Part shown: positions 1 to 64,000 of the stretch, piece after piece
Position numbering within the stretch: position 1 is the stretch's first letter
Layout: each line of letters starts with the position of its first letter
Assembly (NCBI GenBank): GCA_014240065.1
Contig: JAAZXR010000002.1
Coordinates: 1-64,000, forward strand
Direction: 5' to 3'
Origin: Myxococcales bacterium
GTDB lineage: Bacteria > Myxococcota_A > Polyangia > Nannocystales > Nannocystaceae
DNA length: 64,000 nt
Notes under the pieces: model-generated
The model's database searches: none
What the model was told of the DNA's origin: nothing
Seen by the model: the letters and a program-made list of their open reading frames with translations, nothing else
Program-made: the position numbers and the translations under genes

Positions 1-686
1 ATGGCGTCGCAGTGCTCGTGGGTGCCGCGGCCGGTCGTGCCGATAAAGCCGGTCGCGTGGCTGTCGTCCACCATGACCATGGCGCCGTACTTGTCGGCGA
101 GGTCGCAGATCTCCGCGAGGGGGGCGATGGTGCCGTCCATGCTGAACACCCCGTCGGTGGCGATGAGGCGCATGCGGGCGTCCTGGGTCGCCTGCAGGTG
201 CGCCTCGAGCTCTTGGAGGTCGCGGTTGGCGTAGCGCAGGCGCTTGGCCTTGCACAAGCGGATGCCGTCGATGATGGAGGCGTGGTTGAGGGCGTCGGAG
301 ATGATGGCGTCCTCGGGCCCGAGGAGGGTCTCGAACAGCCCGCCGTTGGCGTCGAAGCACGACGAGTACAAGATGGTGTCGTCGGTGCCGAGGTAGGTGG
401 AGATGGCCTGCTCAAGCTCGCGGTGGCGGTCGAGGGTGCCGCAGATGAAGCGCACGCTGGACATGCCGAAGCCGCGATCTTGGAGGGCGTCACCGGCGGC
501 GGCGACGACGTCGGGGTGGCTCGAGAGGCCGAGGTAGTTGTTGGCGCAAAAGTTCAAGACCTGCTCGCCGTGGACGTCGATGCTGGCCCCCTGGGCCGAC
601 GAGATCACGCGCTCGTGCTTGTAGAGGCCGGCCGCCTCGATCTCGGCGAGGGTGGTTTTGAAGTGGTCTCGGGCGTTGTCAAACAT
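1..686 (-). CDS. kbl: Glycine C-acetyltransferase (2-amino-3-ketobutyrate CoA ligase), partial
   Basis: This PLP enzyme converts 2-amino-3-ketobutyrate and CoA into glycine and acetyl-CoA, the second step of threonine catabolism. The window keeps about 228 N-terminal residues of a family of roughly 395, and the C-terminus lies beyond the left edge. Visible family signatures are [12 protein letters not shown] near residues 49-60 and the PLP-aspartate stretch VDDSHATGF near residue 210. The Schiff-base lysine is expected outside the window. The ATG at 686 lies inside the last codons of tdh (cATGTTTGA), so the two genes overlap by 8 nt and are probably translationally coupled. The family is clear; only the 3' end is missing. 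Confidence 0.95.
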
Positions 687-1650
687 GGGGGGCTTGTTCC
701 GTTTCGTTGTCGTCCGTCAGCATGGCGCGCAGTCGCGGCACGAGGTCGTTGGTCATGGACTCGAGGTCGAATTCGGGGCGCCAATTCCAGTCGCGCCGGG
801 CGGCGTCGTCGATGAGCAGGTCGGGCCACGAGTCGAGGATGGCCTGGCGGATCGGGTCGGGATCAAAATCGATTTTTACGTCGGGGATCGCCGCGGTGAC
901 CGCGTCGGCGATGCGCGCGGCGGTGGGGCTGAAGGCGCCGACGTTGTACACGCAGCGGGTGAGCGCGGACCGGGGCGCGTTGGACAGCTCGAGGAGCGCG
1001 CGCAGTCCATCGGGCATGTACATCAGCGGGATCGTGGTGTCGGGGCGACAAAAGGCGGTGTAGCGGCCGCGCCGGACGCCGTCCACGTACATGAACAGCG
1101 CGTAGTCGGAGGTGCCGCCGCCCGGGACCGCCGCGGAGATCAAGCCGGGGTAGCGCACCGCGCGAAAGTCGATGCCGAAGCGTCGGCTGTAGTAGGCGCC
1201 GAGCATCTCGCCGGAGGCCTTGGTGACCCCGTACATGGTGGTTGGTTGCAAGGGCACGTCGTCGGCGACGGAGGGCGGGAGCCCCGGTCCGAACACGGCG
1301 ATCGTGCTGGTGAACATCACCTGCGTGATGCCCTCGAGTCGCGCCGCTTCGAGCACGTTGTACAGGCCGCCTTGATTCACCTGGTAGGTGACGTCCGGCA
1401 TGGACTCGCCACGCGCCGACAAAATGGCCGCGAGATGAAAGATCCGATCGGGTCGCACGCGCGCCACGAGGTTGCGCACCGCCTCCGGGTCGCACACGTC
1501 GAGCATGTGCCACGGCAGATCCCGCGCGTCGGGGGCGTCGTCGGGGCGGACGCGCACGTCGCTCGCGTGCACCTCGTGGCCTTGGGCCATGAGGGCGGCG
1601 ATGAGGTCGAGGCCGACCTGTCCTCCTGCACCGGTAACGAGCGTACGCAT
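679..1650 (-). CDS. tdh: L-threonine 3-dehydrogenase, SDR (epimerase-like) type
   Basis: This protein oxidises L-threonine to 2-amino-3-ketobutyrate with NAD+, feeding the adjacent kbl product. It is 323 aa and has a Rossmann glycine motif TGAGGQVG at residues 6-13 and the SDR catalytic pair in YGVTK (Tyr140, Lys144). It therefore belongs to the short UDP-galactose-epimerase-like TDH class, not the zinc alcohol-dehydrogenase class of E. coli. The frame is open 17 codons further upstream, but the start at 1650 places the nucleotide-binding motif at the N-terminus as in the family. No convincing Shine-Dalgarno is visible. The order tdh-kbl with an 8-nt overlap supports a dedicated threonine-to-glycine operon. 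Confidence 0.93.
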
Positions 1651-2169
1651 CGGAGCCGCGATGATGCCGGTGAGGGTGTGTCCCCGCAACCTCGGACGCA
1701 CGCGTGTCGTCGGGTGTCTGTGCGGGTCGTGGTGCGATCTCTCGTTCGCACGGGTGGCGCGGTGGCATGGTTGGCGCGACGTCGAGCGGCGCCGCGGTGC
1801 CAGCGTTTGCTGGACCGCTGGCAGAGGTCCGGAGGTGGGGTGATCAGGCCGTCACCATGAGCGCTTTCTCGCATCGGCCGGATCCCGACGCGGCTCTCGG
1901 GAGGTTGGGGGAGACATCCGGGTGGGCGCGCGCCTGCCGCCATTCACCGATCCGAGCGGGCGGGCCGACCCGGCGGCCACGGAGAGGCGCCGGTCCGTCG
2001 CGGTGGCTGCGCGTTGCGGCGGCATGGAGCAGGGCTGTCTGTCATCGGAGTTGGACGGGCGCGTGAGGAGATCTGCGTGGGGCGTCGCCGCAAAGTGACG
2101 AGCGTCGCGGCCATCAGGTGGCGGCGGTCGGATCGCGGTTGCAAACCGGCGCCGATCGCCTAACCTCCC
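1651..2169. other. Intergenic region between tdh and the peroxiredoxin gene
   Basis: About 520 bases separate the divergent tdh and peroxiredoxin genes. Reading frames here are open in several phases, as expected in GC-rich DNA, but none has recognisable domains or protein-like composition, and no RNA gene is evident. It presumably carries the two divergent promoters. I cannot identify convincing -35/-10 elements. Confidence 0.5.
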
Positions 2170-2190
2170 CCCGGGCGAAATGCCCGGGAG
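2170..2190 (+). promoter_or_regulatory. GC hairpin overlapping the peroxiredoxin Shine-Dalgarno
   Basis: CCCGGGC (2170-2176) and GCCCGGG (2182-2188) form a perfect 7-bp all-GC stem with loop GAAAT. The run AG-TTTTT follows, and the start codon is at 2197. The best Shine-Dalgarno, GGGAG at 2186-2190, lies mostly in the 3' arm of the stem. The element could limit translation or act as a start-proximal terminator. The structure is directly visible; a regulatory role is inferred. Confidence 0.55.
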
Positions 2191-2196
2191 TTTTTC

Positions 2197-2778
2197 ATGC
2201 CGATGATCCAACAACCAGCACCTGAGTTTACCGCCACCGCCGTCATCGACGGGGAGTTCAAAGATGTGTCCCTCGCCGACTACAAGGGCAAGTGGGTCTA
2301 CCTGTTCTTTTACCCCCTCGACTTCACCTTCGTGTGTCCCACGGAGATCATCGCTTTCTCTGAGGCGGAGTCCCGCTTCCGCGAGCTGAACACGCAAATC
2401 CTCGGCGTGTCCGTGGACAGCCACTTCACGCACCTGCGCTGGATCGAGACCCCCCGCAGCGACGGCGGCCTCGGCGGGCTCAACTACCCGCTCGTGTCGG
2501 ATCTCTCCCGGGAGATCGCCACCAAGTACGACGTGCTGCTCGGCGGCGGCGTCGCGCTGCGCGGATCGTTCATCATCGATCCCAACGGCAAGATGCGCCA
2601 GGCCACCATCAACGACCTCCCTGTGGGGCGCAACGTGGACGAGGCCATCCGGCTTCTCAAGGCCTTCCAGTACACCGAAGAGCACGGCGAGGTCTGTCCC
2701 GCCGGCTGGGAAGAGGGCGCCGACACCATCAAGCCCAACGTGGAAGGCTCCAAAGAGTACTTCTCCAAGCAAGGCTAG
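2197..2778 (+). CDS. Typical 2-Cys peroxiredoxin (AhpC/Prx1 type)
   Basis: This 193-aa thiol peroxidase reduces hydrogen peroxide and organic peroxides in the cytoplasm. The peroxidatic cysteine is Cys47 in FTFVCPTEI and the resolving cysteine is Cys167 in GEVCPAGW. The length is normal for AhpC/Prx1. The GGLG motif (in the segment DGGLGGL) and the C-terminal YF motif (KEYFSKQG) are both present. In this family that combination marks peroxiredoxins easily inactivated by over-oxidation. No ahpF or thioredoxin reductase is adjacent, so the electron donor is not shown. The gene is monocistronic, with its own terminator 23 nt after the stop. The start at 2197 has GGGAG six nt upstream, within a hairpin. 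Confidence 0.95.
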
Positions 2779-2800
2779 AGCGTCTCGTCGAGACCAGAGA

Positions 2801-2831
2801 GGCGGGCTGCTTGAGCGGCCCGTCTTTTTTT
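2801..2831 (+). terminator. Rho-independent terminator of the peroxiredoxin gene
   Basis: Arms at 2801-2810 and 2815-2824 pair over 10 bp (two G-U pairs) with a TTGA loop. Seven T residues follow directly (2825-2831). This is a textbook intrinsic terminator on the plus strand. Confidence 0.9.
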
Positions 2832-2935
2832 GTGCGCGCCGGCGGCCGACGAGGAGCCACGGGTGATTCCGCTGGAGCACAAAATGTCATGGAGACGTCG
2901 CGCGCGGCGTGGTCCGTGTGGCATGTTGGACGTCG

Positions 2936-3697
2936 ATGACCACCGAGGCTGAGATTCATAGCGCGCTGGTCGTGGCAGAGTTTGCGCTCGCGGCGATCAC
3001 GTTCATCGCCCTGCGATTTGTGGTCGCGCCCTACGGTCGACACGAGCGCCCAGGGTGGGGGCCCACGATCCCCGCGCGCTTGGGGTGGATCGTGATGGAG
3101 GCGCCCTCGGCGGTGGGGTTCCTCTGGCTGTTTAGTCGCGGCGCGCACGCCGGCGCGTTGGTGCCGCTGGTGCTCATGTCGATGTGGGCGGCGCACTATC
3201 TGCACCGCACCTTCATCTTTCCATTCCGAATGAAGATGGGGGGCAAGCGCATGCCGTGCATGCTCGTGGGCATCGCTGTGGTCTTCAACGTGCTCAACAG
3301 CTACATCAACGCTCGCTGGATCTCGCACCTCGGGAGCTACGAGGACGCGTGGCTCATGAGCGCGCCCATGGTCGTCGGGGTGCTCGTGTTCGCGGTCGGC
3401 ATGGTGATCAATCTTCGGGCGGACACGTACCTCGCGGGTCTACGAAAAGACTCCGACGGCGGCTATGTCCTCCCCAAGGGGGGGCTGTTCGAGTACGTGG
3501 TCCAGCCCAACTATTTTGGCGAGCTGCTGGAGTGGATCGGCTGGGCGATCGCGACGTGGTCGTGGGCTGGCGCGGCCTTTGCGGTCTACACCTTCGCGAA
3601 TCTCGCCCCGCGCGCGCGTGACAACCGCGCCTGGTATCAAGCCCGCTTTAAGGACTTTCCGGCGCGCCGGCGGGCGATGATCCCGTGGGTGTGGTGA
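2936..3697 (+). CDS. Steroid 5-alpha-reductase family protein (SRD5A-like)
   Basis: This is a 253-aa multi-pass membrane protein of the 3-oxo-5-alpha-steroid 4-dehydrogenase family, which reduces the delta-4 double bond of 3-oxo-steroids with NADPH. Family motifs in order are APYGRHERPGWGP near residue 30, HYLHRTFIFPF near residue 88, PKGGLFEYV and QPNYFGELLEW in the C-terminal third, and a terminal IPWVW. The spacing and length match animal SRD5A1/2 closely. It is preceded by the peroxiredoxin terminator and so probably has its own promoter. The ATG at 2936 starts just before the first hydrophobic segment; a start at 2909 would add nine uncharacteristic residues. The substrate is unproven: a bacterial sterol, a dietary steroid or another enone lipid are all possible. 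Confidence 0.85.
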   Translation: MTTEAEIHSALVVAEFALAAITFIALRFVVAPYGRHERPGWGPTIPARLGWIVMEAPSAVGFLWLFSRGAHAGALVPLVLMSMWAAHYLHRTFIFPFRMKMGGKRMPCMLVGIAVVFNVLNSYINARWISHLGSYEDAWLMSAPMVVGVLVFAVGMVINLRADTYLAGLRKDSDGGYVLPKGGLFEYVVQPNYFGELLEWIGWAIATWSWAGAAFAVYTFANLAPRARDNRAWYQARFKDFPARRRAMIPWVW

Positions 3698-3801
3698 GCG
3701 TCACACGGCGTTGTGGACGGGGTGAACCCACGACCAGGCCCTCCCACGCGGTCCAGTCGAATCATTGAACGCGCGGCCGCTTTTAGGGTAGCGTTCGCGG
3801 T

Positions 3802-4572
3802 GTGCGATGCGACGCAGTGTTGTTAGAGGCTGACGCCTACCGAGATCTTGAGGTGCAGCTCCTCGAGCAACTGAAGACCGGGGAACGCAAGACCTTGCGG
3901 TACCTGCTGATGGACAATATCGGCACAGTCGAGTTGCTCAGCGGCGAGGCGCGCGTGATGTTCGAGGCGGCGGGTGACTTTTATCATCACGTAGACCTCA
4001 AGGAGCGACGCATGCGGCTCGCGGTGGCGCCCGAAGAGTTGTCAGAGTTTATGGGGCTGTTTTCAGGGGCCTCGAATGAGCAGCGCATCGCGCCTGTGTC
4101 GTTTAATTTACCCCGGCTTCGAGAGCTGGTGGCGGGTGCGAGCGGCGGCGCGGGCATCGTCTTCCTCGAGGAGGACGAAGATTGGATCTGGGTGGAGCAC
4201 CCCAACGAGATCATCGCGGTGCGCGATGACGCGTGGATGCTCTTGCAGCCCTATCTCCATCAGCTCTTGAGCGTTGGGGATCACGAGCTCTTGGCGCGGG
4301 TCGCCGCCGATCACAGCGAGTCGGCCGTAGAGTTTACAGCGGGGCGGTGGGACACCTTCCAACAGCAACTTAAGGAGGCGGCGCCGGAGCTGCTCTCGAT
4401 CGTGCAGCACTCGCTGAGTCAGCCCGGAGACTACGTCTCGATCCGTGAGCTCCTCGGCTTGGTCGCGACGCCCTCGGTGCAGCCGAGCTTGGACGCGTGG
4501 CTGCGAGTGACGGACCCTCGTGAGTCCTGCGGGCTGTACTTTCGCGACTCGTCGCGCGAGCCGATGGAGTAG
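3802..4572 (+). CDS. Uncharacterised protein
   Basis: This is a 256-aa soluble, acidic protein that I do not recognise. There is no signal peptide or membrane segment. It has mixed alpha/beta-looking sequence with a Glu/Asp-rich patch around LEEDEDWIWVEHP near residue 119. It begins at a GTG with only a distant purine-rich stretch upstream, so the start is uncertain; later in-frame starts exist. It ends 7 nt from the convergent MBL-hydrolase gene. Sustained protein-like composition over 250 codons supports a real gene. Confidence 0.7.
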   Translation: MRCDAVLLEADAYRDLEVQLLEQLKTGERKTLRYLLMDNIGTVELLSGEARVMFEAAGDFYHHVDLKERRMRLAVAPEELSEFMGLFSGASNEQRIAPVSFNLPRLRELVAGASGGAGIVFLEEDEDWIWVEHPNEIIAVRDDAWMLLQPYLHQLLSVGDHELLARVAADHSESAVEFTAGRWDTFQQQLKEAAPELLSIVQHSLSQPGDYVSIRELLGLVATPSVQPSLDAWLRVTDPRESCGLYFRDSSREPME

Positions 4573-4579
4573 CTGCGGG

Positions 4580-5443
4580 CTAGGCAGGAGCCCAAGAGAT
4601 CTCCGTGAGTGGCTCGGCCGCGCGGAAGCGGCCGCGATCGTCACGTTCGACGCGGCTCGCCGCGACATGAGCGTCGTGCGTATAAAATAGCCAGTGGGAC
4701 TGCTCGAGCGCGAGCGAGAGGTAGCGCTGTTTCTCGTCGATCAGCAGCTCCGGGTAGCGGTCGTAGCCCATGGTGATCGGGAGGTGGACCCACGGCGTGC
4801 CGGGGATCAAGTCTCCCATGAATGTGACGGGGCCTCGGGGCGTGGCGACCTGCGTGAGCATGAGCCCAGGGGTGTGGCCGTCGGATCGATGCATGGTGTA
4901 GCCGTCGCCCAACACCTCGCTGCGCTCCCCGCAGACCCGCTCGAGCCCTGCGCTCGCCTCGAGGAGGGCCGGCAGCGCCGGGATGAAGGACGCGCGATCC
5001 CTCGCGTGGGGGGCGAGGGCGCGCTGCCACGCCTCCTCCCCCACCACAAACCTGGCCTTGGGGAACGCGAGGGAGGGTGGCGCCCCATCGGCGTAGGGCT
5101 CGAGCACCCCGCCGGCGTGGTCAAAGTGCAGATGGGAGAGCACGATCACGTCCACGTCTTGCGGGGAGACGCCGCGCGCCGCGAGGGAGCTTATCAGCAC
5201 GTGCTCACGCTCTTGGACCCCGTAGCGCTCGCGAAGTTTGGGCTCGAAGAAGGCGCCGATGCCCGCCTCGAACAGCACGACGCGCCCGCTGTCTTCGACG
5301 ACGAGCATGGCGCGACAGGCCAAGGGGATCCGGTTGAGGTCATCGGGAGGGCACCAGCGGGACCACAGGGCGCGCGGACAGTTCCCGAACATCGCGCCGC
5401 CGTCGAGCTTTTGGGTGTTGCCTTCGATGGAGTACAGGCGCAT
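4580..5443 (-). CDS. MBL-fold metallo-hydrolase
   Basis: This is a 287-aa cytoplasmic hydrolase of the metallo-beta-lactamase superfamily. The metal-binding motif HLHFDHAGG lies near residue 105, preceded by VDVIVLSHL, with a later GHTPG histidine and a C-terminal YTHDAHV. The overall arrangement resembles the lactonase-like or putative quorum-quenching branch, but substrate cannot be inferred. It has no obvious operon partner: ftsW, upstream, ends 50 nt away on the same strand and could read through into it. Confidence 0.88.
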
Positions 5444-5493
5444 GCCTAGGGAGTACCACCGACGAGGCCCCGCGTCACCGCTCGCCTCGCGCG

Positions 5494-6768
5494 CTAGCGT
5501 GTGGCGCTCGAGGCTTCAAGCTCGCTGTCGTCGGGGTGTGCGGGGAGCCGCACGTTGGGTCGCACGCCGCGATGGTCGCGCGCCTTGGATCCGGGCGTCG
5601 GGGAGGCGCTCTCGGCGAACACGCGCCATGGACCCGTGCTGCGGGAGATGGAGAGGAGCATGCCGACCGCGGCCAAGCTGATGAGCAAGGACGAGCCGCC
5701 GTAACTCACGAGCGGGAGGGTGATCCCCTTGGCGGGAATGACGTTGAAGATCACGCTCACGTTCACCAGCGCTTGCAGCCCGAACATGGTGCTTAGCCCC
5801 ACCGCGAGGTAGGTCCCAAACGGATCCGCGGCGCGGCGGGCGATGACCAGACCACGCCAGGTGATCGTCATGAACAGGCACAACACCACGAAGATCCCCA
5901 GCAATCCGAGCTCTTCACCCACGGTCGCCAAGATAAAATCTGTGTGATTTTCGGGGAGGTGCCCGAGTTTTTGGCGACCTGCGCCGAGTCCCGCGCCCCA
6001 GATTCCGCCAGAGCCCACCGCGATGAGCCCCTGCTTGACCTGGTAGCCGCCTCCTGCTTGAAACTCCATGAGTCGCGCGTTGCGGAACGCCACGCCGACC
6101 ACCTGGTACCAGGCGAGCGGCAACAGCAAGAGAATCGCGCCGAAGACATAGGAGGTCCTCGTGCCAGCGACGTAGAGCATGACGAGCGCGATGGTCCCGA
6201 GCAGGAGGGTGGTGCCCAGATCTTTCTCAAGCCCGACGAGCGCCATGGTCAAACTCGCGGCGATCATCGCGGGCATAAAGCCCTCCTTGAAGTTCTTCAC
6301 CCGGGTCCCCTTGCGGGCCAAGGTGAAGGACAAGAAGATGATGAGCGCGATCTTGGCGACCTCCGAGGGCTGCATGCTGATCGGTCCAAAGGACAGCCAG
6401 CGCTTGGCGCCGTTGACCTCGCGGCCGAAGATCAAGACCATCACCAAGAGCATGAGGGCGCCGAGCATGGTGTGGACGGCGTAGCGACGCAGCAGACGAT
6501 AGTCGACGCGGCTCACGGCGAGCATGACGACGACGCCCACGCCGAGAAAAATCGACTGGCGATGCAGGTAGTAGGTCCATGAGCCTGTGGTCTGGCGGGC
6601 CAGCCATCCGCTGGCGCTGTAGACCATCACGAGGCCGAGGCATGACAAGGCGAGGGACGCGAGGATGAGCACCGGATCCACCCCGCGCGCGATCTCCGAG
6701 GCGCGTCGGATGGCGGCGGGGGTCGACGGGCGCGCGGGGCTCGGCGCGGTGCTGGAGGATGCAGACAT
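5494..6768 (-). CDS. ftsW: SEDS peptidoglycan polymerase FtsW
   Basis: This 424-aa polytopic inner-membrane protein polymerises lipid II at the septum together with FtsI. The SEDS signature [21 protein letters not shown] is split over residues 138-158, and the loop [19 protein letters not shown] follows near residue 280. About ten hydrophobic segments are visible. An N-terminal cytoplasmic tail of about 30 residues precedes the first segment, as usual for FtsW. RodA is the alternative SEDS member, but mur and fts genes on the same strand favour FtsW. It is separated from mraY-murD by two unrelated genes, and murG, murC, ftsQ, ftsA and ftsZ are not in the window. Confidence 0.88.
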
Positions 6769-6882
6769 AAAGACGCCGTCGCGGCGGGGCGCCCCTCAAG
6801 ACACCACCATTGGGGCGGTTTTGGAAAAAACTGGCCGAAATGAAGCGCCCGCGAGGCTCGGCAGCGCGGGTGGACGTGGCGG

Positions 6883-7218
6883 CTACCCGATCAATCGTTC
6901 ACGTCGCGCGCGCTCACAGTCCTGGCTGCCTGGCTCCACCCGTCGACACGCGCGGGGGCGGACCTCGTAGATGGCGCAGGAGACGCGCTGGCCGAGGGCG
7001 CCGCGGAGCGCGGTGCAGCGGCCGCGGTCGTCCATGCGCAAGTGGGCCACCCCGTCGTCGTCGCGGTGGACGTGGCGCTGGGCGACCTTGCGGTGGCTCA
7101 AAATGCGCTCACGCTCGCCGATCTCCACCCACCACCGCGTGCCCTCTGCCGCGTTCTCGGAGGAGTTGCAGCAGCAGGCGCCGCAGGCTTGGCAGTCGTA
7201 GTCGGCGCGCGGGTCCAT
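6883..7218 (-). CDS. YkgJ-family Cys-cluster (zinc/iron-chelating) protein
   Basis: This is a 111-aa soluble protein with an N-terminal CQACGACCC cluster (Cys9, 12, 15-17) and further cysteines in RGRCTAL, VSCAIYEVRPRACR and QDCERA. This is the pattern of the YkgJ/CxxCxxCC family thought to bind zinc or an iron-sulfur cluster; its biochemical role is not established. The ATG at 7218 lies 14 nt after the stop of the upstream Cys-rich lipoprotein gene, so the two are probably cotranscribed. The frame stays open far upstream, but that part is a shadow of the lipoprotein gene. Confidence 0.82.
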   Translation of the reverse strand: MDPRADYDCQACGACCCNSSENAAEGTRWWVEIGERERILSHRKVAQRHVHRDDDGVAHLRMDDRGRCTALRGALGQRVSCAIYEVRPRACRRVEPGSQDCERARRERLIG

Positions 7219-7232
7219 GGCGTTCTCAGCGC

Positions 7233-8063
7233 TCAGCAGTCCTCGCAAGAGCAGCGCAGGTGGCTCGGGGCGACATCTTGGCACACGTCGTAGGTGAGAC
7301 CGCACAGGCTCTCGGCGCATTCGCAGTCCACGTCTGCGTCGCACCAGGAGGGGCGTGGTCGGCACGAGAAACGCAGGCCGCTGGGGGTGACGGTCTCGAG
7401 GCAGACCTCCGCGGGCCCGCACTGGTCGCAGGAGGGCACCACGTCGCAAAGGTGGGCGGGGACACACACGCCGGACCAGCAGCTTGACGCGACGCCGGGG
7501 AGGGTGCCGTCGAGGCAGTCGGGTGGGAGCCCGTCGCAGAACACCTCGAGCGGGTCGCAGGGGGCGCGGACGAAGTCGCAGACGCCGCCGGCGCAGGTCG
7601 CCGCGGTGACGCCGTAGCTCGCACAGAAAGTCTGCGCGCAAGGGATGGGAGAGCCGGGGGGCGACGGGTCGTCGACGTGGAGGGCGACGCAGAATTCGCA
7701 GTCGTCGAACAGCACGCAGTCCCCGTCCTCCGTGCAGTCGAGGACGGGATCGGTCCCGATATCACCCGCCTCACCGGCGTCGCTGTCGGATGCGCCGCTC
7801 TGGGAGGACGCGGTGCCGCCCGAGGTGACGCCCCCGCTCGTGCCGGCGTCATCGCTCGTGTCGGCGTCGTCGCTCGTGCCGGCGTCGTCGCTCGTGCCGG
7901 CGTCGTCGCTCGCGTCACCGCTCCCCACGGTCTGTCCGGCGCTGAGGGCCCGACCACCGCCACCGCAGCCGGCGGCGCAGGCCAAGAAGAGCGCTGTCGC
8001 GGAGAGGATGCGTCGGTGAGCGAGGATCCCGGGGCGCGCGCGCGCTTGCGCTGGACGTCTCAT
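7233..8063 (-). CDS. Cys-rich lipoprotein with DDAGTS repeats
   Basis: This is a 276-aa predicted outer-surface lipoprotein. The hydrophobic N-terminal segment ends in the lipobox LACAAGC near residue 34. A low-complexity linker of DDAGTS-type hexapeptides follows, then a domain with about 30 cysteines and repeated DxDC-like spacing that is presumably disulfide-rich. The architecture is common among myxobacterial cell-surface lipoproteins, with no assigned function. It starts 40 nt after murD on the same strand. The start at 8063 fits the signal peptide; the longer frame upstream overlaps murD. Confidence 0.8.
   Translation of the reverse strand: MRRPAQARARPGILAHRRILSATALFLACAAGCGGGGRALSAGQTVGSGDASDDAGTSDDAGTSDDADTSDDAGTSGGVTSGGTASSQSGASDSDAGEAGDIGTDPVLDCTEDGDCVLFDDCEFCVALHVDDPSPPGSPIPCAQTFCASYGVTAATCAGGVCDFVRAPCDPLEVFCDGLPPDCLDGTLPGVASSCWSGVCVPAHLCDVVPSCDQCGPAEVCLETVTPSGLRFSCRPRPSWCDADVDCECAESLCGLTYDVCQDVAPSHLRCSCEDC
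7835..7906. repeat. Four tandem 18-nt repeats encoding DDAGTS
   Basis: Four consecutive 18-nt units of the form CGCTCGTGCCGGCGTCGT (7835-7852, 7853-7870, 7871-7888, 7889-7906) differ by only one or two bases each. They encode the Asp/Ala/Gly/Thr/Ser linker of the lipoprotein. Near-identity suggests recent slippage expansion, so copy number may vary between strains. Confidence 0.9.
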
Positions 8064-8103
8064 GGTGACGACCGTAGCACGACGGTCGGGCGACGGTCGG
8101 GCG

Positions 8104-9459
8104 CTAGTCCGTCGCCGGGTCGTGGGCGATGGTCTGCCGGACCGCGTCGCAAAACTCTCGGCCGCGGTGGGCGAAGCTCTCGTACATGTCCCAGCTCGCG
8201 CAGGCGGGGGAGAGCACGACGGCGTCGCCGGATCGCGCCATGGCGCGGGCGGCGAGCACGGCCTCGCGCATGGTGTCGACGCCCTCGGTGGGGACCACAC
8301 CTCGCGCCATGTCGAGCATGGCCTGCTTGGCCTCGCCGAGGGCGATGAGGCCGCGACCTTGGGCGCCCAAGAGGGTGGCGAGGGGAGCGAGGTCGTCTCC
8401 TCGCTTGGCGCGACCGCCCGCGATGAGGACGACGGGTCGCTCAAACCCATCGAGCATGGCGACGACGCTCGCGACGTTGGTGGCCTTGGAGTCGTCGTAA
8501 AACGCGATCCCCTCAGATTCCGCCACGAGCTGCATGCGGTGCGGCAGGCCAGAGAATTCGCGCAGGCCCGCGTCGCAGGCGTCGACGCTCAGGCCGAGGT
8601 GACGCGCGGCGGCCAGGGCGAACAGGGCGTTGACGGCGTTGTGGCGACCGGCGAGCGGCAGCGCCTCTCGGGGGAGCACGAGGGTGTCGTCCACGCGCAG
8701 GCGCCCGCGCGGGTCGAGGCGTGGCCCATGGGGCGCTCCCACCGCGGTGTGGGACCCACCCCACGCCGCTGGGACGAGGCTGACGGTGCGTGGATCCGGT
8801 GCGTAGGTCAAGGCGAGCCCGCCGGGGCGCAGGCCACAAAAAATCCGTCCCTTGGTCCGCGCGTAGTGGTCGAGGTCGTCGTAGCGGTCGAGGTGATCGG
8901 GAGAGACATTGAGCACCATGGCGACGTCGACGGGGGTGGGCGACAGGGTCTCAAGCTGATAGCTCGAGCACTCGAGCACGAGGGCGCCAGGGCGAGCGCC
9001 GGTGCGCTCCATGAGCCGCGTCGACAGGGGGACGCCGAGGTTGCCCCCCACAAAGGGGCGCGCTCCCGCGTGTTCGAGCAGGTGGCCGAGCATGGCGGTG
9101 ACCGTGCTCTTGCCGTTGGTCCCTGTGATGAGCACCGCGGGGGTGTCGGGCCACCGTCGGCGCGCGCGCGCGAGGGCGAGGTCGAGCTCGCCGGTGACTT
9201 TTGCGTCGGGGCTGTGGCTTCGGGCGAGCGCGCGATGGGGCGCTGGCGGGACGCCGGGGCTGAGGACCAAGAGGTCGAGTCCCTCGTAGGCGGCGGGGGG
9301 CGCGGTGGTCCCTCCGAGATGGCAGGCGGTGAGGGACTCGAGGGGGGAGGCGCTCGGGCGGCTGTCAAAGCCGCTGACCTCGTAGCCCTCCGCGAGCAGC
9401 AGCGCCGCGGCCGCGCGCCCGCTCGTTCCGAGTCCTATGACCAGCGCACGTCCGCCCAC
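8104..9459 (-). CDS. murD: UDP-N-acetylmuramoyl-L-alanine--D-glutamate ligase
   Basis: This cytoplasmic Mur ligase adds D-glutamate to UDP-MurNAc-L-Ala with ATP. It is 451 aa, the normal length. An N-terminal Rossmann-like glycine motif LGTSGRA is near residue 10, the ATP loop GTNGKST is at residues 113-119, and the Mur-family NVSPDHLDRY motif is near residue 190. The C-terminal domain has YDDSKATN and AGGRAKR. The start is GTG at 9459, nine nt after the mraY stop, so mraY and murD form an operon. The standard dcw order mraY-murD is kept here although flanking genes have been displaced. Confidence 0.96.
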   Translation of the reverse strand: MGGRALVIGLGTSGRAAAALLLAEGYEVSGFDSRPSASPLESLTACHLGGTTAPPAAYEGLDLLVLSPGVPPAPHRALARSHSPDAKVTGELDLALARARRRWPDTPAVLITGTNGKSTVTAMLGHLLEHAGARPFVGGNLGVPLSTRLMERTGARPGALVLECSSYQLETLSPTPVDVAMVLNVSPDHLDRYDDLDHYARTKGRIFCGLRPGGLALTYAPDPRTVSLVPAAWGGSHTAVGAPHGPRLDPRGRLRVDDTLVLPREALPLAGRHNAVNALFALAAARHLGLSVDACDAGLREFSGLPHRMQLVAESEGIAFYDDSKATNVASVVAMLDGFERPVVLIAGGRAKRGDDLAPLATLLGAQGRGLIALGEAKQAMLDMARGVVPTEGVDTMREAVLAARAMARSGDAVVLSPACASWDMYESFAHRGREFCDAVRQTIAHDPATD

Positions 9460-9468
9460 AGGGAGAAT

Positions 9469-10587
9469 CTACCGCAGTTTCAAGGTGGCGAGGGCCACGA
9501 GGGCCAAGACGAAGCTGATGATCCAAAACCGCACGATCACCTTGGGCTCCGCCCACCCTTTCAGCTCAAAGTGATGGTGAATTGGGGCCATTCGAAACAC
9601 CCGCTTGCCCGTGAGCTTGAAGCTGGCCACCTGCACCATGACGCTCACGGCCTCCAGGACAAACACGCCGCCCACCACGAGGAGGGTGAACTCATTTTTG
9701 GAGGCCACCGCCAAAAACCCGAGGGCGCCTCCGAGGGGCAAGGAGCCCACATCCCCCATAAACACGCTCGCGGGGTAGGTGTTGTACCAGAGGAAGCCGA
9801 TCCCCGCGCCTGTGATCGCGCCGCAAAAGATCGCCAGCTCGCCGACGCCGCGGATGCTCGGGATGTTGAGGTAGCGGGCGATGTCAAACCCGGCGATGAG
9901 GGTGCCGGCGGCGTAGGTGAGAAACAAAAACGTGCCCGCGGAGATGATCACGGGGCCGATGGCGAGGCCGTCGAGGCCGTCGGTGAGGTTGACGGCGTTG
10001 GACGCACCGACGATCACGATGACGCTGAACGCCATGTAGACCGTCGGGTGGAGCACAAACTCGTACTCGTAGAAATCGAGGAAGGGCAGCGCGAGCCGGT
10101 AGCGGATGGGCTCTGGGATCGCGTCGGAGGCATACAGGGTCATGACCACCGCGACGGCGATGGCGAATTGAAACGCGAGCTTGAGCTTGCCCGACAGCCC
10201 CCCGGAGCTCTTGCGTTTCACTTTTAAGAAATCGTCGACGAATCCGATCACCGCGTAGCCGGCGGTGAGCAGGCTCGCGAGCAGCGTGAAGATATTGTTG
10301 GGGTCCGCCCACATCACCGTGGAGAGCACCACGGCGAAGATGATGAGGCTCCCGCCCATGGTGGGGGTGCCGCGTTTCGCCAGGTGGCTCTCCGGGCCGT
10401 CCTCTCGGACGACCTGGCCGAGCTGGATGCGCTGCAGCGTGCGGATAAACCACGGGTACAAGAACAACGTCAAGAACAGCGCCGTGAGCGTGGAGAGCAG
10501 GATGCGCGTGGAGGTGTAGCGCAGGACGTTGAGTCCAGACAGCCACGGGACCATTTCTCGAAGTCCGTATAGGAGGTGGTACAGCAC
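9469..10587 (-). CDS. mraY: Phospho-N-acetylmuramoyl-pentapeptide transferase
   Basis: MraY transfers phospho-MurNAc-pentapeptide to undecaprenyl phosphate, forming lipid I at the inner membrane. The 372-aa protein has about ten hydrophobic segments. The family motifs GTPTMGG, the DDxxK-like VDDFLKV, NAVNLTDGLDGL, FMGDVGSLPLG and the histidine motif MAPIHHHFELKGW appear in the expected order. The start is GTG at 10587. It is transcribed with murD downstream. The HNH gene lies 166 nt upstream on the same strand, with inverted repeats between them. Confidence 0.97.
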   Translation of the reverse strand: MLYHLLYGLREMVPWLSGLNVLRYTSTRILLSTLTALFLTLFLYPWFIRTLQRIQLGQVVREDGPESHLAKRGTPTMGGSLIIFAVVLSTVMWADPNNIFTLLASLLTAGYAVIGFVDDFLKVKRKSSGGLSGKLKLAFQFAIAVAVVMTLYASDAIPEPIRYRLALPFLDFYEYEFVLHPTVYMAFSVIVIVGASNAVNLTDGLDGLAIGPVIISAGTFLFLTYAAGTLIAGFDIARYLNIPSIRGVGELAIFCGAITGAGIGFLWYNTYPASVFMGDVGSLPLGGALGFLAVASKNEFTLLVVGGVFVLEAVSVMVQVASFKLTGKRVFRMAPIHHHFELKGWAEPKVIVRFWIISFVLALVALATLKLR

Positions 10588-10688
10588 CGCAGTTCAGCCT
10601 AAGCATGAAACGGAACCTGGACGCAAGATTCCGGCCTTGGAACCAGTGAACGCGGCGGCGAGGGCGGATATTCCGACCCGCGGCGCGG

Positions 10689-10736
10689 GGCTTTCGCCTC
10701 GCCCGATGGCGAAGCCTCGACCGTTCGCCCGAACGG
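10689..10736. repeat. Two adjacent inverted repeats upstream of mraY
   Basis: The first repeat pairs GGCTTTCGCC (10689-10698) with GGCGAAGCC (10708-10716), with one bulged T. The second pairs CCGTTCG (10721-10727) with CGAACGG (10730-10736). Neither is followed by a T tract on either strand, so they are not classical terminators. They could be operator-like or mRNA-stabilising elements between the HNH gene and mraY. Confidence 0.5.
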
Positions 10737-10753
10737 AGCAGGACAGCCGGCGG

Positions 10754-11287
10754 TCAACTGTTGGACGTGGCGGACGCACCTGTCAGCCAATCTTGCCACA
10801 CCTCCGGGACGCAGCGGATCCCTAATCGCGCGGTCGCGGGCAGCCAGGAGGGTTTGCGCGGCATCGAGCGCAGGGGCATCCGCGCCTCGTGGGGCGTACG
10901 ATTTTTTTTCCTGCGATTGCAGCGCCCACACGCGGTCACCACGTTGTCCCACGTGGTTTTTCCGCCGTGCGCTCTCGGGACTACGTGGTCGAGGGTGAGG
11001 ACGTGCTCTGAGAATTTCTCATCGCAGTATTGGCAGGTGTGCGCGTCTCGAAGATAGACGTGATGCCGTGAGAAGCGGATCGAGAGGGGAGCGTGTCGGT
11101 GGTGGTGCACGAGCCGCACGACGGCGGGCAGCGGGAAGACCTCGTCGACGGTGTGGATGAACTGTTCTGGGTGCGCCCGGATCAGCTCGACCTTGCGGAG
11201 GTAGCTCATGCAGATGGCGCGCTGCCACGAAACTACCTTCAGTGGCTGGTAGCCCTGGCTTAGCACCAACGTGTTCTCAGACACCAT
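10754..11287 (-). CDS. HNH endonuclease family protein
   Basis: This 177-aa protein has an HNH nuclease fold in its centre. The zinc-binding CQYC (near residue 96) and CGRC (near residue 127) pairs flank the catalytic segment TLDHVVPRAHGG and the WDN motif. The N-terminal 80 residues (LSQGYQPLKVVSWQRA) are typical of a widespread chromosomal HNH family found in many bacteria outside mobile elements. A role in DNA repair or processing is possible but unassigned. It is divergent from murF, with 88 nt between the starts. I see no restriction-modification partner. Confidence 0.85.
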   Translation of the reverse strand: MVSENTLVLSQGYQPLKVVSWQRAICMSYLRKVELIRAHPEQFIHTVDEVFPLPAVVRLVHHHRHAPLSIRFSRHHVYLRDAHTCQYCDEKFSEHVLTLDHVVPRAHGGKTTWDNVVTACGRCNRRKKNRTPHEARMPLRSMPRKPSWLPATARLGIRCVPEVWQDWLTGASATSNS

Positions 11288-11375
11288 CCGACGCGATCAT
11301 CGTAGCACGCTTCAAGGAAAATGGAGCTTGGGGCGTTGTTTTGCGCCCGAGTGCTAGGATGATATTCAGCAGGTC

Positions 11376-12785
11376 ATGGAGTGGAGCCCGGGAGAGTTGG
11401 CGGTCGTGGCGCGAGGCGATCTCGTCCGAGATGGCGGCAGCAAGATTTCATCCGCGTTCATCGACAGCCGCGCGCCGATCGCCGGGGGCCTGTTCGTCCC
11501 GATCATCGCGGCGCGGGACGGCCATGATTTCGTCCCGGACGCCGTCGCTGGTGGCGCGCGCGCTGTGCTGATCGATCGCGCGCACGAAATCCCTGCGCTC
11601 GATGCCTCGGTGTCCGTGGTGCGGGTCGCCGACACGCAGCGGGCGCTCGACGACCTCGCCACCGCGGCGCGAGCGCGAGTTCGTGGGCCCGTCGTCGCGA
11701 TCACCGGCAGCAACGGGAAGACGACGACCCGCGCCTACATCCAGGCGGTCCTCGAGTCCCATTACGACCAGGTGCTCTGCACGAGCGGCAACCTCAACAA
11801 CCACCTCGGCGTCCCCTTGACCTTGCTCGGCACGCCCCACGCCCCCGACGCGATGGTGCTCGAGCTGGGGATGAGCGCCCCCGGCGAGAACGCTCACTTG
11901 TCCAAGATGGTCTCTCCGGATGTCGGGGTGATCACGTCGGTTGGCGTGGAGCACTTTGAGTTCTTCGAGAGCGTCGAGGCCATCGCAGACGCGGAGTTCG
12001 AGGTGGCCTCGTACATCCGTGAATCGGGCAGCTTGATCGTGCCGTGTGATGACGCGCTCCTCGCGATGAGGGCGCCGCGCCGCGCGTGCGCGGGGCTGAT
12101 TCGCGTGGGCCCGTGTGAGGACGCGAACGTGCGAATCGAGCGCGCGTGGATCGACGAGCAGGCGTCGCCGCGCACGCAGGCGAGCGTTCTTCTCTCGGGG
12201 GGCCGCGCGCATCAAGTGGAGCTTCGCGCGTTCGGCCTGCACAACGCCCGGAACGCCGCCGCCGCCTTGGGGGTCGCGGAGGCGCTGGGAATCCCGCTCG
12301 AACCCGCGATCGAGCGGTTGGCCGCGGTCGAGCCGGTGGGCGATCGCGGGCGGGTGTTTCGCTGCGGTGGACACCTCGTGGTGGCCGATTGCTACAACGC
12401 CAACCCGAGCTCCATGGGCGCGGCGCTCTCGAGCTTCGTCGCCCTGCGCGGGTGCTGTGATGGACCCTTGGTCGCGGTGCTCGGCGACATGCTGGAGATG
12501 GGAGACGACGCCCCGCAGTTTCATCGAGCGCTCGGCGCGGAGGTGGCCGACCACGGCCTGGATGCGTTGGTGGGGGTAGGCAGCGAGGCCGGCCACGCCG
12601 TGTCCGAGGCGTCCGCGCGGGGCGTCCACGCGCGGGGTTTTGATCCCGCCGACGTCGAGGCGATCGTCGCGGCCACCGTGGAGGCGTTGAACGTTCGCGA
12701 GGGGGGCGCCGTCTTGTTTAAGGCGAGCCGAGGGATTCGGTTGGAGCGAGTGGTCGAGGGATTAACGCGGGCGCTCGACGGATGA
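11376..12785 (+). CDS. murF: UDP-N-acetylmuramoyl-tripeptide--D-alanyl-D-alanine ligase
   Basis: MurF adds D-Ala-D-Ala to UDP-MurNAc-tripeptide, the last cytoplasmic precursor step. The protein is 469 aa with the ATP loop GSNGKTT at residues 111-117, the motif NNHLGVPLT, and the C-terminal DCYNANPSSM and LGDMLEMG signatures. ATG at 11376 gives the full family length. Unlike the other dcw genes in this window, it is on the plus strand, alone between the HNH gene and the lipase gene. Its last 24 nt overlap the convergent lipase gene, so it was probably inverted or relocated relative to an ancestral murE-murF-mraY order. Confidence 0.96.
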   Translation: MEWSPGELAVVARGDLVRDGGSKISSAFIDSRAPIAGGLFVPIIAARDGHDFVPDAVAGGARAVLIDRAHEIPALDASVSVVRVADTQRALDDLATAARARVRGPVVAITGSNGKTTTRAYIQAVLESHYDQVLCTSGNLNNHLGVPLTLLGTPHAPDAMVLELGMSAPGENAHLSKMVSPDVGVITSVGVEHFEFFESVEAIADAEFEVASYIRESGSLIVPCDDALLAMRAPRRACAGLIRVGPCEDANVRIERAWIDEQASPRTQASVLLSGGRAHQVELRAFGLHNARNAAAALGVAEALGIPLEPAIERLAAVEPVGDRGRVFRCGGHLVVADCYNANPSSMGAALSSFVALRGCCDGPLVAVLGDMLEMGDDAPQFHRALGAEVADHGLDALVGVGSEAGHAVSEASARGVHARGFDPADVEAIVAATVEALNVREGGAVLFKASRGIRLERVVEGLTRALDG

Positions 12786-13670
12786 GCTGGCAGGCCACCA
12801 CTCGGTGACCGCGTTCCAGACGGCGCGCGAGTACATCAGCTGCTGATGTCCCGTGCGCTCGAACACCTCGAGATGCGCGTGGTCGAGGGAGCCGGAGGCG
12901 CTGTCGAGATCGACGAGCGCGTCCCCGAGGAGCTTGCGGACAGCGCCCACCTCGGGTTTGGGCGCGTCGCCGAGCAGGCCGGCGGCGACGAAGACCCGGG
13001 CGCGCGGAGGGACGACGATGGGGGTGTCGCGCACGCCGTTTGCGAGGTCGGTGATGCTCTCACCCCGCAGCTGAAACAGCACGGCCACGGTCTTGGACCA
13101 TCCGGTGTCGAGCTCTTCTAGGAGGGATTCGGTGCGTGAGGCGGCGCGCGCGAGGGGGGCGCCGTGCTGTGGCACCCCGAGCAACACGAGCCTGCGCAGC
13201 TGTTGGGTCCAGGGGGCGTGGGCGCGGTTGATGGCCAAGAGCCCGATGAGGCCGCCCATGCTGTGGCACACCACGGACAGGGGGAGGTTCGCATCGAGCG
13301 CCGGCTCCAACTCCCTCATCCACGCGTCGAGGCGTCGCGCGTTGCTGTGCAGGTCGAGCCCCGAATTGTAACGAAGATACACGGGCAGCTCGCCGCGGTG
13401 TTGTTGGAGGTGTCCCCCGAGATCCTCGCGGTCATCCTTTCGCCACGTGAGGTCGTCGCCCATGAGTCCGTGGACGTGCACGGTGCAGCCACGGAATGAT
13501 CCGGCGTCGAGCTGGGCGAGGATCCGTTCGGCGGGCCACGGTGGGCCTCCGGGGTAGGCGTGCGCGCTCACGGGTCTGCCGATCCCCGCGGCGTCCATCT
13601 TGCTCCCGGCGGCCCCGCCAAAGATCGACAGGGCGCGCGTCGCGATGTCTCGAATTTTTTTGGGAGGCAT
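12762..13670 (-). CDS. Alpha/beta-hydrolase (lipase/acyltransferase-like)
   Basis: This 302-aa protein has an oxyanion-region motif VHVHGLMGDD near residue 65 and the nucleophile elbow CHSMGG (Ser137), followed by LVLLGVPQHGAP. This is the pattern of triacylglycerol lipases and related esterases. The first position of the usual GxSxG is Cys here. There is no clear signal peptide. It starts 9 nt after murE on the same strand, so it is probably cotranscribed with murE. Its 3' end overlaps the murF 3' end by 24 nt. The substrate is unknown; a cell envelope lipid would fit the context but that is speculation. Confidence 0.8.
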   Translation of the reverse strand: MPPKKIRDIATRALSIFGGAAGSKMDAAGIGRPVSAHAYPGGPPWPAERILAQLDAGSFRGCTVHVHGLMGDDLTWRKDDREDLGGHLQQHRGELPVYLRYNSGLDLHSNARRLDAWMRELEPALDANLPLSVVCHSMGGLIGLLAINRAHAPWTQQLRRLVLLGVPQHGAPLARAASRTESLLEELDTGWSKTVAVLFQLRGESITDLANGVRDTPIVVPPRARVFVAAGLLGDAPKPEVGAVRKLLGDALVDLDSASGSLDHAHLEVFERTGHQQLMYSRAVWNAVTEWWPASSSVERPR

Positions 13671-13679
13671 GGGAGGATC

Positions 13680-15185
13680 TCAGGGGGAGTGTGTGCGCTT
13701 TAACGCGGCGCGGGCTTCGACGCGGTCGTCGAACGGCAGCACCTCATCGCCGATGGTCTGCGTGGTCTCGTGGCCTTTGCCAGCGATGAGCACGACGTCG
13801 TCGGAGTCCGCGTGGGCGATGGCGTGGGCGATGGCCTCGCGGCGCTCGACGATGCGCGTGACCCGGCTGTCCTGGCAGCCCGCGAGCATGTCGTCGAGGA
13901 TCGCGTCGGGGGATTCGTGGCGTGGGTTGTCGGAGGTCGCCACCAGACGGTCCGCGCCGCGCAGGGCCGCGGCTGTCATCTGCGGTCGCTTGCCACGGTC
14001 CCGGTCGCCGCCGCAGCCCGCGACGATCCACAGGGTCTTTCGCGTGGTGGGCCGAAGGACCGTGAGGGCGCGGGCGATGGCGTCCGGAGAGTGCGCGTAG
14101 TCCACGTACACCCGAGGGCCGCCGGCGTCGCTGGTGACAGGCTCGAGCCTCCCGGGGACCACCGCGCGGCTCAGCCCCGCTTCGATCGCGGGGGGGTCGA
14201 CGCCGTTCGCGAGGGCCATCCCCGCCGCGATCATGGCGTTGTCGAGGTTAAACCCGCCGGGGAGTCGCGGCTCAAATTGGATCCTCCCGGCCGGGGTCTG
14301 CATCGTCGTAGCGGGACCATGGTTGGCGCCGCCGCTCGCCTCGACGAAGAAGTCGCCGCGCGGCGTGTGGGGCGGGGCCTCCTCGGCGGGGGTGAAGGTC
14401 CATCGTCGCGCGCCAGCCTCTCGCGCCGTCTCAAGGAAGGCCGCGTCGTGGGCCCCGGGTCGCGTGCTCGCCATGGCGAGCCCTCCCGCGGCGAGGTGCG
14501 TGGACGCCAGCAGCAGCTTGGCGCGCAGGTAGTCGTCCATGTCGTCGTGAAAGTCCAGGTGGTCTTGACTGAAGCTCGTGAGGGCGACCGCGTCGAACGA
14601 CAGCGGGGCGACGCGGCCTTGGGCGAGCGCGTGGGAGGAGACCTCCATGACGAGGTCTGTGGCGCCGGCGTCTTTTCCGCGCGCCAGCAGCTGTTGAAGC
14701 TCGACCGGGAAGGGGGTGGTGAAGGCGCTGGACTCGAGCGTGTCGGCGATCCAGTTGCCGGTGGTCCCGAGTCGGACGTGGCGGCGGTTGGCGGCGGTGT
14801 AGATCGCCGAGATCATATGGGCGACCGTGGTCTTGCCGTTCGTGCCGGTGATTCCGACGGTTTGAAGCGCCTCGCCGGGCCAACGAGCGGCGTTGGCGGC
14901 GATCAGCGGCAACACCGCGTCGGGGTCCGAGACCTCCACCCTCCGCACATCGCCGACGGCCGCGCCCGCGCGCACGATGGAGATGCCGCCCGCGCTCGCG
15001 ACGGCGCCCACGAATTGATGCCCGTCGCTTCGCGCCCCTGCGCACGCGATGAAGACGTCGCCAGGCGCGATCTCCCGCGAGTCGGCTCGCAGCCGCCGCG
15101 CCGGCGTCGACGGCTCACATCCGACATAGACCGGCTCGGCCGTCGGCGGCAGTCCCTGCAGCAAAGTCGCGAGCGTCGTGGTCAC
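13680..15185 (-). CDS. murE: UDP-MurNAc-L-alanyl-D-glutamate--2,6-diaminopimelate ligase
   Basis: MurE adds the third stem residue in the cytoplasm. The protein is 501 aa with the ATP loop GTNGKTT at residues 114-120 and the motif SFSQDHLDFHDDM near residue 207. The C-terminal motif SDNPRHE contains the DNPR tetrad that in characterised MurE enzymes selects meso-diaminopimelate over lysine. A DAP-type cell wall is therefore expected. The start is GTG at 15185. The lipase gene follows after 9 nt. The gene upstream is divergent (aromatic amino acid decarboxylase), so murE heads its own transcript and is cut off from ftsI. Confidence 0.96.
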   Translation of the reverse strand: MTTTLATLLQGLPPTAEPVYVGCEPSTPARRLRADSREIAPGDVFIACAGARSDGHQFVGAVASAGGISIVRAGAAVGDVRRVEVSDPDAVLPLIAANAARWPGEALQTVGITGTNGKTTVAHMISAIYTAANRRHVRLGTTGNWIADTLESSAFTTPFPVELQQLLARGKDAGATDLVMEVSSHALAQGRVAPLSFDAVALTSFSQDHLDFHDDMDDYLRAKLLLASTHLAAGGLAMASTRPGAHDAAFLETAREAGARRWTFTPAEEAPPHTPRGDFFVEASGGANHGPATTMQTPAGRIQFEPRLPGGFNLDNAMIAAGMALANGVDPPAIEAGLSRAVVPGRLEPVTSDAGGPRVYVDYAHSPDAIARALTVLRPTTRKTLWIVAGCGGDRDRGKRPQMTAAALRGADRLVATSDNPRHESPDAILDDMLAGCQDSRVTRIVERREAIAHAIAHADSDDVVLIAGKGHETTQTIGDEVLPFDDRVEARAALKRTHSP

Positions 15186-15283
15186 GATGTGCAGTGTATC
15201 TCCAAAACGCGTCGCGCGTGGCGAGAACGCAGGCGACGTGGACGGGGTGTGTCGCGGTCATCGACCGTGGCATCATCGCGGCG

Positions 15284-16720
15284 ATGGATCCCGAGGAGCT
15301 ACGGCGCGAAGGTGTTCGCTTCATTGAATGGTTGGCCGACTTTCACGAGCGCGTGGAGTCGCTCCCCGTCCGCAGTCAAAATCGTCCCGGAGATGTCCGG
15401 GCGCAGCTGCCTCCGTCGGCGCCGCAAGAGCCAGAGTCCTACGCTGAGATCCTCTCAGACGTAGCGCGGATCATCGAGCCTGGGCTCACGCATTGGCAGT
15501 CACCGAATTTTTTCGCCTATTTCCCCGCGAATATCTCAGCGGCGTCGGTCTTCGGAGAGCTGATGAGCGCGGGGTTTGGTGTTCAGGGGATGCTGTGGAC
15601 CACGAGCCCGGCGTGTACGGAGTTGGAGACACACATGCTCGATTGGATGCGGGATGCGTTGGGGCTCCCGGCGCACTTTGATTCCGCGGGCGAAGGCGGC
15701 GGCGTCATTCAAGATTCGGCGAGCAGCGCCACGCTCTGCGCGATGCTGGCCGCCCGTGAGCGCGCCACGGAGGGGGAGAGCAACACCCGCGGGCTGTTTG
15801 GCGGGGCCCCCCTGGTGGCCTACGGCACCGAGCACGCGCACTCTTCGCTCGAGAAGGCGGCGCGTATTTGCGGGGTAGGGAGCTCGCAGCTTCATCTCAT
15901 CGAGGTGGACGACCAGCTCGCCATGCGGCCCGAGGAGCTGGACCGAAGAATTCGCGAGGACATCGAGGCCGGCCTGCGACCGTTCTTTGTGAACGCGGTG
16001 GTCGGGACCACGTCCACCAACGCCATCGACCCGCTCCCTGGCGTGGCGCAGGTGTGCCGAGCGCACGGGGTCTGGCTCCACGTGGACGCCGCCATGAGCG
16101 GCATCGCCGCCCTGTGTCCGGAGTTTCGGAAGTTCCACGACGGGGTCGAGGGCGCCGACAGCTACACCGTGAACGCCCACAAATGGATGCTGACCAATTT
16201 TGACTGCAACCTGTTTTGGGTGCGGTCGCGGGCGGCGCTGACGGGGGCGCTCGGCTTGTTGCCGGAGTACCTCAACAACCGGGCCAGCGCGAGCGGCGAG
16301 GTCATCGACTACCGGGACTGGCAGATCCCCCTCGGGCGCAGATTTCGGGCGCTCAAGCTGTGGTTCGTCTTGCGGCGGTTCGGACTTCAAGGCTTGCAAG
16401 CCATGGTGCGCGGTCACGTGGCGCTGGCCAGGGAGTTTGCGGGCTGGGTGGCCGACCACCCCGATTTCGAGGTGAGCTTCGAGGCGCCTCTCAACCTCGT
16501 CTGCTTTCGACACGTCGGCTCCGATGAGGTTAACCAGCGCTTGCTCGAGACCGTCAACGACAGCGGGCAGCTGTATCTCACGCACACGAAGATCGACGGG
16601 GTGATGATCCTGCGGATGTCGATCGGCGGGGCTGCGACGACGCGCGCGCACGTTGAGCGCGCTTGGTCTGTCCTTTTGGCGACCGCTTCACAAGTGCAGG
16701 CCACCCACGAGGGCGCGTGA
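15284..16720 (+). CDS. PLP-dependent aromatic-L-amino-acid decarboxylase family protein
   Basis: This is a 478-aa group II decarboxylase that would convert an aromatic or similar amino acid to its amine. Family hallmarks are the N-terminal SPNFFAYFPAN region near residue 73, the PLP-stacking histidine region EHAHSS near residue 185, HVDAAMSG with Asp268, and the Schiff-base lysine Lys300 in NAHKWM. ATG at 15284 gives the usual DDC N-terminus; the open frame upstream adds 30 unlikely residues. It is divergent from murE and ends 13 nt from the convergent unknown gene, so it is monocistronic. Substrate (Trp, Tyr, DOPA, Phe) cannot be read from sequence. Confidence 0.9.
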   Translation: MDPEELRREGVRFIEWLADFHERVESLPVRSQNRPGDVRAQLPPSAPQEPESYAEILSDVARIIEPGLTHWQSPNFFAYFPANISAASVFGELMSAGFGVQGMLWTTSPACTELETHMLDWMRDALGLPAHFDSAGEGGGVIQDSASSATLCAMLAARERATEGESNTRGLFGGAPLVAYGTEHAHSSLEKAARICGVGSSQLHLIEVDDQLAMRPEELDRRIREDIEAGLRPFFVNAVVGTTSTNAIDPLPGVAQVCRAHGVWLHVDAAMSGIAALCPEFRKFHDGVEGADSYTVNAHKWMLTNFDCNLFWVRSRAALTGALGLLPEYLNNRASASGEVIDYRDWQIPLGRRFRALKLWFVLRRFGLQGLQAMVRGHVALAREFAGWVADHPDFEVSFEAPLNLVCFRHVGSDEVNQRLLETVNDSGQLYLTHTKIDGVMILRMSIGGAATTRAHVERAWSVLLATASQVQATHEGA

Positions 16721-16733
16721 GCGTGCGGCCCGA

Positions 16734-17963
16734 CTAGTTGCGGTCGAGGCGGGCCCAGGCCGGCTTGCGCAGGGAGTTGAGCGCGGCGTCGAGCTGCGGG
16801 GCGGAGCGTTCTATCAACGTCAACATGGCCTGGGCGAGGGTCGCCGGGTCGACGTCGTTGGGTCGGATGGCGAGGCGGCCACGATTTTTTGACCAGGTTG
16901 GATCCCACAGCACCGTGGCGGCTGGGAAGATGTCCGACAGCTCCTTCGTCATGGGGATCAACACGTTCGCCAGCGGGCGCACGAAGTCGTTCTCAAGATT
17001 GATCGCGAGGGCGTTCGTCCCGTTGTCCTCTACGAAGGCGTAGTGCAGATGCCTGGGCCAGCCGTCGCGCGCGAGGCAGGCGCATCGCCCGTCGTCGAAG
17101 ACACGGAGCTGCTCGGGCTTGCGCTCCAGCACGGCGGCGAGGGCGGCGAGGGTCCGTTGGTGTATCTGGTGCGCGGCGTCGTCCGACGCGGGAGCGTCCG
17201 CTGGGGACGGGGGCGCGGGCGAGGCAGGGGCGGCGGCATCGTCTGTCGTCGTCACGCGCGCGGCTCGGGCGTAGCGACTCGGTGGTGGGGGCGGCGTGTC
17301 CCGCGGGGCTGGATCTGGCGGGGCGGCGGAGGTCTGTTCGGGAGCGAGCCCTCTCAGGATGACTCTCGGCACGATCACGTGCGTGTCGTCGTCGTCAAAG
17401 AACCTCGCGACCTCTACGAGTTGGATGCGGAGCGGGGCGACTTCATCGAGGAAGCGGAGGCTGTTGACGAGGGCGTCGGAGCACTCATCCATCGCCACCA
17501 CAAAGTCGATCGCTCGATCCTCGAGGGCTTGTGAACACTCCGCGCGCAGCTGTGTGGACGTCCGTTGGTCCTCCTTCGCTTGTTGATCGAGCGCGCGAAA
17601 CAGCTGGCCATCGGCGAGGTGGTCGAGATCCGAGATGCTGCACGAGGACAGGGCGGCGCTCGACGCGACAATTTGACCAGACAGCGTATGCGAGGACTGT
17701 TCGCGGGCGAGCGCGCTCAAGATGAAGGTGAGGCGTCCGTCGCTTGAGAGGGCGAGGGCGCCAAGCGAGCCCACGCCCGGCAAGACGAAGATCTTTTTGA
17801 CGACGCGGAACGCGGCCTCACCCTCCGCGAAGACGGTGTCTGGATACCCGAGGCAACAGTCTCCGAGCTCGACCGCCGTCTGAAATCGCGCGGGCCGAAG
17901 CCGCTGAATTCGAGCTGCATGTCCGAGGTTCCCCACGTGGAGCCATCCTACGAATTGGCTCAA
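16734..17963 (-). CDS. Uncharacterised protein with Pro/Ala-rich linker
   Basis: This is a protein of about 409 aa in two ordered parts. Residues 1-205 contain FVVAMDECSDALVNSLRFLD and VQLVEVARFF-like segments. A Pro/Ala/Asp-rich linker spans roughly residues 215-265. The C-terminal 140 residues contain KELSDIFPAATVLWDPTW followed by RGRLAI, which faintly recalls the C-terminus of DUF4268-type nuclease-associated proteins. That resemblance is weak and I do not assign a function. The frame begins at TTG (17963) without a clear RBS, so the start is uncertain. No operon partners are evident. Confidence 0.65.
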   Translation of the reverse strand: MSQFVGWLHVGNLGHAARIQRLRPARFQTAVELGDCCLGYPDTVFAEGEAAFRVVKKIFVLPGVGSLGALALSSDGRLTFILSALAREQSSHTLSGQIVASSAALSSCSISDLDHLADGQLFRALDQQAKEDQRTSTQLRAECSQALEDRAIDFVVAMDECSDALVNSLRFLDEVAPLRIQLVEVARFFDDDDTHVIVPRVILRGLAPEQTSAAPPDPAPRDTPPPPPSRYARAARVTTTDDAAAPASPAPPSPADAPASDDAAHQIHQRTLAALAAVLERKPEQLRVFDDGRCACLARDGWPRHLHYAFVEDNGTNALAINLENDFVRPLANVLIPMTKELSDIFPAATVLWDPTWSKNRGRLAIRPNDVDPATLAQAMLTLIERSAPQLDAALNSLRKPAWARLDRN

Positions 17964-18043
17964 GATCCCTCGACTTTCTCACGATTTTTTCAATTGATGA
18001 CGTCGTAATATGCCTGTTGGCCGATCGTGATCCTCTGGGTGTC

Positions 18044-18817
18044 TCATTTTGGTTCACGACGTCGAAGAAATCGAAATCGAGGTCGGCGAGAGCGTGGCGG
18101 CCGTGGAGCGCGGCCGGCCACCCAGAGCCCGAGCCCGGTAACCGCGAGGCTCATGGCGCCACAAATGGTGCCCCACATCCAGTACGGCCCGAGGAGGGCG
18201 TCGGCGATGACCGCCACGTCGGAGGGCATCGTTCCCGATCCGGTCTGGGCGACGTCGGTGAACAGGTAGTCGGCGCGGGAGAGCACCGACAAGGCGAGCT
18301 GGGTCGCGAAGAAAGCCGTAAGCGCCTGCGCTTGCGACGGCGTGGCCTTGCGGATGATCCACGCCGCGAGGGCGAAGACCATCGTGGCAAACACGAAGGT
18401 CGTGAGCCCGCGGAGCACGGTCACCGCCAGCACGAGCAGCGTCAGGGCGAGGATGCCCCACGCCGCGCGCGACCACGAGCCCTTGCGCGCCGCTAAGAAC
18501 CCCACGGCGGCGCCGAATGAAGGTCCGACCAACCCACCCATGGCGATGGCGGCCTGGGCGAGGCGACCGGGCGCGCCTGCGTGTTGCGCGACGCCGGAGG
18601 CGTCCGGGAAGACCTGCAAGCTGTTAAAGTCTGCGCCGACGAGCATGGCGACCACGCCGTGTCCGAGCTCGTGAACAAAGGAGCTGAGCAGCACCAGCGG
18701 CCACGCGAGGAGGCGCCCAAACGGGAGCATATACAGCAGCACCGTCGCGAAGGCGCTCCACGCGAGCCATCGGCGGACCTCGCGGTGTGGCGCGCTGCGT
18801 TGGCCAACGTCGGTCAT
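18044..18817 (-). CDS. M50-type site-2 protease-like membrane metallopeptidase
   Basis: This is a 257-aa integral membrane protein with the zinc motif HELGH at residues 49-53, embedded in the second hydrophobic segment. Five or six more hydrophobic segments follow. The motif and the downstream pattern (MLVGADF, then GGLVGP) match the M50B branch of membrane metalloproteases, which cleave substrates within the membrane. I do not see a PDZ domain. The ATG at 18817 is chosen because it follows the usual short cytoplasmic tail; the frame is open 12 codons further. Substrate and partner are unknown. Confidence 0.78.
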   Translation of the reverse strand: MTDVGQRSAPHREVRRWLAWSAFATVLLYMLPFGRLLAWPLVLLSSFVHELGHGVVAMLVGADFNSLQVFPDASGVAQHAGAPGRLAQAAIAMGGLVGPSFGAAVGFLAARKGSWSRAAWGILALTLLVLAVTVLRGLTTFVFATMVFALAAWIIRKATPSQAQALTAFFATQLALSVLSRADYLFTDVAQTGSGTMPSDVAVIADALLGPYWMWGTICGAMSLAVTGLGLWVAGRAPRPPRSRRPRFRFLRRREPK

Positions 18818-19000
18818 CGGGTACAGCTTGAACCCCCGCGAGGGCGCGCGCATTCCCGCGGACCTCTCGCGCCCCGGGAGTCAATTGGGGCGCTGATTTC
18901 GAGGGGTGGGGCGAGCGCCGGGAGTGGGGGCGCCGAGAGCGCGGCGCGGTTGGATCGCGCGGGAGGAGCGTGGTAAGTCCGCGTCACCAAGGAACCGAGC

Positions 19001-19513
19001 ATGGCCAATCCTACCGCAGTATTTGAAACCTCCGAGGGCACGTTCAAGGCCGAGATTTTCTTGTCCGAGATGCCCATCACCGCCAACAACTTTGTGGAGC
19101 TCGTCAAGCGAGGATTCTACGATGGTTTGCATTTTCACCGCATCATCCCGGGTTTTATGTGCCAGTTCGGATGTGAGCACGCCAAAGAGCCCAACCACCC
19201 GCGGGCTGGTACCGGAGGCTCGCCTCTTGGTCGCGTGCAAGATGAGCACCTCGACAACGCCAAGTTCTCGAATGAGCCGGGGACGTTCTCCATGGCGAAC
19301 ACTGGGGCGCCCAACAGCGGCGGCGCGCAGTTCTTTATCAACACCGCGCATAATGACTTCCTCGACTGGTGGACGCCCGGCCAGTCCAAGCACCCGGTCT
19401 TCGGCAAGATCACCGAAGGCATGGAGGTCATTTCCGGCATCGAGAAACTCGGATCTCGCAGCGGCGACGTGTCCAAGCCCGTGCAGATGAAGTCCGTGGT
19501 GATCGAAGACTAG
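19001..19513 (+). CDS. Peptidyl-prolyl cis-trans isomerase, cyclophilin type
   Basis: This 170-aa cytoplasmic cyclophilin catalyses proline isomerisation during folding. The core motifs FYDGLHFHRIIPGFMCQFG, FSMANTGAPNSGGAQFFI and HPVFGKITEGM are all present. No signal peptide is seen. ATG at 19001 has an AAGGA Shine-Dalgarno 7 nt upstream. A strong terminator follows 22 nt after the stop, so the gene is monocistronic and convergent with ftsI. Confidence 0.95.
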   Translation: MANPTAVFETSEGTFKAEIFLSEMPITANNFVELVKRGFYDGLHFHRIIPGFMCQFGCEHAKEPNHPRAGTGGSPLGRVQDEHLDNAKFSNEPGTFSMANTGAPNSGGAQFFINTAHNDFLDWWTPGQSKHPVFGKITEGMEVISGIEKLGSRSGDVSKPVQMKSVVIED

Positions 19514-19535
19514 CCTCGGGACGGACGGAGCATTG

Positions 19536-19572
19536 GGGGCGAACGCGGCGAACGTCGCGTCGCCCCTTTTTT
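19536..19572 (+). terminator. Rho-independent terminator after the cyclophilin gene
   Basis: GGGGCG (19536-19541) pairs with CGCCCC (19561-19566) and ACGCG (19543-19547) with CGCGT (19556-19560), with one bulged A and an 8-nt loop. Six T residues follow (19567-19572). It is a strong intrinsic terminator on the plus strand. Confidence 0.88.
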
Positions 19573-19602
19573 GTGCGTCGCCCGCGAACCCATCACCTAG
19601 GG

Positions 19603-21672
19603 TCAGTACGCCGGTTCAAAATGGACGTGGACGTTGGTGCCCTCGTCGACGTCGCCTGGCGGTATGCTCTGTCCAACGGCGAGGCCGCTGCCCGTGGCGA
19701 TGAGCTTCACGTGGCTCTTTTCAGCGGCGCTGAGCGACTGTGAAATTGTGAGCCCGGTGAAATCGGGGAGCCCGGTGGTGAACGGGGCGGGTCGCTGCCC
19801 GGGGAGTCGAGGCTCGACGTCGACGTCGGCGAAGAACCCATCGCTCAGCCGAGGATCCGCGCGGTCTAGCGCGACGCTGTTGGGCACGAGCGTGAGCTTG
19901 TCTTGGTCAGCGACGCCGAGGTGATTCATGATGGCAGCGCCCAAGCGACGAAACGCCGGCGCGGCGACCTGGTTGCCGTAGTGACCGCCTTCTGGATTGT
20001 CCACGGACACGAGGATCACGACCTCGGGATTCTCCGCGGGCAAGGCGCCGACAAAGCTGGCGTAGTACTGATCTTCGAAGTAACCGCCGAGCGGATTGGC
20101 TTTTTGGGCGGTGGAGGTCTTCCCAGCGACGCGAAAGCCCTCGATGCGTGCGTTTTTACCGGTGCCTTTTTTCGTGTGCACGACCGCGGTGAGCATATCG
20201 AGGGTGGTGCGCGCGGTGCTCTCGCTCACGATGCGTTCGCGCTCGGGTTTGTGGGTCCAGACCGGTTCGCCGGTGGCGTTGGTGATCTGCGTGACGAGGG
20301 TGGGCTCGTTGTACAGTCCGCCGTTCGCGAGCGTGGCGAAGGCCGCAGCCACTTGCAGCGGGCTGGCGCTCATCCCTTGCCCGAAGGAGATATTGGCGGC
20401 CTGGATGTCCGACCACTTCTCCCAATCGGCGAGGAGCCCCTTCGCGGCGCCCGGAAGCTGCACATTCGGTCGCCGCCCGAAGTGGAATTTCTTCGCCCAG
20501 CGGTGCAGCGCCTCTTTACCGAGTCGCTCGTAGATCTTCGTGGTGCAGATATTGCTCGAGGTCGCGAGCACCTCGGTCACGGTGAGGTACTCCGAGCGCT
20601 TCGTGTCGCGGATGGAGTGCTGCGGCGTGTATTGCCAGCGGCCGTTGTGGCAAAAGAAAGTCTCGTCCTTGCGAATGACGCCCTGTTCGAGCGCGGCGGC
20701 GACGGTGATCGCCTTAAGCGTAGACCCGGGTTCGTAGGCCGATTGAACGGCGAGGTTTCTAGTTTGGTTGACGCTCGCGATCTTGTGGTTTGGATCGAAG
20801 GTGGGCCGATTGGTGAGCGCGAGGATCTCTCCGGTCTTGGGCTCGAGCACGATGATGCTCGCGCCCACCGGGCGCCACTTCGCGACCAAGGCGTTGAGCT
20901 CGCGTTCCGCCATCGATTGGATCGCGGTGTCGATGGTGAGCACCACGTCGTTGCCGCGTGACAGGGCCGGATCGGGATGACCCTCCACCAGCAGCTGTTT
21001 CCCTCGCCCCCGATGAGCGGCGTAGAAGGCCGGGCTCGTGGTGTCTCGCCCCTTGAGCGCCTCGTTGGTCGCCAGCTCCACGCCGAGGTTGCCGATGCCC
21101 CGGTTGTTGACTCGCCCGAGGAGGTGCGCGGCCAGGTGGCCGCGGGGGTAGATGCGCTCTGGTTTTTGTTCCAGCCGAATGCCTGGGAGCTTGAGGTCGC
21201 GCAGCTGACGAGCTTCCTCGGGCGCGACCTTCAGTCGCAGCATTCGGTAGGCCTTGTCGCGCGAGAGTTCGTCTCGCACATAGTCGGGTTCGAGATCTGG
21301 GAAGATGCTCAGGAGATTGGAGAGCACCTCGGCCTCGCGCCGCTGTCCCCGAATTAGTCGGGGATTGAGCACCACCCGAAAACTCTGATTATTGACCGCG
21401 AGGGACACGTAGTTGCGATCCAAGATGTCTCCACGGCCCGCGCGGAGGCGGAAGGTGCGGAGCTGCTGGCGGTTCCCTTGTTGGAGATATTCGTCGTGCT
21501 TGAGCACCGCGACGTCGAAGGCTCGCCATCCAAGCCCGAGCATCGCGATGCACAGCGCCCCCGCGACGACGCGGGTGCGCCGACGGACGGCGTGGCCCGA
21601 GGTTCGCATCGGGCGCAGGGCCTCTCTCGCGGCCTCTCGTGTGCGCTCCCAGAGCGGAACTTTGCGATTCAT
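19603..21672 (-). CDS. ftsI: Division-specific transpeptidase FtsI (PBP3) with PASTA domain
   Basis: FtsI crosslinks septal peptidoglycan together with FtsW. It is a 689-aa class B penicillin-binding protein with a single N-terminal membrane anchor near residues 35-55, then the dimerisation/pedestal domain (RGDILDRN near residue 80). The transpeptidase domain has the three active-site motifs: STLK (Ser317, Lys320), SSN near residue 375 and KTS near residue 515. Residues of about 630-689 (LPDFTGLTISQSL through the C-terminus) form one PASTA domain, which is absent from E. coli FtsI. The start overlaps the ftsL stop by 4 nt (ATGA). This gene ends the rsmH-ftsL-ftsI operon; murE, expected next, lies about 4.4 kb away. 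Confidence 0.95.
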   Translation of the reverse strand: MNRKVPLWERTREAAREALRPMRTSGHAVRRRTRVVAGALCIAMLGLGWRAFDVAVLKHDEYLQQGNRQQLRTFRLRAGRGDILDRNYVSLAVNNQSFRVVLNPRLIRGQRREAEVLSNLLSIFPDLEPDYVRDELSRDKAYRMLRLKVAPEEARQLRDLKLPGIRLEQKPERIYPRGHLAAHLLGRVNNRGIGNLGVELATNEALKGRDTTSPAFYAAHRGRGKQLLVEGHPDPALSRGNDVVLTIDTAIQSMAERELNALVAKWRPVGASIIVLEPKTGEILALTNRPTFDPNHKIASVNQTRNLAVQSAYEPGSTLKAITVAAALEQGVIRKDETFFCHNGRWQYTPQHSIRDTKRSEYLTVTEVLATSSNICTTKIYERLGKEALHRWAKKFHFGRRPNVQLPGAAKGLLADWEKWSDIQAANISFGQGMSASPLQVAAAFATLANGGLYNEPTLVTQITNATGEPVWTHKPERERIVSESTARTTLDMLTAVVHTKKGTGKNARIEGFRVAGKTSTAQKANPLGGYFEDQYYASFVGALPAENPEVVILVSVDNPEGGHYGNQVAAPAFRRLGAAIMNHLGVADQDKLTLVPNSVALDRADPRLSDGFFADVDVEPRLPGQRPAPFTTGLPDFTGLTISQSLSAAEKSHVKLIATGSGLAVGQSIPPGDVDEGTNVHVHFEPAY

Positions 21673-22019
21673 GGGGTCTCGCGTCCCTTTGGATCGAGTC
21701 TAATTTTCTGACGCCGGCTCGGATCGAGGGGCACCATGCCGAGCAGCGAGTGCGCTTGCTCTTTGATTCGCTCTGGTCGTCGGAGGTAGGCGCGCTCGGT
21801 CTTGAGCCGTCGGAGTCGTTGGAGGAGTTGGCTGCGCTGATCGGACAGCTGCTTGATCTCCTCTCCGATCTCCAGCACCCGGGTTTGCGACTCGACCCGC
21901 GCGAGTCCGACCCAGGTCATGGTCGCGATCAAGGCGACGAAGGCGAATGTCGCCCCGGCGCCCATGAAAGGGTGAGAGGTTCGCGGCGCAGATGCCGATG
22001 ATGGATCGAGGTCGGTCAT
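21669..22019 (-). CDS. ftsL: Cell division protein FtsL-like
   Basis: This is a 116-aa bitopic membrane protein. A short cytoplasmic tail and one membrane segment (about residues 22-42) are followed by a leucine-zipper-like coiled coil with heptad Leu/Ile around EIGEEIKQLSDQRSQLLQRL. FtsL works with FtsB and FtsQ to activate FtsWI. Sequence conservation is low in this family, so the call rests on size, topology and position between rsmH and ftsI. It overlaps both neighbours by 4 nt (ATGA), implying tight translational coupling. Confidence 0.85.
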   Translation of the reverse strand: MTDLDPSSASAPRTSHPFMGAGATFAFVALIATMTWVGLARVESQTRVLEIGEEIKQLSDQRSQLLQRLRRLKTERAYLRRPERIKEQAHSLLGMVPLDPSRRQKIRLDPKGRETP

Positions 22020-22987
22020 GCTTCTACTCGCTCAAGAACACGAAGCCTCGCGGAGCGCGAGCGAGGATTCGACGCGCGCTCTTCGTCGGTCGCCATCCGC
22101 CCCTTGCGGAAGGTCTTCGCGATTCTAAATGGCGCCTTCGGGCGCTCCTGGTCGGGGATCGGCACGCCATGAGGGAGCGCGGGGTTCTCACACAGAGATC
22201 GAAAGGCCCGCTTCACGCGTCGATCTTCAAGGGAGTGAAAGCTGATGATCGCGAGGCGTCCGCCCACCTGCAGCCGCGCTGGTGCGTCGTGGAGCATGGT
22301 GTCGAGCTCGTCGAGTTCGCCGTTCACCATGATGCGTAGCGCCTGGAAGGTCTTTGTGGCGGGGTGGATACGCGCGCCGAGGTGACGCCGTTGACGCGCC
22401 GACATCGCCTCAGTGACGACGGCGGCGAGCTCAGCGGTGTCGCCGGGCTGTTGCGCCACGATCGCGCTGGCGATCCTGCGGGCATCGGGCTCCTCGCCGA
22501 ACTCGCGGAGGACGCGGGAGAGCGCGTCTGCTGTGAGCCCGGCCAACCACGAGGAGAGGGGCTGCCCGCGGCTTGGATCCATGCGCATGTCCAAGGGTCC
22601 GTTGCTGCGAAAAGAGAACCCGCGCTCTCCGGTGTCGAGCTGATGCGAGGACACGCCGAGATCCGCCAAGATGGCGTCCACGTGCTGAATGCCGATGGCG
22701 TCGAGCTCGCGGTGCATCTCGGAGAACGGCGCGTGCACAAAGATGACGTCGCATGGCGCGTCCTGCAGACGTTCGCGCGCCGCCGCGAGCGCGCTCGCGT
22801 CACGATCGAAGGCGACGACGGTCTTGGGCTGAAGCACCCGCAAGAGCGCCCGCGTGTGGCCGGCGCCGCCGCAGGTGAGATCGAGCAATATGCCGGGGCT
22901 CGAGCGCGAGCCCTCCACATCCAGCGGAGCTGAGAGCGCCTCGCACACGGCGTCCACCAACACCGGGCTGTGGGAGAACGTCGACAC
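22016..22987 (-). CDS. rsmH: 16S rRNA (cytosine(1402)-N4)-methyltransferase RsmH
   Basis: RsmH (MraW) methylates N4 of C1402 in the ribosomal P site using S-adenosylmethionine. The 323-aa protein starts with HSPVLVDAV, has the SAM-binding LLDLTCGGAGHTRALL near residue 35, LADLGVSSHQLD near residue 105, and the C-terminal ISFHSLEDRRVKRAFR motif. It heads the rsmH-ftsL-ftsI operon. The usual upstream partner mraZ is not present: a Fic-like gene lies divergently there. A terminator-like hairpin in the leader (23021-23073) may attenuate the operon. Confidence 0.96.
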   Translation of the reverse strand: MSTFSHSPVLVDAVCEALSAPLDVEGSRSSPGILLDLTCGGAGHTRALLRVLQPKTVVAFDRDASALAAARERLQDAPCDVIFVHAPFSEMHRELDAIGIQHVDAILADLGVSSHQLDTGERGFSFRSNGPLDMRMDPSRGQPLSSWLAGLTADALSRVLREFGEEPDARRIASAIVAQQPGDTAELAAVVTEAMSARQRRHLGARIHPATKTFQALRIMVNGELDELDTMLHDAPARLQVGGRLAIISFHSLEDRRVKRAFRSLCENPALPHGVPIPDQERPKAPFRIAKTFRKGRMATDEERASNPRSRSARLRVLERVEA

Positions 22988-23020
22988 CCTTCGTCAGTGC
23001 CAGCCGAAGCCTGATTCGTC

Positions 23021-23073
23021 AAAAAAGCCGCGAGGTTGCGGTCCTCAGTCCCGCCGACAGCGACACCTCGCGG
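23021..23073 (-). promoter_or_regulatory. Terminator-like hairpin in the rsmH-ftsL-ftsI leader
   Basis: On the minus strand a perfect 9-bp inverted repeat, CCGCGAGGT (23073-23065) with ACCTCGCGG (23036-23028), encloses a 28-nt loop that can itself pair GCGG with CCGC. It is followed by CTTTTTT (23027-23021). The T tract ends 33 nt before the rsmH start at 22987. The shape is that of an intrinsic terminator inside the operon leader, i.e. a possible attenuator. The other possibility is the terminator of a lost upstream gene. The function is inferred. Confidence 0.55.
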
Positions 23074-23085
23074 ACCTGCGCAAAA

Positions 23086-23137
23086 GGCGCGAATATACAT
23101 GTGTAATTTCAAGTACTTAAGTCATATTATATTGACC
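23086..23137. promoter_or_regulatory. AT-rich divergent promoter region (rsmH / Fic-like gene)
   Basis: A stretch of about 50 bp is strikingly AT-rich against its surroundings. It contains TATATT/TATTAT-like hexamers on both strands and the palindrome ACTTAAGT at 23115-23122. Its place between two divergent genes fits promoters for both. I cannot fix a -35/-10 pair with standard spacing. Confidence 0.5.
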
Positions 23138-23204
23138 CCTCAGGACTCGATGGGTAGGTTGCGCCCCCGGACGCGTCCTGCGGCGCGCTGGGCTCCAAAT
23201 TTCG

Positions 23205-23966
23205 ATGCCTATCGTCCCGTATCAAGATCTTCACGACGCCTCGGAGCTCCTTTGGGAGAAGCTTCAGATGCTGTCGCCTAGTCAACAGCAGCTCTTTCAA
23301 GAGCACCTCATGATGTCGTGGATTTTCCACGACTTCGCGCTGGAGGGCTCTGTGTTGACCATCGCGGAGATTAAGGCCGCCATCGACGACGAAATCATCA
23401 GCGCGCCCTCGCTGATCCCCTCGTATCACCACATCATCGCGCTGCGGGATGGGATCCGTAGGATCGTCGAGGCGCGGGGGAAAAAACAATTCCCGCTCAA
23501 CCTCGATTGGCTCAAGAAACTCCACCAGATCTTGTTGCCGGCGGATCGCAAGGATCAAACCCAGTACCGGAAAGACAACCCGATCCATCGATTGTATTTC
23601 CACGATTTGGCGCAGGCCGACAAGATCAGCTACCAGATGAGAAAGCTGACGGATTGGTTCCGCACAGACGAGTGCAAATATGCCAGCCCCATCGAGATCG
23701 GCTGCAAGGTCCATCGCGATGTCATCCGCATCTTCCCGTGGCCCGATATCAGCGGCCGAGTGGCGCGTTTGGCCATGAACCACGTGCTCATCAACCACGG
23801 GTTTTGGCCCGCCTTGATCCACCACGTGGATCGGCAGCGCTACTACGAGGCGCTCAAGTCCGAACAAAACGAGATCGAGACGCTCGTGGCTGGGGGCGTT
23901 GAAGGCGGTTTGAAGGCGGCCAACAAGCTCTACCAAGGCATCGTGGACGCCACGCGCCGCTTCTGA
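23205..23966 (+). CDS. Fic-domain-like protein with degenerate active site
   Basis: This 253-aa protein aligns with the Fic fold. An N-terminal helix carries an inhibitory-motif-like FALEGS (Glu47), the flap region runs QYRKDNPIHRLYF to LTDWF (residues 120-152), and the core is at residues 170-220. Active Fic enzymes have HPFxDGNGRxxR. Here the same place reads FPWPDISGRVAR (residues 177-188), so the catalytic His is Phe177, Phe is Trp179, Gly-Asn is Ile182-Ser183, while Asp181, Gly184 and Arg185 remain. The downstream RLAMNHVLINHGF and RYYEALK helices are well preserved. It is therefore probably not a standard AMPylator: a pseudoenzyme, a binding module or a divergent activity. It is divergent from rsmH and 86 nt upstream of the DUF115 gene. 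Confidence 0.8.
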   Translation: MPIVPYQDLHDASELLWEKLQMLSPSQQQLFQEHLMMSWIFHDFALEGSVLTIAEIKAAIDDEIISAPSLIPSYHHIIALRDGIRRIVEARGKKQFPLNLDWLKKLHQILLPADRKDQTQYRKDNPIHRLYFHDLAQADKISYQMRKLTDWFRTDECKYASPIEIGCKVHRDVIRIFPWPDISGRVARLAMNHVLINHGFWPALIHHVDRQRYYEALKSEQNEIETLVAGGVEGGLKAANKLYQGIVDATRRF

Positions 23967-24052
23967 GGCCGAACAACAACTCGTCGGCTATAGTCCAGGG
24001 GAGCCTGCGCGCGAGCTCGTGGAGCGGGCTCGCGACTGGAGCGGAATTCTTG

Positions 24053-25318
24053 ATGGAACCCCTCGAACAGATCCAGCGCCGGTGGCCCGAAATCGCGACC
24101 CAGCTCGCGAGCGCGCGACCCGGGCGGACCTGGGGCCTGACCCAGACGCGGGTGCCGACGCTGCGGGTGGGAGAGATCAACATCACCAGCTGTTACGATC
24201 GTGAGCGCGAGGCGGCGTTGCAGGCTTCGAGGGTTCCCGAGGGTGCCGAAGAGGTGTGGGTGTATGGGGTCGCCCTCGGCGATATTCAACGAGCGCTGCT
24301 CTCCCGGCCTGAACTCAAGCGGCTGCAGGTCGTGATCATGAGCCTCGCAGTGGTCCGCAAGGCCCTCGAGGTCACCGCGCATGCGTGGCTCGAAGATCCA
24401 CGGGTGACCCTGCATCATGGCGCTGGTGTCGACGTGCATGAACCATTCGCGTGCGCTCCGGCGTCTGTCTGGACCGCCGAGAGGGCCTGCCAGTCCTTGC
24501 GCGACCGCTTGCTGACGGCCCTCGCGGCGCCCATGATCGAGGCCTTTGAAGCGCAGCAGGCGGAGGCGATCACGCGCGCGCTCGCGATGAACGCGGAGCG
24601 GCTCGCGACCGACAGCGACGTGGAGACGCTGAAGGGTCGGCACGCGGGTAGCGATTGCTACGTGATCGCGGCGGGCCCCACCTTCGATGAGGTGGTGGAG
24701 TGGCTCCGCCCACGGGCCGCGGAGGGGGTTGTGGTCGCGGTCAACACCGCCGTGGCGCCGCTGCTGCGGCAGGGGATTGTTCCGAACTATGTGGTCGCGG
24801 TCGATCCTGCGGAGGCGCTGGTGGCGCATTTCCAAGGGCTCTCGAGGCCGGGTGCCCTCGCGGATGTCCCGCTGGTGTACCCGCCGGGGCTGCACCCGCG
24901 CGTATTGGCGGCGTGGCCCGGCACCTTCGTAAAGGCGAACCTCGCGGTCCCTGTATATCGGGAGCTGTGTCCAGACGATCCGAAAGGAGTGCTCTTCGCG
25001 TCTGGGACCGTCACCCACGCCGCCGTCGATCTCGGCGTGTGGATGGGAGCGCGACGGGTGTGCTTGGTCGCCGCTGACTTTTGTTTTCCACACACGAGGA
25101 GCCACGCCCTCGGCGTCACCACCTCCACGCCCGTGTCTGGCCCCAAGATTTTCATCACGGATGGGGGCGGGCGATCAGTCCCGAGCACGCTCAACCTCGT
25201 GGGATATCGCGACGAATTGGTCCGCTACGTGGGGCGTACGGGCGGGGTGGAGTTTGTCCGCGTGGGTCGCCGAGGCGCGGCGATGGAGGGTGTTGAATTT
25301 GTCGAGGGCGCACCATGA
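24053..25318 (+). CDS. DUF115 / MptE-like (6-hydroxymethylpterin pyrophosphokinase-like) protein
   Basis: This is a 421-aa cytoplasmic protein. The C-terminal two thirds carry the DUF115 core: SDCYVIAAGPTFDEV near residue 200, VVAVNTAVAPLLRQGIVPNY, VAVDPAE, FASGTVTHAAVDLG and VCLVAADFCFP. In archaea this fold makes 6-hydroxymethyl-dihydropterin diphosphate (MptE). In many bacteria the same domain is the core of motility accessory factors that glycosylate flagellin with nonulosonic acids. The N-terminal about 190 residues are not recognisable. Neither flagellar nor folate genes are in the window. The stop overlaps the start of the following 88-aa gene by 4 nt (ATGA). Confidence 0.82.
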   Translation: MEPLEQIQRRWPEIATQLASARPGRTWGLTQTRVPTLRVGEINITSCYDREREAALQASRVPEGAEEVWVYGVALGDIQRALLSRPELKRLQVVIMSLAVVRKALEVTAHAWLEDPRVTLHHGAGVDVHEPFACAPASVWTAERACQSLRDRLLTALAAPMIEAFEAQQAEAITRALAMNAERLATDSDVETLKGRHAGSDCYVIAAGPTFDEVVEWLRPRAAEGVVVAVNTAVAPLLRQGIVPNYVVAVDPAEALVAHFQGLSRPGALADVPLVYPPGLHPRVLAAWPGTFVKANLAVPVYRELCPDDPKGVLFASGTVTHAAVDLGVWMGARRVCLVAADFCFPHTRSHALGVTTSTPVSGPKIFITDGGGRSVPSTLNLVGYRDELVRYVGRTGGVEFVRVGRRGAAMEGVEFVEGAP

Positions 25319-25581
25319 GCGCGCGGCTCCTCGGACAGATTGGGGCGGCCGCGACGCATTTTCGGCTCGGAGAGGTGTCGATGGCGTCGGAGGTGATGAT
25401 CTCCGTGGTCGACAGCATCCAGGAGTATTTGGCCGCCGACTCCGACGAGGACACAGCCCAGGAGTTCATGCCTGCGCTGCAGATGATCGTCGCTGCGCAA
25501 GAGCGCGGAGACTTCTTGCTCGTCGCGGATGTCCTTGAATACGAGGTGGCAGGCCTCGTGAGGGCGACGAGCGGCACCTAA
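25315..25581 (+). CDS. Small helical protein coupled to the DUF115 gene
   Basis: This is an 88-aa acidic, mostly helical protein with no signal or membrane segment. I do not recognise it. The hydrophobic spacing in ASEVMISVVDSIQEYLAA and LLVADVLEYEVAGLV suggests a two- to four-helix bundle, as in chaperone-like partners. The ATG overlaps the DUF115 stop by 4 nt, which implies equimolar production and possibly a complex. Its last 4 nt overlap the convergent sigma-54-like gene (CTAA shared stop). Confidence 0.72.
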   Translation: MSARLLGQIGAAATHFRLGEVSMASEVMISVVDSIQEYLAADSDEDTAQEFMPALQMIVAAQERGDFLLVADVLEYEVAGLVRATSGT

Positions 25582-26102
25582 GATTCAAAGAGCGCGCAAA
25601 GATCGAGCTCACCTCGGGGCGTTCGGCATCGGGTCTTCCGGCTGACGCGGGCGATGAGCCGCTCCTCGACCCCCGCGTAGAGCGCGACGGCCTCGCTCGA
25701 AAGCTGAGGGAGCGCCGCGGCGGACTCCCTCAGCTCGTCCGTGTGCTCGGTGGCGAGATATCGGCCGATCGCGGTCAAGGCGGCGCCGCGCTTGTCGATC
25801 GCGCTGCGGAGGATCTTGAGCCGCTGACGCGAGGCTTCGAATTCGTCGGGCGTGTCGTCCGCGGCTCGAAGGTGTATCTCCGGGAGGCGCGCGAGGCGGA
25901 ATCCGAGCGCTGATTTCATGGGAAGCAACTCGAAATCGAGCTGTGTTTCGTCGATCCACAGCGGGTCTCCCGGATCAGTGGACGCCTCGGGATCGAGGGC
26001 GCCCGCGAGCGAGGCGAACTCCGAAGATAACAACTCCATGAGTCCACCGCGGTCGTGGGTGAGGACCGAGAGGATCAGCTCAAGTTCGCTCAACGGGGGC
26101 AT
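25578..26102 (-). CDS. Free-standing sigma-54 (RpoN) core-binding-domain fragment
   Basis: This 174-aa protein matches, in order, parts of the RpoN core-binding domain. ELELILSVLTHDRGGLMELL (residues 7-26) resembles the RpoN segment ending GVAARDL. DPLWIDETQLDFELLPM and LARLPEIHL (residues 46-78) resemble the YVIPDVLV...SIPRLQIN strand region. LRSAIDKRGAALTAIGRYLA (residues 98-117) resembles the LIKSLESRNDTLLKVSRCI helices. VEERLIARVSRKTRCRTPRG (145-164) resembles HESTISRVTTQKYLHSPRG, and the protein ends within four residues of ELKYFFS. The N-terminal activator-interacting region, the DNA-binding part and the RpoN box are absent. It cannot act as a normal sigma factor; it could bind RNA polymerase core as a decoy, or be a relic. 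The start at 26102 follows the lipoprotein stop by 19 nt; the frame is open 30 codons further upstream. Confidence 0.68.
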   Translation of the reverse strand: MPPLSELELILSVLTHDRGGLMELLSSEFASLAGALDPEASTDPGDPLWIDETQLDFELLPMKSALGFRLARLPEIHLRAADDTPDEFEASRQRLKILRSAIDKRGAALTAIGRYLATEHTDELRESAAALPQLSSEAVALYAGVEERLIARVSRKTRCRTPRGELDLCALFES

Positions 26103-26121
26103 GGGACGCGGGCAAAGGGCG

Positions 26122-27072
26122 CTAGGGGAGCGACGGGTCGAGAGATACTTGGGAGGCTCGGATGCCTTGGAATTCGATCTCCTCGAAGACACCGGAGGCG
26201 CGGATGGAGGAGGTGAAACGCCTCGCGGTCACGTGTACGGGGAGCGAGGACGGCAAGTTCAGTCCCTCGAGGTCTCGAAGCGGCAAGGTCAGCATCGACC
26301 TATCTTCGATCACACACACGACGCTGAGGTGTCCACCGTCCGAGTCGATAAACTGGATCTCGAACTCCATCGGGTCTGGAGAGGCGCCCTCCCATTGGGC
26401 GTGCAGGGTGTTCTGCTCCTCATCAAGTTCGACCGACAGCGCGATGGCGGGCGGGAAGACGACAGGTTCAAAGATCGCGTTGAGGTCGCTGTCCGACAGC
26501 GCGTCGATATGAATGAGTCCCATGAACGAGCCGTCGGGGGAGGGGGTGCCGACGCTCAGCGACGTCTCTCGCTGCCGATAGGAGACGCCGGCGAATACCG
26601 GGGGAAGGTCAGGGACGAGCACGAGGTCGAACGGGAGCTTATGTTCGTTGGCCTCGAGATAGATATTTCCCACGTCGAGGAGCATGACCTCGGTGGGGGT
26701 GGCGACGAGATCATTGGATGTGAACGGTCGGGTCAGTGAATCGACACGCACGCAGGTCCCCGGGGAGAACCGTTGCGCGGCTCGCTGCGGGATCCCGCTG
26801 AGCATGCGCACGTGCTGCTCGTTGCCGCCGGCGTACTCAACGAAGGTCCCGAGAGAGGCGACGTGCGCGTCGCCTCGGCCCGACGACTCGAGCGCACCCG
26901 TCGGATCGTCGGTCAGCGTCACGGAGACCAGCGCCAAATATTCGGGGGTGGGGGGTTCCACGACCATGTCTGCGTCGCTCCACGCGCCGGGCCGCGGCGC
27001 CTCCTGGCACGACATGACCATCATCGAGAGCATCGCGAATCCGCGCGAAAGCCGTCTACGGCGGGGGAACAT
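26122..27072 (-). CDS. Uncharacterised lipoprotein
   Basis: This is a 316-aa predicted lipoprotein. A positively charged N-terminus (FPRRRRLSRG) and a hydrophobic stretch end in the lipobox VMSC near residue 22. The mature part is rich in beta-type sequence and acidic residues, and ends in DSDGGHLSVVCVIEDRS-like strands that suggest an immunoglobulin-like or fibronectin-like fold. I do not recognise a family. The ATG at 27072 gives a proper signal peptide; an upstream in-frame start at 27132 does not. It is divergent from gatC with 152 nt between. The sigma-54-like gene follows 19 nt downstream and may be cotranscribed. Confidence 0.72.
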   Translation of the reverse strand: MFPRRRRLSRGFAMLSMMVMSCQEAPRPGAWSDADMVVEPPTPEYLALVSVTLTDDPTGALESSGRGDAHVASLGTFVEYAGGNEQHVRMLSGIPQRAAQRFSPGTCVRVDSLTRPFTSNDLVATPTEVMLLDVGNIYLEANEHKLPFDLVLVPDLPPVFAGVSYRQRETSLSVGTPSPDGSFMGLIHIDALSDSDLNAIFEPVVFPPAIALSVELDEEQNTLHAQWEGASPDPMEFEIQFIDSDGGHLSVVCVIEDRSMLTLPLRDLEGLNLPSSLPVHVTARRFTSSIRASGVFEEIEFQGIRASQVSLDPSLP

Positions 27073-27224
27073 GATGCTCTCGTGGTACCGCTTTCGCCCG
27101 TTCTTGTCACCAAAACAGCCGAAAACGCGCAAAAATGGCCCCGCGAGCGCGATGGGGGCGGAAAGCGCGCCGGCCTCGCAGCAGCATGGACCGCGGGCCT
27201 GCCTGGGATTAGAGTCACGACCCG

Positions 27225-27518
27225 ATGGCCACGGTGACCCCTGAAGAAATTCGCGAGCTCGCGACCCTCGCTCGGTTATCTCTCGACGACGGCGAGGTCG
27301 AACAGTTTCGTGCTCAGCTCACGGACATCCTCGGGTATATCGGGACGCTGCGCGAGGTCGACGTGTCCGGTGTGCCGGAGTTCTTGAGCGAGAGACAAGA
27401 AGATTCTTCGTTGCGAGAGGACGCTCCTGGTCCGCAATTTTCGAGTGAGACCGCGCTCTCGAGCGCGCCCAACACACGCGGGCGGCTCGTCGTCGTTCCC
27501 AAGTTCAAGGAAGATTAG
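27225..27518 (+). CDS. gatC: Asp-tRNA(Asn)/Glu-tRNA(Gln) amidotransferase subunit C
   Basis: GatC (97 aa) stabilises the GatAB amidotransferase that converts mischarged Glu-tRNA(Gln) and/or Asp-tRNA(Asn) to the correct amides. The N-terminal ITPEEIRELATLARLSL-type helix (here VTPEEIRELATLARLSLDD) and the central LTDILGYIGTL motif are canonical. It is the first gene of gatC-gatA-gatB, with 6 nt to gatA. Its presence implies that at least one of Gln- or Asn-tRNA is made by the indirect route. Confidence 0.93.
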   Translation: MATVTPEEIRELATLARLSLDDGEVEQFRAQLTDILGYIGTLREVDVSGVPEFLSERQEDSSLREDAPGPQFSSETALSSAPNTRGRLVVVPKFKED

Positions 27519-27524
27519 GCGGAG

Positions 27525-28994
27525 ATGTCTTCGATATTAGACTGGACAGCGCTGGAACTCTCAGCGGCGGTTCGCGCCGGTGACGTCACCGCGGCCGACG
27601 CGACCGACGCTTATCTCCGCCGTATCCAAGCGGTGGAGCCGAAGATTAACGCGTACCTGCGTGTCGCCGAAGATGAGGCGCGCGCGGTCGCCGAGTCGGT
27701 GGACAAGAGGCGTCAGGCGGGCGAGACGTTGGGCCCACTCGCGGGGGTTCCGCTGGCGCTCAAGGACATCTTCATCACGGAGGGGATCGAGACCACCTGC
27801 GGGTCCAAAATTTTGGAGGGGTGGACACCACCCTACGACGGCACTCACGCGAGCCGGCTCCGCGGCGCCGACAGCGTGATGCTGGGCAAGGTCAGCATGG
27901 ACGAATTCGCGATGGGCTCGTCCAACGAGAACAGCCCACACCCACCCGTGCGAAACCCATGGAACACGGACTTTGTCCCCGGCGGATCGTCAGGGGGATC
28001 GGTGGCAGCGGTCGCCGCACGCACCGCGCTTTGTACCTTGGGCACGGACACGGGGGGGTCCATTCGCCAACCGGCGAGTCTGTGCAACGTCGTCGGGCTC
28101 AAGCCGACCTACGGGAGGGTGTCTCGCCACGGCATGATCGCGTTCGCGTCGAGCCTCGACCAAGCCGGACCCGTGACGAGGACGGTGCGGGACGCGGCCC
28201 TCGTGTTGGGGGTGATCGCGGGGCAGGACGAGATGGACGCCACGACCCTCGATGCGCCCGTCGAGGACTATCTCGCCGCCTGCGACGAGGGCGTCGCGGG
28301 GCTCCGTATCGGCGTCCATCGCAACGCGATGGAGCTCGAGGGACTCGATGAGGATGTTCGGGTCGCGTTCACGCGCTCGCTTGAGCAGCTCGAGGAGCTC
28401 GGGGCCACGCTCGTGGACGTTGAACTCCCACACTTCGCTCACGCCGTCGCCACCTACTATATCCTCTGCACCGCGGAGGCCTCGAGTAACCTCGCGCGCT
28501 ACGATGGCGTCCGTTACGGCGCGCGCGTCGAAGAACCGTCGCTGCTGAAGATGTACAAGGCGACGCGCGAGGCGGGGTTCGGCGCGGAGGTCAAGCGGCG
28601 GATCATGTTGGGTACGTTCGTCTTGAGGGCGTCTTCGTACGAGGAGTACTACGGCCGCGCGATGAAGGTGAGGACCCTCATCAAGCGCGACTACGAGGCC
28701 GCGTTCAGCCAGTGCGATCTCATCGCGAGTCCCACGTCGCCGGTGCCGGGATTTCGGATTGGAGAGCGGATCGCTGACCCGCTCTCCATGTACCTGTCCG
28801 ACGTGTTCACGATCGGCGCGAACCTGGCGGGGCTGCCTGGCATCTCCATCCCAGGGGGATTCTCCAGCGCCGCGACGCCGCTGCCCATCGGCCTGCAGCT
28901 CGTGGGGCCGAGGTTGGCCGAGAGTCGCTTGTTCTCGGCAGCGGCGGCCTACGAGGCCCACACCACCTGGCACAGCAGGGTGGCTGAGATCTAG
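27525..28994 (+). CDS. gatA: Asp-tRNA(Asn)/Glu-tRNA(Gln) amidotransferase subunit A
   Basis: GatA is the glutaminase/amidase subunit that releases ammonia from glutamine. The 489-aa protein is of normal length. The amidase catalytic triad is visible as the Lys in PLALKDIFIT, the cis-Ser in the FVPGGSSGGSVAAV region near residue 153, and the nucleophile Ser in TDTGGSIRQPAS near residue 175. The substrate loop NPWNTD follows the SMDEFAMGSS motif typical of GatA as opposed to other amidases. It is translated from ATG at 27525, 6 nt after gatC. Confidence 0.96.
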   Translation: MSSILDWTALELSAAVRAGDVTAADATDAYLRRIQAVEPKINAYLRVAEDEARAVAESVDKRRQAGETLGPLAGVPLALKDIFITEGIETTCGSKILEGWTPPYDGTHASRLRGADSVMLGKVSMDEFAMGSSNENSPHPPVRNPWNTDFVPGGSSGGSVAAVAARTALCTLGTDTGGSIRQPASLCNVVGLKPTYGRVSRHGMIAFASSLDQAGPVTRTVRDAALVLGVIAGQDEMDATTLDAPVEDYLAACDEGVAGLRIGVHRNAMELEGLDEDVRVAFTRSLEQLEELGATLVDVELPHFAHAVATYYILCTAEASSNLARYDGVRYGARVEEPSLLKMYKATREAGFGAEVKRRIMLGTFVLRASSYEEYYGRAMKVRTLIKRDYEAAFSQCDLIASPTSPVPGFRIGERIADPLSMYLSDVFTIGANLAGLPGISIPGGFSSAATPLPIGLQLVGPRLAESRLFSAAAAYEAHTTWHSRVAEI

Positions 28995-29006
28995 AGGAGA
29001 TTTGTG

Positions 29007-30464
29007 ATGCCCATCCAAGATTGGAAACCAGTGATCGGTCTTGAGATCCACTGCCAGCTCAAGACCAAGACCAAAATGTTCACCAGCTGCGGCTACAAGG
29101 CCGGAGAAGATCCGAACACGCAGACCGACGCCTACACCTTGGGGCTGCCCGGGACGTTGCCACGGCCGAATCAGACAGCGATAGAATATGGGCTCCGCCT
29201 CGGACTCGCGCTCGAGTCCGAGCTCCACGAAGAGAGCCGCTTTGCGCGCAAGCACTACTTTTATCCGGACTTGCCCAAGGGCTATCAGATCACGCAGTCC
29301 GATCACCCCTACGCCACGGGAGGCACGGTGCGCTTCCCCGATCCGACAGACCACGGCGAGGCGTTGACGGTGCGGCTCGTTCGCATTCACTTCGAAGAAG
29401 ACGCGGGGAAGAACCTGCACTTGGTGGGGGATGACGTCAGCTTGGTCGACTACAACCGCGCCGGGGCGCCGCTGCTGGAGATCGTCAGTGAGCCCGACCT
29501 TCGCTCGGCGGCCGAGGCGTCCGCGTATATGCGGGAGCTACGAACGGTCATCCGCTACCTCGATATTTCCGACGCCAATATGGAGGAGGGCACCATGCGC
29601 TGCGACGCCAACGTCTCGATTCGACGGGATGATGACGCCCCGTACGGGACCCGGTGCGAGATCAAGAACCTCAACTCGTTCAAGTTTCTTGAGCAGGCGA
29701 TCAACGCGGAGATTCGCCGCCAGGTCGATCTCATCGAGGGCGGGGGCGAGGTCATCCAGTCCACGATGAGCTACGACCCGGGGCGCGACCAAACCAAGGT
29801 CATGCGCACCAAGGAGGAGGCGGCCGACTACCGCTACTTCCCCGAGCCCGACATGCCCCCGCTGGAGATCAGCGAGGCGTGGATTGACAGCGTCCGCGCC
29901 ACGTTGCCCGAGCTCCCGCACGCGCGGCGAGAGCGCTACGGCGCGCTTGGCCTCTCGATTTACGACGCCGGCGTGCTCACGGCGGAGGGCGCCCTCGCCG
30001 ATTTCTTTGACGCGGTGTTGGCGGCCAAGGCGCCCGCCAAGAAGGCGTGCAACTGGGTCACGGTGGAGCTCTTGGGGCGATTGAACGGTGACCAGCGAGG
30101 CATCGAAGACAGCCCGGTGAGCCCCGAACATGTCGCAGAGCTTATCGCGCTCATCGACGGGGGGACGATCTCGGGTCGCTCCGCCAAGGAGGTCTTCGAC
30201 AAGGTGTACGCCGAGTCAACCTCTCCGCAGGCGATCGTGGAGCGCGACGGCTACGCGCAGGTCTCGGACGCGGGGGCGCTCGATGCTGCGATCGACGAAG
30301 TGCTGGCCGCGCATCCTAAGCAGCTCGCCCAATACGCCGGCGGGAAGGTGGCGCTCAAGGGTTTCTTTGTCGGGCAGGTGATGAAGAAGACGCGCGGGCA
30401 GGCGAACCCGCAGATGGTGCAAGAGCTGCTGGCGGCGAAGCTCCCGCAGGTGAGCGAGAGCTAG
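29007..30464 (+). CDS. gatB: Asp-tRNA(Asn)/Glu-tRNA(Gln) amidotransferase subunit B
   Basis: GatB (485 aa) activates the mischarged aminoacyl-tRNA and performs transamidation. It begins with IGLEIHCQLKTKTKMF, contains KHYFYPDLPKGYQITQ near residue 90, DYNRAGAPLLEIVSEPD near residue 150 and RCDANVSIR. A C-terminal helical YqeY-like tail domain follows. The ATG at 29007 has AGGAG 7 nt upstream; an in-frame GTG one codon earlier is less well spaced. It is the third gene of the gatCAB operon; mtnA follows after about 10 nt. Confidence 0.96.
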   Translation: MPIQDWKPVIGLEIHCQLKTKTKMFTSCGYKAGEDPNTQTDAYTLGLPGTLPRPNQTAIEYGLRLGLALESELHEESRFARKHYFYPDLPKGYQITQSDHPYATGGTVRFPDPTDHGEALTVRLVRIHFEEDAGKNLHLVGDDVSLVDYNRAGAPLLEIVSEPDLRSAAEASAYMRELRTVIRYLDISDANMEEGTMRCDANVSIRRDDDAPYGTRCEIKNLNSFKFLEQAINAEIRRQVDLIEGGGEVIQSTMSYDPGRDQTKVMRTKEEAADYRYFPEPDMPPLEISEAWIDSVRATLPELPHARRERYGALGLSIYDAGVLTAEGALADFFDAVLAAKAPAKKACNWVTVELLGRLNGDQRGIEDSPVSPEHVAELIALIDGGTISGRSAKEVFDKVYAESTSPQAIVERDGYAQVSDAGALDAAIDEVLAAHPKQLAQYAGGKVALKGFFVGQVMKKTRGQANPQMVQELLAAKLPQVSES

Positions 30465-30474
30465 GAGAAAATTG

Positions 30475-31524
30475 GTGGGTACGGAGACGCGTGAAGTCAG
30501 GGCGCTCGAACAAGGAGAGGGAGGCCGGGTCCTTCGTCTCCTCGATCAGCGCCGTCTCCCGGGTGAGGAGATTTGGCGTGAGTTGCGGGAGATCGAGCCG
30601 CTCGCGGAGGCCATCGAGACCCTCACCGTGAGGGGGGCGCCCGCCATCGGCTGCGCGGCGGCGGCGGGGCTGGCGGCGGCGAGCTTTGGATTTGCGGCGG
30701 AGCGGGACAAATTTGATGCGCAGGTTCGAGAGGCGCTCGAGCGGCTGGCGCGGACGCGGCCGACCGCCGTGAACTTGTTCGTCGCGCTCGATGAGCTCCG
30801 CGCTGTCCTCGATGGGGCGGAGCCGGCGTGTCCGGTGGAGGAGCTTCAGCGGAGATTTGTGGACGCGGCGCGCGTTCATATCGAGAAAGACGTCGCGATG
30901 AATCGCGCGATGGGTGCCCACGGAGCGGCGCTGTTGCCGACCGGCGGCGTGCTCACACACTGCAACACCGGCGCGCTCGCGACGGGTGGTGTCGGTACCG
31001 CGCTCGGGGTGATTCGAGCGGCCCACGAGCGTGGCACGGCGCTCCGCGTCTTCGTGGATGAGACGCGGCCGCTGCTTCAGGGCGCCCGGCTCACGGCGTG
31101 GGAGCTGATCCAAGAGGGGATCCCCGCCACCTTGATCGCAGACAACATGGCGGGCGCGATGATGGCCCAAGGGAAGATCGCGGCGGCCATCGTTGGGGCT
31201 GACAGGATCACCCGTCGCGGTGACGTGGCCAACAAGATAGGCACCTACAGCGTGGCGGTGCTTTGTCACCATCACAAGATTCCATTCTTTGTTGCGGCGC
31301 CGTGGACGACCGTCGATCTCTCCCTCGAGGACGGCGCGGACATCCCCATCGAGCAGCGCCCGGCCGACGAGGTGCGCGTTCACGGCGGCACGCTGATGAC
31401 GCCGGCCAGTGTCGACGTGGAGAACCCCGCCTTCGATGTCACGCCCGCCGAGCTGATCACGGCGATCATCACGGATCGCGGCGCCGTCGCGCCGCGTCGG
31501 CTGCTCGAGCTGGGATCCACATAG
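30475..31524 (+). CDS. mtnA: S-methyl-5-thioribose-1-phosphate isomerase
   Basis: MtnA isomerises methylthioribose-1-phosphate to methylthioribulose-1-phosphate in methionine salvage. The protein is 349 aa. Family motifs are TVRGAPAIGCAAA near residue 43, RPTAVNLF, LTHCNTGALATGGVGTALG (with the catalytic Cys) near residue 160, DETRPLLQGARLTAWEL and GADRITRRGDVANKIGTY. The start is GTG at 30475 with AGGAG 7 nt upstream. It lies directly behind gatB and is probably cotranscribed; no other salvage gene is next to it. Confidence 0.95.
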   Translation: MGTETREVRALEQGEGGRVLRLLDQRRLPGEEIWRELREIEPLAEAIETLTVRGAPAIGCAAAAGLAAASFGFAAERDKFDAQVREALERLARTRPTAVNLFVALDELRAVLDGAEPACPVEELQRRFVDAARVHIEKDVAMNRAMGAHGAALLPTGGVLTHCNTGALATGGVGTALGVIRAAHERGTALRVFVDETRPLLQGARLTAWELIQEGIPATLIADNMAGAMMAQGKIAAAIVGADRITRRGDVANKIGTYSVAVLCHHHKIPFFVAAPWTTVDLSLEDGADIPIEQRPADEVRVHGGTLMTPASVDVENPAFDVTPAELITAIITDRGAVAPRRLLELGST

Positions 31525-31728
31525 AGCCGCTCGCTCATGGCCTCGCGTCGCATCCCAGGGGCGTCGGGCGAGCGCGATGTTTCTGCCTTTTTGTCCTGCG
31601 GACCGGCTCCCCGCGATGCAGGGGGCGTCGGACGCGGCGTTTGATCGAGTCGCAGCCCTGATACGGGGCGAGCGTGGACCTCCTATTCGGAGTGGACACC
31701 CGCCGGCCCGGGCGGCTAGCATCGGCGC

Positions 31729-32160
31729 ATGCGGACGGTTAACGGCGTGGTTCAATTTGGCTTGTGCGTGCTGCTCGGCGCGACGCTCGCGTGCGGCGAG
31801 GACGACGAAGGTCTTGAGGCTGACAAGCTCGGCGTGGGCGGCGCGTGTGCGCTGGTCGAAGACTGCCCGGTCGTCGAACAGACGAACATGGACGGAGAAA
31901 CTGAGGAGGTCCAGTTGCAGTGCCTCGACTCGTTCAAGGGAGGGTACTGCGGCATCGCCGACTGTGGGGCGGACGCCGACTGTCCCGACGGCGCTCGTTG
32001 TGTCGCGCACACCGACGGGACGAACTATTGCTTTCGCGTCTGCGTAGACAAGTCCGAGTGCAATGCAAACCGGGGCCTTGACGTAGAGGCGAACTGCTCC
32101 GCGAACATTGTCTTCGTCGACAGCGGTGGCGGAAAGGCCTGCGTGCCGCCGGCCGCCTAG
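31729..32160 (+). CDS. Small Cys-rich lipoprotein
   Basis: This is a 143-aa predicted lipoprotein: the signal peptide ends in GATLAC (Cys22). The mature part has about a dozen cysteines in spacing such as GADADCPDGARCVAH and FRVCVDKSEC, resembling the disulfide-rich modules of other lipoproteins in this window. No enzymatic motif is visible. It is preceded by about 200 nt without a gene and is probably monocistronic. Confidence 0.75.
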   Translation: MRTVNGVVQFGLCVLLGATLACGEDDEGLEADKLGVGGACALVEDCPVVEQTNMDGETEEVQLQCLDSFKGGYCGIADCGADADCPDGARCVAHTDGTNYCFRVCVDKSECNANRGLDVEANCSANIVFVDSGGGKACVPPAA

Positions 32161-32259
32161 CCGACGCTCATGGGGAGGACGCAGGGTTGGTGAGGGCGGC
32201 GCGCCCGGGGCGGAGAGCGGCGAGTAAAGGTTGAATGTGAAGTCGAGGATGCTGTCGAG

Positions 32260-33231
32260 GTGAGCCACATACCGAGGCTAGACTTCATCGGGCGCCCGAC
32301 CTCGTATCGGTTCGCGGTGCGGGGCGCGGAGGTTGTCAGCGGACTGCTCGGCGTGGCCAGCCGAACGGTCCGCGGGCAGCGCGTTGAGCTCCTCCGCGAT
32401 CTTCCGTACGTGTCGACGGGTCACCCGCAGCAGCGGCTCGATGTCTTCGTGCCCGAGGCGGCGTCGCGCGGTGTCCGTGGGGCCGTCGTCTACTTTCATG
32501 GCGGCGCGTTTCAGTACTTGTCTCGGCGAACCCACACTCACATCGCGACTCGCTTCGCCCTTGAAGGGCACGTGGTTTTTAACGTGGAGTATCGGCTCGC
32601 TCCCATGAACGCCTATCCAGCGTGCATGGAGGACGCGAGCGCTGCGCTGATGTGGATCGCACGACACGCGGATCGATTTGGAGTTGATCCTCGCCGGCTC
32701 CTCGTCGCAGGGGAATCGGCGGGCGCGAACATCGCTGTGGGTGTGGCCGTCGCAGGGTGCGTGGAGCAGCGTTCGCCGTGGGCGAGACGCCTCTTTGCGG
32801 AGGGTCCACGGCTGCGGGGATGCATCGCCGCGTGCGGCGTTTTTTGTGTCGATGAGCTCGACTGGAGAAACTCAGAGCTCGCGCGCCACCCTAGGGTTCG
32901 GAAGACCTTTCATGGGATGCAGGCACGATACGAGAACCCTTGGAATTATTCCGACCTCTCGGTTTCTCCGGATCGCGGCGTGGTTCGATGTCTTGAGTCC
33001 CCGGCATTGCACGGGCGACAGCTTCCCGAATTATTTGCATTTGCTGGATCTGGTGATCCGGTGGCGGAGGACACGCGAAGAATGGTTGCAGCGTACAGGT
33101 CTCGTGGTGCGCAGGTCATCGCGCGCGTCTATCCTGGCCAGCGCCACGCTTTCCATGTGATTTTTCCGGGATCTGCCTCACGGGATGTTTGGCGTCGCCA
33201 GCTTGCATTTGCTGCGCGCCGCCTCCGCTGA
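32260..33231 (+). CDS. Alpha/beta-hydrolase, HSL-type esterase
   Basis: This 323-aa esterase belongs to the hormone-sensitive-lipase family. The oxyanion motif YFHGGAF is near residue 79, the nucleophile elbow GESAGAN near residue 147, and the acid and histidine appear in SGDPVAEDTR and GQRHAFHV. The region VEYRLAPMNAYPA is typical of this family. No signal peptide is seen. It starts at GTG (32260). The LuxR-type regulator gene starts about 150 nt downstream on the same strand and could be its regulator. The natural ester substrate is unknown. Confidence 0.88.
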   Translation: MSHIPRLDFIGRPTSYRFAVRGAEVVSGLLGVASRTVRGQRVELLRDLPYVSTGHPQQRLDVFVPEAASRGVRGAVVYFHGGAFQYLSRRTHTHIATRFALEGHVVFNVEYRLAPMNAYPACMEDASAALMWIARHADRFGVDPRRLLVAGESAGANIAVGVAVAGCVEQRSPWARRLFAEGPRLRGCIAACGVFCVDELDWRNSELARHPRVRKTFHGMQARYENPWNYSDLSVSPDRGVVRCLESPALHGRQLPELFAFAGSGDPVAEDTRRMVAAYRSRGAQVIARVYPGQRHAFHVIFPGSASRDVWRRQLAFAARRLR

Positions 33232-33379
33232 AGGCGCAGCGACCGCGAGCGCAACCGCCCACTGGGGGCGGGCCGTTGTTCTCGCGCCACAACTTGCTAA
33301 CGTGGCGCTCTATGGTCGTCGGGTTTACGCAGTTTGTGGACGTGTCGGAGGAATCGTGGTGAGAGAGGGTTCTGCGATC

Positions 33380-34387
33380 ATGAAGCTGGAGCAAAAGAGA
33401 ATGGACATCGAGGTGAGTGATGAAGAATTCGGTGAGACGCTCCGCAGGCTCTGCTTGTCGATGGATCCTCGGCAGGCGGTTGTCGACTCCTTCGCGTCGA
33501 TGCTCCCGTCGATCAGGGCCCGGCTGTATTGCTTCGAAGCTACTGGCCGTTCAGGCCACTGGTTTTGGTCGAGGAATGTCGAAGGGCACGGATCCGCCAG
33601 CATCCTGACCGACGCGACGCTGCAAGCGCTGCGAAACCGGGTCGGACAAGGTCCAGCAATCGTTGACCTTGGCGCGGTTGGTCGACCTCGCGATGAGGTC
33701 GCCGCGCTGTCTCGCTTGTGCGCGAACGCGAAGCTCCGAGAGGCGACGCACCTGGCGATGTTGATCCCGGGCGACGTGACCTGCTGGCTGAGCTTGGACG
33801 GTGATGATCGATCGAGCTTTGATGAAGCCTGCGCGCTGTTGCGTCGATGCGCGCAGGAGATTCAGCACTGCTTGTCGAGTCAGGCGGCGTTCGCTGCGAG
33901 TTTTCGGAGCAGCCTCGGCGCCTCGGGCTTGCTCGAGGCGATCTCGGAGCCAGCCTTCCTGGTGACGCGCCAGGGTATTCCGCTCGCGTGCAACGCCCCG
34001 GCCAAGGAGACCTTTGAGCGCTGGCCCGGCTGGCTGAGCGCCTCAGTTAACGGCGATTCCATGCCGAGTGGGGTCAACGTAATTCCGATGAAGCTTGGAG
34101 AGGTCGACATGGATCTTGTCCTCGCGAAGGCGCTGGAGAATGCCGACAGCGAGCCAGGCCGGCGCGAGGGCCTGAACGGAGAGTGGAGCGCCAACATCGG
34201 GCTTACTCCGAGCCTACAGCGGGTCGCGAATCTCATGGTCGAGGGGCTGAGCGACAGGCTCATCGCGGAGCAGCTTGGGCTCACCTTCAATTCGGTGCGC
34301 ACCTACGCCCGCCGTATCTACGCCACTACCGGCGTAAAGAATCGCGTTGAGCTCACGAGGCTCGCGCTCCACGAGCAACGTCGTTAG
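33380..34387 (+). CDS. LuxR-type transcriptional regulator with unrecognised sensor region
   Basis: This 335-aa protein has a C-terminal LuxR/GerE helix-turn-helix (residues of about 270-335), seen as LTPSLQRVANLMVEGLSDRL and IAEQLGLTFNSVRTYARRIY. The N-terminal 250 residues lack a receiver Asp pattern and AHL-binding residues that I can recognise. A stretch around FLVTRQGIPLACNAPA could be a PAS-like segment, as in related regulators. The ATG at 33380 is chosen; the frame extends 65 codons upstream into the esterase gene. Its stop is shared with the convergent acyltransferase gene (TTAG, 4-nt overlap). Confidence 0.8.
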   Translation: MKLEQKRMDIEVSDEEFGETLRRLCLSMDPRQAVVDSFASMLPSIRARLYCFEATGRSGHWFWSRNVEGHGSASILTDATLQALRNRVGQGPAIVDLGAVGRPRDEVAALSRLCANAKLREATHLAMLIPGDVTCWLSLDGDDRSSFDEACALLRRCAQEIQHCLSSQAAFAASFRSSLGASGLLEAISEPAFLVTRQGIPLACNAPAKETFERWPGWLSASVNGDSMPSGVNVIPMKLGEVDMDLVLAKALENADSEPGRREGLNGEWSANIGLTPSLQRVANLMVEGLSDRLIAEQLGLTFNSVRTYARRIYATTGVKNRVELTRLALHEQRR

Positions 34388-35586
34388 TTCGCGCCAGCTC
34401 GTTTGTCGGTTGTGGGGCTCGGCGGGCGCCGCGAGGTGCTCGCGGGGGGAGACTCACTCGGGACGGCACGGCGTAGCAGCCACTCGGCGCCGTAGCGAAA
34501 CTGGATGCGGCGCCACCGGTGCGCGATCCACATGGAGCCGACCAGCGTGCCGAGCAGGATAGCGCTCGCTGTGGTCACGTCGCAGGCTTGCCACAGCCCC
34601 AGCGGCCGCACAAGCTCGCGAAAAACGACGACGTGGACAATCAGAGCCGACAGCGAGCAGCGGCCCAGAGAGCACAGCGGGCCCGCCCATCGCAGGCCAG
34701 CTTTTCTTTCTCGCGCGAGCAGCGCCGCCATCACGACCGCGAGGGCTCCTCCCATGAGGAGGATGAACGCCGGCGTGCACGGGAAGAACGGGATATTGAG
34801 TTTGAAGATGCGAGGGTGGGAGAGCGCGAGCGGCAATCGCAGGACGTGGTAGCTCACGACCATCGCGCCGCCGACGAGCGCGAGGACCCCACCCCACACC
34901 GCGAGCCGTCGAGGCGCTCTCGTTTGGGGAACGACCGCGCCGCAGATAGCGCCCCAACCAAAGATCGCGAACCACGGGAGGATCGGAAATTGACCCTCGG
35001 CGAGCGCGAGTCTCAGGTGGCCGCCTCGGAGGACGCCACCGGTGGTGCTCATGGGATCGGCGCCGGTCATTCGGAGGTTCGTCAGGTGCGCCGGGGTTCC
35101 TAGGAGCCCTTGGACCCAAGGCGTGGCGGCGAGGACCGCCACGCAGACCGTCGCGAGCAAGACACCTCGTCTTCCAAACAGCGCGATTACGAGCTGCGAG
35201 AGACCGATGAGATGGAGGACGTACCAGGATCGCAGCGTGAACCAACTCGGCGTCAAGAGGCTCAACAGATATCCGAACAGTAGAATTGTAACTCCTCGAG
35301 TCCCGAGGACGCGTCTCGCTGCGCGAAGAGAGGAGCGCTCCGCGCGACCCAGAAAAAGGGCGGCGCCGACACCGGCGAGCATTAAGAAGGCCGGCGCCGC
35401 ACCGCCACCGAGGATGTTGATTCCAAGCAGGACCGGGTAGTCGGTGATCCGATGGCCGGGCGCTGGACCCCGCCACAACCACACGCCGAGGTGCTGCTCC
35501 ATCATGAGCAATACGGCGACGCCGCGCAGGAGATCGAAGCTGTCGATCCTGCGCGCGGTGGTCGGCGACTCATCTCGATTGGTCAC
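34384..35586 (-). CDS. Membrane acyltransferase, HGSNAT/DUF1624-like
   Basis: This 400-aa polytopic membrane protein starts with the family motif RRIDSFDLLRGVAVLLMMEQH, split over the first membrane segment (residues of about 11-35). The His that follows is the conserved one in heparan-alpha-glucosaminide N-acetyltransferase-like proteins. About ten hydrophobic segments follow. The probable activity is acetylation of a cell-surface sugar or lipid using cytoplasmic acetyl-CoA, but the substrate is unknown. GTG at 35586 overlaps the modC 3' end by 17 nt. An in-frame ATG at 35688 would overlap by over 100 nt and adds Ser-rich residues. Confidence 0.72.
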   Translation of the reverse strand: MTNRDESPTTARRIDSFDLLRGVAVLLMMEQHLGVWLWRGPAPGHRITDYPVLLGINILGGGAAPAFLMLAGVGAALFLGRAERSSLRAARRVLGTRGVTILLFGYLLSLLTPSWFTLRSWYVLHLIGLSQLVIALFGRRGVLLATVCVAVLAATPWVQGLLGTPAHLTNLRMTGADPMSTTGGVLRGGHLRLALAEGQFPILPWFAIFGWGAICGAVVPQTRAPRRLAVWGGVLALVGGAMVVSYHVLRLPLALSHPRIFKLNIPFFPCTPAFILLMGGALAVVMAALLARERKAGLRWAGPLCSLGRCSLSALIVHVVVFRELVRPLGLWQACDVTTASAILLGTLVGSMWIAHRWRRIQFRYGAEWLLRRAVPSESPPASTSRRPPSPTTDKRAGAN

Positions 35587-36244
35587 GGCCTTGATCCTCG
35601 ATGAGGCTGTGGTTCTCGATCCGAAGCACGCGAGGCGCGATCTTGGCGAACCACTTGGGGTGGTGGGACACGATGATATGCGGTCCATCCCGCTTTTGAA
35701 GCCCCCTCACGATCGCGTCCACGAGCGCGGACCTCGACGCCTCGGCCACGTGCGCGAGGGGTTCGTCCAACGCCAAGTGGCGCGGAGCCGAAGCGAAGGC
35801 GCGCGCCAAGCTCGTCCGGGAAGCCTCCCCGCCCGAGAGCTTCGCCGCGGGTCTACTGCGCAGCGGAGCGAGCCCGAAGTCTTCGATCCACTCCGCGCAG
35901 ACATCCTCGCGCGGGCTGGAAGCCAGACCCCGGAAGACCGCCCCTAGCGCGACATTCTCGACCACGCTCTGGCCGGGGAAGAGCGTGGGATCTTGAGGGA
36001 CGTAGCCGAAGCAGCGGGCCTCGCTGGGAACGAGGAGCTCTGGACCGCTGGACCACACCGCGGCGTCCCAGCGCACCTCTCCGCCCAGAGGGGCGACGAG
36101 GCCGAGGAGCGCGCGGAGCAACGTTGTCTTGCCGCTCCCATTGGGTCCCGTCACGAGGAGAACATCGCCTCGTGACGCCGCGAACTCAGCGTACAGGGGT
36201 GTGTCTCCTCCTACGAACAGCTCAAGATCAACGCGCAACGTCAT
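35570..36244 (-). CDS. modC: Molybdate ABC transporter ATP-binding protein, short form
   Basis: This is a 224-aa ABC ATPase with Walker A GPNGSGKTT near residue 33, signature LSGGEASR near residue 135, Walker B HLALDEPL and the switch histidine in IIVSHHPKW. Standard ModC is about 350 aa, with a C-terminal TOBE domain that binds oxyanion. That domain is missing here, as in TupC-type and some minimal molybdate systems. ATG at 36244 overlaps modB by 4 nt. Together with modB and modA it forms a complete importer for molybdate or tungstate; sequence does not separate the two. Confidence 0.85.
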   Translation of the reverse strand: MTLRVDLELFVGGDTPLYAEFAASRGDVLLVTGPNGSGKTTLLRALLGLVAPLGGEVRWDAAVWSSGPELLVPSEARCFGYVPQDPTLFPGQSVVENVALGAVFRGLASSPREDVCAEWIEDFGLAPLRSRPAAKLSGGEASRTSLARAFASAPRHLALDEPLAHVAEASRSALVDAIVRGLQKRDGPHIIVSHHPKWFAKIAPRVLRIENHSLIEDQGRDQSR

Positions 36245-37047
36245 GAGGATCGGAGCACCCTTCCGCTGAGGATCATGATGAGAAACGAGACGACGATGAG
36301 AGACACGGACAGCGCGACGGCGCTGTCTTGGTCTCGTTGCAAGATCTGATAGACCGCGAGCGGGACCGTCCGCGTGCGACCGGGGAAGCTCCCCGCGAAG
36401 GTGATGGTGGCTCCAAACTCTCCGAGGGCACGCCCGAAACAAAGCGCCGTGGCGGCGAAGAGGGGGCGGCGCAGCTGGGGGATGACGATGTGGCGCAAGC
36501 GGACATAGGCGCTGGCACCGAGGGTTCGGGCGACGTCATCATGTGCGCTCGAGAGCCCTCGGAACGCGGCCTCGGCCGACAAAATGATCAGCGGCATCGA
36601 CACGAACGCGGCGGCGAGGATCGCGGCCAGGCCGGTGAATGAGATCGACAGCCCGATGGCTTCAAGTTGCGTCCCCAAGATTCCCTTGCGCCCGAAGGTG
36701 AGGAGGAGGCCGGTCCCCGCGACCACCGGTGGCATCACCAAGGGGGTCATGGCGAGTCCCCGCACCAGCCGCGCCCCGAATTGGGGGTCCCGAGACAGCC
36801 ACCACGCGATGGGGAGGCCCAGCACCGCGCAGAGCAGGGTGGCGGCGCTCGCGACGCCCAACGACACTCGAATCGCCTGTAACGAGGCCGGGCGCCAGAG
36901 GGCCTGCATGGCCTCGCTGGACACACCTAGCCAGATCAGCGCGCAGATCGGGAGGGCGATAAACATCAGCCCAGGGACGCTGGTCAGCAGCGGCAGCCAT
37001 CGTCCCCATCGTCTCGGCGAGGGTCTCGTGCTCAGCGTCGTCGTCAT
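36241..37047 (-). CDS. modB: Molybdate ABC transporter permease
   Basis: This 268-aa inner-membrane permease has about six hydrophobic segments. The cytoplasmic EAA-type loop reads AARTLGAS-like (here VARTLGASAYVRLRHIVIPQ) and GRALGEFGATITFAG, the ModB hallmark, follows near residue 200. ATG at 37047 overlaps the modA stop by 4 nt (ATGA), and the stop overlaps modC by 4 nt. The frame is open upstream, but that part is a shadow of modA. Confidence 0.9.
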   Translation of the reverse strand: MTTTLSTRPSPRRWGRWLPLLTSVPGLMFIALPICALIWLGVSSEAMQALWRPASLQAIRVSLGVASAATLLCAVLGLPIAWWLSRDPQFGARLVRGLAMTPLVMPPVVAGTGLLLTFGRKGILGTQLEAIGLSISFTGLAAILAAAFVSMPLIILSAEAAFRGLSSAHDDVARTLGASAYVRLRHIVIPQLRRPLFAATALCFGRALGEFGATITFAGSFPGRTRTVPLAVYQILQRDQDSAVALSVSLIVVSFLIMILSGRVLRSS

Positions 37048-37811
37048 CGCGGAGCCTCCGCTCGGAGGCTCGGTAGCGCCGCCTCCACCTCGCGGACAAA
37101 CTCGAGGGCGAGCTCCCGGTGCGCGCTCGACTCGTTCACAGCGCTCACGTAGAAAATCGGCGTGGTGTCGACCGGAAGACAGTGGAAGCGCCGCGGGAGC
37201 GACGCGCATTGTTGGGTGTAGACGATGGCGAGGTCGACTTCGCCAGCGGTGAGGCGACGCGCTACGGCGAGGGCGCTGGCTTCAAATGATCGAACCCGGC
37301 GCAGAACCTCGGTGATCTCGCCCGATTCGGAGAGCCACCGCTGGGTATATTGCCCGAGCGGAACCGAAGGATCGGCGACGGCGATGGTCGTCGCGCGCGC
37401 GACGAGCGATGGCAGGCGCGGCTGATCGTCGCCGCGCCGCGTCTGTGGGTACGCCAGGGCGAGGCCTGTCGCCGTGATGATGACAGGCTCGCTGGTGATC
37501 GCGGAACGATGCAGCGCCTCACCAAGATCGACGCGCGCGGACACAAAGACGTCGTACGGAGCACCGTCGACGAGCTGGCGAGCCAGGCGACTTGAACTGT
37601 CGCCGATGATTTCCACGCGGACGCCGGGGTGGCTGTCCTCAAAGGCCCGCCCCCGCGCCTCGAGGGTGGACTGCATGGAGGACGCTGCGCCAACGAAGAG
37701 GGTGGCTGACGGAGTGGGCGCGCAGCCGCCCATAAGCCCTACGGACACCAGGGAGGCGAGGACGCCGGGTGGCGAGACACCGCGGCGCCGTCGGAGCATC
37801 CGCGACGGCAT
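37044..37811 (-). CDS. modA: Molybdate ABC transporter substrate-binding lipoprotein
   Basis: This 255-aa binding protein delivers molybdate to ModBC. The N-terminal signal ends in a lipobox (GLMGGC near residue 30), so it is membrane-anchored. ModA motifs are FVGAASSMQSTLEA, GDSSSRLARQLVDGAPYDVFVSA, and the C-terminal VDLAIVYTQQC. It is first in the modABC operon. No ModE-type regulator or recognisable Mo riboswitch is seen in the 61 nt before the divergent dinB. Confidence 0.88.
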   Translation of the reverse strand: MPSRMLRRRRGVSPPGVLASLVSVGLMGGCAPTPSATLFVGAASSMQSTLEARGRAFEDSHPGVRVEIIGDSSSRLARQLVDGAPYDVFVSARVDLGEALHRSAITSEPVIITATGLALAYPQTRRGDDQPRLPSLVARATTIAVADPSVPLGQYTQRWLSESGEITEVLRRVRSFEASALAVARRLTAGEVDLAIVYTQQCASLPRRFHCLPVDTTPIFYVSAVNESSAHRELALEFVREVEAALPSLRAEAPR

Positions 37812-37872
37812 GACGACAGCCTACCAGACGCGAGCGCCGCGAGATATGCTCTGCGTGGCGTTTCGAGCAGCT

Positions 37873-39117
37873 ATGAGCAAGGTCATCCTCCATGTGGACA
37901 TGGACGCTTTCTACGCGTCTGTGGAGGTGTTGGATCGACCGGAATATCGCGGTCTGCCTCTGCTCGTCGGTGGCGCGGGCGCACGGGGAGTGGTGGCGGC
38001 CGCGAGCTATGAGGCGCGGACGTTCGGCTGTCACTCGGCGCAGCCCATGGCGGTCGCGCTCAGACGTTGCCCTCACGCGACGGTGGTGTCGCCACGGATG
38101 GCCCGTTACCGGGACATTTCGAGGTCCGTGTTCAAGATTTTTGAATCCTATACACCCGTGATTGAGCCGCTCTCTATCGACGAGGCGTTTTTGGACGTGA
38201 CCGAGTCTCAGGCGTTGTTTGGAGCCGGAGAGACGATCGCCGCGAAGATTCGGGCTGATGTCCGTGAGCGCGTAGGGATCACGTGTTCTATCGGAGTGTC
38301 GGGCGTGAAGTTCGTGGCGAAGCTCGCGAGCGCTTATGAGAAACCAGACGGACTCACGGTGGTAGGGGTCGGGGACGAACAAGAATTTCTCGACCCGCTC
38401 CCGGTCAACAAACTGTGGGGGGTCGGCCCGAAGACGCACGCCAAGCTGCGAGAGATTAATGTGCACACAATACGGGCGCTGCGTGAGGTGGAGGTCGAGC
38501 GGCTCGAACAGTTGTTTGGCGACCCCGGTCGACAACTCGGTCGCCTCGCACGCGGCGTCGATCTTCGTGAGGTGACCCCTGGCCGAGTCGCGGTGCAGGT
38601 GTCGCGGGAAGACACCTACCCGACAGACTTGACCACCCGCGACCAGGTCTACGCCTGCCTCCTCTCCCAGGCGACGAGCGTCGCTGATCGGCTGACAAGG
38701 TCCGGTCGTCGGGCGCGGCAGGTGTTCATCAAGATCCGCGGCGGTGACTTTCACACCGTGACGCGACAGCGGACGTTCGAGCACCTCACAGCGGAGGCGA
38801 GCACGATCTACGACGCGGCGAAGGAGCTGTTTGACGCCCTTGGTTGGGAACCTCTCGCCATCCGTCTCACCGGCGTCGGGGTCGCAGGCTTTGAAGGAGC
38901 GACCGAGGACCCGCAGCTAGAGCTGTTCGGCGAGGAGGCGGCGCTCGGAGCCGGGCCCGCGTCGGAGGACAGGGCTCGGCGACGGGTGGTTCAAGAGACG
39001 ATGACGGCCGTGCGATCGCGGTTTGGCGCGGAGAAATTGGCACCGGCGGGGGGGCGCTCGTCTACGCCTTCACTCGGCGGACGGGCCACGTCACGAAATC
39101 AAGACGAGGATGATTAG
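37873..39117 (+). CDS. dinB: DNA polymerase IV
   Basis: DinB is a Y-family translesion polymerase. The 414-aa protein begins with ILHVDMDAFYASVE (catalytic Asp). It contains SYEARTFGCHSAQPM, the second catalytic motif SIDEAFLDV near residue 100, and the helix-hairpin-helix region PVNKLWGVGPKTHAKL near residue 177. The little-finger domain and a C-terminal clamp-binding peptide QLELF near residue 355 follow. ATG at 37873 gives the family N-terminus; an ATG ten codons earlier is possible. No LexA box is recognised upstream. The stop is shared with the convergent orn gene (TTAG). Confidence 0.95.
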   Translation: MSKVILHVDMDAFYASVEVLDRPEYRGLPLLVGGAGARGVVAAASYEARTFGCHSAQPMAVALRRCPHATVVSPRMARYRDISRSVFKIFESYTPVIEPLSIDEAFLDVTESQALFGAGETIAAKIRADVRERVGITCSIGVSGVKFVAKLASAYEKPDGLTVVGVGDEQEFLDPLPVNKLWGVGPKTHAKLREINVHTIRALREVEVERLEQLFGDPGRQLGRLARGVDLREVTPGRVAVQVSREDTYPTDLTTRDQVYACLLSQATSVADRLTRSGRRARQVFIKIRGGDFHTVTRQRTFEHLTAEASTIYDAAKELFDALGWEPLAIRLTGVGVAGFEGATEDPQLELFGEEAALGAGPASEDRARRRVVQETMTAVRSRFGAEKLAPAGGRSSTPSLGGRATSRNQDEDD

Positions 39118-39668
39118 GCGTCGCTCGGCGCGCGAAATACTCGGTCCTTGTAGTAGGCGAGCTCCGCGATCGACTCGCAGATGTCGCCGAGGGCGCGATG
39201 CTGCTCTCGTTTTGGATAAGGTGCCAACGCGGGGTACCAACGGGTCGCCATCACCTTGAACGAGGTCACGTCCACGCTGCGGTAGTGGAGGAAGTTCGCG
39301 AGCGCCGGCATGTATCGCACGATGAATCGGCGATCTTGCCCGATGCTGTTGCCGCACAGGGGCGACGCGCCCGCCTCGCAGTGCTTCGCGAGGAACTCAA
39401 GCGTCCGCCGCTCGGCGTCCTCCACCGAGATTTTGGACGCCTTGACGGCCGCGGTGAGACCGCTCGATCCGTGGTGCGTCGTATTCCATTCGTCCATACG
39501 ATCGAGGACCTCATCGGGCTGATACACGATCAGCTCCGGCCCTTTCTCGAGGATGTTGAGGGCGCCGTCTGTGACGATGGTGGCGATCTCAAGAACGTGA
39601 CATGTCTCGGGATCGAGCCCGGACATCTCCATGTCGATCCAGATGAGCGGCGGGTGCTGCGTGTTCAC
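39114..39668 (-). CDS. orn: Oligoribonuclease
   Basis: Orn degrades 2- to 5-nt RNA, including pGpG from cyclic-di-GMP turnover. The 184-aa DEDDh exonuclease begins with LIWIDMEMSGLDPETC (catalytic Asp-Glu), has a central GNSIGQDRRFIVRYMP and DVTSFKVMA, and ends with the HRALGDICESI motif carrying the catalytic His and Asp. The start is GTG at 39668. It shares its last 4 nt with dinB (convergent). Confidence 0.95.
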   Translation of the reverse strand: MNTQHPPLIWIDMEMSGLDPETCHVLEIATIVTDGALNILEKGPELIVYQPDEVLDRMDEWNTTHHGSSGLTAAVKASKISVEDAERRTLEFLAKHCEAGASPLCGNSIGQDRRFIVRYMPALANFLHYRSVDVTSFKVMATRWYPALAPYPKREQHRALGDICESIAELAYYKDRVFRAPSDA

Positions 39669-39782
39669 GCGTCGAAGATAGCAGCATGATGGGGGTTCGT
39701 CGCGCGGCCGCGGGATCCCTCGGGCGTGAGGGCGGAGTCCCCGTCACGGGACGCCCCAACCCCTCTGTGGTAGCTTCCGGCG

Positions 39783-41735
39783 ATGCCTCGCTCGCAGTAC
39801 CTCGGGTGCCTTTCGATCGGAATTTTGCTCGCCCTCACGAGCTGTCGAGGGGGATCAACGGCGACGCCCACCAGCGCGGATTCACGCGCGGCCTCGGGCG
39901 CCGCCTCCGCCGACGCGACGGCGGCATCTGAGCCGGTCTCGAGCGTGTCCGCGAGGTTTGAGAAGCGCGAGGTCGAGATACCGATGCGGGACGGGGTCAC
40001 GCTCTTCACGACGATCTACGCGCCGAAGGCCCGCGAGGCGGCGCTCCCCATGCTCATGATCCGCACCCCTTACTCCGTCGCCCCCTACGGCGAGGATGAG
40101 TTTCCAGATCGGCTTGGTCCGAGCGACGCGATGATGGAGGACGGATATATCTACGTCTACCAAGATGTCCGAGGGCGGTTCATGTCTGGTGGGGAGTTCG
40201 TGAACATGACCCCTCACGAAGGCCCACTCGAGACGAGCGAGAGCACGGACACCTATGACACCGTCGATTGGCTGCTCGACAACGTCGACGGGCACAACGG
40301 CCGGGTCGGACAATGGGGGATCTCGTATCCGGGGTTCTACGCGGCCGCGGGCATGATCTCTCATCACCCCGCGCTCGTCGCCGTCTCGCCACAAGCCCCC
40401 ATCGCGGACTGGTGGTACGACGACTTTCATCATCACGGCGCGTTCTTTCTGCCCCATGCGTTTAATTTCCTGGCGGTCTTTGGGCGGCCGCGGACGGGGC
40501 CCACGAAGGAGTGGGGGCCGCGCTTTGATCACGGGACCGAGGATGGCTTTCAGTTTTTCATGGAGCTTGGGCCGCTTGAGAACGCGCGCGGGCGGTACCT
40601 GGGCCAACACAACGCCTTCTGGAACGCGATCGTCGCACACCCCAACTACGACGAGTTCTGGCGCTCGCGCGACATTTTGCCGCACTTGTCCGACGTGGCG
40701 CCCGCGGTGATGACCGTGGGCGGATGGTTCGATGCCGAGGACCTCTACGGACCGTTGAAGATCTACGAGGCGGTGGAACGCAACAACCCTGACGTGTTCA
40801 ATATGCTCGTGATGGGTCCGTGGCGTCACGGCGGCTGGTCGAGGAGCGCGGGAGATCACCTCGGTGATGTCGCCTTCGGAGCGAAGACCTCGCGCTTTTA
40901 TCAAGAAGAGGTAGAGCGCCGGTTCTTCGGTCATTTCCTGCGAGGGGAGGGGGCACTCGATCTCCCAGAGGCGTTGGTGTTTGAGACTGGCAGCAACCAG
41001 TGGCGGTCATTTGATGAGTGGCCGCCGTCTACCTCGACCTCGGGGGCGTTGTTTCTCGGCGGGGGCGGCAGCTTGGGGCAGGTGGCGCCGAACGACCGGA
41101 GCGCGAGAGATCGCTTCGTGAGCGACCCGGAGCATCCCGTGCCCTTCACCGAGGACGTCGCCACAGGGATGACGCGCGAATATATGACCGACGACCAACG
41201 ATTCGCGTCGCGGCGGCCGGACGTTCTGACGTATCAGACCGCGCCCCTCGACGCGGGGGTGAGCCTCGCCGGCCCGATCGAAGCTGAGCTTTGGGTGACC
41301 ACCGATCATCAGGACGCCGACTGGATCGTTAAGTTGATCGATGTGTTCCCGAATGATGCGAAGGACCACGAGTTCCTCAGCGAAGGCCAGCACATGAGCG
41401 GCTACCAGATGATGGTGCGCAGCGAGGTGCTCCGGGGTCGGTTTCGAAATTCTCCCGAGCGGCCGGAGCCGTTTGCTTCAGGGGAGCCAACGCGGATCAC
41501 GGTGCAGCTGCAGGACGTGCTGCACCGCTTTGAGCCTGGGCATCGGATCATGGTGCAGATTCAGAGCACGTGGTTCCCGCTCGTGGATCGGAACCCGCAA
41601 CGCTGGGTGGACAACATCTTCCTCGCGACGGAAGCGGACTTTGAGGCGGCGACCCATGAGGTGCTGCGGGAACGCGAACACCCCAGCGCGCTCCGATTCT
41701 CGACGGTCCCGCCGCAGAACACGACGGCGCCATGA
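39783..41735 (+). CDS. CocE/NonD (X-Pro dipeptidyl-peptidase S15) family lipoprotein hydrolase
   Basis: This is a 650-aa secreted hydrolase anchored through a lipobox (LTSC near residue 21). The alpha/beta-hydrolase domain contains IPMRDGVTLFTTIYAP near residue 60, YVYQDVRGRFMSGG near residue 125, and the nucleophile elbow GQWGISYPGF near residue 180. MGPWRHGGW carries the catalytic His. The C-terminal jelly-roll (LWVTTDHQDADWIVKL and onwards, residues of about 500-645) is typical of the family. Members cleave X-Pro peptides, esters such as cocaine, or antibiotic acyl groups; substrate is not predictable. Its stop overlaps the EamA transporter start by 4 nt (ATGA), suggesting export or uptake of a product. 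Confidence 0.9.
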   Translation: MPRSQYLGCLSIGILLALTSCRGGSTATPTSADSRAASGAASADATAASEPVSSVSARFEKREVEIPMRDGVTLFTTIYAPKAREAALPMLMIRTPYSVAPYGEDEFPDRLGPSDAMMEDGYIYVYQDVRGRFMSGGEFVNMTPHEGPLETSESTDTYDTVDWLLDNVDGHNGRVGQWGISYPGFYAAAGMISHHPALVAVSPQAPIADWWYDDFHHHGAFFLPHAFNFLAVFGRPRTGPTKEWGPRFDHGTEDGFQFFMELGPLENARGRYLGQHNAFWNAIVAHPNYDEFWRSRDILPHLSDVAPAVMTVGGWFDAEDLYGPLKIYEAVERNNPDVFNMLVMGPWRHGGWSRSAGDHLGDVAFGAKTSRFYQEEVERRFFGHFLRGEGALDLPEALVFETGSNQWRSFDEWPPSTSTSGALFLGGGGSLGQVAPNDRSARDRFVSDPEHPVPFTEDVATGMTREYMTDDQRFASRRPDVLTYQTAPLDAGVSLAGPIEAELWVTTDHQDADWIVKLIDVFPNDAKDHEFLSEGQHMSGYQMMVRSEVLRGRFRNSPERPEPFASGEPTRITVQLQDVLHRFEPGHRIMVQIQSTWFPLVDRNPQRWVDNIFLATEADFEAATHEVLREREHPSALRFSTVPPQNTTAP

Positions 41736-42622
41736 CCGCGGAACCCAGCGGCGCTCCGCGCGCGGGTCGCATCGGGCTCGCTCTTGTCGTGGCGGTCTTC
41801 GCGGTGTCATGCGCGGCGATCTTCTTTCGCCTCGCGGCGCCGACACACCCAGTGGTGATGGCGGGGACCCGCCTGACGATCGCGGCGCTCGTGTTCGCGG
41901 TCCCGACGTTGCGTTCGATTCGCAGCGGGAGACTGCCACCTGCGCAGGTGCGGGCGGCGGTCATCGGAGGCCTGTGGTACGCGCTGCACTTCGGGACGTG
42001 GGTGACCTCCTTGACGCTCACTTCCGTCGCCGCGTCTGTGTCGTTGGTGACGGCCACGCCCTTGATCTTAGGGATCGTCGCCCTGAAGACCGGCAAAGAT
42101 CGACCGACGGGGCGGATGTGGGTGAGCTTGGGGGTGGTGCTCGCGGGGTTGGTCGTGTTGGGCGTGGAGCACGGCGGCGGGGACTCCGGCGGCGGTCAGC
42201 TCCTCGGGGACGGGCTCGCGCTCGCGGGCGCCGCGGCGATGGCCGGCTATATGCTCCTCGTGCGGGCGCAGGGAGAGCACCTCGACACCATCGCATTCTC
42301 CGGAGTCGCGCTCGCGGTGGGCGCGACGGCGCTGTTGCTGTGGTCCTTGGTGCTGGGGATTCCACTTGAGATCCCCACCCCGCAGGCGGGTTTTTGGATC
42401 TTGATGGCCGCGCTCGTGCCTCAGTTGATCGGTCACACGACGCTCACGTGGACCCTGAAGTATCTGCCACCAACAGGGGTCGCGATCGCGGCGGTCTCCG
42501 AGCCGGTGGTGTCCACCTTGCTCGGGGTGGTCGTCCTCCATGAGGGGGTGGGGGCGGTCGCCGCCGTCGGCTGCGGGTTGACCTTGGTCGGCGTCGCGAT
42601 CGCGGCGACCCGGCGGCGATGA
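41732..42622 (+). CDS. EamA/DMT-superfamily transporter
   Basis: This 296-aa inner-membrane protein has ten hydrophobic segments arranged as two EamA repeats (first around residues 10-145, second around 160-290). The repeat ends carry the typical VSLVTATPLILGIVAL and LKYLPPTGVAIAAVSEPV signatures. It probably exports a metabolite. It is translationally coupled to the upstream CocE-like gene by a 4-nt overlap. Confidence 0.88.
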   Translation: MTAEPSGAPRAGRIGLALVVAVFAVSCAAIFFRLAAPTHPVVMAGTRLTIAALVFAVPTLRSIRSGRLPPAQVRAAVIGGLWYALHFGTWVTSLTLTSVAASVSLVTATPLILGIVALKTGKDRPTGRMWVSLGVVLAGLVVLGVEHGGGDSGGGQLLGDGLALAGAAAMAGYMLLVRAQGEHLDTIAFSGVALAVGATALLLWSLVLGIPLEIPTPQAGFWILMAALVPQLIGHTTLTWTLKYLPPTGVAIAAVSEPVVSTLLGVVVLHEGVGAVAAVGCGLTLVGVAIAATRRR

Positions 42623-42675
42623 GTGGCTCGCGGGACGCTCGCGCAGCGGACAGACACCTACGAGTGGCGCGCGGC

Positions 42676-43965
42676 TCACTCCCCGAACATTCGGGTGAGC
42701 GCGCGTCGGACCCACGCCTTGTGGTCGTAGCTCGCGGGGTCGCTCGTGCTTCGGGGCGCCACGATCTGCGCGACGACGTGATCTTGGGGATCGGAGGGGA
42801 GGGGCGGTCGCTCGACGAGATGAAGCTCTAGCGTCTCTGGACACCCGTCACATCGCCGCAGGTCCCGCGGCGTGTCTTCGTAGGCTTGTTGGATGTCGCG
42901 CCAGTGAACCGTGAGGAGGTCCTCAACTTCGAGGGCGAATCCTTTCCGGTCGACCTCGGCTGTTTTGACGAGGACGAAGGCGAGCCCGTAGAGGAGATCG
43001 GTCGCCTGTTGCAAGACGTAGGGGTCTAGCGGGAGGCCGGTGAGCTCGAGGTCGACGGCGCCGAACCGTCGCATGCCGCGCGTCGTCATCCGAACTGAAC
43101 GCGTCCCGCCCGCTCCCTCCTGAAATGGAACCACGGTCACCTGCGACGCGACAGAGGCGGTCGCGGATCGAAGCCGCGCCTGTGAAAAGGACCGCTCGTC
43201 TCGGACCTCCAAGGTGTCAGGGTCCAGGATTAACGCGTCGAGTCTTCGAGACGCGATCCGGACCAAGGTCTGGAGCAAGCGGAGCCCACGGAACGCCTCG
43301 CGAGAGCGGTAGTCGGCGCGAAGCAAGACGGCGTATCGGCGAGCGGGCAGGCTGGCGCGATCTTCCTCGGACAGCGCGCGAGACAAGATGGGGTCTTGGA
43401 GGACCGATGCGGGCGCGACCTTCTCGGTCTCGAGGATCGCCGTGTGGAGGCCGATCAGGTCCAACACCTTGACCTGACGGCGCATGGCGGCCGCGTCGGA
43501 AGGATCGACTTGCAGCGTCGAGAGGGGGGCGATGGCCGCGGGAGCCTCGGCGTCGGTCTCGATGAGCTTGCGGAGGAGGCTGACCTCGTCGACGCCGGAG
43601 TGACCCGCGAACGTCTCGTCGACCCAGGTACCCAGCGTCGCCCGCGACGGCGCGGTCGGGACACCTCCATCGGGGCGATCCGGGAGCAAGAGGAGGTAGC
43701 CTTGGCTGCTTCGGTCGGCGAACACGACGCGGTGTTGCGTCGCGTCCCGGGCTCCCCATGTCGACCGTGTCTTCGCCGCGGGAGGCGACTCCTGCGTGGC
43801 CGACTCGTCGGACCTGGCGCCGGGGGGCTGGTCGCCGCCGGTGGTGGTCTTCGAAGTCGCGGTGCGGTCCGCCTGAAGCGGGCTGCGACCACAGCTCATG
43901 GACAAGCTCGCTGCGATCACGAGGGTCGGGAAGATGTGGCACCGCGACCACGCGGGGGGCCTCAT
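42676..43965 (-). CDS. Uncharacterised lipoprotein
   Basis: This is a 429-aa predicted lipoprotein with lipobox LSMSC near residue 25, a low-complexity Thr/Ser/Pro/Gly linker to about residue 65, and a large helical-looking domain of unknown family. A short CDGC motif in [14 protein letters not shown] lies near the C-terminus. ATG at 43965 overlaps the stop of the threonine dehydratase gene by 4 nt (ATGA), so it is cotranscribed with it. I do not recognise homologues. Confidence 0.72.
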
Positions 43966-44981
43966 CCTGACGCGCTCCAACGCTCCCCGTGCTGCGCGAT
44001 GAGGGAGGAGACCAAAGAGACGTCCACGTTGCCGCCGGTGAGCATGACGCCGACCCGCCGTGGCGTGCCGGGGAGTCTCCTCTTGAGGGCGACCGCGAGC
44101 CCCGCGGCACCCGAGGGTTCCACCAGGAGCTTGTGGCGCAGCAAGAGCCCGACGAGCGCGTGTCCCATGTCGTCGTCGTCCACCAGAACACCGGAGTCCG
44201 CGCGCCCCTTGGCGATCGCAAAGTTCCGCTCTCCAACCATGACTGGCTTGAGTCCATCTCCCAGCGTGGGGCCGGGTTGGACCGCGACCCGTTCGCCCCG
44301 GCTGAGGGAGCGAGTCATGGCGTCGCAGCCGTGAGGTTCGACCGTGTAGATCGGGAAGTCCTCGTCGGCCGCGGCGAGGCACGCGCCCGCGAGCACCCCC
44401 CCGCCGCCGGTGGGGACGAGCAGCGCGTCGAGCTTGACGCCGAGGGCTCGTGTGTCCTCAAGCAATTCGAGGGTCGCGGTCCCTTGCCCGGCGATGACGT
44501 GGTCGTCATCGAAGGGCTGGATGATCGTCGCGCCAGTCTCCGCGGCGATCTCGTGCGCCCGCTGCTTCCGATCGTCGGAGGTCGTACCCGCGATCACAAT
44601 GGTCGCGCCCTCTCGCCTGACCCCCGCGACTTTGACGGCTGGGGCGTCTTCTGGCATGGCGATGGTCGCCGCAATATTGAACCGCCTCGCGGCCATCGCG
44701 ACGGCCTGGGCGTGGTTGCCGGAGCTGTAGGTGATCACGCCTCTCGCCCGCGCCTCCTCGGAGAGCCGACCGACGGCGTGCAGCGCTCCGCGGGCCTTGA
44801 ACGCGCCGATGTGCTGCAGGTTCTCGGCCTTTAGATAGAGTTCGCATCCAGCCTCACCCTCGAGAAGATTCGCGCGAATGGTGGGTGTACGGACAATTTG
44901 GCCGGCCAGGCGCCGCGCCGCCTCAAGGACGTCGCTGCGGCCGAGCGAGCAGATCGTGGAGGGGTTTTGAGAGCCGTGCAC
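43962..44981 (-). CDS. Threonine dehydratase / serine racemase-like (fold-type II PLP)
   Basis: This 339-aa PLP enzyme deaminates threonine to 2-oxobutyrate, or acts on serine. The Schiff-base lysine is Lys62 in GAFKARGA, the phosphate loop is split as GGGG-type [11 protein letters not shown] near residue 190, and [10 protein letters not shown] is near residue 92. There is no C-terminal ACT regulatory domain, so it is the short catabolic or racemase-like class, not the isoleucine-biosynthetic IlvA. It heads a two-gene unit with the following lipoprotein and is divergent from the GT39 gene. Confidence 0.88.
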
Positions 44982-45025
44982 GTTCCGGTATCTTTCACGG
45001 GTTGGGCGAGACGATCAAGCTTCGA

Positions 45026-47125
45026 ATGCCGAGATTTGGGAAAGTCTCGTGGCCTGTAGTGGCGTGGCTTGTCATCGTCGCCATTTATCTGACGTCGGTG
45101 AGCGCGTGCGGGCTTTGGGACCCATGGGAGACCCACTACGGGGAGGTGGCGCGCAATATCTTGGTGCGCGGTGATCCGCTCGACCTGTGGTGGCGGGCGG
45201 GCTACGGCCCGAGCGGTCGGGCGGAGAATGTGTTTTATTCGAAGCACGCGCTCCCGTTTTGGTGCATGGCGGTTTCACTGCGGACCTTCGGTGTGGGGAC
45301 ATCAGCGGATCCCGCCGAGATGGTCGGCGGGCTCTGGCCCGAGCTGGCGTTGCGGACGCCGAGCATGATCTTCGGACTCGGGGCCGCGTTGTTCTTGTCC
45401 TATGTCATCGGTCGTTGTGTGTCACGGCGGGCGGGCCTGCTCGCCGGGTTGGTGCTCGCGACCATGCCGCAGTACGCCTTGGCGTCACGCCAGGCGATCA
45501 CCGATATTTACTTTGTGGCGCCGGTGGTGATGGCGATGGGATCGTGGGCCATGGCCATGCTGCACGGCGGAGCTCCGCTTCGCCGTGGGCAGGTCTTGGG
45601 GAGAGGACACTGCGCGAGGGATCCGCGTTGGCGGGGCTTCGCGCTGGTGTTCACGCTCGCGGCGGTGGTCCCGCTCGCCGTCCTCCATCTGCACGTCAAC
45701 TCGGCGGCGACAGTGACCCGCGTGGCTCGCTTCGCGAAGGGCCCGTTCCTCCCGACCGTCGATACGCTGGCACAGATTTCCAATACGCTCTGGCTGTACT
45801 GGGGGCTCGCGTCGGTGGTGGTGTTGGCGAGCCTGCGTTGGCGCAGCACCCGTGACGTCTGGATGGGCCTCGTCTACGTCGGGGGGGGGCTGTCTCTCAT
45901 GGGGAAGGGGTTTTTAGGGCCAGGGCTCATCGGGGTTTTGATCTTGACCGACATGCTGGTGAGCGGTCGCATTCGACAGCTCCATCGCGTCGGCTTGCCT
46001 CTCGGGGTCGTCATCTTTGCGCTCACGTGTCTCCCGTGGCACCACTCGATGTGGCTCTATCGAGGGGAGCGGTGGTTTCACGAGCTGATCATTCAAAATA
46101 ACCTCTCGCGGTTCGTGACCGGCGAGCAGGACCAAGCGGTCGGTGACGTCGGATTCTATATTCGGACGCTTGGCATCGCGGCGTTCCCGTGGTCGGCGAT
46201 CTTGCCGTTGGCGATTCTGGGCGCGATCCGAGCGCTCCGGTCGGATGGTGGCGAGTCGCGGGCGGGCAGCGACCCAGCCGAGGCACCCGCCCCGGGCGAG
46301 GGCCTCCCTCGCGCTGTCGATTGCGTCCGCCTCCTCTGCGTGTGGGCGGTGGTGACCCTGGGCGTCTTGAGCTACAGCGTCACCAAGTATTACCACTACC
46401 TCATCCCGTTGCTGCCGCCTGCGGCGGGCTTGGTCGGCGTGTGGCTCGACCGATGTTGGAGTGAACGAGGTGGTGCCGGGGCGGATGATGGGCTGGTTCA
46501 GGGGCGCACGAGCGTGCGCGTGGTGTTGGCGGTGGGGTGTGCAGGCATCGCGGGCTTGGTCCTCGCGGCGAGCATCGCGGAGCCCGCCTGGATCGCCCAC
46601 CTCACGACCTATCTATATACTGGGATGTGGCGAGAGGGCGCGCCGATACCGACGAGGCTCGTGTGGTGTGCGCTGCCGCTGGCGGTGGGCTTGATCGCCT
46701 ACGTGATTGATCGCTCGCGGGTCACGGCGAAAGCGACGCTGCTGTCTGCCTACTTGGTGACGTTCTACGTCGTCGACGATTATTTGCCGGCGACGTCGGA
46801 GAGCTGGTCGCAGCGCTCTGCGTTCCAGACCTACTTTGGTCGGCGCGCACCGACCGATCGGATCCTCTCGTGGTGGTTTTACTACCGCGGAGAGACGCTG
46901 TTCTCGAAGTCGAGGATTTGGGTGTCGATGAATCCCAAGCGGAAGAAACTCCAGGAGTTTATCGAGAAGCACCGAGAGGACACCGAGGCGTTGTGGTTCA
47001 TCACGATCGATTCGCACGCGCGGCGCTTGGCGAGTTACCTGCCCCGTGATTTGGGAGACCGCGTCGAGGTGGCGTACGAGAACCATCACTATGTGCTGCT
47101 GCGAGTGCCACTCACCGAAGAGTGA
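45026..47125 (+). CDS. GT39/ArnT-like membrane glycosyltransferase
   Basis: This is a 699-aa polytopic inner-membrane enzyme of the GT-C fold, which uses polyprenyl-phosphate sugars. The first extracytoplasmic loop has the acidic catalytic motif LWDPWETHYGEVARN near residue 30, as in ArnT and O-mannosyltransferases. About eleven hydrophobic segments follow, with a C-terminal soluble part of about 100 residues (WWFYYRGETLFSKSR onwards). ATG at 45026 places the first membrane segment at the N-terminus; the frame is open 47 codons upstream. The acceptor (lipid A, protein or glycan) cannot be inferred. It stands alone. Confidence 0.85.
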   Translation: MPRFGKVSWPVVAWLVIVAIYLTSVSACGLWDPWETHYGEVARNILVRGDPLDLWWRAGYGPSGRAENVFYSKHALPFWCMAVSLRTFGVGTSADPAEMVGGLWPELALRTPSMIFGLGAALFLSYVIGRCVSRRAGLLAGLVLATMPQYALASRQAITDIYFVAPVVMAMGSWAMAMLHGGAPLRRGQVLGRGHCARDPRWRGFALVFTLAAVVPLAVLHLHVNSAATVTRVARFAKGPFLPTVDTLAQISNTLWLYWGLASVVVLASLRWRSTRDVWMGLVYVGGGLSLMGKGFLGPGLIGVLILTDMLVSGRIRQLHRVGLPLGVVIFALTCLPWHHSMWLYRGERWFHELIIQNNLSRFVTGEQDQAVGDVGFYIRTLGIAAFPWSAILPLAILGAIRALRSDGGESRAGSDPAEAPAPGEGLPRAVDCVRLLCVWAVVTLGVLSYSVTKYYHYLIPLLPPAAGLVGVWLDRCWSERGGAGADDGLVQGRTSVRVVLAVGCAGIAGLVLAASIAEPAWIAHLTTYLYTGMWREGAPIPTRLVWCALPLAVGLIAYVIDRSRVTAKATLLSAYLVTFYVVDDYLPATSESWSQRSAFQTYFGRRAPTDRILSWWFYYRGETLFSKSRIWVSMNPKRKKLQEFIEKHREDTEALWFITIDSHARRLASYLPRDLGDRVEVAYENHHYVLLRVPLTEE

Positions 47126-47145
47126 GCGCCCCTCGTGGAGGTCGA

Positions 47146-48129
47146 TCAAGGGGAGGCGACGTCTGCAGCGCGACGGAGCCGATCCATCAGGGCGAGCCCA
47201 ATGCCCGCGACAGGCACCTCCTCGCAGACGAGCAGCGCTGCGCCGGCGTCGTCGGCGTGTCTCATAAACTCAAAGAGCTCGTGGGCGTAGTGCTCGGCGG
47301 AGGCGCACACTCGGACCAGACAAAACGGCTCCTCCTTCGAAGGAGAGGAGAGCCCGATGTACGCCGAGGTCTCGTAGCGTGCGCCCGGGGGGAGCCCGCG
47401 GGCCTCCGAGCTCACGAGGTGCACCCGACAGGTCGGCGCGTAGTGACGATGTCTGGTACCAGGGCTGCGAGCCAAGGCCTCGCCATCGGCGACCACCTCG
47501 AGGGTTGGTACGACCTCCCGCAGCGCTTCGACGAAGACGGCGCCGGCGCGCAGGAGCGTGGGGACGTCGCCCGTGCAATCGACCACAGTGGATTCCAGAC
47601 CAATCTCGCCACGCGGGCCGTCGAGCACCAGCGGGATCTTCCCTTCGAGGCTGGCGAGGACCCCGTCGCGGGTGGTCGGGCTTGGGCGACCCGAGACGTT
47701 CGCCGAGGGCGCGGCGACGGGGGCGTTCACCGCGCGTAACAAGGCCTGCGCCACGTGGTGGGAGGGGATTCGCAGCCCGACGGTCTCAAGCCCCGCGCTC
47801 ACGTCTGCGGGGAGCGAAGGGGGACGAGGGATCACAACTGTGATGGGACCGGGCGCGAACGCTCGCAGGATCGCCTCCGCGGCGGCGCGGCCGGGCCATT
47901 CAAGAAACAGGGTGAGGGCGGCGCCCACGTCCGCCACGTGCACAATGAGGGGGTTGTCGCGAGGTCTCCCTTTCGCCGCGTAGGTCTTCGCGATCGCGGA
48001 GGGATCTGTCGCGAGCGCACCGAGCCCCCACACGGTCTCGGTGGGGAACGCGACGAGCTCGCCAGCGAGCAGGGCGCGCGCGGCGGTCGCCACATCGGTC
48101 GTGACCTCGGTGTCCGTCGCAGATGTCAC
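47146..48129 (-). CDS. tsaC: L-threonylcarbamoyladenylate synthase (Sua5/TsaC type)
   Basis: This enzyme makes threonylcarbamoyl-AMP for the t6A37 modification of ANN-decoding tRNAs. The 327-aa protein has the YrdC domain (LVAFPTETVWGLGALATDP, KTYAAKGRPRDNPLIVHV, residues 20-75; SANVSGRPSPTT near residue 140). A C-terminal Sua5 extension is also present (SPGTRHRHYAPTC near residue 225), so it is the long Sua5 form. It starts at GTG (48129), immediately after the TAG of the upstream unknown gene (no gap), suggesting cotranscription. Confidence 0.93.
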   Translation of the reverse strand: MTSATDTEVTTDVATAARALLAGELVAFPTETVWGLGALATDPSAIAKTYAAKGRPRDNPLIVHVADVGAALTLFLEWPGRAAAEAILRAFAPGPITVVIPRPPSLPADVSAGLETVGLRIPSHHVAQALLRAVNAPVAAPSANVSGRPSPTTRDGVLASLEGKIPLVLDGPRGEIGLESTVVDCTGDVPTLLRAGAVFVEALREVVPTLEVVADGEALARSPGTRHRHYAPTCRVHLVSSEARGLPPGARYETSAYIGLSSPSKEEPFCLVRVCASAEHYAHELFEFMRHADDAGAALLVCEEVPVAGIGLALMDRLRRAADVASP

Positions 48130-48936
48130 CTAGCTCCCGAGGGCGCCGCGCGAGGACGCGGGGGCGAGGGCCGCGGGGACCGGGGCGCGCTTGATGGCGC
48201 TCCAATTCTTTTTGAACGCGGCCTTCTGGGTGCTCTCGAGGTGGCGGGAGATCGACCATTTCCCCACGCCGCGCGCGCGCGCGTCCACGGCCAGCGCGTG
48301 GCCCACCTCTGGCACACTTAACCCCGCGCGCAGCGACCGGAGGTCTACCCCGCAGCCGCCCCCGCAACATCCGTTCTCGAACATCACCGCGCCGTTGGCG
48401 ATCCAGATTCCAAGGCCAAGACTGATCGCCGCGAGCTCGGATTCCGATTCGGGATCGTGTTCGAACTCGTCGTCGGTCGTGAAGAGGGCGCCGCCGGATC
48501 GGTGGAGGGCGAAGCGCCCGAGCTCACGCGCGACGCTCGCGTACAACACAGGGAGGACGCGAAATGCCGCGTCGCTGAAGAGCGTGAGGTAGGTGTCCTC
48601 TTTTTCGCTGAAGAAACTGTGCATGAGCTGACCCGTCGGATCGCCGAGGGGCTCAAAGCTGGGGTCGACGTTGGCCTGCTGATCGTGAGCGAGGAGGGTG
48701 AACTCCAGGTCTTCTTGTCCGACCTGTGCCTGGAGCTCGCAGATGAGATCAAACAGGGAGTCGAGGTTTCGGGGCGCCTCGAGGATGGACGGGGAGGTGA
48801 TCAGCTTGGATTCGCTCGCGGTGGCGCCGAGGCGGTCGCGCACGCGCGCGAGCGCCGAGTGAATCCATCCTTGGGACGCCTCCTCGGGCAAGAAATTGGG
48901 AGAGGCGGAGGCCTGCGCATCACCGAACGCGAACAT
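48130..48936 (-). CDS. Uncharacterised protein with CCGGGC motif
   Basis: This is a protein of about 268 aa that I do not recognise. It has no signal peptide. Residues of about 90-150 are acidic (HDQQANVDPSFEPL, EKEDTYLTLFSD). A short cysteine cluster, NGCCGGGCGVDL, lies near residue 200, and a basic C-terminal tail follows with SRHLESTQKAAFKKNWSAIK. The cluster could bind metal. ATG at 48936 is preferred because sequence upstream looks non-coding; a longer frame reaches 49074. Its stop abuts the tsaC start codon. Confidence 0.62.
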   Translation of the reverse strand: MFAFGDAQASASPNFLPEEASQGWIHSALARVRDRLGATASESKLITSPSILEAPRNLDSLFDLICELQAQVGQEDLEFTLLAHDQQANVDPSFEPLGDPTGQLMHSFFSEKEDTYLTLFSDAAFRVLPVLYASVARELGRFALHRSGGALFTTDDEFEHDPESESELAAISLGLGIWIANGAVMFENGCCGGGCGVDLRSLRAGLSVPEVGHALAVDARARGVGKWSISRHLESTQKAAFKKNWSAIKRAPVPAALAPASSRGALGS

Positions 48937-49122
48937 GGACGTGAAGATAGCACCGCAGCGCATGTGGGGCGTTGTCGGATGTATCGACACGGTTCCTCCG
49001 CGCCACGACCCGCAGCCAAATTGATCGATTATGAGCCACCAAGGGGATCCTACTGGCGATTCACCGAAAAACATCCAGCATTACCTCTCAAAAAAAAGTT
49101 AATTTGGACGACGAAAATTTGT

Positions 49123-49833
49123 ATGGGGGAAGTGCTGCAGCACCGCGTGGATCCGCGTGCTCGCGCAAAGCGCGCGATGTTGTTGGCGATCGCGTGGAAG
49201 CTGCTCGTGCTGTGTGGGTGGGCGCTCTCAGCCTGCACAGCGATTCAAGCGGACGTCGCGCCCCCCTGGGACATGCGTGAGGTTGAGGTGCCCTTGTTCG
49301 TGCATGTCGCGACGACGAAGGACGGTCCCGTCGTCGACATGGCCCGTGTTGAAGCGGATGTGGCGCGGACCAACGTGGAGCTCCAACTCCAGGGGATTCA
49401 CTTTGTCGTCGCCCGCGTCGAAGAGCTTGAGATCGGACACGCGGTCCTCCAGGCTCGCGAACAACGGGCGGACTTCGCACGGCGCATCGAGGATCACGGG
49501 GCGCTCCATGTTTTCTATGTGAGGAAGTGTTCGGTGCCTCGCAAGGGGAACGTCGACCAAAACGTGAGCGGTCTGCACTGGATCTATCGCGGCGTGCGTC
49601 AGGATCTCCGTCACCGCATGTACCTCGTCGTCGCTCACGATGCGCCTGCGACCACGCTCGCGCACGAGATCGGGCACGCGTTCGGGCTCAAGCACGAACA
49701 AAAAGATCGCGCCAACATCATGTGTTCATGTGAGCGGCGCCAGGACGCCCACTTTTCCAACTCGCAGGCCGTGGCGCTTCGCCAGGCGGCCGCTCGCTTT
49801 GAGCGTCGCGAGGCGGTCGTCGCGAGTCGATAG
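49123..49833 (+). CDS. Metzincin-like zinc protease lipoprotein
   Basis: This 236-aa predicted lipoprotein (lipobox LSAC, Cys38) carries the extended zinc motif HEIGHAFGLKHE at residues 181-192: three histidines plus the catalytic Glu. The downstream RANIMC supplies the Met-turn. This is the metzincin arrangement HExxHxxGxxH...M, although the protein is short and no larger domain follows. The N-terminal part (VPLFVHVAT) suggests the usual beta-sheet. ATG at 49123 gives an 18-residue basic leader before the hydrophobic segment; ATG at 49177 is a good alternative. The roughly 150 nt upstream is relatively AT-rich and may be the promoter. Confidence 0.78.
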   Translation: MGEVLQHRVDPRARAKRAMLLAIAWKLLVLCGWALSACTAIQADVAPPWDMREVEVPLFVHVATTKDGPVVDMARVEADVARTNVELQLQGIHFVVARVEELEIGHAVLQAREQRADFARRIEDHGALHVFYVRKCSVPRKGNVDQNVSGLHWIYRGVRQDLRHRMYLVVAHDAPATTLAHEIGHAFGLKHEQKDRANIMCSCERRQDAHFSNSQAVALRQAAARFERREAVVASR

Positions 49834-49857
49834 TGATCCCGTCGTGCGAGCGGTGTC

Positions 49858-51075
49858 CTAGGCCGTCGCTGCCCGGGTCAATACGATCTTTGTGATCTCG
49901 GAGGCGGCTCCGGCGCGGATCGGCGGACCCCAGTAGCCGCAGCCCCGGCTCACGTACAGCTGCATGCGGTCCGACACCCGATGAAGGCCAGCGAGATATG
50001 GTTGGGCGAGCCACACCATCAGCTGGAACGGGACATATTGGCCGCCGTGGGTGTGCCCCGAGAGCTGCAGATCGTACGCGCCCGTCTCGGACGCCTCCGG
50101 AGCGGAGCGTGGCTGATGAGCGAGCAGGATACGGAGGCCTTCCGGAGCACCGTGAGCTGCCCGCGCCGGGTCGCTCACATGCGAGGGGATATGGCGCGCC
50201 GCGTGGAGGTCGTGGACCCCCGCGAGGGTGAAGCGCGCGTTATTTCGCTGAAGCACGCGGTGGTCGTTTCCTAGCACCGTCATCTTCAGCCGCGCGAAAT
50301 ATTCGATCCACTCCTCGCCTCGCCAATAGTATTCGTGGTTGCCGGTGACGACGAAGGTGCCGAGCCGCGAGTTCAAATCTGCGAGCGGGGCGAGCTCTGG
50401 CCCCAGCTTCGAGACGAAGCCGTCCACGAGGTCTCCAGTGATCGCGACCAGATCGGCGTCCAGCGAGTTGACCGAGTCGACGAGCCCTTGGACGTACGGC
50501 CGGCGGATCGTCGGGCCCACATGGATATCACTGAGTTGAGCGATGACCATCCCCTCCAAGGCGGGATCGAGATTCGGGATGGAGATCTTCACGGACCGCA
50601 CCTCCGGGATCTTCGCAGCGGAGTGGACGCCCACCGCGGTTACGCCCGCAGCAGAGGACAGCACCCCGGCGTTGATCGCCTTGCCAAAGAACCGTCGCCG
50701 ATCGAGATCGGGGGGTGACGCGCTGGCCGGAGTCCCGTGAGGCCTCACCCGCTGTCGGAGGGCGCGAGCGGCCCTCATCGACGCCTCGGCGCACGACGCC
50801 GCGACGCGCAGCGCGATGACGACGCTCGCGAATCCGAACGCGGTCATGCCCGAGAACATGAGCCCGAACTCCGCGGGGTGACCCGGCGAGATTCGCGTGA
50901 AGCTCATCGCTGCCACCGGGTAGACCGCGAGCACGATCACGGCGCACCACACCACGAATCGCCAGCGTCGCGACCACGTGAGGGGGGCCATGAGCGTCCG
51001 CGCGGTCCACAGGTGCAGACCGAGCCAGATCAACAGGGGCGGGAGATATCGCAGCAATCCGACGGCGGCCGTCAT
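49858..51075 (-). CDS. Membrane-anchored metallophosphoesterase
   Basis: This 405-aa protein has four N-terminal membrane segments (residues of about 5-95) and a calcineurin-like phosphoesterase domain from residue 150. All five metal motifs are present: AQLSDIHVG, AITGDLVD, VTGNHEYY, ILLAHQPR and LSGHTHGGQ. This is the architecture of YaeI/YkuE-like metallophosphoesterases, proposed to act on membrane lipids. The linker DLDRRRFFGKAI around residue 125 precedes a second hydrophobic stretch and resembles a twin-arginine signal. It is convergent with the zinc-protease gene (24 nt). Confidence 0.88.
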   Translation of the reverse strand: MTAAVGLLRYLPPLLIWLGLHLWTARTLMAPLTWSRRWRFVVWCAVIVLAVYPVAAMSFTRISPGHPAEFGLMFSGMTAFGFASVVIALRVAASCAEASMRAARALRQRVRPHGTPASASPPDLDRRRFFGKAINAGVLSSAAGVTAVGVHSAAKIPEVRSVKISIPNLDPALEGMVIAQLSDIHVGPTIRRPYVQGLVDSVNSLDADLVAITGDLVDGFVSKLGPELAPLADLNSRLGTFVVTGNHEYYWRGEEWIEYFARLKMTVLGNDHRVLQRNNARFTLAGVHDLHAARHIPSHVSDPARAAHGAPEGLRILLAHQPRSAPEASETGAYDLQLSGHTHGGQYVPFQLMVWLAQPYLAGLHRVSDRMQLYVSRGCGYWGPPIRAGAASEITKIVLTRAATA

Positions 51076-51167
51076 CCGCTGGAGTGTAGCGCCAGATGCT
51101 AGAGAAGCGAGCCGCGCGCGGACGCGCTTTGATGGCCTCGCCCTCGGGGCTGCGCTAGGCTCGTCTC

Positions 51168-51521
51168 ATGGTCGAGGCTGCAGTCGCGCTCGCGCTCTTG
51201 ATAGGAGGGCTCGCGCTCGCCGCGCTCCCGTCTCACGTGGGGATGTGGGGGGCGGCCATCATGACCGCGCTCGCCCTCATCACTGGAATTGTCGCGAGCA
51301 TAATCTATCACGCGCGCCTCCGCGCGGCCCTCCGCCCGCGCCATCTGTTGCCGCGGCGTTGGTGGGTGCATCCGCTCCCGCTCCACGGGCACCTCGAGGA
51401 GCTCCCGCTGGAGCGAGATCGTGTGTTGACGCCTTTTTACGTCGGGGTCGCGTGCGCGGTGGTGTGCCTCTCAGGGACGGTCATCGGGAGCGTCTTCGCG
51501 GTGCGCGCTGTCTTCTTCTAG
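51168..51521 (+). CDS. Small uncharacterised membrane protein
   Basis: This 117-aa protein has two N-terminal hydrophobic segments (residues 4-22 and 28-46), a basic loop (ARLRAALRPRHLLPRRWW), and a third segment at 90-112. No family is recognised. ATG at 51168 follows about 90 nt that separate it from the divergent metallophosphoesterase gene. It ends 47 nt from the convergent ligA. Confidence 0.62.
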   Translation: MVEAAVALALLIGGLALAALPSHVGMWGAAIMTALALITGIVASIIYHARLRAALRPRHLLPRRWWVHPLPLHGHLEELPLERDRVLTPFYVGVACAVVCLSGTVIGSVFAVRAVFF

Positions 51522-51568
51522 CTCGCCTGCGCCGCGCCGGTCCTCGGGGCTTCGCTCAGGCGGTCGGG

Positions 51569-53635
51569 TCATCCTCGCGACCGCGCGTCAACCATCGCGA
51601 GGAACTCCACCTCACCGATGATCTGGATGGCGGCGCCTTTGTCGTTCAGGTCCTCCGCCTTCGCTTGCTTGCTGGACTTCGCGCCCCTCCCGGCGCCCAC
51701 GACGAGAAAATCGAGCGCGCCGTTGACGGTCCGGGCCGCGACCCCACCGACGGTCGCCACCTTGGCCTGCGCGCTCTTGCGGTCGCATTGTGTGAGCGTG
51801 CCCGTAAATAAGACGCTCTTGCCGGCGAGCGGATGCTCGGGATCGGTCGGCGCGGTGTCCGGGGGAGGTTCGTATGCGGTGACCTCGACATGGGCGCGGA
51901 GGTTGTCGATGGTCGCGGAGAGCCCGTCAAATCCGGAGCGCAGGGACTCTGCCACCAAGTCGCTCACTCCGCGCAGCTCGATCAAGGCCTCCCGAGACGC
52001 GGCGAGCACCGGCTCAAGTCGAAGGAATCGCTCCGCGAGCAGCTCCGCGTATTGTCGGCCGAGATGGTTGATCCCCAGGGCTTGTAAGAACGTGGGGAGG
52101 TCGAGCTTGACGCGCGCGGCGATGGCCTCGATCAGGTTGCGGGCGCTCTTGTCGCCGAGCCGTTCGAGGGTGCGAAGCTGCTCGTGCTTGAGCACGTAGA
52201 AGTCGGCGGGCTCGCGCAGCAGCCCTCGCTCCACGCACTGCTCGATCACCTTGGGACCGAACCCTTGGATATCGATCACCTTGGCGAAGTGCTCGAGGGA
52301 GCTGATCCGCGCCTGCTGGCATTGGGAGGGCAGCGCGCACATCAAAAACTCCGCCTCGCGTTCAGCCCGAACGATGACGTCCCCGCCGCACGCGGGACAC
52401 GAGGTGGGGATCGCGAAGGGATCGGCAGCGTCGAGGCGCTCGACGACGCGCTCCACCATGGGGATCACGCCCCCGCGCCGCGTCACCTCCACGGTGCAGT
52501 CGCGGGAGAGCTGAAGCTCGTGGAACCGGCTCAAGTTATGCAGGCTCGCCCGGCCGATGCTCGCGCCGCTGAGGGTGATGGGCGTGAGCAAGGCGACCGG
52601 CGTGATCGTCCCCGTACGACTCACAGACCACAAGACATCATCGAGCACGGTCTGGCCCGACTCGCCTTGAAATTTGTATGCGATGGCCCACTTCGGGTGG
52701 TGCCCCGTCTCGCCGAGCCGCGCCTGCTCTCGTCGGAGGCTCGCACGGTACACGACGCCATCGATCTCGTAGTCGAGGGAGGCCCGCCGCCGCCCAAAGT
52801 CTGCGAAGTTGGCCGGGAGCGCTTCGGCGGCGACAAACTCGACAGCGTGCCCTTCGTGCCGAAAGCCGAGCGCCGCGAGCCGCTCGAACTTGGCGCGCTC
52901 ATCGATCAGGGGCGGGCCGATGAGATCGTAGGCGAAGAAACTCAGGAGCTCACATCGTCCGGGATCGCCGTCTTTTTGTTTGAGGGTGCCGGCGGTGAGG
53001 TTCCGGGGGTTGGCGTACTCCGACGCGAACTGCTCGAAGGTCGACAAGCGCATGTACACCTCGCCGCGGACCTCCGTCGCCTCCCCCGCGTCGCCGATCT
53101 GATGGGGGATGTCTTGGATGCGCAAGATGTTCTTGGTGACGTCTTCGCCTACGCGACCATCGCCGCGCGTGGCGCCGACCGTGAGCTTGCCGTGGGTGTC
53201 GTAGCGCAGGCTGAGGGCGACGCCGTCCATCTTCGGCATGGCGAGGACCTCACCCTCGAACTCGGAGGACCACTTGTTGAGCGTGTCGTCGTCGTAGCAT
53301 TTCTCGAGGGAACGCATCGCCCGGTGATGCGTCACGGGGGCGCCGAAGCGAGCCGCGGGCGCCTCGGTGACGAGCCCTTCGGTGCGCGTGGGGGCTCCGC
53401 TTGGCGCGGGCGCTCCGAGGTCTTGGAGGACGGGCGCGTCGGGGTGGAGGCTCCGCAGGCGCTCCACGAGCAGGTCGTAGAGCGTGTCTGGCATCGAGGG
53501 CCGGTGGTCTCGCCAGTACTCACGGTTACCACGACGGACAAGCGTGACAAGCTCGTCCACGGAGAACGCGTCGAGGCCCCCCGCGATCGCGGTCGCGTCG
53601 AGACCCAAAAGCTCGATGTCCGTGAGACCTGCCAC
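51569..53635 (-). CDS. ligA: NAD-dependent DNA ligase
   Basis: LigA seals nicks during replication and repair. The 688-aa protein shows the normal domain order: Ia (DTLYDLLVERL near residue 50), adenylation with the AMP-accepting Lys135 in PKMDGVA, and the OB fold (KFQGESGQTVL). The zinc finger has CPAC and MCALPSQC near residues 420-445, the HhH region has LERLGDKSARN and LRGVSD, and a C-terminal BRCT domain (residues of about 605-685) follows. The start is GTG at 53635. The large lipoprotein gene upstream on the same strand ends 92 nt away. Confidence 0.96.
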   Translation of the reverse strand: MAGLTDIELLGLDATAIAGGLDAFSVDELVTLVRRGNREYWRDHRPSMPDTLYDLLVERLRSLHPDAPVLQDLGAPAPSGAPTRTEGLVTEAPAARFGAPVTHHRAMRSLEKCYDDDTLNKWSSEFEGEVLAMPKMDGVALSLRYDTHGKLTVGATRGDGRVGEDVTKNILRIQDIPHQIGDAGEATEVRGEVYMRLSTFEQFASEYANPRNLTAGTLKQKDGDPGRCELLSFFAYDLIGPPLIDERAKFERLAALGFRHEGHAVEFVAAEALPANFADFGRRRASLDYEIDGVVYRASLRREQARLGETGHHPKWAIAYKFQGESGQTVLDDVLWSVSRTGTITPVALLTPITLSGASIGRASLHNLSRFHELQLSRDCTVEVTRRGGVIPMVERVVERLDAADPFAIPTSCPACGGDVIVRAEREAEFLMCALPSQCQQARISSLEHFAKVIDIQGFGPKVIEQCVERGLLREPADFYVLKHEQLRTLERLGDKSARNLIEAIAARVKLDLPTFLQALGINHLGRQYAELLAERFLRLEPVLAASREALIELRGVSDLVAESLRSGFDGLSATIDNLRAHVEVTAYEPPPDTAPTDPEHPLAGKSVLFTGTLTQCDRKSAQAKVATVGGVAARTVNGALDFLVVGAGRGAKSSKQAKAEDLNDKGAAIQIIGEVEFLAMVDARSRG

Positions 53636-53727
53636 CTCCCGACCATGCGACGGAATGCCGACGTTGCCAAGGCAAATCAGCGGCTTCGGGCGCGGTCACG
53701 TGGGGCGTCTCAGGGCCTCTCCAGCGA

Positions 53728-55224
53728 TCAGAGCGGCGCGTTTTTGTTGGCGTTCAAGAACGCCTCCGCGTCCTTGACGGCGTCTGACTTCTCTCGGGTC
53801 TTCCGCATGGCGCTGGTGGAGATCTCGTTCTCGAATCGGGCCATCATCTGGAAGAAGGCGAGGCGACTTGAGGGCGCCGGCCCTTCGATGTTCTTCGGAT
53901 CATCCTCAGCGGGATTCGCGATATCGGGGCTGCACCGGTCGATGATGCACTCGTGCGCCTTCTTCAGGCGCTTGTCCCCCGAGGCGAGCGATTCTTTCAT
54001 GCCGCCGAGGAGGCTGAACTTCCCGTTGTAGCCGGCGACCAAGGCGTCGACCGCGGCTTCGCTCCCGCAGCGGGCGTATTCGCCGTCGTACTTGTCGGGC
54101 ACGATGCCTCCGTCAAAATCTGTGCCGGCGGTGGCGAGCATTTGGTAGTCATTGAACATGTGCCGGTAGATGTGGGACTTGAGGTAGGCGCGCTTGCGTT
54201 GGGAGTCCTTGGATTTCTTCGGGAACACGAAGACGAACTCGTTGTAGCCCATGCCGAGGTCGTCTCTGTAGACGCCGAAGCCCATGTCCTCGTCGATCTT
54301 GACCTTGCTCGCCTTGGCCGGGATGCGCTCGGAGCCTTCGATGAGCCAGAGGGCGTGCGTGTCGTTGCGAAATTCCTCTTGATCGCGCAGCTCCGTGAGG
54401 TTCGTGAGGAGCTTCATGAGGCCCTCTTCTTTGTCGACGGCGTCGCCCCAAGGGGACAACTCAGGGTCGTGCGCGCTCGCGAAGGCGATGGGCTCTGGCT
54501 CGGCGCGCCCAAGATCTTTCCGGATGCTCTTGAGCACGGGGCGAAATGGCTGATCAGACGCGACCTCGCGGCGGGCCATCATCTTCACGCCCATCCACTT
54601 GTTCCAGATGGCCTCCGACTGCCCTTTGTACTCCTTGGAGAGCGCGACGACGCCCGGCTTGACGTCCGCGGGGAGCTTCTCCATCAGGGCGTCCGTCTCG
54701 GAGTTGGAGAAGAACTCGAGCAGCTTGAGGTCGGCGTAGATCGCGAGAACTTGGTCGCGGGTTTTCTCGTCAAAGCTGAGCTTGAGCTTGTTGATGTGCT
54801 CTGCGTAGTCCTTCCGGGCGTTCTTCCGGAAGACCCAGGCGTCTGCCTCGGCGGTGGCGAGGACGATGGCGCGCGCGCGCGCGTCTTTTTTCCCGCGTTG
54901 GAGCTCGAAGGGGAGGCGTATCTGCGCGAGGACCCCGGCGGTGAGCTGATAAGGTCGCTTTGGATCGGCCACGATCATCTCGGCGTCGAGTACATCGGGC
55001 AGCGTCGTGCCTGAGTACAGCGCCTCGAGCACCGGGCGCAGGCTCTCACGCATGGGATCTGCCGGGACGGCCTTGACCTCTGCCGATGAATCGGCTTTTT
55101 GTTTGTCGCCGTACTGGTAGGCGAGCTGACGGGCGAGCTTTTCTTGGCGGCTCTCGCAGCCGAGTGAGGAGATGGATGCGATGGTGATCAGGGCGAGCCC
55201 AAGTCGTGAAAAATGTCGTTTCAT
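53728..55224 (-). CDS. Large uncharacterised lipoprotein
   Basis: This 498-aa predicted lipoprotein has the signal MKRHFSRLGLALITIA ending in SSLGC near residue 23. The mature part is charged and largely helical (for example KSKDSQRKRAYLKSHIYRHM), with many Lys/Glu pairs and a CIIDRCSPD segment near the C-terminus. No family or catalytic motif is recognised. ATG at 55224 is chosen for the signal peptide; the frame is open 41 codons further upstream. Codon use and composition look native. Confidence 0.75.
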   Translation of the reverse strand: MKRHFSRLGLALITIASISSLGCESRQEKLARQLAYQYGDKQKADSSAEVKAVPADPMRESLRPVLEALYSGTTLPDVLDAEMIVADPKRPYQLTAGVLAQIRLPFELQRGKKDARARAIVLATAEADAWVFRKNARKDYAEHINKLKLSFDEKTRDQVLAIYADLKLLEFFSNSETDALMEKLPADVKPGVVALSKEYKGQSEAIWNKWMGVKMMARREVASDQPFRPVLKSIRKDLGRAEPEPIAFASAHDPELSPWGDAVDKEEGLMKLLTNLTELRDQEEFRNDTHALWLIEGSERIPAKASKVKIDEDMGFGVYRDDLGMGYNEFVFVFPKKSKDSQRKRAYLKSHIYRHMFNDYQMLATAGTDFDGGIVPDKYDGEYARCGSEAAVDALVAGYNGKFSLLGGMKESLASGDKRLKKAHECIIDRCSPDIANPAEDDPKNIEGPAPSSRLAFFQMMARFENEISTSAMRKTREKSDAVKDAEAFLNANKNAPL

Positions 55225-55538
55225 CGGAGACAATCGCGGCCCGCGGACCGTGCGAAACCTCAGGTGCCATGCGGCCGAGGAGGGTTGGTTCCCGTGCCGC
55301 ACAATGCGCCAAGCGGGAGAGTGCGACGGTAGGCGCCGGTCCCACATCTGTCAATGCGACGCCACCTCGGGGGCGAGGCCCTTGAGATTGCAACGGCGGG
55401 CGCCTCGCCGTTTTCTCCGCCAATCACCCCCAAACTGCCGTGTGCGTCAACGCGCGCGCCCGCGGCCACTCGAACCGTTGCGTGGCCGCCCGCGACGAAT
55501 CATGATAAGGATAACCGTGAACCCCGCGAGCAGCCGTC
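55225..55538. other. Intergenic region between lipoprotein and HesB-type gene
   Basis: These 314 bp separate divergent genes. No ORF with protein-like composition and no tRNA is seen. The right half contains the competing hairpins listed at 55365-55414. Promoters for both neighbours are presumably here. Confidence 0.5.
55365..55414 (+). promoter_or_regulatory. Competing hairpins in the HesB/IscA leader
   Basis: AACGGCG (55392-55398) pairs with CGCCGTT (55406-55412) around a 7-nt loop and runs into TTTT, a short intrinsic-terminator shape. Its 3' half also lies in GCCTCGCC (55402-55409), which can instead pair with GGCGAGGC (55372-55379). That arm can itself pair with CCTCG (55365-55369). Such mutually exclusive stems are the layout of an attenuator, but GC-rich DNA yields them by chance too. 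Confidence 0.35.
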
Positions 55539-55933
<395 letters not shown>

Positions 55934-55937
<4 letters not shown>

Positions 55938-57226
55938 TCGGTGGACATGGCGTCTGTCTCGCGCGGGATTTTTCGGGCGAAGTAGAGCGCGCTGAGGAGG
56001 AATCCAACGATGCCGGCGATGGCGGTGGCGACGGCGGCGTCTTGATAGAAGTCGAGCCAAGATCGCTCGCCGGCGAAGAAGTTCTTGTAGAGGAGAATAC
56101 CGACGGAGCCGAGATATCCCATCGCGTCGGTCACGTAGATCATGAACACCGACGTCGCGACCACTTGGGTGGCGGCGATGATGCGATCGAAGAGGACGCA
56201 GCCGTAGGGGACGTAGGCGAGGTACAGGCCCCCGCCCACGCAGCTCATCCACGCGAGACCAGAGATCGCGCCGCGCTGCCACGCCAGCGTAGATCCGAGC
56301 AGCAAGAGCATGCCGGCGAGCATGACGCCGTGGATCAAAAACACCGCGCGGCGGTTGCCGCGGATGGCGTAGATCGCGGCCAAGACCACGAGCACCGCGA
56401 ACGCAGAGATGGTCTCCGTTTGCGCGAACGCGGACGCCTCTCGGATGCCCAACTCATCGAAGAGCTGCCGCTGGAAGTTGTCGCGAAAGTCACGGAAGGC
56501 CGTCAGAAATACGTAGAGCGCCGTCAGGGGGATGAGCCCCGGCGCGAACGACCGAAAGAAGCTCCGCCGCGCGTCGGCGTCCATCGGGGCCCTGCGCGTG
56601 CGCGATCGAATATCAGCCTCGCTCGGGGCGGGCAGCGCCGAGAGCAACCACACGCAGAGCGCAAAGAGCGGGAGGAACAACAGCCCGGTGGTCGCCGGCA
56701 TCCACGCCTCCGACACCCCCGCGTCGTCGGTGAGCGCACGACCGACGGTCTTCACGACGCCGCTGGCGACGATATAGGAGGTGCTCAGGCCCGCGCCGAG
56801 GAGCTCCGAGCTTCGACGCCCTTCGAGATGGGCGAACACCAAGCCCCACACCATGCCGAGCGGCAAGCCGTTGCAGAACATCGCCGCGGGCTTGAGTGAA
56901 TCTGGAGCGAGCGCGAAGCCGACGAGCGCGAGCTCTGCGAGCCCGACCAACGCGAGCAGCGACGCCGCCCGGTGACGCGCGGACACCTCGGGCACGATCT
57001 TGATGCCGATGAGCTTGCTCAGCGCGTAGCCGAGCACCTGAGAGATCACCAAGATGATCTTGAGGTTCACACCCCAAAGCTCACCCTCGTAGTCGCCGGC
57101 GGCGAAGGGCTTGCGCACGGCGTACATGCAAAAGTAGGCGCCGAACGCCGCTGGGATCGCGTAGGAGGCCAACGCGACCGGCCCGCTGCGTCGGAGCCAC
57201 GAGGTGACATGTGCGCGCAAGCTCAC
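55934..57226 (-). CDS. MFS-type membrane protein, DUF5690-like
   Basis: This 430-aa protein has about twelve hydrophobic segments in two halves separated by a charged loop (DIRSRTRRAPMDADARRSFF near residue 215). The N-terminal AYFCMYAVRKPFAAGDYEG is typical of MFS sugar-phosphate-like transporters and of the DUF5690 family. Transported substrate is unknown. The start is GTG at 57226, four nt after the sialidase-like gene, so the pair is cotranscribed. This placement could mean uptake of something released or sensed by the partner. Confidence 0.75.
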
Positions 57227-57230
57227 GGGC

Positions 57231-58748
57231 TCAGCCTACGCTATCTGATTGGGGAGACAAGCCTCCCGCCCGCGATGCCGCACGCAGCGCGCGGGTCTCG
57301 ATGCGGACGCCTTCAAGTGAAGTGTGCGGGCTGTCGGCGTTGGTCCAGATCCAGCGCACCTGCCCCGCGTGCTCGTGGGCGCGGGGGAAGCCCCAGTCGC
57401 GGCCGATTCCGATCTCGTGCACGTGGATCGGCGGACCCATCTCCCCCGTAGGAGAGACGAGGCGGCTGAGCAGTCGCCCTCGCCCGGGCCGGTCTGCGTC
57501 GCGTTCGATCCACGTCACGACGAGGTCTCCTCCTTCGAGGGCGATGAGGTCCACCCTCCCGACAGGGTCGTTGAGATCTACGCGCCGCGCCTGCTCGAAG
57601 GCGGGCGCCCCGGCGTCGCTGCGGGCGATGGAGACGCGGGGCTCGCCGTTCGCCGCCGAAAACCACGCCACGAAGAGGTGGTCGCGGCTGCGCGTGAGGG
57701 CCGGACCATTCACCGGGCATCCGGGCATCACCCACCCGTCGCGGTGGACATCGAGAGACGCGGTGATGGCCAAGGGCGAACTCTCGCTCCCTGCGGGGCC
57801 AAGCGCCGCGCGCATCGACACCGCGCGGATATCCCGTCGCTCATCGGTGTCGCGATCGCGGTAGACGACCCATGGTCCCTTCGAGCCCATCGCCCCGTCG
57901 AGCTTGCAGCACTCGCAGGTGCGGTGATCGACGACGGTAGAAGTCCCTCGTGGGCGCCCTTGCTCGTCGATCCGGAGCGCGCGCAGCGTCATGTCGCCGT
58001 CGCCGTGAGCCCCGTGCGCAGCCGCTTTTGAGGGCCCGGAGCGCTCGTCGGCTGGCGGGCGCGAATCGGCGTCGCGGGGCGGCATCTGTCGCCCGTCGAG
58101 CCACAGGAGGGTCGCGCCCTGCGCGTCGCCGACGATGTCGACAAAGCCGGTCTCTGGTCCTTGGGCGACGTCGTCAGGGATCCACTCCCCGATCGGTCGG
58201 AGGTCTCGATCGAAGCGCGCCACCACGAGCCCGTAATCACGCCCACCTTCGCGACGATGTTGAGGATAGGCGAGGACCCACTGGCCGGAGGGCAGCCGGT
58301 GTGCGGCCGGGACGTCGGCCCAGTTGGTGAGGATGCGCGGGTCTGTCACCATCGGTCGGGGCGAGCTCCATCCGCGCTCCGAATGCTGAGAGAGCATGAC
58401 TGTGACGCTAGCGTCTGCGGCCGACTCTTCGAGCCAGGTGAGCGTTGGCGCGCCGGCGCCGGTGGCGAAGCGAGGACCGAGGGCGGCGGCGGACGACGGC
58501 AGCTCGAGCGGCGTGAGCGTCGGCGTAATGATCCGCGCCGCGGCGTCAGGGGGTGGCGCGCGTGTCGTCGGTGCGGGCGCAGCCGCGGCCTCACGCGCGG
58601 CGAGGCCTTCGACCTCGCGGTTGGGGGTCTTTGAGCACGCGCCGAGACAAAGCCCCAAGACTGGCGGGGCGACCCGCAACCACGCGGCGGTCAGTCGAGC
58701 GCGACGCTCGGTCAAGACTTGCGCGCGCGCGACGGTGGGCCGGCGCAT
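57231..58748 (-). CDS. Sialidase-fold (beta-propeller) lipoprotein
   Basis: This 505-aa predicted lipoprotein has a lipobox LGAC near residue 38, a Pro/Ala-rich linker, and then a repetitive beta-rich domain consistent with a six-bladed propeller. Its central motif HRTCECCKLDGAMGSKGPW and YRDRDTDERRDIRAV recurs in bacterial sialidase-like exported proteins. Clear Asp-box repeats or the sialidase arginine triad are not evident to me, so catalytic activity is uncertain. Start 58748 leaves 11 nt after yccF; an ATG at 58793 would overlap yccF by 34 nt. The DUF5690-like transporter follows after 4 nt. Confidence 0.72.
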   Translation of the reverse strand: MRRPTVARAQVLTERRARLTAAWLRVAPPVLGLCLGACSKTPNREVEGLAAREAAAAPAPTTRAPPPDAAARIITPTLTPLELPSSAAALGPRFATGAGAPTLTWLEESAADASVTVMLSQHSERGWSSPRPMVTDPRILTNWADVPAAHRLPSGQWVLAYPQHRREGGRDYGLVVARFDRDLRPIGEWIPDDVAQGPETGFVDIVGDAQGATLLWLDGRQMPPRDADSRPPADERSGPSKAAAHGAHGDGDMTLRALRIDEQGRPRGTSTVVDHRTCECCKLDGAMGSKGPWVVYRDRDTDERRDIRAVSMRAALGPAGSESSPLAITASLDVHRDGWVMPGCPVNGPALTRSRDHLFVAWFSAANGEPRVSIARSDAGAPAFEQARRVDLNDPVGRVDLIALEGGDLVVTWIERDADRPGRGRLLSRLVSPTGEMGPPIHVHEIGIGRDWGFPRAHEHAGQVRWIWTNADSPHTSLEGVRIETRALRAASRAGGLSPQSDSVG

Positions 58749-58759
58749 CGCGCCCGATC

Positions 58760-59134
58760 TTACGAATCTCGAAAAGCTCTTCCGAACGGCCATAGGGCGA
58801 GGGAAGCGAGCTTAACATGTTGCACCGCGAACGGGATTCCGATGATCGTGATGGCGCAGAGCAAGGCGAACACCAGGTGCGTACAAGCGATCTCGATGCC
58901 CACGCACACCAACCAGATCGCGTTGATGACGATGGTGAACGGTCCCAGGCTGCGTTCAAAGGGCTCGAGGGTCCGACCGAAGGGAGCGAAGCTCAAGGCG
59001 GCGAGCTTGAAGCTTTGAAGTCCGAGGGGGATTCCGATGATCGTGATGCAAAGGCAGAGCCCGACCAGCGCGTAGGCGAGGCTGACAATGATGCCGCCGG
59101 TGACGAGCCACAGCAGGTTCCCGAGGAAGGACAT
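58760..59134 (-). CDS. yccF: YccF-domain inner-membrane protein
   Basis: This 124-aa protein is two tandem YccF repeats. Each repeat has a hydrophobic pair and the signature CITIIGIPLGLQSFKLAALS (first) and AITIIGIPFAVQHVKLASLA (second), followed by PFGR. The function of YccF proteins is not established. ATG at 59134 fits the family N-terminus MSFLGNLLW and has an AAGGA-like site upstream. It is divergent from the BtuF-like gene. Confidence 0.92.
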   Translation of the reverse strand: MSFLGNLLWLVTGGIIVSLAYALVGLCLCITIIGIPLGLQSFKLAALSFAPFGRTLEPFERSLGPFTIVINAIWLVCVGIEIACTHLVFALLCAITIIGIPFAVQHVKLASLALWPFGRAFRDS

Positions 59135-59283
59135 GTCCTTGTATACCCCCCGGCGGGGCGCGGCATTCCGGCGCTCGCACCGCGAGAGCGGAGTTCGCGC
59201 CTTTCTCGTCGCGGTGACTCGAGGGGCCGAAAAAACGGTGGGTTCGGGGGAGGAGGATGGCGGTACCCTCCACAATTCTAACG

Positions 59284-60210
59284 ATGGACAGACCTCAAGG
59301 ACATCGGTCATCGCGGGCCCTGGCCGTGACGTTGTGCGTCATCGTCGCGTTCGTCGCGTTCGTCGTGGTCGCGTGCTCCGCGAAGACATCGCCGAGCGAG
59401 GCGCAGCCGTCAACGCCTCGGCTGGTGAGCCTCTCCCCCGGGGTCACCGCGACGATCGTCGCCTTGGGCGGCGCGCCCGCCCTGGTGGCGGTGAGCGACT
59501 ATTGCGTGCTGCCAGACGGGTTCGCGAAGGTCCCCCGCGTCGGCACGGCGCTCACGGTGAATTTTGAGCAGCTCGCCTCGTTGAAGCGAGGGGGTGCGCT
59601 GACGGTGGTCGGCCCGAAGATGCAGCTGCAGTGGTCCGACTCGCTCAAGAAGCTCGCTTCGGTTCGGGTGCTCCCGTGGAGCGCGCCCGGAGAGCTCGCC
59701 GCGAGCACCCGCGTCCTGGGGTCACTGCTCGACGAGCGCGCCGCGGCGGAGACGCTCGCCAAGCAGCTTGAGACCGCGCTGCCGGAGGTCGCGCCCGCTG
59801 ACGGTGCTCGCGTCGCGCTGCTCCTCGACGCTGGAGAGGCGTTCGATGGGACGTTTTGGTTCGTGAAACCCAACTCGATCCACGGCGCGGCGTTGCATGG
59901 CGCCGGGTACCGGAACGCGTTCCCGGACGCTGTGACCGGCCCGCCGCAAGTGAGCGCTGAGCAGCTGATCGCGGCCGACCCAGACGTCATCCTCCTCGTG
60001 GCGAATCGACCGCTTGGCGAACGAAGGCGGCGACGCGTCCTCGATCGCATCGAGGCGCTCACGCCGCTCAAGGCCGCGCGCGCGGGCGCTATCGGTGTCC
60101 TCGGATACGAAGGAGCGCTCGTAGAGGGACCCGGCGTAGTGTCGTTCGCGCGCCGCCTCCAACGATCCCTGGATGAGCTCGGGGCGGGGGCCGACAGGGA
60201 GCGCAAATGA
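59284..60210 (+). CDS. ABC transporter substrate-binding lipoprotein (BtuF/FhuD-like)
   Basis: This 308-aa protein binds a cobalamin- or siderophore-type ligand outside the inner membrane. The signal ends in VVVAC (Cys31). The class III binding-protein core starts RLVSLSPGVTATIVALG and has VPRVGTALTVNFEQL, a long rigid helix around residues 160-180, and LIAADPDVILLVA. ATG at 59284 is taken; an in-frame start at 59257 adds nine residues. It is the first gene of a three-gene importer and overlaps the ATPase gene by 4 nt (ATGA). No cobalamin riboswitch or B12 box is recognised upstream. Confidence 0.88.
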   Translation: MDRPQGHRSSRALAVTLCVIVAFVAFVVVACSAKTSPSEAQPSTPRLVSLSPGVTATIVALGGAPALVAVSDYCVLPDGFAKVPRVGTALTVNFEQLASLKRGGALTVVGPKMQLQWSDSLKKLASVRVLPWSAPGELAASTRVLGSLLDERAAAETLAKQLETALPEVAPADGARVALLLDAGEAFDGTFWFVKPNSIHGAALHGAGYRNAFPDAVTGPPQVSAEQLIAADPDVILLVANRPLGERRRRRVLDRIEALTPLKAARAGAIGVLGYEGALVEGPGVVSFARRLQRSLDELGAGADRERK

Positions 60211-61001
60211 CCGAACCAATCATCCTCACCGACCTTGAGCTCGCGGGCCGCGAGCGAGCGCGCGTGCGTGTCGCGGGGCTCCGGCTGGAATCGTCTCGGT
60301 TGATCGCGTTGGTGGGTCCGAACGGGAGCGGCAAGACCTCGCTGCTCCGCTCCATTCTCGGCCTCGAGTCTAAACTATCGGGAGCGATCACCTGCGGAGG
60401 AGTGGACCTGCTGAAGGTGTCACCGAAGCGGCGGGCGGCGAGCGTGGGTTGGCTCCCACAGCACGAGCCGCGCGGCGAAGGGCTCAGCGTCGTTGAGTTC
60501 CTCCACGGGGCGTGTTTTCGTTACGGCGCTTCGCGAGAGGAGATCGACCGCCGCGTCCTCGAGCGTCTCGGGGCGATGGCGCTTGGGCACTTGGCCTACG
60601 CCAGCCTCACGCAGCTCTCGGGCGGTGAATTGCAGCGTCTCGGCTTGGCGGCGCTCACGCTCCAAAACGCCGCTTGGTGGCTCTGCGACGAGCCCGCCAA
60701 CCACCTTGATCCGAAGCAACAGCTGTTGACGTATCGCGCGCTCGGGGCGGCCTGGAGCGAGGGGCAAGCGCTCGTCTGCGTGACCCATGACGTGAACCTG
60801 CTGTGGCACTCGGTCCAGGAGGAGCGCTGGGACGAGGTGCGAATTGTGGGCATGGATCGCGGAGAGGTCGTCGTAGACGAGTCGCTGCTGTCGCCGCGGC
60901 TGGCAGAGGGGCTGAGCGAGATCTACCGACTCCGCGTGCGCCTCGCGAGAGAGGCCGACGCGCCTCGGTTCGCGATGACGTTGCCAAGGGGGCGCGGGTG
61001 A
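60207..61001 (+). CDS. ABC transporter ATP-binding protein (BtuD/FepC-like)
   Basis: This 264-aa ATPase has Walker A GPNGSGKTS at residues 37-45, Q-loop LPQHEPRG, signature QLSGGELQR near residue 140, Walker B WWLCDEPANHLD and the switch histidine VTHDVN. It powers the adjoining FecCD-type permease. It overlaps the binding-protein gene by 4 nt and the permease start by 4 nt (GTGA). The usual gene order for such importers places the permease before the ATPase; here the ATPase is in the middle. Confidence 0.9.
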   Translation: MTEPIILTDLELAGRERARVRVAGLRLESSRLIALVGPNGSGKTSLLRSILGLESKLSGAITCGGVDLLKVSPKRRAASVGWLPQHEPRGEGLSVVEFLHGACFRYGASREEIDRRVLERLGAMALGHLAYASLTQLSGGELQRLGLAALTLQNAAWWLCDEPANHLDPKQQLLTYRALGAAWSEGQALVCVTHDVNLLWHSVQEERWDEVRIVGMDRGEVVVDESLLSPRLAEGLSEIYRLRVRLAREADAPRFAMTLPRGRG

Positions 61002-61948
61002 GCAAGCACCGCGCGCTGCTCACTGCGCTCGTGTGCGTGCTCGTGGTGGTCGCAGCGCCGTGGGTCGGCGCGCCGATGGACGACGGCGCCCGCGATTTTA
61101 TCTTGACGCAGCTTCGCATCCCCCGGGTGTGCATGGGGGCGCTCGTCGGCGCGGTCTTGGGGGTTACGGGCGCCGCGTACCAGACGATTTTTACGAATCC
61201 CCTGGCCACGCCCAGCACTGTGGGCACGAGCGCTGGGGCGACCCTCGGGGCGCTGAGCGTCTTGGTGTTGGCGCAAGGCGGCCAGGTCGTCGGGCTCCCG
61301 ATCCTCGTGGTGGCCGCGTTCGTCGGGGCGACGGTGGCGAGCCTCCTGGCGATCGGCGTGGCGGCCTCGGGGCGCGCGTCCTCAGAGGACATCATCCTCG
61401 CGGGGATCGCCGTCACGTTGGCCGCGAGCGCCCTCGCGCTGGGGTTGCAGTTCCAAGCGGACATCAACACCACCTTCGCGGCGGTGCGGTGGTCCTTGGG
61501 GAGCCTAATGGTCGTCGGGTTTGATCGTGTCCTCGTGTTCGCGCCGCTCGCCGGCGTATGTGTGCTGCTGATGCTCGGCCAAATGCGCGCGCTCGGAGCC
61601 CTCGCGTCGGGGGCGGAGCGCGCCCGCACGCAGGGCGTCGATGTCGCCCGTGTGCGGACATTGTGTCTGCTCGGCGGCGCGCTCGGGGTCGGCGCCGCCG
61701 TCGCCTTGTGCGGCCCGATCGCGTTCGTGGGGTTGATCGTGCCTCACCTGGTTCGCCGCAGCGTGGGCGCCTCGCAGCGGATTTTGTTGCCGTGTTCGGT
61801 GGTGGTGGGGGCGGCGTTGCTGGTGGTCTGCGATGTGCTCGCGCGCACGGCGTGGCCGGGTCGCGAGATCCCGGTGGGCGTGTTGACCGCGGCCCTCGGG
61901 GCTCCCGCGCTCTTGGTGCTGCTGTTTGGCCGGCGGACGGGCGCCTAA
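60998..61948 (+). CDS. ABC transporter permease (FecCD/BtuC family)
   Basis: This 316-aa permease has nine or ten hydrophobic segments. FecCD signatures are LRIPRVCMGALVGAVLGVTGAAYQ (split over residues 34-57), NPLATPSTVGTSAGATLGAL, and the C-terminal GPIAFVGLIVPHLVRRSVG that contacts the ATPase. The start is GTG at 60998, overlapping the ATPase stop; the longer frame upstream is a shadow. It completes the importer. The DUF5522-PP-loop gene starts about 130 nt downstream. Confidence 0.92.
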   Translation: MSKHRALLTALVCVLVVVAAPWVGAPMDDGARDFILTQLRIPRVCMGALVGAVLGVTGAAYQTIFTNPLATPSTVGTSAGATLGALSVLVLAQGGQVVGLPILVVAAFVGATVASLLAIGVAASGRASSEDIILAGIAVTLAASALALGLQFQADINTTFAAVRWSLGSLMVVGFDRVLVFAPLAGVCVLLMLGQMRALGALASGAERARTQGVDVARVRTLCLLGGALGVGAAVALCGPIAFVGLIVPHLVRRSVGASQRILLPCSVVVGAALLVVCDVLARTAWPGREIPVGVLTAALGAPALLVLLFGRRTGA

Positions 61949-62078
61949 CGGGCAGCGGAGGGCGGCCTCGCGCGGGCGGATGGGGCCGCTTGCGTTCACG
62001 AGGAGCGCGCCGAGAAGAAAAAATACTCGCGGGTACGCTTGTCTCGTCCGAGGTGGCTCGCTACACATCTCCCACGGG

Positions 62079-62906
62079 ATGGCGACCGAGGCGCATACAA
62101 AAATTTGGGAGCAGCACGAGCTCGCGTGTTCGCGGGGGGAGGCGACGTACCGCGATCCGGCGACGGGCTATCAGGTGATGACGCGGGTCGGCTTGGTCAG
62201 CCGCGGGCAGTGTTGCGGTTCCGGTTGCCGACACTGTCCGTTCGAGCACGCCGAGGTGCCGTCGGAGCGACGGCCCCCCGAGGCGCGCTGGCTCCACGAG
62301 GCGGAGCTGTCGGCCGCCCCGGCGGACGGGATCGATGTGCTGTTTTGGAGCGGAGGCAAGGACAGCTACGCGGCGTATCTCGATTTGCAACAAGAGCGCG
62401 CGCGTCCGTGCGTCCTCTTGACGACCTATGACGGCGTGGCAGGGCGGGTGGCGCACCAAGAGCTGAGCTTGGAGGTCATCCGACGCCAAGCCCGCGCGCT
62501 CGACGTCCCCTCGCTGGCGGTTCCGCTCGCGAGGGGGGGCGCGTACGTCGAGCAGGTGGAGCGTGGCCTGCAAAAGATCATCGCGCGGGGTCGAGTGTCG
62601 AGGCTGGTGTTTGGGGATCTCCACCTCGCGGAGATTCGCCGATGGCGCGAGGCGATGCTGGGATCGGTGGCGGCGGCGGCGGGCGCGACCCTGCATTTTC
62701 CGCTGTGGGGTGTGGACTACGGCGTGTTGAGGCGCCGTCTCAAGGCGTCGGGCGCGACCTTTCGTGTGTGCGCCTCCCAGATCCCAGGTGCGCTGTCCGT
62801 GGGCAGCAGCTGGAGTCCAGCGCCCTCCGCCGAGCTCCCCGACTCGGTCGATCCGTTCGGAGAGTGGGGAGAATTCCACACCGAAGTTGTCTTCCCGACG
62901 TCGTAG
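62079..62906 (+). CDS. DUF5522 - N-type PP-loop ATP pyrophosphatase (Dph6-like) fusion
   Basis: This is a 275-aa two-domain protein. Residues 10-57 match DUF5522: YRDPATGYQVMT followed by RGQCCGSGCRHCPFEH with Cys45, 46, 50 and 53, probably a metal or Fe-S site. Residues 85-275 are an N-type ATP pyrophosphatase with the PP-loop VLFWSGGKDSYAAY (91-96) and the downstream LVFGDLHLAEIRRWRE, as in diphthine-ammonia ligase-like proteins. Bacteria do not make diphthamide, so an amidation or thiolation of another molecule is expected. Proximity to a BtuFDC-type importer hints at a corrinoid or metal chelate, but this is inference. ATG at 62079 starts just before DUF5522. Confidence 0.83.
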   Translation: MATEAHTKIWEQHELACSRGEATYRDPATGYQVMTRVGLVSRGQCCGSGCRHCPFEHAEVPSERRPPEARWLHEAELSAAPADGIDVLFWSGGKDSYAAYLDLQQERARPCVLLTTYDGVAGRVAHQELSLEVIRRQARALDVPSLAVPLARGGAYVEQVERGLQKIIARGRVSRLVFGDLHLAEIRRWREAMLGSVAAAAGATLHFPLWGVDYGVLRRRLKASGATFRVCASQIPGALSVGSSWSPAPSAELPDSVDPFGEWGEFHTEVVFPTS

Positions 62907-62939
62907 CGGGCGCGCTGGTGGGCGCGGTCACGCGCGCCT

Positions 62940-64000
62940 CTACTGTGAGACGTAGGTGGAAGCACGCTTGAGGTTCGTCGCGATCTCTGCGCGAATCGCC
63001 TCACCGGAGGCCTCGTACATCGCGAGGCTGCGGTCTTCGAGCGTCCCCGTGAGTCGAACGGAGACGATGGATAAGAGGTCGCCTTCGAGCGCCTCGGGGA
63101 GGTTCATGGCGACGCGCATGCCGTCGGTGTCCCCTCGCACGGTGGCGATCACGGGCAGCTCGTAGGTGTCCTCGTCCGTTGTCACGATCGCGACCGCGGA
63201 GGTGCTCCACTCGCGCTCATCCACGACGCCGTTGGCCGTGTGCCAGTGGGTGTCGCCGCTCGCGTCCAACAGGCCGACGAGGATTTGATGTGACGCTTCG
63301 TCCTCGCTCGGGGTGCCCGAGTCTGCCGTGGGGCTTTGACCCTCCGGGGCGCCCCAGCCGCTGATGGTGGTGATGTACCCGAGGACCTGGTTGTACACGT
63401 AGGGCGAGACGCTCGTGGGGTCACAGTAGCCCATGTAGTCGTAGGCGCCGTCGGGCGGGAAGAACTCGTTGGCGCGACCCTCGATGAACTTCCAGCTGTA
63501 GCCCCCGATGATGCCACCGGGGTAGGGGTAGGCCGGGTCGGGGCCGCCGGCGTCGCCGCAGGGCGAATGTCGGCGGCCTTGGGTGTGCCCCACCTCGTGC
63601 ACGAAGGTCTCGGCGGCGTAGTTGCCGATGGTCGTGTCGTCCTCGCCGGCGCTGATCTCACTCCAGAGCCCCACGCTCACCCGAGAGGTGTCGTTGAACA
63701 TGCTCGGGGGCCCGGGGATGTCGATGGCTTCGCCGCCCACGCCGCTCGGGCCGTCGTCGCACGGATCGATGATTCCGAACACGTAGTCTCCAGGGGCGAT
63801 GCTCAGCTGCTCACGTAGCTGCGCGAGGTAGCTGAGGACGGGCGAGAAGGTGAACAGGTCTTCAAGGGGCTCGTCCCACACGACAGGCTCAAGGACGTTC
63901 ATGTACACCGCGTTGACGGGGTTTTGAGCCTTGAGCCAGTTGGCCATGTCGGAGATGGCTCGCTCCGAGGGTTGCGGCGCGTCGGCACATCCCGCGCCGA
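62940..64000 (-). CDS. Metalloprotease-like lipoprotein, partial at the N-terminus
   Basis: About 353 residues are visible; the protein extends past the right edge. The last codons in the window read GAGC-ADAPQPSE, a lipobox followed by a linker, so only the signal peptide is missing. A zinc motif EVGHTQGRRHS (preceded by His, HEVGHxxxxxH) lies about 120 residues in, followed by the Gly/Pro-rich GGIIGGYSW and YDYMGYCDP, where a Met-turn could be. The C-terminal 120 residues are beta-rich (ELPVIATVRGDTDGMRV). It looks like a secreted metzincin-like protease. An internal Met at 63947 is not the start. Confidence 0.75.
   Translation of the reverse strand, partial: GAGCADAPQPSERAISDMANWLKAQNPVNAVYMNVLEPVVWDEPLEDLFTFSPVLSYLAQLREQLSIAPGDYVFGIIDPCDDGPSGVGGEAIDIPGPPSMFNDTSRVSVGLWSEISAGEDDTTIGNYAAETFVHEVGHTQGRRHSPCGDAGGPDPAYPYPGGIIGGYSWKFIEGRANEFFPPDGAYDYMGYCDPTSVSPYVYNQVLGYITTISGWGAPEGQSPTADSGTPSEDEASHQILVGLLDASGDTHWHTANGVVDEREWSTSAVAIVTTDEDTYELPVIATVRGDTDGMRVAMNLPEALEGDLLSIVSVRLTGTLEDRSLAMYEASGEAIRAEIATNLKRASTYVSQ

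Follow-up and report, generated by a model that had tools for sequence, protein, structure and literature searches.

A Fic-fold protein family without the catalytic histidine, probably a housekeeping pseudoenzyme, in Nannocystaceae and related bacteria

Most known Fic proteins are toxins, effectors or accessory enzymes, and their distribution is patchy. Ordinary members carry the catalytic motif HPFx[D/E]GN[G/K]RxxR, and class II members also have the inhibitory motif [S/T]xxxE[G/N]. The loop formed by the catalytic motif grips the phosphates of the nucleotide, the flap docks the target and, in FICD-type proteins, the inhibitory Glu pairs with the second Arg of the catalytic motif.

Some described relatives depart from this scheme. 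AvrB is a Fido protein without the His, in which Asn is replaced by Ser and D/E by Arg, yet it is a rhamnosyltransferase (PMC2686095, PMC10866546). BepC of Bartonella is a non-canonical Fic protein that acts by recruiting a protein, and no enzymatic activity has been found for it (PMC8401265). Finally, Doc kinases have kept His and Asn and carry a Lys at position 8 of the motif (PMC4177925).

Here, we describe a Fic-fold family to which we were led by a gene in a stretch of 64,000 nucleotides of Nannocystaceae DNA (the window). With the FICD/HYPE-type class II Fics (4u0u and 6i7g; BT_2513, 3cuc), this family shares the full-length fold, the N-terminal inhibitory Glu-Gly, the second Arg and the loop Pro and Gly. 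However, it has neither the catalytic His nor the Gly-Asn anion hole, its acid position is variable, D/E replaces the inhibitory S/T, and its flap is different and far more conserved. As in AvrB, which lost the motif and kept a function, the His is missing, Asn is replaced by Ser, and Pro and Gly are kept (PMC2686095). In contrast, AvrB has an Arg at the acid position and a lobe inserted in the flap, where the window protein has an Asp and no insert, and AvrB is a secreted effector whereas here we deal with a core gene that is universal in its class. The family resembles BepC in its non-canonical motif, the Lys found at the acid position of BepC being present in 20 of 51 class members (PMC8401265), but BepC, a secreted effector carrying a BID domain, keeps the His and binds nucleotide. 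Doc kinases have the Fido fold and an altered motif in common with the family, but the family has a Gly at position 8 and has lost both His and Asn, and the Doc pattern HxFx[D/N][A/G]NKR is not found.

The gene product and its predicted fold

The open reading frame is intact (Table 1). Its product matched the Pfam Fic profile (PF02661) with an E-value of 1.4e-13 and 51.9 bits (cut-off 24). By using phmmer, we found that it aligns over most of its length with FICD and BT_2513, the loop FPWPDISGRVAR lying opposite HPFIDGNGRTSR (FICD) or HPFEDGNGRIAR, and the N-terminal HDFALEGSVLT opposite the inhibitory helix TVAIEGNTLT. An AlphaFold2 model obtained with the window protein and 14 close relatives as input reached a pLDDT of 83 and a pTM of 0.84, the flap residues 119-135 being poorly modelled. 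Its top match among solved structures was FICD (4u0u_A; Foldseek E 3e-6; Z 23.4, rmsd 3.1 A over 242 residues). AvrB was absent among the 50 structural matches listed for the model, which says nothing against kinship. Taken together, the Pfam score, the phmmer alignments and the match of the model to FICD indicate that the product has, by profile and prediction, a class II (FICD-like) Fic fold, the inhibitory helix being part of the same polypeptide. The initial annotation, made from the letters alone, had proposed a Fic fold deprived of its catalytic His, and the structural comparison that it suggested indeed returned Fic, with FICD as the best match.

Pfam detected no fused domains in the long open frames of family members. 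We found no Pfam or NCBIfam model dedicated to the family, the general Fic profile being the sole one matched. Matches of the window protein to PADLOC PDC-S04/SoFic and to NCBIfam XopAC reflect the common Fic domain, and the XopAC match is far under its cut-off. The genome of the window also has a second Fic gene (L001 1174-2064), with the intact motif HPFVDGNGRTCR.

Table 1. Features of the window at and around the Fic-fold gene.
Feature	Position	Strand	Description
Fic-fold gene (probable pseudoenzyme)	23205..23966	+	ATG start, 253 aa; Pfam Fic, FICD-like predicted fold, dN/dS 0.025 to the sister species
N-terminal inhibitory-helix motif HDFALEG	23328..23348	+	residues 42-48; D/E at the place of the usual S/T in 73/73; Glu (3 times Asp) and Gly retained
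Flap TQYRKDNPIHRLYFHDLAQADKI	23559..23627	+	residues 119-141; most conserved stretch within the class; low model confidence
Fossil Fic loop FPWPDISGRVAR	23733..23768	+	residues 177-188; His to Phe, Phe to Trp, Gly-Asn to Ile-Ser; second Arg (R188) kept
Divergent intergenic region, 217 bp	22988..23204	.	AT-rich centre; expected site of the promoters of both genes
rsmH (mraW)	22016..22987	-	first division-cluster gene; Pfam Methyltransf_5, E 2.8e-93
ftsL-like small protein	21669..22019	-	position and length between rsmH and ftsI; conserved in other Nannocystaceae
ftsI (penicillin-binding transpeptidase of division)	19603..21672	-	translation; homologues beside the Fic gene in several families
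MptE-like domain protein	24050..25318	+	Pfam MptE-like, E 3.9e-28; occupies the place of ribA in other Nannocystaceae

Catalytic loop, inhibitory helix and flap

By aligning 73 family members with 20 ordinary Fics, all from the phylum of the window, we found that the catalytic His is present in none of the former and in all of the latter; the AMP-transferase motif is thus lacking throughout the family, and the search for homologues with an intact motif proposed in the initial annotation returned none. Its position is occupied by an aromatic residue (Phe, Tyr or Trp), except in one member, which has Leu. The Gly and Asn of the anion hole, found in 20/20 ordinary Fics each, occur in 0/73 and 1/73 members respectively, Ser standing at the Asn position in 55 of them. 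The Mg-binding acid, also present in 20/20 ordinary Fics, is mostly replaced in the family, most commonly by Lys or Arg (37/73), with D/E retained in Nannocystaceae, including D181 of the window. The first Arg of the motif is often lost as well, most members within the class having Lys instead, and those outside it mostly Thr, Val or Ile. All ordinary Fics examined, including the second one of the window's genome, have an intact motif. Within Nannocystaceae the loop reads FPW[PAS][DE], so that the initially noted FPWPD is fixed there in this form only, and it loosens across the phylum to about [FYLW]P[WFY]xxx[STP]Gxxx[AG]R, from which few members deviate.

Other parts of the apparatus are retained. 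The second Arg of the motif (R188 in the window) is found in 73/73 members, and the loop has retained its Pro and Gly. The inhibitory acid (E47 in the window) is also present in every member (70 Glu, 3 Asp), as is the Gly that follows it (G48), and the window protein thus combines the Glu-Gly of a class II inhibitory helix with its partner Arg. Hence, the retained helix noted initially (FALEGS) stands as far as Glu-Gly is concerned, but not for the position of S/T, which is D43 in the window and D/E in all members. Near-invariant polar residues occur in the inhibitory helix, in the flap and in the helices beyond it (H42, D43/E43, E47, Y131, R188 and Y213), and these could make up a new active site.

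We then compared the flap with the loop. Ordinary Fics are most conserved in the loop (mean entropy 0.57 bits), whereas their flap is variable (2.21 bits). Within the class, the family shows 0.90-1.01 bits for the flap and 1.08-1.15 bits for the loop, and just 2-3 of 230 stretches of equal length are more conserved than the flap. Moreover, five of the 14 class-invariant columns (R122, P126, H128, R129 and Y131) lie within a stretch of 17 residues (119-135; binomial p 0.002), among them the series H128-R129-x-Y131. Outside the class, R122 is fixed and Y131 nearly so, but H128, R129 and H133 are not conserved. A flap is present, as initially annotated, but it does not resemble the flap of ordinary Fics in sequence. 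Conservation being high in the flap and lower in the loop, these data indicate that the inhibitory helix and the flap have become the working face in place of the loop.

Distribution, descent and selection

A scan of one genome per species gave 17 close relatives at 63-98% identity, all with FPW[PAS][DE]ISGR and labelled either as Nannocystaceae or as MAGs with broader myxobacterial or (delta)proteobacterial names. In a search of whole genomes, the gene was found in 58 of 59 related genomes, in 43/43 good ones and in 34/34 genera, nearly always as a single copy, with an identity of 63-71% between the genera of Nannocystaceae and of about 30-45% in 15 other families of the class. By running a class-wide profile against a sample of 237 genomes of the phylum, we detected the family in all 49 listed genomes of the same class and, by our own count, in 37 genomes of six families outside it (f27, f35, f37, f46, f48 and f55). 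Hits scoring below the family members were ordinary Fics, save one low-scoring member (G084). Carriage by phages or plasmids was rejected: we found no relative in the phage sequences of IMG/VR with a pattern scan derived from the profile, and plasmid matches were all less than 32% identical, the one translated having HPFVDSNGR, with the His present.

In a maximum-likelihood tree, the family and the ordinary Fics are split at 100/99 support, and taxonomic family labels need the minimum possible number of changes overall. This split, together with labels that follow taxonomy, indicates that the members descended vertically from a shared ancestor that had already lost the motif. Judged from substitution ratios, the family is under very strong purifying selection: dN/dS was 0.025 when the window was compared with its sister species, and reached 0.00-0.03 for close pairs (Nannocystis and another close pair) and 0.07-0.19 for more distant ones. 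Also, within Nannocystaceae, identity to the window is higher for the Fic protein (62-69%) than for RsmH (52-57%), and somewhat higher than for FtsI (53-64%).

Two copies seem broken, by sequencing error or decay. One shows a gap between two matched pieces (G277:C91:102714-103589), and the other a frameshift in one Nannocystis pusilla assembly (L017, around 6580-6750).

Gene neighbourhood and possible roles

The gene lies where the initial annotation had placed it, divergently at the head of a division cluster and at the usual place of mraZ, with rsmH, ftsL and ftsI running leftwards. At this place (19001-22987 of the window), the cluster consists only of these three genes, followed by a convergent cyclophilin-like gene (19001-19513). 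Divergent rsmH is found in 28/28 Nannocystaceae having the Fic gene, 3 kb apart in one of them, and linkage to rsmH occurs again in families f4, f6, f9 and f12, with mraZ in between in f6. On the other side, ribA, coding for GTP cyclohydrolase II, is the next gene downstream on the same strand in 25/28 Nannocystaceae; in the three exceptions (the two members of the window's genus and G002), one of them a genome just 54% complete, no standalone ribA was found. Elsewhere, the neighbours include argH, lysA and further core genes. The linkages to rsmH and ribA suggest an old gene order around core genes that does not fix the function, and the neighbours point only to core growth functions, namely the division cluster and GTP cyclohydrolase II.

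The initial annotation had offered either a pseudoenzyme or a new chemistry. Both readings stand, and we favour the former: the window gene probably encodes a housekeeping pseudoenzyme with the class II Fic fold, of ancient origin and inherited vertically, which would act by binding a fixed partner or ligand. The phosphate-gripping loop and the catalytic base are absent in every member and were thus lost, most simply, in the common ancestor of the family. We infer that the Glu-Arg clamp holds the inhibitory helix permanently closed and that Phe or Tyr fills the place of the catalytic His, in which case the protein would transfer nothing. The face made of the inhibitory helix and the class-invariant flap may instead bind a single, constant partner in the cell, either a protein or a small ligand, and such binding would make the protein an adaptor or regulator. 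A fixed partner or ligand is proposed mainly because conservation moved to this helix and flap, and BepC, which recruits a protein and for which no activity was found, is a precedent for a binding role. On the other hand, the flap, on which this argument largely depends, is poorly modelled, and its H128 and R129 are not retained in other classes. As the gene is a near-universal, near-unchanging single copy in the class, a dead enzyme would need to have an important housekeeping job.

Since AvrB lacks the His and is nevertheless a rhamnosyltransferase, providing a precedent for a Fido enzyme of this kind (PMC10866546), we also considered a comparable active enzyme with a new chemistry, whose catalytic or metal site would be newly made up of H42, D43, E47 and Y131, around the inhibitory helix and the flap. 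All four are nearly invariant in the 73 members, only E47 being shared with ordinary Fics, and the frequent changes of Asn to Ser and of Asp/Glu to Lys/Arg repeat those of AvrB (PMC2686095, PMC10866546). However, the first Arg and the loop residues vary freely between families, which is unusual for an active enzyme, H128, R129 and H133 of the flap are not retained outside the class, and the window protein and its taxonomic family have D/E, not R/K, where AvrB needs R266. Such an enzyme therefore appears rather unlikely, and it is unlikely too that it is a universal core enzyme of the class with a chemistry unseen in the Fido fold, built on H42-D43-E47 of the former inhibitory helix and Y131 of the flap after loss of the original site. 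An AvrB-type glycosyltransferase, in which R266 holds the beta-phosphate, was rejected for the window's branch only, on account of D181. The proximity of ribA in most Nannocystaceae, and again in the distant f27, f35 and f55, could suggest a ligand-sensing regulator of GTP or flavin metabolism, which would recognise a metabolite resembling a nucleotide in the old cleft and adjust RibA or some step related to it. We give little credence to this possibility, as the protein is kept in the window's genus and in G002, where no standalone ribA was found, and as ribA lies elsewhere in most other families of the class, so that the linkage may be mere ancestral gene order.

It is very improbable that the protein replaces MraZ as regulator of the division cluster. 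The gene is divergent from rsmH, and mraZ was found neither in the window's genome nor in any of the 29 Nannocystaceae genomes searched, but mraZ is also absent where the gene sits elsewhere (f7 and f15), and in f6 the two genes lie side by side. The association lacks significance over 16 families (Fisher p 0.28), and the Fic fold is no known DNA-binding fold. The motif being broken, decay or local mutation of an ordinary Fic could be imagined, but this reading is barely conceivable and was rejected, because the loss is fixed in the 73 members under strong purifying selection and the gene is present in all good genomes of relatives. We also rejected a FicTA or Phd-Doc toxin-antitoxin module: the neighbours are core genes (rsmH, ribA, argH and lysA) with no small antitoxin gene, and the vertical, universal distribution in the class sample contradicts the patchy, mobile one expected.

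If the pseudoenzyme reading is true, this would be a housekeeping Fic-fold protein whose chemistry was lost before the whole class diverged and which has been a near-single-copy core gene since. The family thereby raises a testable question, namely what the Fic fold does when it is unable to modify anything. A literature search, with most subscription papers outside its reach, returned no paper on an inactive Fic family in these bacteria. For annotation, it should be considered that members match the general Fic profile alone, which suggests AMPylation, probably wrongly.

Outside the class, families f37 and f48 have a gene for a class IV aminotransferase upstream of the Fic-fold gene and on its strand (L118, L119, L126, L128, L129 and L155), as well as an oppositely placed gene that matches nothing in Pfam (e.g. 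L118 4346-6466).
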